From a virus, in the IMG/VR virus record IMGVR_UViG_3300032322_002980, positions 1 through 36,794 of that record: a stretch of DNA of 36,794 nucleotides; one strand, given 5' to 3'. Of this stretch, positions 1 through 36,794 are shown in pieces. The position numbers and the translations under genes were made by a program. The notes under the pieces are model-generated. The model searched no databases and had not been told where the DNA came from. It worked only from the letters and a program-made list of their open reading frames with translations. Numbering within the stretch: position 1 is the first letter of the stretch; every line of letters begins with the position of its first letter.

Positions 1-2
1 AG

Positions 3-500
3 GTGCTCGCGGCCATCAAGCGCGCGGCCCGCAAGGCCTCGCTCTCCAACTCGAGCGCGCTGAAGCGCGCGATCCCGGTGGCGCACGGCGAGCTCCGCGA
101 GAGCGTCCACGTCGACGGCACGAACGTCGTCATCGACGCACCGCACGCGGCGGCGGTGAACAACGGCTCGCGCCCGCACTGGGTTCCGATCGGTCCGCTC
201 ATCGCCTGGGTGAAGCTGCGCGGCCTCCAGGGGCTGCTCTCCGAGCGGCAGCAGGGGCACCTCCCCGGCACGTCGACGCGCGCGGCGGCCGCCGGCGTCG
301 CCTCGATGCTGGCCTCGCGCTCGCACCGCGGACCGGCTGGCTACACGCCGACCGACGCGGCCGAGCAGGTCGCGCGGATGATTCAGCACGCCATCGCGAA
401 GCGCGGGACGAAGCCGCACCACTTCATCGAAAAGGCGCTGCCGGAGATGTTCAAGGCGCTCGACGCGGAGATCCGCCGAGCCATCGAGGAGGCGTCGTAG
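3..500 (+). CDS. Tail completion protein, HK97 gp10-like (5' end probably outside window)
   Basis: Probably the tail-completion or head-tail joining protein that acts before the tail terminator. The 165 visible residues begin with a basic helix, then a segment (about residues 25-60) resembling the 'GxLRxSxxV...A.yv..GsrPH' pattern of HK97 gp10-like proteins; a Gly-Ser-Arg-Pro-His stretch lies near residue 56. The long middle section (70-125) is less typical. The first codon in the window is GTG at base 3 with no visible ribosome site, and the reading frame is open to the window edge, so the true start may lie upstream. It is followed four bases later by the next tail gene. Family assignment is by pattern and position. 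Confidence 0.6.
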   Translation: MLAAIKRAARKASLSNSSALKRAIPVAHGELRESVHVDGTNVVIDAPHAAAVNNGSRPHWVPIGPLIAWVKLRGLQGLLSERQQGHLPGTSTRAAAAGVASMLASRSHRGPAGYTPTDAAEQVARMIQHAIAKRGTKPHHFIEKALPEMFKALDAEIRRAIEEAS

Positions 501-504
501 GGCC

Positions 505-1173
505 ATGGCGCTCCTCACCACCATCCAGCAGGCCGCGCGGAACGCTCTCGCAGCCTGGCTCACCGCCGAGCTCGCGGACGCGGACGACACGGTCGTCGTC
601 GAGCCGCGCTGGTTTGAAGTCGACCGGAGCCACCCGCCGAAGTCGATCACCATCATCGACGCGGGCCCTCGTCGCATCGAATGGGGCGACCCCGAGGTGC
701 TCTCGCAGACGAGCTCGGGGGCGGCGAACGTCGTCGCGACGTGGGCGATCGGAGACGTCGAGCAGCGGGTCCAGCTGGACGTGTGGGCGCCCTCGGACCT
801 CGAGCTCGACGACCTTATCGCGCGCCTCGACGTCTCGCTGAACGCCGGCCACCGCGGCCTGGGCGGAGCGAACGTCGAGCCGGTGACCGCGGGCCTCGTA
901 CTCGAGCTCGACGATGGGTGGTCGCCCGGCACGGTGGCGTTCGCGTTCGACGAGCCGTTCGTGTCGCAGGTGGCCGACGACGCAAACCAGGCCGAATGGC
1001 GCGCGACGTACCGCGGGGTCGCATCCGCGCGCCTCGTCGCGACGGCGACGTCGCCGCGGATCGCTCGCGTGGCGCTCAAGCAGCGCGTGAGCGAGACTGA
1101 CGCCGCGGCCGTGAACACCGATGTGATGACGCTCTCCGGGGCGTCGACCGAGACGTACTCGACCGAGCCATAG
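505..1173 (+). CDS. Tail terminator-like / minor tail protein
   Basis: A 222-residue protein between a gp10-like gene and the sheath gene, the place where myophages encode the tail terminator (P2 gpS/R-like or gp37-like). The middle (about residues 55-140) has strand-rich text such as VVATWAIGDVEQRVQLDVWAP, matching the usual terminator pattern of a single-domain alpha/beta protein that caps the tube. I see no catalytic motif and no signal peptide. ATG at 505 follows the upstream stop by four bases. The C-terminal 40 residues are Thr/Ser/Ala-rich and may be flexible. The role is inferred from position. Confidence 0.55.
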   Translation: MALLTTIQQAARNALAAWLTAELADADDTVVVEPRWFEVDRSHPPKSITIIDAGPRRIEWGDPEVLSQTSSGAANVVATWAIGDVEQRVQLDVWAPSDLELDDLIARLDVSLNAGHRGLGGANVEPVTAGLVLELDDGWSPGTVAFAFDEPFVSQVADDANQAEWRATYRGVASARLVATATSPRIARVALKQRVSETDAAAVNTDVMTLSGASTETYSTEP

Positions 1174-1188
1174 ACGGGAGAAATCACG

Positions 1189-2697
1189 ATGGGACTGTTC
1201 GTCACCTCGAAGGCGGCGGCGCTTCGCCACGACGTCTTCGCGATCGAGAAGACGCCGCCGGCGGTCATCAAGCCGACGGGGTTCGGCAAGGCGTGCCTCG
1301 TCGAGCAGTTCCCGTGGGGTCCTGCGCAGACGCTCACGACGCCGACGTCGCGCGGCGCGCTGCTCAACATGATCGCGCCGCCGGGCATGGCGCGCACCGG
1401 ATCGGGCTACCTGTCGGCGATCCGCAAGGGGTTTCCGACGCTCGCCTTCGTGCGCGTGATCGACCCCACGGCCGTCGCGGCCTCGGCGGTCATCAACAAG
1501 ACGGGGCCGACGGCGCTCGTCACCGTGACCCTGAAGTACAAGGGCACGGCGGGCAACAGCGTGGTCGTGACGTCCGGCGCGGCCTCCGACGGCGACGCGA
1601 ACCACTTCAACATCACCGTCAGCGTCACGGGCGCGAGCGGCACGACGACGGACATCATCCATAACGTCAACGTGTCGGGCACCGGCGCGGATGCGCTGCC
1701 GACCCAGGCGGACATCGACCGGACGATCCTCATCGGCAGCGTCGTGAAGAACTCGGCCGGCGTGCCGATCCTCGCGTCGACGACGTGCACGAGCGGCACC
1801 GACGGCACGATCGACGGCACGACCTACGTGGGCACGCAGGGCGCCAACGACAAGGGCGTCGCGAAGCTCGAGGGCGCGCGCGACATCGACCACTTCTTCT
1901 GCGGCGACCCTGGCAACTCGTTCCGTGCGACGGTGAACGCCGGCTTCAAGGCGCACGCCGACTACATGACGGACCGCGTCGCCTACCTCAACGGCAACAG
2001 CGGGAACACCGCGGCGCAGGCCGTGACGGACGTGGCGAACTACCGCTCGCAGCGCGTCGTCTACTGCGACCCGTGGGTGTACCTCTACGACGACGTCGAC
2101 GGCACGAAGCGCCTCGTCGCGTCGGCATCGTTCGCCGGCAGCGTGGCGTCGCAGCTCTCGCCGTCGACGAGCATCGCCTGGAAGAGCGGCGAGGTCATCG
2201 CGATGCTCGGCGGCATCGTCGACCTCGAGGCCGACCGCGGCGAGGCGGCAGCGTCCAACACGACGGCCGGCATCGCGACGTTCATCCGCGAGGACGACGG
2301 CGGGTTCACCATCGAGGCCGGTGTCGTCTCGATCGCGCCGACCACGCCGGCGAAGGCCCTCCACACGCGCACGCGGATGGGGCACTACATCGCTCGATCG
2401 ATCAAGCAGTCGCTCCGGTCGTCGGTCGACGCGCCGAACGTGCCGCTCAACCAGCAGGACTGCGTAGACGCCGTGACGGCCTTCATGGAGACCCTGAAGG
2501 GCAACGCGAGCCGCGACCCGAACAACACGCCGCACATCATCGACTACGCGATCGGCGATCTCGACGCGAACAACCCGCAGGCCGAGATCGACGCGGGCGA
2601 CTTCCAGCTGCCGCTCGACGTGAAGACGAGCAGTGGCATGTCTCGCATCTTCCTGAACTTCAACTACGGCGAGACCGTCCAGATCACGGCGACCTGA
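1189..2697 (+). CDS. Contractile tail sheath protein
   Basis: The 502 residues have the size and organisation of a phage tail sheath subunit, which polymerises around the tube and contracts on host contact. The N-terminus carries a short conserved strand region (about 5-60). The middle (100-220) is a Thr/Ala/Gly-rich beta insertion, probably surface exposed. The C-terminal 150 residues hold the well-conserved sheath domain, with a 'tRtmgHYIarSik' helix, a helix near 430 around the sequence DAVTAFMETLKG, and a final strand ending in FNYGETVQITAT. GGGAGA lies 7 bases before ATG 1189. The tube gene follows at once, as in P2 FI/FII and Mu gpL/gpM. Confidence 0.85.
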   Translation: MGLFVTSKAAALRHDVFAIEKTPPAVIKPTGFGKACLVEQFPWGPAQTLTTPTSRGALLNMIAPPGMARTGSGYLSAIRKGFPTLAFVRVIDPTAVAASAVINKTGPTALVTVTLKYKGTAGNSVVVTSGAASDGDANHFNITVSVTGASGTTTDIIHNVNVSGTGADALPTQADIDRTILIGSVVKNSAGVPILASTTCTSGTDGTIDGTTYVGTQGANDKGVAKLEGARDIDHFFCGDPGNSFRATVNAGFKAHADYMTDRVAYLNGNSGNTAAQAVTDVANYRSQRVVYCDPWVYLYDDVDGTKRLVASASFAGSVASQLSPSTSIAWKSGEVIAMLGGIVDLEADRGEAAASNTTAGIATFIREDDGGFTIEAGVVSIAPTTPAKALHTRTRMGHYIARSIKQSLRSSVDAPNVPLNQQDCVDAVTAFMETLKGNASRDPNNTPHIIDYAIGDLDANNPQAEIDAGDFQLPLDVKTSSGMSRIFLNFNYGETVQITAT

Positions 2698-2720
2698 TCG
2701 GACCCTGAAGGAGCACGCGC

Positions 2721-3170
2721 ATGCCCGCTGCAACGAATCTCAAGGCCCCGATGACGGGGAAGAACGGTCGCCTGATCGTCTTCCAGGACCGCACGAAGCG
2801 GATCGTCGACTTCAAGACCTGGACGATGAAGCCGAACGTCACGAAGCACAACGACGGCATCAACGGCGACGAGGCCGACGAGCTCGACTTCACGTTCAAC
2901 TTCTGGGAGATCGCTGCCCAGGTCTTCATGCGCGACGGCGACATCGTTCGCGCGTACCTCGAGGCGCTCGCGAACCGTCAGGCGAACACCGCGCCGCTCG
3001 ACCAGCAGGCCGGCGTGCGCTTTTACCCGAACGACGGGACGCGCGAGAGTTTCGTGCTCGTCGGACTCGTCTGGGACGACTTCGACCTGAACCAGGGCGG
3101 TCGCTCGGACAAGATGATGGTGGGCATCAACATGCGCTGCCGGAAGGTCCAGGAAGCGAAGGCGTTCTGA
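2721..3170 (+). CDS. Tail tube protein
   Basis: At 149 residues directly downstream of the sheath, this is the expected tail tube subunit, which stacks into the inner tube through which DNA passes. The sequence is strand-rich with an acidic central section (residues 40-60, DEADELDFTFNFWE) and an internal 'RvylEaL...' helix-like part near 75-85, consistent with the small tube fold. AAGGAG stands 8 bases before ATG 2721. Its TGA overlaps the ATG of the assembly chaperone (TGATG), indicating translational coupling. The alternative of a second minor tube-like protein cannot be excluded. Confidence 0.8.
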   Translation: MPAATNLKAPMTGKNGRLIVFQDRTKRIVDFKTWTMKPNVTKHNDGINGDEADELDFTFNFWEIAAQVFMRDGDIVRAYLEALANRQANTAPLDQQAGVRFYPNDGTRESFVLVGLVWDDFDLNQGGRSDKMMVGINMRCRKVQEAKAF

Positions 3171-3586
3171 TGTCGACGCTCAAGCAGATCGTCCTCAGCG
3201 CCAAGTCGTGCTCGGGGCGCGGCGTGCGCATCCAGATGCTCTCGCTCGAGCAGCGCGGCGCCGTCCTCGAGGCCGCGGCCAAGGAGGTCGGCGCCGAGGC
3301 GACGATGCTCCAGTTCCGCATCCGCGAAGGCGCGGCCGGCACGGCAGCGATGGTCGTCGAGGTCACCGAGAAGGCCGGCTTCAAGTCGGCCGCCGAGCTC
3401 ATCGAGGCCGGCGACGGCGCGAAGTGGAAGAAGGTCGGCGCCCAGGAGCTCGCCGAGCACCCCGAGAAGTACTTCAACGCGAAGGACCAGGCGGCGCTGC
3501 TGAGCCTCTTCCGCGCGCTCCACGACGTCGACGACAAGGAGATCGACAGCATCCTGGGGGAAGCCCAGGACGTCACCGTGGACTGA
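3170..3586 (+). CDS. Tail assembly chaperone, short form
   Basis: A 138-residue, helix-rich acidic protein directly after the tube gene and two genes before the tape measure. In tailed phages this slot encodes the chaperone pair (lambda G/GT, P2 E/E+E', Mu gp41/42) that coats the tape measure during tail assembly. Two features support this: a C-terminal helix about an acidic 'LLSLFRALHDVDDKEIDSIL' segment, and an overlapping -1 frame that continues past the stop (see the long form). Translation is coupled to the tube gene by TGATG. No enzyme motif is seen. Confidence 0.7.
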   Translation: MSTLKQIVLSAKSCSGRGVRIQMLSLEQRGAVLEAAAKEVGAEATMLQFRIREGAAGTAAMVVEVTEKAGFKSAAELIEAGDGAKWKKVGAQELAEHPEKYFNAKDQAALLSLFRALHDVDDKEIDSILGEAQDVTVD

Positions 3587-3813
3587 GCGGCGCGTACTGG
3601 AGGCGCGTCGCCGACCGGTGGCGTCGGGTGGCGTTCATCTGCCGCTACGGGCACCAGGACGTGTACCGCGTCCTCGGGCGTGACCCGGAGAAGGCGCCGC
3701 TCACACCGCTCGAGCTGCGCCTCTTCGAGATCGCGCTGTTCGACCATGTGCAGTCGGAGTTCACCCCTCGCGCGGAGCGGGCGGTCTTCACGGGCCACCC
3801 GGGCAACGAGTAA
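3170..3813 (+). CDS. Tail assembly chaperone, predicted -1 frameshift long form
   Basis: The -1 frame relative to the short form stays open from inside the chaperone gene to TAA 3811-3813. Its downstream part (about 84 residues) is coding-like: it contains YRVLGRDPEKAPLTPLELRLFEIAL, and its stop overlaps the next start as TAATG, as expected of a translated segment. A run of five G at 3556-3560 in the zero-frame context ctg ggg gaa, ten codons before the short-form stop, is the most likely slip site. It is not a textbook X XXY YYZ heptamer. Chaperone frameshifting is well established in tailed phages; the exact site here is inferred. A separate internal start (GTG near 3628) is the alternative. 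Confidence 0.55.
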
Positions 3814-4988
3814 TGCGAGACCCGAACGCGCAGGTGCCGTCGCCCGACGAGATCATCGGGCCGGGGATCGACAAGCTCGTCGAGCTCCGCCCCGGCACGC
3901 TCCGGCACATCAACTACGGCCGCGGCGTCTACTCGCACATCTTCGCGGGGTGGCGCGCGCAGGCCGCGCTCATGGTGCGGCGGCTCGCCGACTACGCGAA
4001 GAACGGCCGACTCGCGTTCGCGGGTGGCGACGCTCTCAAGATCCTCACCGGTAGCGAGTTCGACACGCTGTCGGACCTGGCCCCCGCCTCGGCGGTGGGC
4101 CAGGTCGTGCTGACGCGAGGTGGGGGGCGCGACGGTGGCACGATCCGCAAGGGCGCGCGCTTTCGGCGTCCGGCGGACACGTCCTCGCAGCGTCTCTACG
4201 CCGACGCGGCCTACCAGTGCGCGGTCGACACGTTCGTCGCGCAGGGGGCGACGTCGGCGACGGTGCCGCTCGTCGCGGCGCGCGCAGGCACGTTCGCAAA
4301 CCGGCCGTCGACGGGAGCGACGCAGACGGAGCTCGAGATCGCCGACGACATCTTCGACCGGACGGCCTGGACGGTCGCCTCGTACGAGATGGGTGGCGGC
4401 TCGGACGGGGGGACCGACGACGACATCCGGCAGTACGCGCGCGCGTACGCGCAGGGGCAGTACGGCCCGGTGGCGCGTGCGGCGGTGGCCGGCGCGTTCC
4501 GGGCGGGCGCGAAGCACGTCATCGCGATCGATGACGTCACCACCGCGGCGCTCCAGCTCTACATCGCTGACGCGTCATGGGCCGGCTCGACGCGCTGGGC
4601 GCAGAGCGTTCGGCAGAGCCTCCGGGATGCGAAGCTGACCGGGTTCGGCTGCAAGGTCCTCGTCACCTTCGCCACGAACGAGATCATCGGCGTCGAGGCC
4701 GTGTGCAAGGTTCGCAGCCCGGCGTACCTCGCCGAGACGACAGCGATCGACGCGTCGATCCAAGCGGCCGTGCGCAAGTACTTCGACGGCCGCCTGGACT
4801 GGAACAACTGGAAGCTCTCGGCGCTGCGCGGAGTCATCTCACGCGCCGATCGGCGACTCCTCGCGTGCACGAGCGTGACCGTGAAGACCCCCGCAGGTGT
4901 CACGGTCCCCGAGCCGACGGCGGCCGCGGCGAAGCACTACCTGCTCGTCAACGACAGCGTGCGCGTGACCTATCAGTCGCCGACCTGA
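3813..4988 (+). CDS. Baseplate J-like protein (first of two)
   Basis: The 391 residues match the baseplate J/gp47 family that forms baseplate wedges around the hub. Recognisable parts are a strand 'VPLVAARAGTFANRPSTG' (about 150-168, equivalent to the conserved 'vpv.A...Gt.gN' block), the Gly/Asp-rich 'GGSDGGTDDDIRQYARAY' segment (196-213) that starts the helical part, and a C-terminal alpha/beta tail domain. It starts at ATG 3813 inside the TAATG coupling with the chaperone frame. Its position between chaperone and tape measure is unusual, since J normally follows V and W. A second J-like gene occupies the standard place at 11.4 kb. Confidence 0.75.
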   Translation: MRDPNAQVPSPDEIIGPGIDKLVELRPGTLRHINYGRGVYSHIFAGWRAQAALMVRRLADYAKNGRLAFAGGDALKILTGSEFDTLSDLAPASAVGQVVLTRGGGRDGGTIRKGARFRRPADTSSQRLYADAAYQCAVDTFVAQGATSATVPLVAARAGTFANRPSTGATQTELEIADDIFDRTAWTVASYEMGGGSDGGTDDDIRQYARAYAQGQYGPVARAAVAGAFRAGAKHVIAIDDVTTAALQLYIADASWAGSTRWAQSVRQSLRDAKLTGFGCKVLVTFATNEIIGVEAVCKVRSPAYLAETTAIDASIQAAVRKYFDGRLDWNNWKLSALRGVISRADRRLLACTSVTVKTPAGVTVPEPTAAAAKHYLLVNDSVRVTYQSPT

Positions 4989-4995
4989 GAGAACC

Positions 4996-6810
4996 ATGGC
5001 TGACCTCGTCTACAAGCTCGTCGTCGACATGTCGACGAAGGGGTCGCTCACCCCTGCGCTCGAGAAGGTCGGCAAGAGCGGCGGCGACATCGGCGCGGCG
5101 ATGTCGAAGGTGAAGGAGGCCGCGAGCAGCGTGGCCGGGTCCTTGTCCGGCGCGTTCACCAGCGCCGTCGAGGGCGCCGCCGAGCTCGCGGCCGGGCTCG
5201 CGAAGGTCGGCGCGGTCGCCGCCGGCGGCGCAGTCGCCTACGGCGTCGCGAAGCTGAACAACGAGCTCGAGCAGACGAAGATCTCCCTCGGGGCGATCCT
5301 CAACGCCCAGGGCATGTCGAACGGCATGACCGACGCGATGGGCAAGTCGTCGGACATCGTCAAGGAGATGAGGAAGGACGCCGCCGCGCTTCCCGGCGAG
5401 TTCAAGGATCTCCTCAACTTCTTCAAGCTCGGCGCGACTCCTGGCTTCCAGGCCGGCGCGGACATCCGCGGGATGGAGAGCCTGAGCGCGAACGCGATGG
5501 CGGCGGCGGCCGCCACGGGCGTGAACATGGACCAGGCCGCGCGCGAGTTCGCGCAGCTGCTCCAGGGGCACGCCGGCGGGCACAATGTCTTCGGCCAGAT
5601 GCTCGGCCTGTCGGGCGACAAGGCGAAGAAATTCAACGCCATGACGGGCGCCGATCGACTGAAGGCGCTCGAGGGCGAGCTCGGGAAGTTCGCGCCGGCG
5701 ATCGACGTCTTCTCGTCGTCGTTCAATGCGCTGTCGTCGACGATGATCGACAACGCGAAGAGCGTCCTCCAGCGCGCCACGATGCCGGTCTTCGAGCGCG
5801 TCAAGGTCGTGCTCGGTCAGGCGAACACCTGGTTCGACGCGAACCAGACGAAGGTGGGTTCGTTCGTCGACAAGGTCGGCGAGAAGCTGGTGTACGCGTT
5901 CGAGGTCGGTCGCATTCAGATCGAGGCATGGTTCCCGGCCATCAAGACGTTCGCCGAGGGGGCCTACAACGAGATCGCGGGCATCTGGCATCGCGTAGCT
6001 CCGCTCGTCGAGAAGGTCGGCGGCCTCATCCGCAGCGAGATCTCCAGCCCCGACGTGTTCAAGCACCTCGGAGGCGTCGGAGCTGCGTACGCTGGCGTGA
6101 AGGCTATCGGCGCCGTGGCGCCGATGGCGAGCGGGGCGGCGGACATGCTCGGGGTGGGGATGCTGGGGCCGGCGGCTGTCGTGGCGGCGATCGGGCTCGC
6201 GCAGGTCGCGTCGGTGCTGCACGTGCTGGCGGACGACACGTCGATCTTCCACTCGACGGCGGTGGCCTCGGCCGAGCAGTCGAAGTCGAACCTGGCGGGC
6301 ATCGCCGACAGCATGGGCAAGGTCTGGGAGAAGGTCGGCCCGCTCGTCGCGCGCGCCGCGGACGCCTTCGGCACGCTCTTCCTCACCGAGTTCGAGATTT
6401 TCACCACGCTCGTCGGCAAGGTCGCCGGGCTCTGGGTGGAGGCTGGCAAGGCGGCCGACTTCCTCGTCGAGCGCGTCGACAGCATGGTCAAGTCGCTGTC
6501 GGGAGGCGCGCTCACCGTTCGTGGGCTGCTCGATGCGGATCCGCCCGAAGGCGGAGCCGCGCGACGACACGAGACGAAGGAGCTCCTGCGCGCGGTGCGC
6601 GACGAGAGCGGTTCGCCGTCGTCGTCGTCCAACAGCGCAAAGCAGGTTCACGGCGGCGGCGGGACGTCGATTCAGAAGGTGGAGATCGTCGTGTCGTCGA
6701 ACCAGGACCCGTCGCGCATCGCGCGTGCGGTCCGCGACGAGCTCTCGAGCGTGGGGCGCAACCCGACGTCGAGCCGCTTCGTGCGCAACTGGGGATCTAC
6801 GAGGCCGTGA
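4996..6810 (+). CDS. Tape measure protein
   Basis: Sets tail length and is ejected ahead of DNA. The 604-residue protein begins with the usual 'Vyklvvdmst' strand, followed by a long Ala/Glu/Lys-rich helical region. Hydrophobic segments occur at about 73-90 (KVGAVAAGGAVAYGVAKL) and 372-415, as in tape measures that enter the host membrane. The middle (100-260) contains an 'ALPGEFKDLLNFFKLG' block typical of the family. Using the common rule of about 0.15 nm per residue, the tail would be roughly 90 nm. GAGAGA precedes ATG 4996, seven bases after the J-like stop. It is short for the family but complete. Confidence 0.82.
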   Translation: MADLVYKLVVDMSTKGSLTPALEKVGKSGGDIGAAMSKVKEAASSVAGSLSGAFTSAVEGAAELAAGLAKVGAVAAGGAVAYGVAKLNNELEQTKISLGAILNAQGMSNGMTDAMGKSSDIVKEMRKDAAALPGEFKDLLNFFKLGATPGFQAGADIRGMESLSANAMAAAAATGVNMDQAAREFAQLLQGHAGGHNVFGQMLGLSGDKAKKFNAMTGADRLKALEGELGKFAPAIDVFSSSFNALSSTMIDNAKSVLQRATMPVFERVKVVLGQANTWFDANQTKVGSFVDKVGEKLVYAFEVGRIQIEAWFPAIKTFAEGAYNEIAGIWHRVAPLVEKVGGLIRSEISSPDVFKHLGGVGAAYAGVKAIGAVAPMASGAADMLGVGMLGPAAVVAAIGLAQVASVLHVLADDTSIFHSTAVASAEQSKSNLAGIADSMGKVWEKVGPLVARAADAFGTLFLTEFEIFTTLVGKVAGLWVEAGKAADFLVERVDSMVKSLSGGALTVRGLLDADPPEGGAARRHETKELLRAVRDESGSPSSSSNSAKQVHGGGGTSIQKVEIVVSSNQDPSRIARAVRDELSSVGRNPTSSRFVRNWGSTRP

Positions 6811-6813
6811 GCC

Positions 6814-7863
6814 GTGGCGACCAAGGATTGGACGTTTCAGCAGCTCGGCGGCGAGCGGAAGACCCTCGCGCTCGCGGGGAGATCCGCGCCGCACGGGAGA
6901 CCGAGGAAGAACCCGGTCGTCTCGGACGGCATCAAGCTCCGTCTCCAGCGCGTCTACTATCCGGACGCGATCGCGCCGCCGACGACGCACATCTTCGGCA
7001 TCGCGTACGAGCCCTGGGAGCTGAAGGGCCGATTCGCTGACGCACATCTCGGGGCGGGCGGCACCAAGGCGGCGATCGCGGCCTGGCAGGCGTTCGTGGC
7101 CGATGCGCAAGAGTGCCTGATTACGTGGGGGGACATCCTCACGGGGCGCGGCCTCGTCACCAAGTTCAAGCCGGGGCGTGAGAGTGAGTCCGAGTCGAGC
7201 TACGAGCTCGAGGTCGAGATCGACGAGCAGCTCGGTGTGCTCGGTCAGCGCCCCGGGGCCACCGCAGAGCAGGGGCCCACGCAGCTCTGCGAGGCCCTGC
7301 AACTCGAGCTGCTCGAGGGGGTGGGGCGAATTCCGTCGCTCCCGAACGCCGGGGACCTGAAGCCGTCCTTCCTCGACGGTCTCGACGGCCTGGTGAGCAA
7401 CGTCAACACGTTCTCGGCGAGCCTCGTGCGCGTGGCTGGCGAGATCGACGCCTTTGCCAGCGGTACCATCGACCAGCTCGAGCGGCTGCGCGCGGGCGTG
7501 TCTCAGGTGCGCACGTCGCTGAACAAGATCCGCGGAACCATCGAGACCACGGAGAACGACGCAGCGATGCTGGCGCGCTCCGCGAGCATCGAGGCCCTAT
7601 GGTTCGCTTCGCGGGCCGACCTCGACGTGAGCACGCTCCGCGCGCTCGCGCTGCTCGACGAGATCGACCGCCAGGCCGAGATCGCGCAACGTGGGCGAGT
7701 CCTCACGGTGTACGTCGCGAGGACGGGCGACACCTGGGAGAGCATCGCGCGGCAGTTCTACGGGGGCCCGCAGAGCGCGGGGAAGATCCGCGACGCCAAC
7801 GGCGTCCGCTACGGCGAGCTTCCCGTCGGCGGTCGGAGCTACCAGATCCCGGACGTCCAGTGA
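6814..7863 (+). CDS. LysM-containing baseplate hub / tail protein
   Basis: A 349-residue protein with an N-terminal baseplate-type strand region (about 35-135), a central helical region (about 180-290), and a C-terminal LysM domain (about 300-346: 'VARTGDTWESIARQFYGG...NGVRYGELPVGGRSYQIP'). It sits between the tape measure and the D-like hub, the place of LysM tail proteins such as XkdP in PBSX-type and T4 gp53-like proteins. LysM binds peptidoglycan-type glycans, so it probably anchors or positions the hub. The start is GTG at 6814, four bases after the upstream stop. The N-terminal region could also be read as DNA-circulation-protein-like. Confidence 0.7.
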   Translation: MATKDWTFQQLGGERKTLALAGRSAPHGRPRKNPVVSDGIKLRLQRVYYPDAIAPPTTHIFGIAYEPWELKGRFADAHLGAGGTKAAIAAWQAFVADAQECLITWGDILTGRGLVTKFKPGRESESESSYELEVEIDEQLGVLGQRPGATAEQGPTQLCEALQLELLEGVGRIPSLPNAGDLKPSFLDGLDGLVSNVNTFSASLVRVAGEIDAFASGTIDQLERLRAGVSQVRTSLNKIRGTIETTENDAAMLARSASIEALWFASRADLDVSTLRALALLDEIDRQAEIAQRGRVLTVYVARTGDTWESIARQFYGGPQSAGKIRDANGVRYGELPVGGRSYQIPDVQ

Positions 7864-7866
7864 GCC

Positions 7867-9234
7867 ATGGCCAAGTACTACCGCCCGCGGATGGCCTGCC
7901 AGCTGCACGTTCCCGTGTTCGGGGGTGGGGCTGAGGAGACGGTCACGCTGCCGATCCGCGTGCGGCGCGCCGAGCTCGAGCTGAACGATCACAACCACGC
8001 CGACACGCTGTCCATCTCCGCGGAGTGGCGCGACGCCGGCGTCGACCCGCGGCTCCTCAAGAACGCCACGTGCGAGTTCTGGATGGGAGACGCGGGGGAG
8101 AGCGGGCGGTTCCAGACGGCGGACGAGAACCTTCGGTTCCTCGGCGTCATGCAGAAGCCGAAGCGCGTGGCGAAGGAGGGCTCGGGCTTCCAGGTGGAGC
8201 TCGAGTTCCACGACTACACGGCGTTCTTCCTCGACCAGAAGCCGTTCCCCACGGCGGGGGTGCCGATCTACTCCGACACGCTGGCCGACGCGTGGAGGCA
8301 GATCTGCGACCACACGGGTCCGCTCGACGAAGAGGGCAAGATCCGGTCTTCGGTGGAGATCCTGCGCGACGCGATCGTGTTCCAGGGTGGCGCGCGTAGC
8401 GACGTCGCGCTGGGCTCGGCGGTGGCGTCGCGGTTCGGGACGTTCGACCGCGTGCCGGTGAAGCCGCAGAGCGACGCGTGGGCGGTGTGGCAGCAATGCG
8501 TCGGAATGATGGGGCTCATCAGCTTCATCGACCGCGACAAGTGCATCGTCACCACGTCGACGGAGTACTACACGGCGGCCACGGCCCCGAAGATGATCTG
8601 GGGGAAGAACATCCTCGACGCCGAGGAGACGGCGAACGCCAAGTTCAGCGACAAGGGCGTTGCCCTCACGAGCTTCGATCCGGTGAGCGGCACGACCTAC
8701 GAGGCGTTCTACCCGCCTCCGGGCGACGACCGCATCGTTCGCAAGCGCGTCGCGGCGGGGAAGAAGCGGACGAAGGCGCCCGCGTTTCCGAGCGAGCGCT
8801 ACGACTTCTACGAGTACCACGGGGTCACCGACCTCGACCGGCTTTTCGAGATCGCGCAACGCGTGTGGGACGAGCGGTCGAAGCAGGAGCTCGAGGGGAA
8901 GATTCGCACCTCGGAGATGTTCGTCGACGGCGTCGACGGCGCGTCGATCGACCTGCTCTCGCTGCGCAGCGGCGACGCGGTGCGGGTCGAGATCGACGCG
9001 CACGACCGAGAAACCCTGGCGTCTCTCGGGTCGGAGGACAAGGCTCGCGACTACCTGATGGCGCGCGGCTACACGCCGGAGGCGGCCACGCTCATCATCG
9101 CGAACATGGGGCGAGTCGCGAAGCTCGACGCCACGTTCCATGCGACGAAGGTGCGCATCGCGCTCGAGGCGGACGGCGACAGCGGCAAGTTCGACGTCGA
9201 CATCTCGTACCACAACAAGATCCGGTTCGAATGA
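7867..9234 (+). CDS. Baseplate hub protein, late control D-like
   Basis: The 455-residue protein has the profile of the gpD/gp27/Mu gp44 hub family that forms the trimeric base of the spike. N-terminal strands 'RRAELELNDHNHADTLSISAEW' (about 36-57) and 'GVMQKPKRVAKEGSGFQVELEFHDYTAFF' (about 95-123) correspond to the first hub barrel. The C-terminal half is strand-rich and ends 'HNKIRFE'. It follows the LysM protein by three bases and overlaps the spike gene by ATGA (9231-9234), the typical D-V arrangement. No catalytic residues are evident. Confidence 0.72.
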   Translation: MAKYYRPRMACQLHVPVFGGGAEETVTLPIRVRRAELELNDHNHADTLSISAEWRDAGVDPRLLKNATCEFWMGDAGESGRFQTADENLRFLGVMQKPKRVAKEGSGFQVELEFHDYTAFFLDQKPFPTAGVPIYSDTLADAWRQICDHTGPLDEEGKIRSSVEILRDAIVFQGGARSDVALGSAVASRFGTFDRVPVKPQSDAWAVWQQCVGMMGLISFIDRDKCIVTTSTEYYTAATAPKMIWGKNILDAEETANAKFSDKGVALTSFDPVSGTTYEAFYPPPGDDRIVRKRVAAGKKRTKAPAFPSERYDFYEYHGVTDLDRLFEIAQRVWDERSKQELEGKIRTSEMFVDGVDGASIDLLSLRSGDAVRVEIDAHDRETLASLGSEDKARDYLMARGYTPEAATLIIANMGRVAKLDATFHATKVRIALEADGDSGKFDVDISYHNKIRFE

Positions 9235-10028
9235 ACGGCCACGAAGACGATCTGACGGGCGCGGCGAAGGACTACGCGCACCCGGCGTGCCTCGTCGGGA
9301 CGGTGGGGTGGGACGGGCGCGAGGAGCACGCCGAGCTCGGCACGGACGACAACGACGGCCACACGCTGGTGTGCGTCACGCTCTACGAGGGCAAGACACC
9401 GGGCGTCGAGACGAAGGTCGGCGTCGCGCAGGGCTACCAGATCCGCTGCCACATCTCGGCGTTGACGGGCATCCGCGTGCCGCCGAAGGGGACGCGCGTG
9501 TACGTGCTCTTTCCGCACGGGATGACGCAGGTTCCCGGCGCGGGTGTCATCGTCGCGACGATCGAGAAGACGGCGTCACGCGACCAGTTCACGACGGATC
9601 GGGTCGTGATTGACTACGGGGCGGACACGCACTTGGTCATCAAGGGCAAGTCGGTATCCCTGAGCGACCACGCGAACCGGTTCATGACGGTGGGGTCGCC
9701 GCGGTCGGGCGGCGCGGCGGGGCTGACGTTCCAGGCGGAGGACGGCAGCGGCGGCGTCATCCAGACGGGCGTGGTGTCGTGGTTCGTCGCGGCTGGCGGC
9801 GAGGCGCAGACGATCTTGCAGATGACGACCTCGAAGGTCGAGTGCATGTGCAAGGGCGGCGGGATGTGGAAAGTGGACGCGTCGGGGTACTACTGCCTCG
9901 GCACGTCGGCGACGGTGGCCGGCGGCGCGGTGTACCTCGGCGCGGTACCGACGGTGGTGACGGGCGCGTGCTATGGCCCGAACATCGCGGCGGGGCTGAC
10001 GTCCACGAGCGTCTTCATTTCTCCGTGA
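9231..10028 (+). CDS. Baseplate spike protein V-like
   Basis: The 265-residue protein starts in an ATGA overlap with the hub gene. An OB-fold-like section (about 40-110) contains 'GIRVPPKGTRVYVLFPHGM' and 'GAGVIVATIEKT', matching the gp5/gpV/Mu gp45 pattern in which the OB domain precedes a beta-helical needle. The remaining residues (130-265) are Gly/Thr/Val-rich strands suited to a trimeric beta-helix. It would form the membrane-piercing spike at the hub centre. The end (TACYGPNIAAGLTSTSVFISP-like) lacks the obvious His-rich metal-binding tip seen in some spikes. Downstream is a tiny hydrophobic repeat peptide. Confidence 0.7.
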   Translation: MNGHEDDLTGAAKDYAHPACLVGTVGWDGREEHAELGTDDNDGHTLVCVTLYEGKTPGVETKVGVAQGYQIRCHISALTGIRVPPKGTRVYVLFPHGMTQVPGAGVIVATIEKTASRDQFTTDRVVIDYGADTHLVIKGKSVSLSDHANRFMTVGSPRSGGAAGLTFQAEDGSGGVIQTGVVSWFVAAGGEAQTILQMTTSKVECMCKGGGMWKVDASGYYCLGTSATVAGGAVYLGAVPTVVTGACYGPNIAAGLTSTSVFISP

Positions 10029-10036
10029 GGTGAACC

Positions 10037-10162
10037 ATGCCGACGAAGTGCAGCTTTCCTGCGTTCTCGTTCTCGTTCTCGCTGCCGGCGTTCCCGGGGT
10101 TCTCGCTGCCGAGCCTCCCGGTGTTCACGTTGGCGTTCTCGCTGCCGTGCCCGCTCGACTGA
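10037..10162 (+). CDS. Small F/S/L/P-repeat peptide next to the spike gene
   Basis: A 41-residue frame, ATG 10037 to TGA 10160-10162, preceded by GTGAGGTGAACC (weak GAGG ribosome site). After MPTKC the protein is almost entirely alternating Phe, Ser, Leu, Pro and Ala, with a repeated 'FSLP' (three times) and 'FSFSFS', and it ends CPLD. Cysteines at 5 and 38 bracket the repeats. It contains no charged residue except near the ends. The location between V and the next baseplate genes suggests a spike-tip or baseplate-associated peptide, but I know of no proven function. The coding reality is supported by the non-random protein and by spacing to neighbours. Confidence 0.6.
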   Translation: MPTKCSFPAFSFSFSLPAFPGFSLPSLPVFTLAFSLPCPLD

Positions 10163-10165
10163 GCG

Positions 10166-10630
10166 TCAGCGCGGTCGGATGAACTGCACCGAGTCGAACG
10201 TCTCGCTGCCGAGGGGGCCGCACCACACGACGGCCTCGTTCGCGCGCAGGAGCACGGGCGCCTGCGTGTGCTCGAACACGCCGGGCCCGACCGTGGCCTT
10301 CAGGTTGCCCTTCGGCGAGTAATGCCCGACGGCACGCAGCGCGCTCAGGTCGACGATGGTCGCGCCGATGTAGGAGTGCGAGGCGAACTGGTACTGCGTG
10401 TTTCCGATCATTCCGACCTTGTCGCACGGCTCGGTGACGACGTCGGGCGGCAGCGTCTCCGCCTTCGCGTCCTTCACCGGCGCGGTGACGGAATCCGCGA
10501 CGGCGTCGAGAAACGCATCAAGCCCCGCATCGGGCGAGCTGCCGACCTGGTCCGATGCGCTGCACGCCGCCATGGCGACGTAGAGCGCTGCGCCCGCACC
10601 GAGCGTGCGAGCGATGTGTGCAATCCGCAT
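10166..10630 (-). CDS. Predicted lipoprotein moron
   Basis: A 154-residue protein with a signal peptide (residues 1-22) and lipobox ending MAAC, so Cys23 should be lipidated and the protein anchored in the cell envelope. An Asp/Ala-rich linker (30-60) follows, typical of Myxococcota lipoproteins. The folded part (70-154) is strand-rich with two more Cys (about 69 and 136). AGGAGG precedes the ATG. It is the only leftward gene inside the late tail operon, between V and W, three bases from the upstream peptide's stop, so it is probably a moron expressed in the lysogen from its own promoter in the 61-bp gap at 10631-10691. Envelope modification or superinfection exclusion is speculative. Confidence 0.7.
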   Translation of the reverse strand: MRIAHIARTLGAGAALYVAMAACSASDQVGSSPDAGLDAFLDAVADSVTAPVKDAKAETLPPDVVTEPCDKVGMIGNTQYQFASHSYIGATIVDLSALRAVGHYSPKGNLKATVGPGVFEHTQAPVLLRANEAVVWCGPLGSETFDSVQFIRPR

Positions 10631-10691
10631 GTGAAGCCTCCTCTTAACCTCTCATCGAAACCACGTTCCGCGCGCGGCGCAACCCACAAGC

Positions 10692-11426
10692 ATGGCCATC
10701 GAGCTCACCGGCATCGTCGTGAAGCACGAACGGCGCCTGCGCCTCGTGTTCTCGAACACGTTGGCCGCGGGCGCCTTCGGTAGCCCTGCGCCGGCGTTCT
10801 ACGTCGTCGAGAACCAGGACGGGCGTGGGCTCAGCCCTGGCGTCTCGGCGGCGATCGTCGTCTCCGGCGCCGCATCGAACGTGGAGCTCGCGCTCGACCA
10901 GGACCTCGTCGCTGGGGCGCTCTACCGCATCGCTGCCATCGCCGTGCCTGCTACGGACCTCTCCGTCAGCACCGCGGCCTCCGACGCGACGTTCCGCGTG
11001 GGGGTGGCCGCGACTCCTCTGGCGGTCGAGGCGAAGGTCACGGACGCGGACCTGCTCCTCTACGGCCGCGACTGCGTGTTCTCCGGTACGGACTACATCG
11101 AGACCGCCGAGGCCGACCTGGCGACCATCGGCGGCGCCGCAAACGCCTGCGCGGCCATCCGGAGGCGCCTGACGGGCTCTCCGCTGCCCTGGGCGCCGGA
11201 TTACAGCCCGCGCGCGCGGTCCTTCGTCGACGCGCCCATCGCCTCGATCGGCGGCCTGCGCGGGCGCCTGGAGGCCCAGGCGATGCGTGACGACCGTGTG
11301 CGTCGCTGCGAGGCGAAGCTCGTCATCGACGACACGACACCCACCGACTCCTACTTCGACGTGACGACGACTCTCATCGGCGGTCGGGCCCCCGAGGGCG
11401 AAACCGTCGAGGTCCCTCTCGATTGA
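10692..11426 (+). CDS. Baseplate W (gp25-like) protein with N-terminal beta domain
   Basis: The C-terminal part (about 118-244) resembles gp25/gpW lysozyme-like wedge proteins: 'DLLLYGRDCVFSGTDYIETAEADLATIGGAANACAAIRRRL...PDYSPRARSFVDAPI' and a final strand region. The order V-W-J-I supports it. The first 110 residues form a separate Ig-like strand domain ('LTGIVVKHERRLRLVFSNTLAAGAFG') not found in short gpW proteins (about 110-130 residues), so this is probably a domain fusion. ATG 10692 has only a weak ribosome site. A 61-bp gap to the lipoprotein gene on the opposite strand lies upstream. The J-like gene begins eight bases downstream. Confidence 0.68.
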   Translation: MAIELTGIVVKHERRLRLVFSNTLAAGAFGSPAPAFYVVENQDGRGLSPGVSAAIVVSGAASNVELALDQDLVAGALYRIAAIAVPATDLSVSTAASDATFRVGVAATPLAVEAKVTDADLLLYGRDCVFSGTDYIETAEADLATIGGAANACAAIRRRLTGSPLPWAPDYSPRARSFVDAPIASIGGLRGRLEAQAMRDDRVRRCEAKLVIDDTTPTDSYFDVTTTLIGGRAPEGETVEVPLD

Positions 11427-11434
11427 CCTGACCG

Positions 11435-12607
11435 ATGCCCACCGTCATCCAGGAGCCCACGCTCACCGAGCTCGTCCGGGCGTTCCACGACGGCGTCCGC
11501 GCGCAGCGCGACCGGTACGCCGACGGGCACGAGGGGTCGGTCTACGATCACTTCGCGGGCGTCGGGGCGATCCACTGGTCACGGCAGGCCCGTCGCGACA
11601 CGGACATGTTCCGCGCGGTCTACTTCGCGACGGCGGAGGGGACCGAGCTCACGAACCTCCTGGCGGACCGCTACGCCTTCGCTCGCGTCCCCGAGGCCTA
11701 CGGCACGGGGACGGCACGCCTCTCTCGCACGTCCACCGCCGCGGGGAGCGGTACCGTGTGGAAGGGGACGCGCATCGCGCTCACCGGCGATCTCGTCGAG
11801 CAGAAGCTCTACGTCGTCACCGAGGACAAACCGGTGGGGGCGACGGATACGACGGTCGATGTCTCCGTACGCGCAGAGAGGCCTGGGCCTGGCACCGCTG
11901 TCGAGTTCGGCGCGAGCTCAACGCTGCGCGCTCGTGTCGATGACCCTCTCTGGGACACGACGTGGACCGTCGCGACCATCACGTGCGCCGACGGCACGGC
12001 CTTCGAGACCGCCGCGGATGCGCGCGCACGCCTGCTCGACGAGCGGAGCGACGATCGCGTCGGGTTCGTCGAGGCCATCATCGACGCGTGCAAGGCTGCC
12101 GGCGCGGCGAACGCGGTGGCGTTCCCGAGCGACTACGGCGGCGACTCCGAGGACCACGGGCTCAACATGGTCTACGTCGGCGACGCCGGCTTCTCGGGGA
12201 CGGCCGCGCTCGTGCGCGCCGTGCAGCGCGAGCTCGAGGCGTTCCGCGTGCTCGGAGACAACCTCCAGGTGCGTGCGCTCGCGCGCCAGGACCTCGTTCT
12301 GGAGGTGGCCGTGCAGCTCTGGGACACGCCATCGCGCGTGAACCAGGAAGGCCTTCGCGCTCTGCTGAAGGGCGTCTTGCTCGGCTACTTCGACGGTTCC
12401 ACGGGCGGCTTCAGCTACAACCGCGACGCGATGGTCGGCGCGATGATGAAGGCCTCGCCCGACGTGCAGTACGCGACCTTCGCGACGCCCGCGACCGATG
12501 CGGGCGTGCTCTCTACCGTCAACGGCCTCCTGAATTTCCCGTCGTCGCTGCCGCGCTACCGCGTCGCCGAAGACGACGTGACGATCACCTTCGTCGCCCC
12601 CGAGTAG
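11435..12607 (+). CDS. Baseplate J-like protein (second of two)
   Basis: The 390 residues match the gpJ/gp47 baseplate family. The N-terminal helical part (about 1-60) is followed by the strand segment 'AGSGTVWKGTRIALTGD' (107-123), a central part with 'VEFGASSTLRARVDDPLWDTTW' and a helical block 'TAADARARLLDERSDDRVGFVEAIIDACKAAGAANA' (about 192-227), which corresponds to the J motif that begins with a helix before the C-terminal alpha/beta domain. It sits between W and I exactly as in P2. A distant paralogue is encoded at 3.8 kb. It starts at ATG 11435, eight bases after the W stop. Confidence 0.75.
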   Translation: MPTVIQEPTLTELVRAFHDGVRAQRDRYADGHEGSVYDHFAGVGAIHWSRQARRDTDMFRAVYFATAEGTELTNLLADRYAFARVPEAYGTGTARLSRTSTAAGSGTVWKGTRIALTGDLVEQKLYVVTEDKPVGATDTTVDVSVRAERPGPGTAVEFGASSTLRARVDDPLWDTTWTVATITCADGTAFETAADARARLLDERSDDRVGFVEAIIDACKAAGAANAVAFPSDYGGDSEDHGLNMVYVGDAGFSGTAALVRAVQRELEAFRVLGDNLQVRALARQDLVLEVAVQLWDTPSRVNQEGLRALLKGVLLGYFDGSTGGFSYNRDAMVGAMMKASPDVQYATFATPATDAGVLSTVNGLLNFPSSLPRYRVAEDDVTITFVAPE

Positions 12608-12617
12608 GAGCTTCGCG

Positions 12618-13478
12618 ATGCCTACTCTTCCGATTCTCGGGCCGACGCCCCTCGACGGCGGGACTCTGCCCGTGGCGTCGTCCACCGACGTCCTCGCGGT
12701 CTTCCCCGCGGAGGTGCGCAAGAGCGCCACGGCACCGGTGCGCGATGCGCTCACGGCGGCCTTCACGGAGATCCAGCGCACCTACCAGCGCCGCGCGCGA
12801 CGTGCGGCTGCGCTGTCGGACGTGCTCCGCTCGACGGGAACACACCTCGACGGGCTGATGGCGGACCACGACGTTCACCGCCAGCCGGGTGAGAGCGACG
12901 AGGCGCTTCGTCTGAGGGGACTCGGCATCCCCGACATGGTGACGCCCGACGCGCTGCTCGCCGCCGTCAACTCGATCCTCGGCCCCTACACGGCGAAGGT
13001 CGCGAAGTACTTCGAGAGCGAAGCCGACCAGCTCTTCGTCACGGACGGAAGCGCGACGTTCGACTCGTTCGTCTACGACGACACCGCGGCCGCGTCACCG
13101 CACTACCCCGATCGGCTCTACGTCGACGACTCGGTCGAGAACGAAGGCGACATCATCGCGGGGCGCGAGGTGCTCGGCGCGTGGGTGTTCGCGGACGAGA
13201 TGGGGCGCTACTTCGTGCTCCGCATTCCGCCGCTCGAGGCGGTCGACGACGACGGCTCGTACGTGGTGGACGCGGCGGTTACGGACGCGGAAGACGCGAT
13301 GATGTTCATCGCCGACGGCTCCGACACCTCCGGTGCCGAGAGCGACGGCAGCGTCACGAGCTTCGTGTTCACCGACCAGGTCCTGTCCGACGAGCTCTAC
13401 GCGGCCATCGTCAGCGCCGTCGAGCTCCTCAAGGGACAGGGCATCCGCTGGCAGGCCTACGTCGATCCGCTTCTCTGA
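12618..13478 (+). CDS. Tail protein I-like baseplate protein
   Basis: Position directly after J and before a fibre-like gene, and a helical N-terminal half, suggest the P2 gpI role, linking fibre to wedge. The N-terminal region (60-110) has 'QRRARRAAALSDVLRSTGTHLDGLMADHDVHRQPGESDEALRLRGL', close to the conserved start of baseplate I/XkdT-type proteins. The C-terminal half (130-286) is acidic and strand-rich with DGS repeats ('VTDGSATFDSF', 'IADGSDTSGAESDGSV'). GGAG is seven bases before ATG 12618. The family call is moderate; the acidic region may be a local insertion. Confidence 0.55.
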   Translation: MPTLPILGPTPLDGGTLPVASSTDVLAVFPAEVRKSATAPVRDALTAAFTEIQRTYQRRARRAAALSDVLRSTGTHLDGLMADHDVHRQPGESDEALRLRGLGIPDMVTPDALLAAVNSILGPYTAKVAKYFESEADQLFVTDGSATFDSFVYDDTAAASPHYPDRLYVDDSVENEGDIIAGREVLGAWVFADEMGRYFVLRIPPLEAVDDDGSYVVDAAVTDAEDAMMFIADGSDTSGAESDGSVTSFVFTDQVLSDELYAAIVSAVELLKGQGIRWQAYVDPLL

Positions 13479-13502
13479 CCCCGAGCTGAGAGAGAGACCC
13501 CC

Positions 13503-14756
13503 GTGGAAGAACGATTCCAGCTCCTGAACAACGGCCAGTCGGTACTTCAGGCCGATTTCAACACGCTCGGCGAGGTCTCCGGCCTGGCCGACGACCGGCT
13601 GCTCGCCGAGCTGTTCCGGCTCCAGCCCTACGACGGCGCGACCGTGCGCCGGGCTATCCTGCCGTACCGCCACGAGGGTAGCGGCGCGACCGGGCTCGTG
13701 ACGACGAACGGTGCGAGCGGCTCGGTGCTCGTCAACCCGTTCCGCGCGATGATCGGGAGCCGCACGGCGGTCGCGACGAACGCGAAGAAGAACTGGCGCG
13801 ACATCCGCAGCGCCATCGGCGTCGGCTCGACGACGCTGGGGCAGTCGGTGTCGCTGACCGCGAACGCCTCGGGCAATCCGCGGTGGGACCTGGTCTGGGC
13901 GGCGGTCGCCATCGACGCCAATTCGGCGTCGGTCACCCGCAAGGTGAAGGACCCGACCACCAAGGTCATCACGAGCTCGAGCGTCGTCACCACGCTCGTG
14001 ACGACGGTGACGCTCGGCTCGACGGCCGGGACGCCCGCGGCGTCGCCCGCCTGGCCTGCGGTGCCGGCGGACAGCGGCAGCACGTACTACGTCCCGCTCG
14101 CATACGTGCGCGTGCCGAACGGCTTCGGCGCAGGCAGCACGGTCGCGGCGACGGACATCGCCACGGTCGCGCCGGTGCTCGGGATGCCGGGCTCCGGTGG
14201 CGTTCAGGTCGCCGACCAGAGCTACGTGTCCGGCTCCGCGACGCTCACGGCGGCGCAGATCCAGACCTGGGGGTCGACGGGCACGCGGCCCCAGATGTTC
14301 ATGCCATCGACGATGATCGGCGCGGCGTCGCTCCTCGTGCCGTTGAACCTGACGTCGCCGAGCCACGCGAACGGCGACACCATCGACTCGCGTGACTGGC
14401 GCAACCGCATCTCGCGGTTCATCGTGCAGGTCGGCAACGCGGGGACGCAGTACTTCCCGTGGCAGAACAACGCGGCCGTGATGCCGAACGCGGAGCCCGT
14501 CGACATCACTGGAGTGACGAGCAACGCTGTGCTGTGCGGCGTGGGCCAATCGTTCGTCAACGACTCCCTCTTCAGCAAGAAGATGGTCGCCTACGCCAAC
14601 GGTTCTCTCATCGAGACGATGGCCGACGGTACGTACGTCGGGCTCTACGTCGACACCGCCGACAGCGGCAAGCTCAAGGTCTACATCACCGGCTCGCCAG
14701 CCTGCCTGCTCTTCTTCTGGATCGACTTCTCGGCCCCCTTCGAGAATCCGTTCTGA
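13503..14756 (+). CDS. Putative tail fibre / adhesion protein
   Basis: A 417-residue protein beginning at GTG 13503 with a weak GAGAGAG ribosome site. The first 40 residues ('ERFQLLNNGQSVLQADFNTLGEVSGLADDRLLAELF') are helical; the rest (about 50-417) is Thr/Ser/Gly/Val-rich beta text with many NG and GSxx turns, the usual profile of a phage fibre or receptor-binding protein. No signal peptide and no catalytic motif are seen. It follows the I-like gene and overlaps the next gene as TGATG (14754-14758). Family-level recognition is poor; the fibre role is inferred from composition and place. Confidence 0.5.
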   Translation: MEERFQLLNNGQSVLQADFNTLGEVSGLADDRLLAELFRLQPYDGATVRRAILPYRHEGSGATGLVTTNGASGSVLVNPFRAMIGSRTAVATNAKKNWRDIRSAIGVGSTTLGQSVSLTANASGNPRWDLVWAAVAIDANSASVTRKVKDPTTKVITSSSVVTTLVTTVTLGSTAGTPAASPAWPAVPADSGSTYYVPLAYVRVPNGFGAGSTVAATDIATVAPVLGMPGSGGVQVADQSYVSGSATLTAAQIQTWGSTGTRPQMFMPSTMIGAASLLVPLNLTSPSHANGDTIDSRDWRNRISRFIVQVGNAGTQYFPWQNNAAVMPNAEPVDITGVTSNAVLCGVGQSFVNDSLFSKKMVAYANGSLIETMADGTYVGLYVDTADSGKLKVYITGSPACLLFFWIDFSAPFENPF

Positions 14757-15616
14757 TGACGCAGCGTAACCCCTCCAAGATCACGACCGATCTGGCAGTC
14801 GACGACGCGCTCGTGCAGGACGCGAGCTTCGAGCTCGACGCCGACGATCGGCAGTACCTCGACAACCAGATCCGGGGCGGCCAGCAGCACCTCGTCGACA
14901 TGCTCATCCGCGGCGTGCACGCCACCTACGTGCGCCTGTCGGGAAGCAGCGCCAACGTCGTCGCCGGCGACACCGTGTGCCTCGCGTCCGCGGCGAACGT
15001 GACCGAGCCCACGGTCACCAAGTGCACGAGCGGCGCGCTCACGAACGCGCCTGCCGCGGTCGGAGTGGTTCTTCGGGCAGGCTCGGCCGGAGCATGGATC
15101 CTCGTCGCGTTCGGCGGTGTCGTGCCTCCGACGGTCACGGGGCTCGCCGCGGGGGCCCCCGGGTACGTTCGCGTAAACACGGCCACGTCGCAGTGCGAGC
15201 GCGTGGCATCGCTCGCGACGAGCGACTACGGCATCGGCACCGTCGACAACGCGGGCTGGCTGCTCGTGTCGCAGTATCTCGCGCTCGGGAGCTCGAGCCC
15301 GCTCGTTAGCGGTTCGCTGAACAACAACAGCACGGGCACCGTCAACGACGTCAGCACGGCCAGCGTCGGCGCTGTCAGGTTCACGCATGCGAGCGGGGCG
15401 ACCGTGACGGGGTTCGCCGACGGCTCGGCGAACAAGCTGCTCGTCGTCTACGCCGCCGGCGGAGCTGACGTCACGATCAACCACGAGGATGCGGGGAGCG
15501 TCGCGGCAAACAGGATCATCACGTACCTCGGAGGCGCACGGACGATCTACTCCGGAACCTTCGGGCTCTTCAGCTACGACGCGACGTCGTCGCGTTGGCG
15601 TATGGGGTATGCCTGA
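14756..15616 (+). CDS. Putative fibre-associated structural protein
   Basis: A 286-residue protein coupled to the upstream fibre-like gene by TGATG. Residues 1-55 are polar and helical ('DDALVQDASFELDADDRQYLDNQIRGGQQHLVDMLIRGVHATYVRL'). Residues 60-286 are Ala/Gly/Thr/Val-rich strands with 'GALTNAPAAVGVVLRAGSAGAWILVAFGGVVPPTVTGLAAGAPGYVRVN', a pattern common in phage fibre, collar or adhesin beta domains. It ends RWRMGYA. A longer upstream reading of the same frame is possible but would overlap the fibre gene entirely, so ATG 14756 is preferred. I do not recognise a named family. Confidence 0.5.
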   Translation: MTQRNPSKITTDLAVDDALVQDASFELDADDRQYLDNQIRGGQQHLVDMLIRGVHATYVRLSGSSANVVAGDTVCLASAANVTEPTVTKCTSGALTNAPAAVGVVLRAGSAGAWILVAFGGVVPPTVTGLAAGAPGYVRVNTATSQCERVASLATSDYGIGTVDNAGWLLVSQYLALGSSSPLVSGSLNNNSTGTVNDVSTASVGAVRFTHASGATVTGFADGSANKLLVVYAAGGADVTINHEDAGSVAANRIITYLGGARTIYSGTFGLFSYDATSSRWRMGYA

Positions 15617-16209
15617 TGAGCGACCACGACACGAAGGAAGTCGGCCAGCTCGCGACCATCCGCAGCCTGCTCGAGCGGCAGGCGGCCAAGGCCGACGCGC
15701 TCGAGGCGAAGGCCGACGCGCACCGCGCGGAAGGCGCACGCCGCGGCGAGGAGAGCACCGCGAAGTTCAAGTCGCTCGAGAGCGCCGTCGAGGCCGTGAA
15801 GGTCGAGACCCAGCGCCTGAACATGCGCATGACGGAGGCCGAGAAGGACATCCGCGGCCTGCGCGACGGCGACGTGGATCTGCGGCGCACACAGAGCGAC
15901 TCGGACCTGTCGCACCAGGCCGCGCTCGGCGGCGCCATCGCGCATGTGCGCACGCTCGGCGAGTCGCTCGAGGCCATCCGCGTCAACGACGAGAAGCAGA
16001 ACCGCGTCCACCGCGCGATCTGCTTGGAGCTCGGCCTCGACTACGAGGCGATCTCCGCCAGCGACGAGCCGACCTCGAAGAACGCGCTCAAGAAGACGAC
16101 GCTCCACGCTCTCGCGCGCGAGAACAAGGCGTCGACGCTGTCCTCCGCCCTCGCGTTCCTGATCGTCGTCATCCAGCTCGCCATGCACCTGCTCGGCGTC
16201 AAGCACTGA
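15616..16209 (+). CDS. Coiled-coil protein with C-terminal membrane segment
   Basis: ATG 15616 is coupled by TGATG to the upstream gene; an earlier in-frame ATG at 15595 would lie inside that gene. The 197 residues form one long charged coiled-coil (about 1-140, heptad-like leucines and alanines, e.g. 'LESAVEAVKVETQRLNMRM'), then a single membrane helix near the C-terminus (about 178-195, ALAFLIVVIQLAMHLL). This type is seen in phage accessory lysis or holin-associated proteins, and its place directly before a holin-like gene supports that. An alternative is a structural protein that crosses the inner membrane late in assembly. Confidence 0.5.
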   Translation: MSDHDTKEVGQLATIRSLLERQAAKADALEAKADAHRAEGARRGEESTAKFKSLESAVEAVKVETQRLNMRMTEAEKDIRGLRDGDVDLRRTQSDSDLSHQAALGGAIAHVRTLGESLEAIRVNDEKQNRVHRAICLELGLDYEAISASDEPTSKNALKKTTLHALARENKASTLSSALAFLIVVIQLAMHLLGVKH

Positions 16210-16224
16210 CCCAGGGAGCCCCCA

Positions 16225-16785
16225 ATGAACCAGCTCATGTGGATCGCGACGGCCGCCGTCGTGATCGTCGGCATCGTCCGCGCGCTCAAGTCCGACGGCA
16301 TGACCGTCGCCCTCGCGAACCTCGGCCTGCCCCCGATCCCGAAGCGCGCCCTCCCGTGGGTGGCGCTGTTCTTCGGCGCGGCGTCCGCGGTGCTCGACGC
16401 GAAGGTCGTCGGCACGTCGTGGGAGGAGGCCGCGGCCTCCGGCGTGCTCGCCGCCGCGACGGCCGTGCTCGGCCACGACCTCGGCAAGACCGTGCCGGGG
16501 GTTCGCAAGGTCCTCGGCGCTCTGCTCTTCGTCGGCGTCGCCTCGAGCGTGACGGCGTGCACACCGCAGGCGCGCTGGGCGCTCGCCGAGCTCCTCGCGA
16601 AGAAGATCGCGTGCGGCGTGGCCCACCAGGACCTGCCGAACGACGACATCATCAAGCTCTGCGCGCTCGAGCCGGGCGACATCCCGAAGGTCCTCGAGGT
16701 CGTCGGCAAGTCGCGCGCGGCGGGAGCCCAGCACGCGGCCGATGCTGCGGCGCGCGCGGGTGCCGCGAAGTGCGTGGCGCCTTAG
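16225..16785 (+). CDS. Holin-like membrane protein with an internal lipobox
   Basis: The 186-residue protein has hydrophobic helices at about 5-20, 44-59, 72-84 and 96-111. The first three resemble a small holin. The fourth ends SSVTAC (Cys112), a lipobox-like sequence followed by a soluble helical tail (115-186, 'LAELLAKKIACGVAHQDLPNDDI...'). This reads like a holin domain joined to a small lipoprotein. An internal GTG (near 16492) could also start the lipoprotein separately. GGGAG lies upstream of ATG 16225. Its position between a coiled-coil membrane protein and the protease region suggests a lysis function; the exact role is inferred. Confidence 0.5.
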   Translation: MNQLMWIATAAVVIVGIVRALKSDGMTVALANLGLPPIPKRALPWVALFFGAASAVLDAKVVGTSWEEAAASGVLAAATAVLGHDLGKTVPGVRKVLGALLFVGVASSVTACTPQARWALAELLAKKIACGVAHQDLPNDDIIKLCALEPGDIPKVLEVVGKSRAAGAQHAADAAARAGAAKCVAP

Positions 16786-16836
16786 ACGAACGGCGTGCGC
16801 TCGACGCGGCACCGAAGCCGCGAAAGGCGGGACATC

Positions 16837-17205
16837 ATGGAACGAGCGTTCAAGATCGGTTGTAGGGTCGTGTTCTTCGACAGCCTGCGACAGCCTCACG
16901 AGGCGATCGTCACCAACTGGTTCCACGGGGGACCGGATGGGCAGACGGTCGAGGAGTATCTCTCCAAGTACGATCCCGAGCGGCGCAACGCTGCTTGGCT
17001 CCCGTGCTGCAACGTCGTGTGGGCATCGTCGGACCCGTCGAAGTCCGATCCCTACGGCCGACAGCTCGAACGCCAGACCTCGTGCTCGTACGGCAGGAGC
17101 CAGGGCATGACGCCGTTCATCGGCATGTGCTGGTGCTGGCCTGACGAGCTCGAAGAGGCGACGGAGCTTGCGGCCAAGGCGTACGCCGAGGCCGTCGCGA
17201 AGTAG
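16837..17205 (+). CDS. Hypothetical Cys/Trp-rich protein
   Basis: A 122-residue protein starting at ATG 16837 with AAAGGCGGG nine bases upstream; an earlier GTG (16795) has poorer context. It is rich in Trp and Cys (CCNVVW, MCWCWPDE) with strands near the N-terminus (FKIGCRVVFFDSL, HEAIVTNWF). No signal peptide, membrane helix or known active site is seen. Cys residues at about 62, 63, 87, 101 and 103 might bind metal, but spacing does not match a zinc ribbon. Function unknown. The following 187 bp (17206-17392) hold no gene I can support. Confidence 0.5.
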   Translation: MERAFKIGCRVVFFDSLRQPHEAIVTNWFHGGPDGQTVEEYLSKYDPERRNAAWLPCCNVVWASSDPSKSDPYGRQLERQTSCSYGRSQGMTPFIGMCWCWPDELEEATELAAKAYAEAVAK

Positions 17206-17392
17206 CCGTCCAAGGACCAGGCGGAACCGACGAGGGACCGCAAGCCTGGTTTCGATGTCGCGTCGAGCGCACGCCGGCGCCGTGATCGAGTCGCGGAGGA
17301 TGCCCCTCGCTCTCGGGAGCCGGAGCTCCCGGCCGGTGTCGATCCGGCTACCCGCGACGACGTGATTTCTACCACCAACGCGGAGCACTGCT

Positions 17393-18160
17393 ATGCGCGG
17401 CCTCGGCCACATCCCCGACCTCGACGAGGACGTCGCCGAGGACCTGCGCGAGCGTCACGTGGGGAGCCTCGTCGGCTCCCGCGTGGGCGCGCTGCCCAAC
17501 GCCGTCGACTACTCCGGCCACCTCGACTGGATCCAGGACCAGGGCCCCTCGAACAGCTGCGTCGGGCAGGCCCTCTCGACCTCGGTCTACGTGCGCGCGG
17601 CGCTCACGGGGATCCTCGTGAGCCGGCCGAGCGCCAAGGCGATCTACGACGTCGCGCGGCTCGTCGACTCTCCGAACGTCCTCGTCGACGACGGCTGCCG
17701 GCCGCGCGCGGCGATCCTCGGGGCGCAGGAGTATGGCTTCGTCGCCGAGGAGCGCTGGCCGCTCACCGCCTCGAACGTCAACGTCCCCCCCCCGCTCGAC
17801 GTCTTCCGCGCCGGCGTGGGCGCGATGCTCGCGGCGTACTACCGGGTCGGCGACGGCGGCGTGGCGACGCTGCTGCGCGTGGCGCTCTCGAAGGGGTTCA
17901 TTCCCATCTTCGCGATGGACGTCGACCAGGCGTACCTCGACTACGGGGGCGCCGACGTCTACAGCGCGCTCACTGGTCCGCGGCTCGGCTCACACATGCA
18001 GGCGCTCCTCGGGTACGGACCCGGCTACTTCCTCGCGGCGAATAGCTGGGGCTCGGGCTGGGGCGCCGGCGGCTACGTGCTCATCGCGCCCGAGCTCTTC
18101 GAGACGCGCGCCGTGCGCGACGTGCTCGTCCCCACCGTCATCCCCACCAAGGTGCTCTGA
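17393..18160 (+). CDS. Papain-like (C1A) cysteine protease
   Basis: The 255 residues carry all catalytic landmarks of the C1A papain family: the oxyanion Gln50 and nucleophile Cys56 in 'QDQGPSNSCVGQAL', the catalytic His201 in 'GSHMQALLGYG', and Asn217 in 'NSWGSGWGAGGYVLI'. There is no signal peptide and no long propeptide; only about 40 residues precede the catalytic domain. It could process virion or host proteins, or be delivered with the tail. ATG 17393 is preferred although the ribosome site is weak (CGGAG, 12 bases upstream). Its stop overlaps the next gene as TGATG. Phage-encoded papain-like proteases are uncommon. Confidence 0.82.
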   Translation: MRGLGHIPDLDEDVAEDLRERHVGSLVGSRVGALPNAVDYSGHLDWIQDQGPSNSCVGQALSTSVYVRAALTGILVSRPSAKAIYDVARLVDSPNVLVDDGCRPRAAILGAQEYGFVAEERWPLTASNVNVPPPLDVFRAGVGAMLAAYYRVGDGGVATLLRVALSKGFIPIFAMDVDQAYLDYGGADVYSALTGPRLGSHMQALLGYGPGYFLAANSWGSGWGAGGYVLIAPELFETRAVRDVLVPTVIPTKVL

Positions 18161-18345
18161 TGGATCTGTCCAAGGTCGGCCTGGCGCTCCTCCTCGGCGG
18201 CGCGCTCGCGTTCGTGTGCTTCGTGATCCTGGTGCTCACCGGCTGCCCGCTGCCGGCGCACGTGCCGCCGTGCACGGGCACCGAAGCGTGGCCGGACCCG
18301 TGTGCGGGCGCCGTGCGTGATGCCGGGGTCGACGCATGGCTCTGA
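18160..18345 (+). CDS. Small membrane/lipoprotein peptide
   Basis: A 61-residue protein coupled to the protease gene by TGATG. The hydrophobic segment (about 6-28) ends in LTGC (Cys29), which could be a lipobox or simply a membrane anchor. A Pro/Cys-rich tail (PLPAHVPPCTGTEAWPDPC) follows. It overlaps the next gene by ten bases in another frame. Together with the next lipoprotein it could form a two-component envelope or lysis unit, but it lacks the coiled-coil of an i-spanin. Confidence 0.5.
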   Translation: MDLSKVGLALLLGGALAFVCFVILVLTGCPLPAHVPPCTGTEAWPDPCAGAVRDAGVDAWL

Positions 18346-18608
18346 GGCGCGCCCTCGCGCTCTTCCTCGTGCTCGCGGCGTGCACGCCCGCGGCCGCGCC
18401 GATTGACTGGCCGTCCTCGCCCGAGGGCGCATGCAATCACCTCGAGGAGCTCGGCTGCCCCGAGGCGAAGCCCGCGGCCGACGGCTCCACGTGTCCGATG
18501 GTCGTGCGCCGCGCGCAGCGTCTCGTCGACATGAAGCTCGCGTGCATCACGGCCGCGGCCGACGTCGACGCGCTTCGCGCGTGCGGAACGGTTCGCTGTC
18601 GCGACTGA
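18336..18608 (+). CDS. Small Cys-rich lipoprotein
   Basis: A 90-residue protein with a signal sequence (MALRRALALFLVLAAC) whose lipobox LAAC gives lipidated Cys16. Six further cysteines follow ('EGACNHLEELGCPEAK', 'STCPM', 'KLACIT', 'RACGTVRCRD'), suggesting disulfides in the periplasm. The start overlaps the previous small gene by ten bases. Its size and position beside lysis-type genes fit an o-spanin-like role, yet o-spanins are usually Pro-rich, not Cys-rich, so the function stays open. Confidence 0.6.
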   Translation: MALRRALALFLVLAACTPAAAPIDWPSSPEGACNHLEELGCPEAKPAADGSTCPMVVRRAQRLVDMKLACITAAADVDALRACGTVRCRD

Positions 18609-18683
18609 GCCTCCACAGACCATCGCGCGCTCACCCCGCGCATCACCGCCCGCGCAGCGACGCGCGGCGGAAGGGACACGTCC

Positions 18684-19124
18684 ATGTCGAAGACCAACAC
18701 GTTCGAGAACGACCTCCTCCTCCTCATCTTCAACAACACGGACATCGCCCTGATCGGCGACGCCGCGGGCCTGCAGAACAGCGCGGCCGCGGGCTCGCTC
18801 TACGTCTCGCTGCACACTTCCGATCCGACCGAGGCCGGCAGCCAGACCACCAACGAGACGTCGTACACGAACTACGCGCGCGTCGCGGTCGCGCGCTCGG
18901 GCGCCGGCTGGACCGTCTCCAGCAACGCCGTCAGCAACGCGGCGGCGATCAACTTCGCGGCGTGCGGCGTGACCGGCGCCACGATCACGCACTTCGGCGT
19001 CGGCACTGACGCGAGCGGCGCCGGCAAGCTCCTCTACAAGGGCGCGCTCACGGCGTCGCTCGCGGTCTCGGCGGGCATCACGCCGAGCTTTGCCATCGGC
19101 GAGCTCGACATCACGGAGGACTGA
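18684..19124 (+). CDS. Phage tail fibre protein family (gp80-like) structural protein
   Basis: The 146-residue protein shows the pattern of a common phage protein class: helix near the N-terminus, then 'SLYVSLHTSDPTEAGSQTTNETSYTNYARVAVARSGAGWTVSSNAVSNAAAINFAACG', and a C-terminal strand pair. Related proteins are annotated as phage tail fibre or gp80-like virion proteins. It starts at ATG 18684 with GCGGAAGGGA seven bases upstream. It marks the transition to the accessory adhesin region. The gap at 19125-19192 is AT-richer and may hold a promoter, but I cannot assign one. Confidence 0.6.
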   Translation: MSKTNTFENDLLLLIFNNTDIALIGDAAGLQNSAAAGSLYVSLHTSDPTEAGSQTTNETSYTNYARVAVARSGAGWTVSSNAVSNAAAINFAACGVTGATITHFGVGTDASGAGKLLYKGALTASLAVSAGITPSFAIGELDITED

Positions 19125-19192
19125 GTCCGGAGCACGCGCTAGAGAACCCGGACACAGTTTCTAAAACCTAGACTCGCCGAAAGACCACCAAC

Positions 19193-19621
19193 ATGGCTAT
19201 TGCATCAATCGCTATCCGCAGCTCCGTCGTCACCATCAACCAAGCCCAGTGGCAATTGCTCGCGGCTGCTGCCGTCAAGTGCCGCATCCTCGAGCTAAGC
19301 GTTGTCACCTCCTCGGCTACGGCTCAGTCCCTTTCGTGGGGGCGCCCGGCCGCCAACGCAGTTACGCCGGCCACTACGCTTACGTTTCAACGCGACGACT
19401 CGGCCGATCCTGCGTGCGTTACCACGGTTTCATCGACCTACGGAACGAGCCCGACGAATCCATCCGTACCGCATCGTCGGTGGAACGGCGCAGCGACGAT
19501 CGGCGTGGGTGTCGTGTTCACTTTCCCGCGAGGGATCGTCATCCCGGTGAGCGGGACATTCACGTGTGCCAACATCACGACGGGCATCGCCTCTGACCAT
19601 AACATCGTGATCGACGAATGA
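19193..19621 (+). CDS. Putative small virion protein
   Basis: A 142-residue strand-rich protein (VVTINQAQWQLLAAAAVKCRILELSVVTSS, VVFTFPRGIVIPVSGTFTCANIT). The profile resembles head-decoration or fibre-associated proteins with a jelly-roll-like fold. Base composition is visibly less GC-rich than in the tail operon, and codons such as aat, tat, act are frequent, so it begins an island (to about 21.3 kb) of probably different origin. Its stop overlaps the next start (ATGA). No named family is recognised. Confidence 0.45.
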   Translation: MAIASIAIRSSVVTINQAQWQLLAAAAVKCRILELSVVTSSATAQSLSWGRPAANAVTPATTLTFQRDDSADPACVTTVSSTYGTSPTNPSVPHRRWNGAATIGVGVVFTFPRGIVIPVSGTFTCANITTGIASDHNIVIDE

Positions 19622-19902
19622 GCCGCGCACCCCTTCCGCCCGGGATGCTTGTCCCCGAGCAACCGTTGGACGTAGTCGCATGGGTCACCGTGCGACTTCA
19701 CACGAACGGCATGCTCTCCACGCAAGGCACCATCGGTGACAAGGCTATGGCCATGCACCTCCTCGACCAAGCCAAAGACGCTTTGCGTGGTCAACCCGAC
19801 GCGCGCCGCGTCATCGTTCCGAACCGAGACGTTGGCGTAATGCCCTCGCTTCCCACGCGGGACCTCGGGGATATGGAACCAGACGAACGGGGCGAGCCAT
19901 GA
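19618..19902 (+). CDS. Hypothetical phage protein, 94 aa
   Basis: Starts in an ATGA overlap with the previous gene. A strand 'VVAWVTVRLHTNGMLSTQGTIGD' is followed by a helix 'KAMAMHLLDQAKDALRG' and an acidic tail. Similar short strand-helix proteins are common next to phage structural genes, but the function is unknown. Composition is AT-richer than that of the tail operon. The stop overlaps the next start as ATGA. Confidence 0.45.
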   Translation: MSRAPLPPGMLVPEQPLDVVAWVTVRLHTNGMLSTQGTIGDKAMAMHLLDQAKDALRGQPDARRVIVPNRDVGVMPSLPTRDLGDMEPDERGEP

Positions 19903-20402
19903 CGAGCTTCCTGGTCACGACTAGTGCCTCCACGCCCGGCTGGACGTACCATTTACGCGACGATCAGTCCCTCTGCGCCGAATGGTCGGCGAACGGCGAT
20001 CTGTACCTCCCCAGGTTATGGGACAACATACCTGATGACGATTACCTTTTTTATGCGTTCTTCGAGAACGAGTGGTGGCCGTCACGGTCTGGCATGGTGG
20101 GTGGAGAGGGCGCGGTTGGCGGCGAACGGTGGTGGGGACACCCGAACACGCGTTCGGGATGTAACGCACGCCTTGGAATTACCGGTATCACTCGAGACCA
20201 GTACGGTTCGCCGCTCGGGTTCTGCACGGTGAAGATGTTCCTGACGTCGAACGACGGGCTGGTCTCCTCCGTGGTCAGTGACGGTAACGGCGTCTACCTC
20301 ATCACGACCCCGTACTACCCGGATACTCACTATCTTGTGGTCTACAAGACAGGATCTCCGGACACGTTCGGGACGACGGTCAACACGCTGATCGCGGGGT
20401 AG
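19899..20402 (+). CDS. Putative adhesin-type protein with Ig/regulatory-like domain
   Basis: The 167-residue protein has an aromatic N-terminal half (YLFYAFFENEWWPSRS) and, from about 92, a carboxypeptidase-regulatory-like or Ig beta domain ('ITGITRDQYGSPLGFCTVKMFLTSNDGLVSSVVSDGNGVYLITTPYYPDTHYLVVYKTG'). Such domains often decorate phage surfaces and bind carbohydrates weakly. Start is ATGA-coupled to the previous gene, and the next gene begins four bases after its stop. The AT-richer composition continues. Confidence 0.5.
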   Translation: MTSFLVTTSASTPGWTYHLRDDQSLCAEWSANGDLYLPRLWDNIPDDDYLFYAFFENEWWPSRSGMVGGEGAVGGERWWGHPNTRSGCNARLGITGITRDQYGSPLGFCTVKMFLTSNDGLVSSVVSDGNGVYLITTPYYPDTHYLVVYKTGSPDTFGTTVNTLIAG

Positions 20403-20406
20403 CTTC

Positions 20407-22560
20407 ATGCCGACGCAGCCCACCAACGCGTCCAGCGTGATCTTGCGCGGCGGGCTCGCTCGGCGTAGCGACGTCACTCTTGGTCCGACCCGATACACTA
20501 GGGTCACGCCGGCTAGCGAACCTGTCGATCCGACGACGTATAATGCGTCGGGATACTGGCGTGCGAATTACTCCGGTACAGCGCCATGGCCATACACTGC
20601 CACGGCTGGAGTATCGGCGTCGACGGGTGACCTCACCACGAACCTGAGCGATCCGACAACGGGAGCGGCCGTCAACGGATACACCCCAGCGCAGTTCGTG
20701 GCGGCGTCGGGGCACGAGCTTGTCAACACGACAGACATCCAAAGTGGTGGCGTTATCACCACTACGGCCGGCACTGTTGTCGGCTTGATCTACATCGACA
20801 GTGCCTTGGCGCCTGGGGTCAACGTCTACGAAGACGCTGCGATATTCGGCGATGGTAGCGCTGATTTTGGCGTGGCCGTCACCACGGCTGGCCTTACGAT
20901 GTTCGCCTATGACGGCGCATATCAGACGGTAACAGAGCCATGCTCCACCGGGGCATGGCATTTGTTTCGAGCTAGGTTCAACGGATCGTCAATCCGCATG
21001 ACGATCGACAACGGAGTGGAAGTGTCCACGCCGTGTGGAACTCTCACATCACTGTCAGGATCGATCTATCTCGGGCGAGGGTACCTAGGAGCCAATTACT
21101 TCGACGGGCAGATCTTGGAGCTGATGACGCTCCCGTATTCGATGGTGCGCGCGGAATACGACGCGTTTGGCCAATACGTTCAAGACAAATACGGGCTGTC
21201 GCTAGGATTCCCTGCGCTCTCCTCGCCGGCGCCGGTCGTTACTGACGTTGCTCTCCAGCCTGATGATTCCGGGTTCTCCGATGTCATCTTGTACCCAGGT
21301 CTCGAGGACGCGCCTTCGGCGGCGATCGGAGCGCTGTCGGGCACATCCGACGGCGTCGCGACCGCAACCGGGTCGATCACGGGCGCAGGAGCCCTTGCGG
21401 GCACGGCCAGCGCGACGAGCTCGACGACCGCCACGCTCACGGGGGCGGGCATCCTCGCGGGGACCTCCGGCGGGGTCGCCGCGACCACGGCCAACCTGCT
21501 CGGCCTCCTCCCGGCCTCGGGGACGGCGGCCGGCTCCTCGACGGCGACCGCGACGCTCGCAGGCTCGGGTGTACTCGCCGGTTCGGCGGCGGGCGCGGCG
21601 GCGACGACGGCGTCCATCACGGGCGGGGGCGCGCTGACAGGCTCGAGCGCGGGCAGCGCGTCGACATCTGGGACGCTCGCCGGTGCCGGCGCGCTCGTCG
21701 CCTCGTCGGCAGGTACCTCGAGCGCCGCCGGGACGCTCTCGGGTTCGGGCGCTCTCGCCGGCCTCATCGAGGGGCTCGCGCTCGCCGCCGCCGTGCTCCT
21801 CGGCGTGGGGGCGCTCTCCGGCTCCGCGGCCGGCAGCTCGACCACGTCAGCCGCCGTCTCCGTCCTCATCGCGGGCTCGGCCGACGGCTCGTCGACGGTC
21901 ACCGGCACCCTCACTTCCCTCGGCGCGGGAGCCATCGCCGGGCAGGCCGACGGCTCGTCGACGGCGACCGCGACGCTCGCAGGCTCGGGTGTACTTGCCG
22001 GTTCGGCCGCAGGCGTCGCCACAACGACGGCCACGGGGCTGGCGGTCGGTGCGCTGGCCGGCACGTCCGACGGCGCCGCGACAACGACCGGCACCCTCAC
22101 CGGCGCCGGCGCGCTGGCGGGCACGTCGGACGGTGCGACGACGACGACGGCGACCATCGCGGGCGCCGGCGCGCTGGCAGGCGCGGTCACGAGCAGCGCG
22201 ACTGTCGACGGCACCCTCTCGGGGCTCGCGCTCACCTCCGGCGCCTCGGTCGGGACATCGTCCGCGACGGGCACGCTCACGGCGCTCGGGGGTCTCGCTG
22301 GGACGTCCACCGGCATCGGCGCTGCATCCGGCACGATCGTCTCGCTGACCTCGGCGACGACACCGTACGCTGCCGACCTCGTCGGCACGATCACCGTCGC
22401 CAGCGCGTTCTCGTGCGCGCTCTCGACCGTCACGGCCGCGGCTGTCACCGGTGTCCGAGCGGTCGACTTCGTCGTCTCGATCACACACGAGGCGGACGCG
22501 CCGAACGACGCCGAGGCGACGACCGCGCTTGGCGCAACCATCGAAGGGCAGGCCGCATGA
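20407..22560 (+). CDS. Chimeric tail/adhesin protein: LamG-like head plus Gly/Ala/Ser/Thr repeat tail
   Basis: The 717 residues form two unlike parts. The first (about 1-290) resembles a LamG/concanavalin-like domain ('WHLFRARFNGSSIRMTIDNGVEVSTPCGTLTSLSGSIYLGRGYLGANYFDGQILELM') in AT-richer DNA. From about residue 300 to 645 there are about 17 degenerate repeats of 17-20 residues with the core G-[AVI]-L-[AST]-G-[TS]-x-x-G followed by a Thr/Ala/Ser-rich strand, in very GC-rich DNA. The last 70 residues are non-repetitive. It is likely a host-contact fibre whose head was swapped. Start ATG 20407; the next gene overlaps its stop as ATGA (22557-22560). Confidence 0.55.
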   Translation: MPTQPTNASSVILRGGLARRSDVTLGPTRYTRVTPASEPVDPTTYNASGYWRANYSGTAPWPYTATAGVSASTGDLTTNLSDPTTGAAVNGYTPAQFVAASGHELVNTTDIQSGGVITTTAGTVVGLIYIDSALAPGVNVYEDAAIFGDGSADFGVAVTTAGLTMFAYDGAYQTVTEPCSTGAWHLFRARFNGSSIRMTIDNGVEVSTPCGTLTSLSGSIYLGRGYLGANYFDGQILELMTLPYSMVRAEYDAFGQYVQDKYGLSLGFPALSSPAPVVTDVALQPDDSGFSDVILYPGLEDAPSAAIGALSGTSDGVATATGSITGAGALAGTASATSSTTATLTGAGILAGTSGGVAATTANLLGLLPASGTAAGSSTATATLAGSGVLAGSAAGAAATTASITGGGALTGSSAGSASTSGTLAGAGALVASSAGTSSAAGTLSGSGALAGLIEGLALAAAVLLGVGALSGSAAGSSTTSAAVSVLIAGSADGSSTVTGTLTSLGAGAIAGQADGSSTATATLAGSGVLAGSAAGVATTTATGLAVGALAGTSDGAATTTGTLTGAGALAGTSDGATTTTATIAGAGALAGAVTSSATVDGTLSGLALTSGASVGTSSATGTLTALGGLAGTSTGIGAASGTIVSLTSATTPYAADLVGTITVASAFSCALSTVTAAAVTGVRAVDFVVSITHEADAPNDAEATTALGATIEGQAA
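21310..22340 (+). repeat. Degenerate ~54-bp coding repeats in the adhesin gene
   Basis: The segment encodes about 17 related units (consensus GALAGTSxG plus a Thr/Ala-rich strand). Two stretches of 57 bases, 21531-21587 and 21951-22007, are nearly identical (two differences) and exactly 420 bp apart, a sign of recent internal duplication or unequal exchange. Codon positions are strongly GC-rich compared with the preceding 1 kb. Confidence 0.75.
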
Positions 22561-22916
22561 TCTCGTTCCTCGTCGGCACGCGCATCCTCATCGCCGTGGC
22601 GGTCTCCGACCGCGCGACAGATACGGCCGTCGACCCCGCGACCTTCACGTTCACGCTGAAGCCGCCGTCGACGGCCATCGGGTACGCGACCAGCACGTAC
22701 GTCTGGAACGGGACGATCTGGACGAACAGCGAGTCGACGATCGCGGTGCCGTCGAAAGGCTCCACTGGTGCCTTCTCGCTGCGCCTCACCGTCCCGTACC
22801 TCAACATCGTCCAGGGCAGGTGGGTGTGCGGCTGGAAGTCGACCGCGAACGGCTCCGGCTACGGAGAGGGCAGCGGCGAAGAGTCGTTCGTCGCCCTCGC
22901 GAGTGCGGCGCTGTGA
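22557..22916 (+). CDS. Putative small virion protein after the adhesin
   Basis: A 119-residue strand-rich protein starting in an ATGA overlap with the repeat protein. It begins 'MISFLVGTRILIAVAVSD' and has 'TYVWNGTIWTNSESTIAVPSKGSTGAFSLRLTVPYLNIVQGRWVCGWKSTANGSG', an Ig-like beta profile seen in phage fibre-associated proteins. GC-rich composition returns here. Its stop overlaps the next start (GTGA). No named family is recognised. Confidence 0.5.
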   Translation: MISFLVGTRILIAVAVSDRATDTAVDPATFTFTLKPPSTAIGYATSTYVWNGTIWTNSESTIAVPSKGSTGAFSLRLTVPYLNIVQGRWVCGWKSTANGSGYGEGSGEESFVALASAAL

Positions 22917-23254
22917 TCTCCGTCCGACACATCACGGCGTATGGCTGGCTCGACGAGCACTGGAAGTACGTCGCGGACGAGCGCCGCGTGCTCGCGGCTG
23001 TCCGCCTCGGCGGCCTGGTCGTCGCGCTCGGCGTCGCCGTGTGCGCGTCGGAGCGCCCCGAGCTCGGCGCGTACCCGATCGTCCGCCTCGACACGGAGTC
23101 GTGGCGCATCTTGCCCGCGCGCTTCGTGCGGAGCTGGGGCTCGCTCACGTGCGTTGCCACACCGATCGCCGCGCAGCTCGGCGCCGGCGAGCAGCTCACG
23201 CTCACGAACGCGCCGGCCGAGACCAGCGCCGCGCTGGAGCGCCTCTTCGCATGA
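22913..23254 (+). CDS. Hypothetical protein, 113 aa
   Basis: Starts at GTG 22913, overlapping the upstream TGA by GTGA; the N-terminal 'MISVRHITAYGWLDEHWKYVADERRVLAAVRLGGLVVALGVAVCAS' has a moderately hydrophobic segment (about 28-45) that could be a membrane helix or buried strand. The rest is strand-rich ('LGAYPIVRLDTESWRILPARFVRSWGSLTC'). It is in an unbroken chain of overlapping genes. Function unknown. Confidence 0.5.
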   Translation: MISVRHITAYGWLDEHWKYVADERRVLAAVRLGGLVVALGVAVCASERPELGAYPIVRLDTESWRILPARFVRSWGSLTCVATPIAAQLGAGEQLTLTNAPAETSAALERLFA

Positions 23255-23532
23255 GCACCGACCGGCCGTCCAAGCGCATCCAGTCGGACCTCACGATCCC
23301 GATCCCGCGTGAGCTGCTCGCGCCGCGTGGAGTCGTCGACCGCGACTCCCCGACGATGGTGCCGTGCCCCGCCTGCGCGGGCTGCCTCGCGTGCGAGGGG
23401 CAGCACGTCGTCGAGTGCCGCGCGTGCCTCCACTCGCACCTCGTCGACTGCGCGGACTGCGCGGCGTGCGGCTTATGCGGCGGCGCGCACATGGTCGAGC
23501 CAGAGCGCGCGGCGGCGTGGAGGCGATTCTAG
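23251..23532 (+). CDS. Zinc-ribbon-rich small protein
   Basis: A 93-residue protein in ATGA overlap with its neighbour. From about residue 38 it contains a dense cysteine array, with pairs in CxxC spacing (CPAC, CLAC, CRAC, CADC, CGLC) and two His, suggesting two or more bound zinc ions. The N-terminal part is basic ('RPSKRIQSDLTIPIPRELL'). It might bind nucleic acid or protein; there is no catalytic motif. A second, smaller zinc-ribbon gene follows after one base. Confidence 0.55.
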   Translation: MSTDRPSKRIQSDLTIPIPRELLAPRGVVDRDSPTMVPCPACAGCLACEGQHVVECRACLHSHLVDCADCAACGLCGGAHMVEPERAAAWRRF

Positions 23533-23533
23533 G

Positions 23534-23716
23534 ATGACCCGCCACCAGCACCGCTACCACCGGCGCCGCAGCGAGGGGAGCTGCCAGAACTGCGGGCACG
23601 AGGCGCAACCTGGGCGGACGAGGTGTCTGCCCTGCGGGCAGAGAAGTGCCGAGCGCGCACGTCGGCAGTGGCCGGGTAGGCGAGCGGCGCGCGAGACGAG
23701 GAGGGCAGCAGCATGA
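23534..23716 (+). CDS. Small basic zinc-ribbon protein
   Basis: A 60-residue, very basic protein starting at ATG 23534 just after the previous stop. Two CxxC pairs (CQNC at about 17-20 and CLPC at about 32-35) within an Arg-rich frame fit a minimal zinc ribbon with probable nucleic-acid binding. ATGA overlap with the next gene (23713-23716) supports translation. Function unknown. Confidence 0.5.
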   Translation: MTRHQHRYHRRRSEGSCQNCGHEAQPGRTRCLPCGQRSAERARRQWPGRRAARETRRAAA

Positions 23717-24330
23717 TAGTCAACCAGGTCCACGTGGGCGCGCGAGGCGCCGACTCGCTCCCGTTCTCGATGGGGGGCACCGCGGAGCAGGCGCGCGCGC
23801 TGAAGGCCGCGGGCTACGACTTCCTCGTCGGCTACCTCGGTTCGATGAACCCGGCGCGCCTGAAGTACGTCCTCGACGCCGGGCTCGGCTTCATGCCGGT
23901 CACGTTCGCGGGTGAGTACGAGGACGGAGCCAACGACGAGATCGCGCAACTGCGAGCCCTCGGTGTGCCTGCGGGCGTCTCCGTCTGGCTCGACCTCGAG
24001 GGCATGCGCGCGTGGAAGTCGGACCCGAAGCAGCTCATCGCGAAGATCGACGCGTGGGCCGACGCCGTCGCGGCGGGCGGCTGGATGCCGTGCCTCTACG
24101 TCGGCGCACCGCAACCGCTCACGAGCGCCGAGCTCCACAAGCTGCACGTCGTCCGGTACTGGCGCGGGCAGGGACGCTGCGTCGACCGCACCGGCGCGCT
24201 CGCCGAGCCGACGAACGGCTGGTGCATGACACAGATGTTCCCGAGCGTCACGCGCGGCGGGGTCCTCATCGACGCGAACATCGTGGGGCAGGACTACCGC
24301 GGCCGCGTGCCGTCGATGCTCGTGCCATGA
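23713..24330 (+). CDS. Glycoside hydrolase-like (DUF1906 / Rv2525c-like) protein, candidate endolysin
   Basis: The 205 residues fold-match the DUF1906/Rv2525c-like TIM-barrel group: strands 'YDFLVGYLGSMNP' (35-47), 'LGFMPVTFAGEYE' (58-70), the 'GVSVWLDLEG' motif (88-97) with acidic Asp94 and Glu96 as possible catalytic residues, and 'WMPCLYVGAPQPL' (about 124-136). Related domains are found in phage lysis or peptidoglycan-acting proteins, though Rv2525c itself has no proven hydrolase activity. There is no signal peptide, so release would need a holin. It is the last gene of the rightward block, directly before a terminator, a normal place for a lysis gene. Confidence 0.65.
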   Translation: MIVNQVHVGARGADSLPFSMGGTAEQARALKAAGYDFLVGYLGSMNPARLKYVLDAGLGFMPVTFAGEYEDGANDEIAQLRALGVPAGVSVWLDLEGMRAWKSDPKQLIAKIDAWADAVAAGGWMPCLYVGAPQPLTSAELHKLHVVRYWRGQGRCVDRTGALAEPTNGWCMTQMFPSVTRGGVLIDANIVGQDYRGRVPSMLVP

Positions 24331-24361
24331 CGTCGACGTAGCTTCCGCCGACTCAACGTAG

Positions 24362-24402
24362 AACGGCCCGGGTCACCTCACGGTGGCTCGGGCCGTTTCT
24401 GC
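24362..24402 (+). terminator. Rho-independent terminator of the late operon
   Basis: A 16-bp stem (arms 24362-24377 and 24382-24397, beginning AACGGCCCG and ending CGGGCCGTT, with two G-U-type positions) closes on a four-base loop and is followed by TCTGCGTTTTG. It lies 31 bp after the glycoside-hydrolase-like gene. The signal ends the rightward block. Confidence 0.85.
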
Positions 24403-24473
24403 GTTTTGTTGGTGGGTGCCGTCGGTTGGGCCGCGATTGGTTCAGCGGTCTGTGTCGTCCAGGATCCTGCGAG

Positions 24474-24505
24474 AAAAACCGGCAACCTCGGCCGCCGAAG
24501 GCCGA
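24474..24505 (-). terminator. Terminator of the leftward early operon
   Basis: On the minus strand TCGGCC-(TTCGGC)-GGCCGA forms a perfect 6-bp hairpin (24488-24505) followed after eight bases by TTTTT (24474-24478). It faces the rightward terminator about 90 bp away, consistent with two converging operons ending here. The spacing between hairpin and T run is a little long. Confidence 0.5.
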
Positions 24506-24515
24506 CAGGGCCCCC

Positions 24516-24644
24516 ATGCCCCGCCGCCTTCTCGCCCGCCTCCTAGCCCGCCTCGACGCCTCCCCGCTCCCGCTCACAGACCACGTCCGGCTCGCCCTCG
24601 AGGTCGAGCTCCTGGAGCTCCTGCGCACAAGGCCGACCCGCTAG
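24516..24644 (+). CDS. Possible 42-aa Leu/Arg-rich peptide
   Basis: ATG 24516 to TAG 24642-24644 encodes a helical Leu/Arg-rich peptide (MPRRLLARLLARLDASPLPL...). It lies after the late terminator and overlaps the leftward gene end by four bases. The ribosome site is weak (ACAGGG). It may be chance coding in GC-rich DNA. The rest of the interval 24331-24640 holds only the two terminators. Confidence 0.3.
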   Translation: MPRRLLARLLARLDASPLPLTDHVRLALEVELLELLRTRPTR

Positions 24645-24817
24645 GTCGCCTGCGTGACGACGCCCGGCACCCCGCGTGCGGAGAGCCAACGGCGCGCCTC
24701 GGCGCACGGCACGACCCCGTCGTGCACGGCGAGTTCGCCGGCGCCAGCGGTCGCGCGCTCCTGGCACTTGCGCCGCGCGCGACGCTGCTCCCTCGTGAGC
24801 GACTTCTGCCTAGCCAT
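24641..24817 (-). CDS. Small basic protein, 58 aa
   Basis: ATG 24817 overlaps the upstream TGA as TGATG, so it is probably co-translated as the last gene of the leftward operon. The N-terminal third is strongly basic ('RQKSLTREQRRARRKCQERAT'), the remainder acidic to neutral with 'EARRWLSARGVP'. Two Cys (18 and 38). Possibly nucleic-acid binding; function unknown. Its stop lies about 135 bases before the leftward terminator's T run. Confidence 0.55.
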   Translation of the reverse strand: MARQKSLTREQRRARRKCQERATAGAGELAVHDGVVPCAEARRWLSARGVPGVVTQAT

Positions 24818-25497
24818 CACTGCCTCCCAGCCTTCCCGTCGCTGCCGCCCATCTCTTTTGCCTCCTTCAACTCCGCCTCCAGCTTCGCGATGCGTCGCTC
24901 AAGCTGCGTGCGTGTCAGCTTCGAAGACGTGGCTCCTTTGCGCAGGAAGGCAAATCGGCACGGCTGACACCTGGGCACATTCCCTCGCTTGCGTGCTTCG
25001 CGCACCGTCGATTCGCTGCTGAAGATGGTGCCGCAGTCGGAGCACTTGCCGTTCCGGCACTCGATACACTTGGCCTGACGGTGGTTGCCGCGGCCTCTCT
25101 TCTTACGCATGGTCATCCGCCCACACACGGTGCACTCCACGGTCAAGCTCGAAGGGTTGCCTCCCTCGGGAGCATCGACATCAAACTCGATTGCGGCCGT
25201 CTTCAGGACCCCGATCGCAAGCTCCGTGTCGGTGATCATTCGAACCACCTCGCCAGCCTGGTTGGTTAGGTGGATACGTCGCCCTGATGAGGGCTTGCTT
25301 CGCAGACGCGGCGCTACCGCTCCGGCAATAGCGAGCCGCTGCGCCTTCGTAAGCGCTTCACGGTCCCGCTGACGCTTCATGCGCTGCCCGGCCGTCGATG
25401 CACAGCGGGTCGTGCAGTACATGCGCGGTCGCCCTCGCTCGCCCTGCGCGATCGCACCGCCGCATATCGGACAGGGCGCGGGATCAGCTGAACTCAT
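24817..25497 (-). CDS. Multi-zinc-finger protein with C-terminal coiled coil
   Basis: The 226-residue protein starts at ATG 25497; the longer frame upstream would overlap other genes. Zinc-binding Cys sets appear at the N-terminus (C9-x2-C12, C28-x3-C32, in 'CPICGG...RPRMYCTTRC'), in the middle (CTVCGR, CIECRNGKCSDCG) and near the end (CQPC). The last 30 residues are a coiled coil ('LTRTQLERRIAKLEAELKEAKEM'). The composition suggests a DNA- or RNA-binding scaffold. It overlaps its upstream neighbour by 14 bases. No enzymatic motif. Confidence 0.6.
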   Translation of the reverse strand: MSSADPAPCPICGGAIAQGERGRPRMYCTTRCASTAGQRMKRQRDREALTKAQRLAIAGAVAPRLRSKPSSGRRIHLTNQAGEVVRMITDTELAIGVLKTAAIEFDVDAPEGGNPSSLTVECTVCGRMTMRKKRGRGNHRQAKCIECRNGKCSDCGTIFSSESTVREARKRGNVPRCQPCRFAFLRKGATSSKLTRTQLERRIAKLEAELKEAKEMGGSDGKAGRQ

Positions 25498-25696
25498 CGC
25501 ATCTTCTCCCCTGCTGCGTCTGCTCGCGGTCCTCCGCCCGCTCCGCGAGCCACGCCCACACCTCTCGCGCGCGCAGCACCGCCACCACCGTGCCGTCGGC
25601 CATGCGCACGATCTCGTGCATGCCGATGACACCGACCGGACGGTGCGTGTACCCGGCCCGAAGCAGCGCCTCGGTCGCCGTCGGAGCCGCGCTCAC
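25484..25696 (-). CDS. Small protein, 70 aa, integrase neighbour
   Basis: GTG 25696 overlaps the integrase TGA by four bases (GTGA). The 70 residues have a helix-strand pattern ('ALLRAGYTHRPVGVIGMHEIVRMADGTVVAVLRAREVWAWLAERAED'). Position next to the integrase and downstream of attP makes it a candidate integrase accessory, but no excisionase-type HTH is obvious. Function unknown. Confidence 0.5.
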   Translation of the reverse strand: MSAAPTATEALLRAGYTHRPVGVIGMHEIVRMADGTVVAVLRAREVWAWLAERAEDREQTQQGRRCDEFS

Positions 25697-27201
25697 GCGA
25701 CCACCGCCTTCGCGTCGACCAGGCCGAGCAGCGCGTCGAGCGCGAGCTCGAGCCCGACGACCACGTGAGGCGGCGTCGCCAGCCGCCCAGCTGCTACCTC
25801 GCGAAGCACCCACGTCACGGCTGTCACGGCGCTGTCATGCGCGCCGGATTCGACGGCGCGCGCGGCGCTCTCCAGGGCCTTCGAAGCCGAATGTCGCAGG
25901 TCCGAATCCTGCCGGGCGTGCCCATCATTCCGCGCACTTCGCGCGGCCGGACGCTGACCCGTGACAGCGCCGTGACAGCTCCCTGCGTACGACGCCCGGG
26001 CCCGCGCGGCGGTCTCCGCGAGCGCCTGCGGAGCGAGGTGCGCGTAGATCTGCGTCGTGCGCACGTCGGTGTGCCCGAGCTCCTTCGACACGTCCTCGAG
26101 CGACCAGCGCATCCCCCACCACCCCGAGACGAGCGAGCTCGCAAACGTGTGGCGGAGCAGGTGCCACCAGACCTCGCGCCCGATGCGAGCAACGGAGCCA
26201 AAGGCCTCGACGACGCGGTCCCACGTGCGAGGCGGACGGACACGCAGAGCGCCACGGCGCGTCGGGAAGACGAGGCGCTTCGGGTTCTCCGGCGCGTACG
26301 TCGGCAAGACCGCGAGCCACGTCCGCATGGCCTCGAGCGCGAGGCCGTGGAGGTGGACCGTGCGCCGCCGCTTCTCGCCCTTGCGCCCCTTCGGCGGCCG
26401 GAAGCGGCGCTTCACGGGGTCGTAGGAGCCGAAGCGGACCTCGACGCGGGGGTTCGCCTCGTCCGCGTCGACGTGGACGTCGTCGAGGTGGAGGCACCAC
26501 TGCTCGCTCTCGCGGAGCCCCGTGCCGATGGCGAACGCGGCAAGCCACTTCTCGGCTCGGTCGCCGGCATCGAAGTCGAGCTGCGGGTCGTCCCACGCCG
26601 CAAGGAACCGGCCCTGCTCGAGCGCATCGAGGTACCAGGTGTCCTGGTAGCCCTGGTCCTCGTCGCCGTCCTCACGCTCGACGTGCAGCCCCGCGAAGGG
26701 GTTCGTCGCGAGTTCGTAGTGTCCCTGCTCGAGCGCCCACTCGAAGAAGCGGCGCGCGAGCACGAGGCAGTGCTTCCGCGTGGAGACCGAGAGCCTCGCG
26801 GCATGGCGGCCGCCGCGCCGTTTCGGGTCCTCGCTCTTCGGTCGCTCCGCGCGCTTCGCCTTCAGCGTCGCGAGCCAGGCCACGCCGTCCTGGCGCGTGA
26901 CCGTCTTCAGCGCGCGGCGCGCCCATGCCGCCGTCGCCACGTGGTTGTGCCACCGGCTCGAATCGTTGTCCGTGTCGCGGTTGCCGGCGCGGCTGGCGAG
27001 GAAGCGCGGCCCGAGCGTCTTCGCCGACGCACCCTTCGTCGGCGCGAGCTGCCCGTCGACGATCTGCCGCTTCATCTCGTCGCGCAGCTCCGCGGCGAGC
27101 TCGGCGGTTGCGGCAGTGCCCGAGAGGATCTCGCCCCGGAACTGGAGCCGGAAGCGCCACGCGCCGCTCGGGAGCTGGTCGATGCCGGTGAGGTCGGTCA
27201 T
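25693..27201 (-). CDS. int: Tyrosine recombinase / integrase
   Basis: A 502-residue site-specific recombinase. Residues 1-60 are an arm-binding-like region, about 70-170 a SAM-like core-binding domain, and 200-390 the catalytic domain. Catalytic residues visible: Arg230 (GTGLRESEQ), His347 and Arg350 (HLLRHTF), His377 (LGHTDV) and the nucleophile Tyr386 (TTQIYAHL). The C-terminal 115 residues are an unusual extension encoded across the candidate attP, so integration would replace this tail. ATG 27201 is chosen because the longer upstream frame lacks homology-like text and overlaps two genes; it overlaps its upstream neighbour by four bases. Confidence 0.93.
   Translation of the reverse strand: MTDLTGIDQLPSGAWRFRLQFRGEILSGTAATAELAAELRDEMKRQIVDGQLAPTKGASAKTLGPRFLASRAGNRDTDNDSSRWHNHVATAAWARRALKTVTRQDGVAWLATLKAKRAERPKSEDPKRRGGRHAARLSVSTRKHCLVLARRFFEWALEQGHYELATNPFAGLHVEREDGDEDQGYQDTWYLDALEQGRFLAAWDDPQLDFDAGDRAEKWLAAFAIGTGLRESEQWCLHLDDVHVDADEANPRVEVRFGSYDPVKRRFRPPKGRKGEKRRRTVHLHGLALEAMRTWLAVLPTYAPENPKRLVFPTRRGALRVRPPRTWDRVVEAFGSVARIGREVWWHLLRHTFASSLVSGWWGMRWSLEDVSKELGHTDVRTTQIYAHLAPQALAETAARARASYAGSCHGAVTGQRPAARSARNDGHARQDSDLRHSASKALESAARAVESGAHDSAVTAVTWVLREVAAGRLATPPHVVVGLELALDALLGLVDAKAVVA
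25820..25837. repeat. Left arm of an 18-bp inverted repeat around the attP core
   Basis: GCTGTCACGGCGCTGTCA; its exact reverse complement is at 25962-25979. Within it GCTGTCA occurs twice, 11 bp apart. The two arms are equidistant from the centre of the tRNA-like core (25899.5), so they are likely integrase arm-type or core-flanking binding sites. Confidence 0.75.
25876..25923 (+). other. attP: Candidate attP core: tRNA-Arg(TCG)-like 3' half
   Basis: On the strand opposite to int lies an anticodon loop-like CTTCGAA (25879-25885, anticodon TCG), then a T arm GCAGG-TCCGAAT-CCTGC (25896-25912) and CGGGCGTG CCC, resembling the acceptor end of a tRNA. The 5' half of a tRNA is missing. This is the classic signature of an attP that targets the 3' half of a tRNA gene. 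It overlaps integrase codons about 427-442, downstream of the catalytic Tyr. The T-loop has C at position 55 instead of the near-universal U. The target being tRNA-Arg is inferred. Confidence 0.75.
25962..25979. repeat. Right arm of the 18-bp inverted repeat around the attP core
   Basis: TGACAGCGCCGTGACAGC, the exact reverse complement of 25820-25837. Both arms lie in codons of the integrase extension, so they are constrained both as DNA and as protein. Confidence 0.75.
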
Positions 27202-27401
27202 GCCAATCCCCGCTCTCGCAGGATGCGAGCCGCCTGTCCAGCCACGACGGGGCTCGCGCCACCTGCGGGCCGCGTGAGCGCCGGCGCCCGGCGCACGCGC
27301 TTGGCGCGAGGCTGCTGGGACGGGACGGCCTCGGGAGCCTCCTCCTCCTCGATGGCGTCCGCGAGCTCGCGGAGCAGGGCGGCGACGCGTGCGGGGTTCA
27401 C
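27198..27401 (-). CDS. Small basic protein upstream of int
   Basis: GTG 27401 overlaps the TGA of its neighbour. The 67 residues consist of an acidic helix (NPARVAALLRELADAIEEEEAPEA), a basic Pro-rich linker (RAKRVRRAP) and a short C-terminal helix (VAGQAARILRERGL). This layout resembles small phage DNA-binding or adaptor proteins and would suit a recombination directionality factor, but no specific family is recognised. It overlaps int by four bases. Confidence 0.5.
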   Translation of the reverse strand: MNPARVAALLRELADAIEEEEAPEAVPSQQPRAKRVRRAPALTRPAGGASPVVAGQAARILRERGLA

Positions 27402-27631
27402 GACGCCGAGGCCTCCGCGGCCGCGAGAGCCTCGTGGAGCCGCTCGAGTGTCGCCCGCTGCATCCGCCCCTCGTCGCGTGCCGCATCGAGCGTCGCCGCG
27501 GACACGCCGAGGAGGCGCATCGCCTCGCGACGCCCCACGCGCGAGACAAGCTGCTCGACGCGCATCGACGTCTCGCGAGGGACCATGGCGATGCACGGCC
27601 GGAGCTGCTGGGGGTTGCCGCGGTTGCTCAT
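27398..27631 (-). CDS. Small HTH-like protein
   Basis: The 77 residues start at ATG 27631 in an ATGA overlap. 'RVEQLVSRVGRREAMRLLGVSAATLDAARDEGRMQRATLERLHEAL' contains a plausible helix-turn-helix (REAMRLLGVSAATLDAARD). It may be a small regulator or excisionase. It is two genes upstream of int in the same operon. Confidence 0.5.
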   Translation of the reverse strand: MSNRGNPQQLRPCIAMVPRETSMRVEQLVSRVGRREAMRLLGVSAATLDAARDEGRMQRATLERLHEALAAAEASAS

Positions 27632-27891
27632 CGCTTCGACCTCCACACGCGCTCGCGGTACGCGCACTCGTCCTCGTCACGGCGGCGAGGTACGCCCAGG
27701 CGCACGCCGAGCGCGCCGAGCGCGCTCCCGGCCGACGCGTCGAGCACGCCGCGCAGGTACGCCTCGGCGCGCTGGCGATCGCGGTACGGCCCGAACCGGA
27801 GCGGCGTGTGCTCGTCCGCCTCGCAGTCGTCGGTGTGCCCCTCCGTCTTCTTGCACCGGTAGGGACCGCTCGTCGTCGGGCACTGGTTCAT
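27628..27891 (-). CDS. Small Cys/Arg protein
   Basis: Starts at ATG 27891 (ATGA overlap). The 87-residue protein has 'MNQCPTTSGPYRCKKTEGHTDDCEADEH', with Cys and His that could bind a metal, and a helical basic C-terminal half ('DEDECAYRERVWRSKR'). Function unknown; ordinary small early-operon gene. Confidence 0.45.
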   Translation of the reverse strand: MNQCPTTSGPYRCKKTEGHTDDCEADEHTPLRFGPYRDRQRAEAYLRGVLDASAGSALGALGVRLGVPRRRDEDECAYRERVWRSKR

Positions 27892-28094
27892 GGCGTCCTC
27901 GTGAGGTGATGTCCAGGGGTTGCGTGAATCCTCGCTTCGTCGTCCGCCCAGTAGACCCAGCCGTCCTCGACGAACGCGACGATGCCGCGCGTGACGACGC
28001 CGGCGACGGCGAGCTCGACGCGTGCGCCGACGGGCCACGGGTCGACGAGCTGCGCCGCCTTCGCGCGCGCGAGGAGAGCGGAGATCGCGTTCAC
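27888..28094 (-). CDS. Small strand-rich protein
   Basis: GTG 28094 overlaps the upstream stop. The 68 residues contain an N-terminal helix (NAISALLARAKAAQL) then strands with 'VGARVELAVAGVVTRGIVAFVEDGWVYWADDEARIHATPG', suggesting a small beta-barrel, perhaps SH3-like. Unknown function. Confidence 0.45.
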   Translation of the reverse strand: MNAISALLARAKAAQLVDPWPVGARVELAVAGVVTRGIVAFVEDGWVYWADDEARIHATPGHHLTRTP

Positions 28095-28297
28095 GGCGCA
28101 CGCTCCCCGCACCGCCAGCACGAGGGCATGTGCTTCGGATGCACGAACGGATCGCCGTCCCTGTCGTGGCAGCGGCACTGCCAGTCGCCATCGACGTTGC
28201 GACTCCAAAGCGTCCAGACGATGCCGGCGAGGCCGAGCGCCATGAGGCCGCCGAAGACGAGCAGCGCCGCGTCCTGCGCGAGCTTGCTGGGCGTCAC
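28091..28297 (-). CDS. Small membrane-anchored zinc-type protein
   Basis: GTG 28297 overlaps the TGA of the next gene. A membrane helix (about 11-31, ALLVFGGLMALGLAGIVWTLW) is followed by Cys/His-rich text (CRCHDRDGDPFVHPKHMPSCWRCG) that could bind zinc on one face of the membrane. Early-operon position; function unknown. Confidence 0.45.
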   Translation of the reverse strand: MTPSKLAQDAALLVFGGLMALGLAGIVWTLWSRNVDGDWQCRCHDRDGDPFVHPKHMPSCWRCGERAP

Positions 28298-28722
28298 GTT
28301 CCGTGGCCTCGGTAGTGGACCCACTTCCCGTCGACCCACTTCGAGCCGCAGATCGTGGCGAGCTGCTGCTCCGCGGTCTCGACGTCGCCGCAGATGCCGC
28401 AGATCCAGGTGCCGTCGGCGTTGCCATCGCGCGACGGATGCGAGCACCACCCGCACCCGTCGGCGAAGCCCGGCTTCACGTGCGCGACAAAGCCGAAGCC
28501 ATCGTGGTCGACGTGCTCCGCGTGACACTGCGGGCACCGCATCATGATGGCGAGCTCGAGCGCGCTGGTAGGCATCTGCGCGGACGGGCCGCCATCGTCG
28601 AAGCGCACCAACGCGCGCTGCTCACGCGTCGCGGCGTTCCGGATCGTGACGAGGCCGATGATGCGACCGAGGCGACCGGAGACGAGGCAGCGGTCGTTGA
28701 CTGCCCAGCGGAGCGGGATCAT
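28294..28722 (-). CDS. Zinc-binding small protein, 142 aa
   Basis: ATG 28722 lies in an ATGA overlap with the larger upstream gene. A strand domain (1-50, 'NDRCLVSGRLGRIIGLVTIRNAATREQRALVRFDDGG') precedes a zinc-ribbon-like array: CPQC (about 63-66), CGWC (about 89-92) and CGIC (about 108-111). The fold is likely a small beta-barrel plus ribbon. No catalysis apparent. Confidence 0.5.
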   Translation of the reverse strand: MIPLRWAVNDRCLVSGRLGRIIGLVTIRNAATREQRALVRFDDGGPSAQMPTSALELAIMMRCPQCHAEHVDHDGFGFVAHVKPGFADGCGWCSHPSRDGNADGTWICGICGDVETAEQQLATICGSKWVDGKWVHYRGHGT

Positions 28723-29876
28723 TCGGCGGCCTCGCTCTTGTCGTACGTACCGCGTGTTGCGTGGGCCTTCCAGGCGGACGCTGTCGCACGCGGGACGTTG
28801 AGAATGAGCGCTGCGTCTTCGTTGGTACGCTCAGCCAAGATCGCGTTCCGCCACTTCAGCGACACGCGGTCGGAGAGGCGAATGCGAATGGGCTCCCAGA
28901 ACACATCAGCAGCATCTTTGCGCCATCGCTTGGCGAACGACACGATGAGCATGGGGACTCCTCCGCTCTTCTTCGTGCGCGACTGGTACTCGATGATCGA
29001 GATCGGCTCCGGCACCGACGTGTGGAACAGGTCGGCCATCACGAGCACGTCGCGAACTAGCCGCCATCGCGCAAGCGCCGGCTTACGACCATGCTCGGCC
29101 TCGAACGCGGCGATTACTTCCGCAACATTCCACGGGGTCGCGCCGCGCATCATCGACGAGAGAATCGCGTTCCCCTCTCCGAGGATTGCGCGTTGTGCCC
29201 TTCGCATCTTTCTGTTCGCGAACGGAGCGATGACCGAACGATGAGTGGTTTGCCTCTTCTCGCGCCCCTTGAGGACCGCGACTGAGAAGACGGAGCCGAT
29301 CGACAACCGCGCCCACGTGTCAGCGATTGCCTGGATGGTCAGCTTGTCGAGGTGGCCGCAGAAGTCCCAGAAAGCAGAAGAGATGTAGGGAAAACCGCTA
29401 CGGCTAGCCCAGCGCTTCGTCCAGCAAGAGCCCGTGGCCGCTTCCTCGGGACAGCCACCGGGGTTGTTCGGGTCGACGATGCGCCCTGTCGACATCTCGC
29501 GACGGACGAAAGTCGGGTCCTTGTGGGAGTCGAGACACGCACAAATCCCTGCAAACTCGACGTCTGCGTCGTTGCACAGTACGAAGTGTGGTGTCGTTCC
29601 TTCGCTGTCGGCCGTCTTCGCCCACCCCCACTTCTCGACGCACGAATGAATCGCGTCTTCGCTCCGATCGAGGCCAACCATGTTGTCGAACGGAACGCCG
29701 AAAGATCGGAGCACCCCGATATCTCCGCCTTCTCGAGATAACAAGAATGCATGCATCCCACGCTCGAAGTTCCCTCGGTACTTGCTCTCGTTCGTCCAAG
29801 CCTGGGCGAGGAGGTGCGTGAGGTAGCGCGCATGCTTCTTCTGCAGCGACTCGCCCTTGTACGTGTCTTCACTCAT
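28719..29876 (-). CDS. Methyltransferase-like protein of unrecognised phage family
   Basis: ATG 29876 has an excellent ribosome site AAGGAGGAGG seven bases upstream. The 385 residues show Rossmann-like features: 'FGVPFDNMVGLDRSEDAI' (59-76) with acidic Asp70 after a strand, then 'HFVLCNDADVEF', 'FWDFCGHLDKLT' (169-180) and 'IGSVFSVAVLKGREK' (193-207), reminiscent of class I SAM-dependent methyltransferases. The glycine-rich motif I is weak (REGGDIGVLRS). The C-terminal 35 residues resemble an HTH ('ALILNVPRATASAWKAH'). Its composition is less GC-rich than its neighbours, a sign of transfer. Substrate unknown. Confidence 0.5.
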   Translation of the reverse strand: MSEDTYKGESLQKKHARYLTHLLAQAWTNESKYRGNFERGMHAFLLSREGGDIGVLRSFGVPFDNMVGLDRSEDAIHSCVEKWGWAKTADSEGTTPHFVLCNDADVEFAGICACLDSHKDPTFVRREMSTGRIVDPNNPGGCPEEAATGSCWTKRWASRSGFPYISSAFWDFCGHLDKLTIQAIADTWARLSIGSVFSVAVLKGREKRQTTHRSVIAPFANRKMRRAQRAILGEGNAILSSMMRGATPWNVAEVIAAFEAEHGRKPALARWRLVRDVLVMADLFHTSVPEPISIIEYQSRTKKSGGVPMLIVSFAKRWRKDAADVFWEPIRIRLSDRVSLKWRNAILAERTNEDAALILNVPRATASAWKAHATRGTYDKSEAAE

Positions 29877-29995
29877 CGTTTTCCTCCTCCTTTGTTCGCA
29901 ACCCGCAGCGCGTGCAGTGAACGGCGGTGAAGCCCGGCGCGGGCGCGGGAGAAGGTGCCGGCAGTCGTCTCCCGTCATCGCATCACCCCTTCGTG

Positions 29996-30059
29996 GAGCT
30001 CGCTGGACTCGAACCAGCACGCGAGCGAGTGAACGAGTGGGGGCGTTCACCTCGAGCTC
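29996..30059 (-). other. tRNA-like structured element in the early operon
   Basis: On the minus strand: GAGCTC, then a 7-bp hairpin GTGAACG-loop-CGTTCAC (30029-30050), a linker, a canonical T arm GCTGG-TTCGAGT-CCAGC (30002-30018), and GAGCTC again. It resembles a tRNA acceptor and T arm but has one arm too few. The remaining gap (29877-30162) carries only the ribosome site of the downstream gene and a dyad GCGCCACCTGGCGC (30060-30073). A degraded tRNA or att-like fragment is possible. It is not a standard tRNA gene. Confidence 0.4.
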
Positions 30060-30162
30060 GCGCCACCTGGCGCCCCGAATGCTGGCTCTCGAGGTAGCCG
30101 GCCAGCGCGGCATCAGCACACGCGCGACGGGTTCGACGCCGCGCGTGTCTCCTCGAGATCTG

Positions 30163-30723
30163 TCAGCCGAGGTCCACCCTCGGCGGCTTGCCGGCGCCAG
30201 CCTGCGCGGGCCCGGGCTTGTCCCAGTCCGCCGGGTAGCCCCCAGCGCCAGCCTTCGGCTTCTCCTGCGAAGCGATCTGGTTCAGCCGCGCGAAGAAGCC
30301 GCGCTTCTGGCCGTCGTCCATCGGCTTCTGGAACGAGAAGCGGCCTCCACCGGTGAGGATCTCGAACTTCATCGAGCGCTTCGCGACGCCCTGCTGGTCG
30401 GTGTAGTGGTCCCACTTCGCGCGGACGGGCACCTTGTTCGCCGTGATGCCCGCCATCGTGTCGCCGCCCTTCCAGCCGAGGGCGCGGAGACGCTCCAGCG
30501 AGAACGGCGCGGCCGCGTCGGAGAAGCTCAGGATCACCATCACGGTGCGGTTCAGGTCGAGGAGCTTCATCTCGATCGCGACCTGGTCGTTGTCGTTCTT
30601 CGACTGACCGTACGCGACGTGCGGCTCGTCCTCGCCGACCGCCTGGGCGTCGTAGATACCCTCAGCGATGTCGTCGGCGGTCTCGGTGTGCGGCTGCTGC
30701 GTCTGGTCGCTCATCGTCATCAT
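30163..30723 (-). CDS. Probable ssDNA-binding recombination partner
   Basis: The 186-residue protein follows the Sak4-like gene with an ATGA overlap; a second start at 30714 (MSDQTQ...) with GGAAGG nine bases upstream is equally good. The N-terminal 40 residues are acidic; the core (45-150) is strand-rich ('VAIEMKLLDLNRTVMVILSFSD', 'RSMKFEILTGGGRFSFQKPM'), resembling OB-like or DUF669-type proteins that accompany phage recombinases; the C-terminus is Gly/Pro-rich. I infer single-strand binding from the neighbourhood; no signature proves it. Confidence 0.5.
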   Translation of the reverse strand: MMTMSDQTQQPHTETADDIAEGIYDAQAVGEDEPHVAYGQSKNDNDQVAIEMKLLDLNRTVMVILSFSDAAAPFSLERLRALGWKGGDTMAGITANKVPVRAKWDHYTDQQGVAKRSMKFEILTGGGRFSFQKPMDDGQKRGFFARLNQIASQEKPKAGAGGYPADWDKPGPAQAGAGKPPRVDLG

Positions 30724-31697
30724 CCTTCCCTGCTGGCTTGCGCCGGCTGCTCTTCTTCACGCTTCTTCTGCACCTTGGCGGCGACCGCGTTCGCGATCTC
30801 CGCGACGTCGACGCGCGGGTCCTCGAGGTAGCCGCGCACCTTCTTCTCGACCTCGGCGTCGCCGAGCTCGGCGAGGCCGGCGTCGATCTGCCCGAGGAAC
30901 TCCGCCTTGCGCTTCGGCGCCTCGTGCGCCGCCGCGAAGAACTCCTGCCACGACAGCGGTATCTGCTTCGGCATCCACCCGCGCGTCTTCGCGTCGTAGG
31001 CGGCGTTCCACTGCGTGTGGATGAACCGCGCGCCCGTCGAGCGCCCCTTGATGCGCTTCTCGTCGTCCACCTTGCCGAACGCCTCCTCTTTCGCGAAGAG
31101 CACGTAGTCGACCCACTGCTTGATGACGCCCGCCGCCTTCGCGTTCATCGCGATCTCGTACCGGTCGTAGTTCGGCCCCATCGGGTCGTTGAACGACTTC
31201 GTTTGCGCGTGGGCGAGCAGCACGATGTGCATGCGCCGCTCCGTCCAGAGCCGCTCGAGGTGAGCGATGAGGATGCGCCAGTGATCGAGCGCGGCGTTGT
31301 AGCCCTTGCCGAAGCCCTTGAGGTGCTCCTCGATCGAGTACTTGCCGCCGGTGACCTTCGCCCAGCACAGCGGCTCGAGCCAGTTCACCGTGTCGACGAC
31401 GAGCGTCTTGTAGTCGTGCTTCTCGACGGCGAGGAGCGTGAGACCCTCGAGGGCCTCATCCCAGGATCGCGGCTCCGGGAGACGCGCGATGTCGAGCTTC
31501 GTGGTGCCGCTCTCGAGGCCGAGCGTGATGGGGCTCGGCGCCGATGCGGCGAAGGTCGACTTGCCGACGCCCTCGATGCCGTACAGCGCCAGGCGCACGG
31601 GCATCTCGATGGGTCCCGTCTTCACGTTCGCGAGCGACATGCGCTTCGCGACCGCGGGAGGGGGAGCTTGCTGCGGTTTCAGGTTCGAGACGTTCAT
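30720..31697 (-). CDS. Sak4-like RecA-fold ATPase (AAA_24 family)
   Basis: The 325 residues have a Walker A GIEGVGKST (40-48) and a Walker B-type strand 'YKTLVVDTVNW' (96-106, Asp102), plus 'HIVLLAHAQTKSF' as sensor region, the profile of the phage Sak4/AAA_24 single-strand annealing ATPases. It would load or exchange ssDNA during phage recombination. AAGGAAGG precedes ATG 31697. Its neighbours are a nuclease upstream and a probable ssDNA-binding protein downstream, a known recombination module. The C-terminal 90 residues are helical and charged. Confidence 0.78.
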   Translation of the reverse strand: MNVSNLKPQQAPPPAVAKRMSLANVKTGPIEMPVRLALYGIEGVGKSTFAASAPSPITLGLESGTTKLDIARLPEPRSWDEALEGLTLLAVEKHDYKTLVVDTVNWLEPLCWAKVTGGKYSIEEHLKGFGKGYNAALDHWRILIAHLERLWTERRMHIVLLAHAQTKSFNDPMGPNYDRYEIAMNAKAAGVIKQWVDYVLFAKEEAFGKVDDEKRIKGRSTGARFIHTQWNAAYDAKTRGWMPKQIPLSWQEFFAAAHEAPKRKAEFLGQIDAGLAELGDAEVEKKVRGYLEDPRVDVAEIANAVAAKVQKKREEEQPAQASREG

Positions 31698-31721
31698 TCA
31701 CTACCTTCCTTTCCCAAATCT

Positions 31722-32891
31722 TCAGGCCGCGGCCTCGGCGGTGGCCGCGCCGACGCGCACGAGGGCGTCGATCTTCCCGCCGCGCTGCCAGGTCTGACTC
31801 TCGCGGCCGCTCTCCGGATTCACGAGCGGCGAGACGAACTCCTGCTCGACGGCGAGGACCTCGATCGGCTCGTTGAGCCAGCGCACGTGGTAGCCGCGCA
31901 TGAGCTCCTCGGCCTTCACGCGCTCGAACGGGTCCGCCTCGCCAGCCATCGCCGCGAGCGCCTCGTCGAGCGACACGGTCTTCCACCACGCCTCGAGTCC
32001 CTTGTGCATCAGGGTGCCGAAGCGCAGAGCGTCGCTCTCGACGATCGAGCGCCGGCGGCGCTCGTACGAGTAGAAGTACTTCCGCGGGCATGAGCGGAAC
32101 GCCTTCATCGACGAGGCGCTCAGGAGCGGCAGCCGCCGCTTCGACTCGGCGAGCGCCGCGGAGAGCTCCTCGTGCGGCTGCTCGGCGTCGCGGTAGCGCG
32201 TCGGGTCCTCGATGTCGGCCTCGCCCGAGCAGACGGGGAAGTACTGGCAGAAGCTGCCGTACGAGTCGCACGCGTCGGGGTTGCGTGGCCAGGCGCGCTC
32301 GGTGGGGCGAGCCGCCTTCACGTACTCCGCCTGCCGAAGCTGTAGCTGACGGATCGCGTTCGCGGTGAGCCACGTATCGACGGCGGCGTCACGACGCTCC
32401 TCGTCGAAGCGGACAACGACGCCACGCTGGAAGTACTTGTCAGGCTCCTCGCCGATGTCGGCGCGGATTCGGAGCGCGAACTCCTCGGGCGTCTCGTCCG
32501 CCTCGCGCTGGCCCTTGTAGAGGCGGCCGCCAGGATCGGTCACGATGCGACCGTCTTCGCACGCGATATCTCGCGCCTCCTCACCCTCGCCCACGGTCTC
32601 GAGGTGCGGCCCTGGCGACGGATTCTTCTTCTTGCACTCCTTGCAGGCGCGACTCGACGGCTGCGTGTACTTCCGCTCCTCAGTCGGCGTCGCCTTCAGC
32701 GGCCGCAGTTGCGGCTTGTGGATGACGTCGTAGAGGATGCCCCTCGGCTCGTGACCGAGGGACCTCGCGCCGTCGTCGTACTGGTCGATCTGCGCGTCGA
32801 TCGCGAGCCGCATCCAGTACGTAGCACCGGGCTTGATCTCGAAGCCGGTCGTCTTGTGCTCCACGACGTACACCCCGGGAGTAATGCTCAT
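31722..32891 (-). CDS. Circularly permuted PD-(D/E)XK nuclease (Cas4/RecB-like motifs)
   Basis: The 389 residues contain every Cas4/RecB-type landmark, but in rotated order. First come ExK (E11-H12-K13 in 'VVEHKTT'), QxxxY (Q34...Y38) and C-terminal-type Fe-S cysteines C208, C215, C221. Then follow what is normally the N-terminal half: 'SASSMKAFRSC' (Cys268), 'FGTLMHKGLE' (His296) and 'GGKIDALV' (Asp375), and the stop. In standard family members the order is Cys, His, Asp, ExK, QxxxY, Cys cluster. GGAGGAG stands before ATG 32891, which overlaps its neighbour as ATGA, and the stop is in frame, so this is one intact gene and not two. The reaction would be exonucleolytic end resection for the Sak4 partner. 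Confidence 0.8.
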   Translation of the reverse strand: MSITPGVYVVEHKTTGFEIKPGATYWMRLAIDAQIDQYDDGARSLGHEPRGILYDVIHKPQLRPLKATPTEERKYTQPSSRACKECKKKNPSPGPHLETVGEGEEARDIACEDGRIVTDPGGRLYKGQREADETPEEFALRIRADIGEEPDKYFQRGVVVRFDEERRDAAVDTWLTANAIRQLQLRQAEYVKAARPTERAWPRNPDACDSYGSFCQYFPVCSGEADIEDPTRYRDAEQPHEELSAALAESKRRLPLLSASSMKAFRSCPRKYFYSYERRRRSIVESDALRFGTLMHKGLEAWWKTVSLDEALAAMAGEADPFERVKAEELMRGYHVRWLNEPIEVLAVEQEFVSPLVNPESGRESQTWQRGGKIDALVRVGAATAEAAA

Positions 32892-33103
32892 CGTCCACTC
32901 CTCCGCTGCATGCGCGCGCGCTGCCGCGCACGACCTTCGTGCGCGGCGGTGCAGATGCGAACCACCTGCGCGATCGGCAACGCCGCGAGCGACGCCGCGA
33001 CGCGCCTGGCAACGTCCGGCGACACGCCAGCCTCGGCGGCGACGTCGACCAGCGCGGCCGAATCGGCCAGCGCCTCCATCATCGAGCGGACCTCGGCGCT
33101 CAT
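32888..33103 (-). CDS. Small helical protein, 71 aa
   Basis: ATG 33103 overlaps its upstream neighbour (ATGA). It is nearly all helix ('AEVRSMMEALADSAALVDVAAEAGVSPDVARRVAASLAALPIAQVVRICTAAHEGRARQRAR') with an HTH-like 'VAAEAGVSPDVARRV'. It precedes the permuted nuclease with a four-base overlap, so may be co-regulated. Function unknown. Confidence 0.5.
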   Translation of the reverse strand: MSAEVRSMMEALADSAALVDVAAEAGVSPDVARRVAASLAALPIAQVVRICTAAHEGRARQRARMQRRSGR

Positions 33104-33309
33104 CGCGGCTCCGTCCCGAGCTCGAGCTCGAGGACACGGCGCGAGGGAACCCGCGCCAGGATCCGCCCGTCGACGCACTCGACGATCCGATCGGCCACCG
33201 CGCGGGCGTGCGCCGGATCAAGGACGATCGAGAGCAAGCGGCCGTCGTCGAGCTCGAGCTCGAGCACCGGACGACCGTCGAGGCGCTCGGGGCCCACACG
33301 GAGGAACAT
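33100..33309 (-). CDS. Small beta protein, 69 aa
   Basis: ATG 33309 overlaps the upstream stop as TGATG. The protein has repeated strands ('MFLRVGPERLDGRPVLELELDDGRLLSIVLDPAHARAVADRIVECVDGRILARV') and looks like a small beta-rich, perhaps dimeric, protein. No known motif; early-operon member. Confidence 0.45.
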   Translation of the reverse strand: MFLRVGPERLDGRPVLELELDDGRLLSIVLDPAHARAVADRIVECVDGRILARVPSRRVLELELGTEPR

Positions 33310-33533
33310 CACCGGCCCTCCGGGGGAACGATGCGCAGCATGGGGCGCGTCGGGGCCGTGACGGCGACGAGCGCCAGGAGCTGCTCGACCGCGACGAGCT
33401 CGCCGCGCGCACGCTGCGCCGCGCTGAGCACCCACCGCCAGCCCGGATCGGCGCTGAGCGTGTCGAGTCCCGAGAGGGCGACATCGAGCGCTGCCAGCGC
33501 GAGCCGCACGCGAACGCCGGCGTCGGCGCTCAC
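33309..33533 (-). CDS. Small helical protein, 74 aa
   Basis: GTG 33533 overlaps the upstream TGA (GTGA). The protein is helical ('RVRLALAALDVALSGLDTLSADPGWRWVLSAAQRARGELVAVEQLLALVAVT'). Function unknown. Confidence 0.45.
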   Translation of the reverse strand: MSADAGVRVRLALAALDVALSGLDTLSADPGWRWVLSAAQRARGELVAVEQLLALVAVTAPTRPMLRIVPPEGR

Positions 33534-33727
33534 GACGCACGCCTCCTCTCCGGCGCGACGCTGCGGCAGCTCGCGCGGTGAAGCTTGCCCGCCGGCTCGT
33601 CGACGAGCGCCTCGCAGTCGTGGCAGAAGCCGACCGACGGGAACGCGTCGATGTCCGGGGCGCCGCTCTCGCGCTCGATGTCGCGGCGCTCGCGATCGGT
33701 GATGGGCCTGGGCCGGTGGCGCCTCAT
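33530..33727 (-). CDS. Small zinc-type protein, 65 aa
   Basis: ATG 33727 overlaps its neighbour by four bases. 'CHDCEALVDEPAGKLHRASC' gives a CxxC...H...C set that probably binds one zinc ion. Basic ends. Small early-operon protein of unknown function. Confidence 0.45.
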   Translation of the reverse strand: MRRHRPRPITDRERRDIERESGAPDIDAFPSVGFCHDCEALVDEPAGKLHRASCRSVAPERRRAS

Positions 33728-34224
33728 GCGACCGCCTTCGTCGCCGAGGCGATCTCGTCGCCGAGCGCGACATCGAGGACGGCGTCGACCTCAAGCGGGG
33801 AGAGCTCGTGCGCGTCGCACTGCCCGTTGGGGTTGCGAGCGTGCAGACCGCACGGCACGTACGGCGCCGGGTTGCTGCTGTCACCGCTCCCGCGGCACTC
33901 GCGGCACTGCGGCGAGCCGAAGTACGTCTCGTGTCCCTTGCCGAGGCACCGGTCGCATGCCCCGTACGTCATCGCGCGCTCGAGGCACGCGCGGAGCCGC
34001 GGCGAGTCCCAGCCGTCGCCCTCGGCGACGTACTGGCGCGCGAGCTCGAGCGCCCGCTTCGCGGCCACGCTCACGCCCTGCTTCGTGGCGCGCGCGCGCA
34101 GCATGTCGATCGCGTCGCACTGCTCGCTGTTGTCCTGAGCCAGCCGCGCGACCTCCGCACGCAGCTCCGCGTTCTCACGCTCGAGCTGCTCGACCCCCTG
34201 ACATCCACGCCCGTTGATTCCCAT
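33724..34224 (-). CDS. Coiled-coil protein with DnaJ-type zinc motifs, first gene of the early operon
   Basis: ATG 34224 is preferred: GGAGGT is eight bases upstream and it begins just behind promoter PL; a longer frame would start inside the operators. The 166 residues have a coiled coil (about 10-50), then two CxxCxGxG repeats (C90-x2-C93 'CDRCLGKG', C107-x2-C110 'CRECRGSG') as in DnaJ zinc-binding domains, and a helical C-terminus. The J domain itself is absent. It might adapt a chaperone or bind RNA/protein; role unknown. First to be transcribed from PL. Confidence 0.55.
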   Translation of the reverse strand: MGINGRGCQGVEQLERENAELRAEVARLAQDNSEQCDAIDMLRARATKQGVSVAAKRALELARQYVAEGDGWDSPRLRACLERAMTYGACDRCLGKGHETYFGSPQCRECRGSGDSSNPAPYVPCGLHARNPNGQCDAHELSPLEVDAVLDVALGDEIASATKAVA

Positions 34225-34240
34225 CGGCGAACCTCCGATG

Positions 34241-34275
34241 GTTACGACCGTAACCCCGGCTACGGCCGTAGTCAA
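34241..34275 (-). promoter_or_regulatory. Early promoter PL with two operators
   Basis: On the minus strand TTGACT (34275-34270), a 17-bp spacer and TACGGT (34252-34247) form a -35/-10 pair directing the leftward operon. Two dyads overlap it: GTTACGACCGTAAC (34241-34254) and CTACGGCCGTAG (34260-34271), centres 18 bp apart. The identical arrangement stands at 36182-36216. The dyads are presumably bound by the XRE repressor, closing the promoter. Confidence 0.75.
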
Positions 34276-34322
34276 GTGGTTCGTGCAAGGAAGAATGCAT
34301 CGCGGCTTTTCGCCGTCCTACG

Positions 34323-34949
34323 ATGAGTCAGATGAAGCTCGTCGCCGCCCTCGCCGCTGCCGTGGCGCTCGCCGCGTGCTCTTCCACCAACGCCTTCACC
34401 ACCGAGGACGGCGGTGCGCTAGGGACGCCGGCGCCTGACGGAGGCGCCGACAGCGGCGCTAGCGAAGACGGCGCCGCCGATGCTGCCGCTGATGTTGCGG
34501 TCGATGTTGTCGATGCCGGTAGCGATGGTGCTGCGACGTCAGTCTTCGCCGGTGCGGGCCCCTACGTCGCGGGCTCGCCTGGGCCCGGAGGACCGGCGAA
34601 CACGGCGAACGCAGCGCACGGAGGCACCGTCGTCGGCAAGAACTGCATGGTCGGCGGCTGCCACCTCGGCGGCTTCGGCTTCGGCGGTACGGTGTTCGGT
34701 CCGGGCGCGAGCACCACCGGCGTACCCGGCGTCGAGATCCGCATCGTGCACGGCGACGGCACGACCGTCGTGACGTACACCGACATCGACGGGAACTTCT
34801 GGTCTCCGGCGACTGCACCGGTCGTCAGCGGCGCGCGCCTGGGCATCCGCAACGCGACGAGTTCGAAGGAGCGGCTGTCACCGGTGCCGAACGGCGCGTG
34901 CGCCGCTGCCGGATGTCACGACGGCACGATGCGCATCCGGCTGCCGTAG
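34323..34949 (+). CDS. Lipoprotein moron with two CX4CH motifs
   Basis: The 208 residues start with a signal peptide and lipobox LAAC (Cys19); ATG 34332 is an alternative start. A Gly/Asp/Ala-rich linker (25-75) follows. The mature part contains two CX4CH sets (C108/C113/H114 and C193/C198/H199). CX4CH binds haem in some c-type cytochromes such as tetrahaem cytochrome c3, but metal or disulfide use is equally possible. A beta domain near 137-175 resembles a carboxypeptidase regulatory fold. It lies alone on the plus strand inside the immunity region, next to the operators, so it may be expressed in lysogens. Function unknown. Confidence 0.6.
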   Translation: MSQMKLVAALAAAVALAACSSTNAFTTEDGGALGTPAPDGGADSGASEDGAADAAADVAVDVVDAGSDGAATSVFAGAGPYVAGSPGPGGPANTANAAHGGTVVGKNCMVGGCHLGGFGFGGTVFGPGASTTGVPGVEIRIVHGDGTTVVTYTDIDGNFWSPATAPVVSGARLGIRNATSSKERLSPVPNGACAAAGCHDGTMRIRLP

Positions 34950-34975
34950 CGCCGTGAGGGCTCTACAGCGCTCCC

Positions 34976-35599
34976 CTACCTCGCCCTGACCGCGACGCGC
35001 CCCTCGTCGATGCCGCCGCGGAGCCGTGCCTTCGCAAGCCCCACGACGCGCCCTCGCGCGTGTGCGGCGTGCGCGACCACGGCAGGGTCGAGCTGGCGCG
35101 CGCGCAGGAGCACGTTGCCCGTTCGCGTCACGACGGCGCGCTCTTGCTCCAGCACCTCGGCGATGCGGAGCACCACGGCCGTCTGCGATAGTCCGAAGAG
35201 CCGCGCGATCGTCCGCAGCCGCTCGCCGTAGTGCTCATGCGCGCGGCGCACGACATGCGGAGGCGCGACGAGCGCCGCGCCCAGCGCGTTCGCGGCTCGT
35301 TCGCCGGCCGCGTGGTCGCCACGGAACGCCGCGAGCTCGCGGAGCGCCCAGTGCGCGAGCTCGTGAGCGACCGCGAAGTTCAGGTCGGGGTGGCCCTGCG
35401 GGACGACGATCTGCCTGCCATCGAGCCGGGCGGGCAGCCGCGCGGAGCCGTATGCGACGGCGCCGTGGCCAAGCACGCGCTCCGCGAGGTCGATCGCCAG
35501 GGGCAGCTCGTCGTCACACACCCCCGCGAGCCTCCGGACCTCCGCGGCAAGTCGCTCGAGCTCCAGCTGCGGAAGCATTCCGTCCGATTGACGCTCCAT
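34976..35599 (-). CDS. immA: ImmA/IrrE-family metallopeptidase
   Basis: The 207 residues carry the zinc-binding motif HELAH (H79-E80-x-x-H83, in 'AVAHELAHWALRE') with a downstream Glu100 as a possible third ligand, typical of the ImmA/IrrE group (COG2856). In ICEBs1 and related phages ImmA cleaves the repressor ImmR and induces the element, independently of LexA-type self-cleavage. The gene follows the repressor gene on the same strand after 44 bases, the usual immR-immA order. The C-terminal region (115-207) is helical. ATG 35599 is the first start; 35578 is an alternative. Confidence 0.78.
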   Translation of the reverse strand: MERQSDGMLPQLELERLAAEVRRLAGVCDDELPLAIDLAERVLGHGAVAYGSARLPARLDGRQIVVPQGHPDLNFAVAHELAHWALRELAAFRGDHAAGERAANALGAALVAPPHVVRRAHEHYGERLRTIARLFGLSQTAVVLRIAEVLEQERAVVTRTGNVLLRARQLDPAVVAHAAHARGRVVGLAKARLRGGIDEGRVAVRAR

Positions 35600-35643
35600 C
35601 GCGGCGCGGCCGCAACGGGGGAACCTGGTACGGCAAAAACGCC

Positions 35644-36165
35644 TCACTTCGGCAGCCTGGGGCGCCGGCCGATCTGACGCCTCGTGTCGGCGCGCACGTC
35701 GCCGGCCGGCCGCGCGTCGAGCTCGCCTCCCTCGATCGCGTCGAGGATGGCCTTCCAACCTCCAGGCGCCATGGGTCGCCCGGCAGAGTCGCTCTGCGTG
35801 GTCTGGTCGAGCGCGCGAACGACGGTGGAGAGCCGCCAGGGTCCGCGCCGCAGCAGCGTGACCAGCTCGGGGCGCTCGTCGAGCCGCTTCAGGAACTGGT
35901 CGATGCTCGGATCGGAGGCAGTGCCCGTCTCTCCTCCCATGAGCCACTCGACGGAGACGTTCGCTGCGCGCGCGAGCTTCGCGATCTCCTCGATCTTCGC
36001 CTGCCTCACCTCGCCGGTGCTCAGGCGCGACCTCAGCGCTCCCAGGTAGCTCGACGACAGCCCGGCCATCTCGCACCATCGCCGCGCGCTCGGGACCGTC
36101 CCGCGCCGGAGAACTTCATCGATGCGGTCGATGAGCGTGGCCACGGCGCCATGATGACTACACAC
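35644..36165 (-). CDS. XRE-family repressor (ImmR/CI-like)
   Basis: The 173 residues contain an HTH in the N-terminal half ('ARRWCEMAGLSSSYLGALRSRLSTGEVRQAKIEEIAKLARAANVSVEWLMGG', about 27-78), including the 'vs.ewLl.G' ending of XRE/CI repressors. The C-terminal region (100-173) is not an obvious LexA/S24 protease, agreeing with an ImmA-dependent switch. It is transcribed leftward away from operator set PR and immediately upstream of immA. GTG 36165 is the listed start; GTG 36144 is an alternative and neither has a strong ribosome site. It would bind the 18-bp-spaced dyads at both promoters. Confidence 0.72.
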   Translation of the reverse strand: MCSHHGAVATLIDRIDEVLRRGTVPSARRWCEMAGLSSSYLGALRSRLSTGEVRQAKIEEIAKLARAANVSVEWLMGGETGTASDPSIDQFLKRLDERPELVTLLRRGPWRLSTVVRALDQTTQSDSAGRPMAPGGWKAILDAIEGGELDARPAGDVRADTRRQIGRRPRLPK

Positions 36166-36181
36166 GTCGCCTACGTCTCGC

Positions 36182-36216
36182 TTGACTACGGCCGTAACTT
36201 AGGTTACGGCTGTAAT
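36182..36216 (+). promoter_or_regulatory. Promoter PR with two operators, leaderless start
   Basis: TTGACT (36182-36187), 17-bp spacer, TACGGC (36205-36210). Two dyads with cores TACGGCCGTA (36187-36196) and TACGGCTGTA (36205-36214) have centres 18 bp apart, the same module as at PL. The expected transcript start is near the ATG at 36219, and no ribosome site is present, so the message is probably leaderless. Confidence 0.75.
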
Positions 36217-36218
36217 CG

Positions 36219-36500
36219 ATGTCGAACCTCGCAGAGCGTCTCCGCCATCTTCGGGAAAATGCCGGCCTCTCGGCAAAGGCTCTCGACGTCCTCGCCGACC
36301 TGACGCCGGGGCACACGACGCTGATCGAGACGGGGCGCCGGGCTGACCCGAGCGCGTCCACCGTCGAGGCGCTCGCGTCCGTCCTGGGCGTGACGCTCGA
36401 CTGGCTCGTCACGGGCGAGGGCAGGGAGCCGTCAGAGCGCTCCGTGAGAGCGGCCGTCGACGCAGCTCGGCGTGCGAAGTCGCCGAAACCGGCCGCCTGA
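36219..36500 (+). CDS. Cro-like HTH protein (XRE)
   Basis: A 93-residue XRE protein with HTH 'LSAKALDVLADLTPGHTTLIETGRRADPSASTVEALASVLGVTLDWLV' (about 17-65), the size and layout of a small Cro-type regulator, transcribed divergently from the larger repressor. It has no ribosome site, in agreement with a leaderless message whose start is overlapped by the second PR operator. The C-terminal 28 residues are basic and helical. Both HTH proteins end their DNA-binding domain with the same 'WL' pattern, so they may bind the same dyads. Confidence 0.72.
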   Translation: MSNLAERLRHLRENAGLSAKALDVLADLTPGHTTLIETGRRADPSASTVEALASVLGVTLDWLVTGEGREPSERSVRAAVDAARRAKSPKPAA

Positions 36501-36526
36501 ACGACACCACGACGAGGAGGGTCCAC

Positions 36527-36794
36527 GTGGTGAACCGTGAAGCAGAGCCGTGCGTTGTCGACGAAGCATCTCGGGCTGTGCAGCCGGATACGTGCAATGC
36601 GCACGCACCTGAACGGCTGGGGGCAACCTGTGGAAATCTGGGGTCAGGAGACACTCCTCGGGCTGAACGTTCGGCGGCCTCGATGCGGGCGGAAGTCGCA
36701 TACCGGGACCTGAATGCGCTTCCGCCGTCGCAGCGCCCGCTCGCCGTCGCGCGCGCCGCGCTTGCGCGCGCCTTCGACGCCGCGCTGCATGAGC
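36527..36794 (+). CDS. Partial gene of unknown function, runs off the window
   Basis: GTG 36527 (or GTG 36530) lies five bases after GAGGAGGG, an excellent ribosome site, and the frame is open to the window end (89 complete codons). The text is charged and helical with no motif I recognise ('EAEPCVVDEASRAVQPDTCNAHAPERL', then 'AYRDLNALPPSQRPLAVARAALARAFDAALHE'). It probably belongs to a rightward transcript from PR. Confidence 0.45.
   Translation, partial: MVNREAEPCVVDEASRAVQPDTCNAHAPERLGATCGNLGSGDTPRAERSAASMRAEVAYRDLNALPPSQRPLAVARAALARAFDAALHE

Follow-up and report, generated by a model that had tools for sequence, protein, structure and literature searches.

The window, that is, the whole stretch of DNA analysed here, is 36,794 nt long and corresponds to positions 1 to 36,794 of the IMG/VR virus record IMGVR_UViG_3300032322_002980. 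Inspection of its minus strand showed a single ORF coding for a 389-residue nuclease-like protein, followed by genes for a Sak4-like ATPase and for a putative SSB-like protein (Table 1). The motifs along the ORF appeared in the order E11-H-K13, Q34xxxY38, C208/C215/C221, C268, G292xxxH296 and G372xxD375, as claimed by an earlier interpretation of the letters (hereafter the sequence-only reading); the GGAGGAG box, the ATGA overlap and the in-frame stop codon that it had listed were all found in the sequence, on a strand that it had not specified. The GC distribution over codon positions was gene-like along residues 1–389, linker included (GC3 0.82–0.98, GC2 0.40–0.57), and this pattern ended upstream of the ATG. 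An in-frame extension of the ORF upstream to position 33299 was rejected, since the pattern does not continue beyond the ATG. At residues ∼80–120 (window 32530–32660), the protein carries an insert rich in cysteines (CKECKKK...C), possibly a small metal-binding ribbon. A tblastn search of the window found no second nuclease copy, nor any other strong match to normal-order relatives of the protein.

Table 1. Features of the nuclease locus and of its downstream neighbours in the window
Feature	Position	Strand	Evidence
Circularly permuted RecB/Cas4-like PD-(D/E)XK nuclease gene (389 aa), very probable	31722..32891	-	Motifs, profiles and homologues
Normally C-terminal half, residues 1–243 (E11/K13, Q34xxxY38, C208/C215/C221)	32163..32891	-	tblastn and alignment
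Linker, residues 244–256, old C-terminus to old N-terminus	32124..32162	-	Alignments and GC3 continuity
Normally N-terminal half, residues 257–389 (C268, G292xxxH296, G372xxD375), plus short tail	31725..32123	-	N-terminal parts of PF12705 and phrog_1218; alignment
Ribosome-binding site GGAGGAG, 6 nt 5′ of the ATG (32891)	32898..32904	-	Sequence
ATGA shared by the nuclease start codon and the stop codon of ORF 32888–33178 upstream	32888..32891	-	Sequence
Sak4-like single-strand annealing ATPase, next gene downstream	30720..31697	-	PF13479 (E = 4.5e-44), phrog_124 (E = 3e-41)
Putative SSB-like protein, overlapping the end of the Sak4 gene	30163..30723	-	Position and similarity to post-Sak4 genes in permuted loci

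The nearest known grouping is the PHROG 1218/PF12705 (PDDEXK_1) family, whose normal members (L019, L007 and L017 among them) have the same motifs, the same four cysteines and the same slot upstream of Sak4, with 37–53% identity to the window protein in each half. They differ in that their chain runs Cys/GxxxH - Asp - ExK - QxxxY - three Cys, an order that the rotated window chain does not follow. When five normal-order relatives were compared with the window by tblastn, one part of each matched residues ∼7–243 (E = 6e-57 to 9e-40) and another matched residues ∼254–382 (E = 4e-34 to 2e-30), the two halves lying in swapped order. These matches are far beyond chance; halves in swapped order were seen with normal-order relatives in IMG/VR and with one in a bacterial MAG. 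The family profiles told the same story: PF12705 was detected with E = 1e-10 (42.4 bits against a cut-off of 22) over only 72 residues, and phrog_1218 with E = 3e-19 in two stretches, while the N-terminal parts of PF12705 and of PHROGs 1218 and 69 fell on residues 245–379, in the C-terminal half of the window protein. The normal relative L019 was matched end to end by the same two profiles (PF12705, 9–301 on 3–246; phrog_1218, 4–326 on 6–355), where the window protein gave half matches. In the rotated alignments H296, D375, E11/K13, Q34/Y38 and all four cysteines were invariant. The window protein is a homologous, permuted variant of the PF12705/PHROG 1218 family, and an atypical member of it. 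The break had been placed in the hairpin between the Asp and ExK strands, and indeed the protein begins at the ExK strand and ends after the Asp strand; the old termini, said to be joined in frame, are connected by a linker of ∼13 residues, with no interruption of reading frame or GC3. Order-dependent annotation covers such proteins only partly, so more of them may be overlooked.

Structure prediction agreed with the alignments. The AF2 model of the window protein, built from eight same-order sequences, had a pLDDT of 80.4 and a pTM of 0.75; that of L019, built from 55 sequences, reached 95.4 and 0.89. In the L019 model, helices 10–18, 20–28, 39–59, 63–70 and 77–94 are followed by strands 99–113, 120–136 and 142–150, then by helices 159–164 and 168–179, strand 184–193 and further elements. 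The window model starts with the ExK strand (6–15), helices 24–30 and 34–44 and strand 49–58, and ends with helices 259–267, 269–277, 287–305, 308–314 and 321–338 and strands 343–357 and 364–380. As modelled, the two proteins have the same list of secondary-structure elements, rotated, apart from an insert. A sequential aligner gave the L019 model Z scores of 15.7 to AdnA, 15.1 to ACE1, 13.7 to AddB and RecE, and 10.9 to Cas4. For the window model it gave at most Z 4.6 to AdnA/ACE1/AddB-type chains, mainly over the second half, as expected for a permuted chain, and most of its matches in a viral structure library likewise covered about half. Foldseek found no significant match to the window model in the PDB. 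Cytochromes P450, which appeared at Z ∼3, were taken as noise. The predicted fold itself appears ordinary. Homologues, profiles, predicted model and synteny (see below) thus all bore out the circular permutation.

The search for the same permuted order that the sequence-only reading had proposed turned up 20 more distinct ORFs on contigs of IMG/VR. The order of parts in every fetched locus was read with four segment profiles: s1 (Cys/GxxxH), s2 (Asp), s3 (ExK/QxxxY) and s4 (three Cys). Besides partial ORFs, and leaving out two loci with segments spread over two ORFs (L076 and L215), this gave 92 distinct ORFs in normal order, 21 in the order s3-s4-s1-s2 (the window's kind) and 16 in the order s2-s3-s4-s1 (the second kind). 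At <85% identity, 15 ORFs of the window's kind and 12 of the second kind remained. In the second kind (Asp - ExK - QxxxY - three Cys - Cys - GxxxH), the cut falls after the GxxxH helix and before the Asp hairpin, at two slightly different sites. Next after the GxxxH helix comes a short helix: the Tunturi-like ORFs start before it, and L109 and L120 end after it. This kind includes gp59 of Tunturi_1 (PP887698.1) and gp56 of Tunturi_2 (PP885685.1), both from isolated, complete phages. All permuted forms join the same old ends, that of the three-cysteine cluster and that of the first cysteine. Several permuted ORFs have a stop codon 0–5 codons ahead of their start, which rules out that the missing half stands in frame before them. 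The ratio dN/dS among permuted relatives was 0.11–0.25 overall and 0.10–0.21 over the junction, which shows the same-order relatives to be under purifying selection. The permutation of the window is not a singleton; permutation has happened again in the PHROG 1218 family with the chain cut elsewhere, and isolated phages deposited in GenBank are among the cases.

Several further observations concern these loci. The shortest permuted member seen (L146:4998-5867; 289 aa) has the window's order, with its start codon right after a stop codon. The two loci with segments over two ORFs, L076:3248-4561 (s1, then s2-s3-s4) and L215:3310-4330 (s2-s3, then s4-s1), may represent split genes or frameshifts. 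No fused tandem intermediate, with segments repeated within one ORF, was seen among the loci whose order was typed, and no match to the nuclease was found in the plasmid collection. Bacterial genome contigs yielded a single relative, in normal order, in a Hydrogenedentota MAG. A scan with a single Tunturi protein as query confirmed nothing; profile scans found the relatives.

The window belongs to a metagenome-derived virus record, and a misjoined contig, in which assembly had scrambled a gene of normal order or wrongly fused two adjacent nuclease genes, could in principle mimic a permutation. The 20 other distinct ORFs show the same order in many independent samples, however, and the nearest of them is only 58–59% identical to the window ORF; this ORF has its own ribosome-binding site and ATGA overlap and a continuous GC3, and complete phages from isolates have their own permuted version. 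Misassembly of the two halves, which the sequence-only reading had named as grounds for dropping its proposal, is excluded by the independent contigs with the same order, and an artefact of any such sort is extremely improbable. The gene might instead be a decayed, rearranged pseudogene, or have some non-nuclease role, since the nuclease activity of permuted members is a prediction; yet all catalytic residues are kept in divergent permuted members, the low dN/dS holds among them, and the gene retains the nuclease slot beside Sak4, so that an inactive remnant is very unlikely. We consider it highly probable that the product of the window gene is a RecB/Cas4-like PD-(D/E)XK exonuclease with a complete set of catalytic residues, its chain having undergone circular permutation in the course of evolution.

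How many times the permutation arose was examined by phylogeny. Normal order was taken as ancestral, since AdnA, AddB and Cas4 have it. The trees contained some long branches and their support was modest, and the p values of the AU tests are uncorrected for multiple testing. The window's kind formed one clade (97/95) in a tree of 62 rows. In an 87-row tree it split, with the window and L020 inside a normal-order clade (99/96*, asterisks marking well-supported branches) and a separate clade of 12; a 104-row quick tree agreed (95* for the window pair within the normal-order clade). In this last tree the permuted forms were scattered among normal ones, requiring six changes, at least four of them forced by starred branches. 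A single ancient permutation behind all permuted forms, followed by reversions or re-cutting, would fit the one clade of the 62-row tree, a single origin of the window's kind was not rejected (AU, p = 0.26), and neither was the placement of both kinds in a single clade on the 62-row tree (p = 0.099). Against it, a single origin of the second kind was rejected (p = 0.011), the grouping of L109 with L120 was weakly rejected (p = 0.033), the larger trees placed the window pair among normal-order sequences, the starred branches forced their changes, and the cut points differ. Moreover, the window's Cys-rich insert was otherwise present only in normal-order relatives (L007, L017, L022 and L085 among them), which argues for a separate origin of the window's permutation, although its nearest relative, L020, lacks the insert. 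A single ancient event is improbable. That permutation happened at least twice is well supported, four to six events are likely, and the permutations used three different cut points.

A model can be proposed for how permutation came about. In AddB and Cas4, the first Cys and the three-cysteine cluster coordinate one 4Fe-4S cluster. The window protein has four Fe-S-type cysteines in the expected places, C268 and C208/C215/C221, all invariant, and may therefore bind such a cluster too; its spacing is C-x6-C-x5-C, and that of AddB is C-x2-C-x5-C, so this binding is not certain. The cluster would hold the old termini side by side, which could explain why they were joinable and why permutation recurred. 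The old C-terminus, just past the three-cysteine cluster, is fused through the linker to the old N-terminus, just ahead of the first Cys, and the new ends lie in the hairpin between the Asp and ExK strands. The simplest, and likely, route would be a tandem duplication, an in-frame fusion in place and the later loss of the outer parts. On balance, the evidence leans towards at least four independent events of circular permutation, with three cut points in all, perhaps favoured by an Fe-S clasp of the old termini. The family would then be a natural record of the ways, places and frequency in which a fold tolerates permutation.

The neighbourhood of the gene points to its function. The Sak4-like ATPase announced by the sequence-only reading was confirmed by its phrog_124 and PF13479 matches. 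The probable ssDNA-binding neighbour was supported by position and synteny, but its assignment is weak: the ORF had no Pfam or PHROG match and matched the annotated SSB of the Tunturi phages weakly, through relatives. In all permuted loci that could be placed, the nuclease was followed by a Sak4 homologue, either directly or at up to ∼2.8 kb, and an SSB-like gene followed Sak4 in 32 of the 35 permuted-locus records, some of which come from the same contig. Relatives in normal order are found at the position that permuted forms take upstream of Sak4, which upholds the proposal that the gene fills the nuclease slot of a single-strand annealing module. Annealing of ssDNA by the Sak4 of HK620 is enhanced by the cognate SSB, and the genes for the two are usually neighbours (PMC5928155). 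The third partner to be expected beside Sak4 and SSB would be a nuclease able to generate ssDNA, and in the window Sak4 does lie beside the nuclease gene and the SSB-like ORF, weakly assigned as it is, beside Sak4. Judging by synteny and family, the window nuclease most likely resects phage DNA ends, which the neighbouring Sak4 and SSB would then anneal and recombine.

In the two Tunturiibacter phages, the gene annotated ‘exonuclease’ (Tunturi_2, L005:5749-6786; Tunturi_1, L006:5752-6786) is permuted with the same join of old termini and is followed by Sak4 and SSB, differing from the window gene in its cut; the paper describing these phages makes no mention of a permuted exonuclease (PMC11924767). 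Among Fe-S RecB-type nucleases, profile matches to AdnA (3e-6) and SSO0001/Cas4 (3e-4) were obtained. AdnA, AddB, Dna2, Cas4 and ACE1 showed no permuted order in the matches seen, and mostly occur as helicase fusions or with CRISPR or Argonaute partners. Rotated motif orders with a kept fold have been described for cpRAS GTPases, NlpC/P60 papain-like enzymes and phage permuted DNA methyltransferases (PMC2430557, PMC3142127, PMC7824862), which have other folds and are not PD-(D/E)XK nucleases. The literature searched, a partial coverage of a field in which superfamily surveys may mention permutations elsewhere, contained no permuted PD-(D/E)XK, RecB or Cas4-type nuclease, and the topology appears to be undescribed there. 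The statement that no permuted member had been described therefore stands for that literature, but permuted Tunturi genes were already in GenBank, their order unremarked. The occurrence of both normal and permuted forms in one genomic slot among closely related members, with several cut points, makes natural permutation testable as to its frequency, its intermediates and the value of a metal-cluster clasp at the termini as a predictor.

Two other features of the window deserve mention. Operator-like TTACGGCCGTAA motifs are contained in an inverted repeat of 35 nt (83% complementary) at 34242–34276 and 36181–36215, whose copies precede the putative regulator genes located at either end of that stretch. 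A plus-strand ORF at 34323–34949, with a lipoprotein-like signal (LAACSS) at its start, lies among phage genes of the opposite strand and has the look of a gene that is expressed in lysogeny or came from the host.
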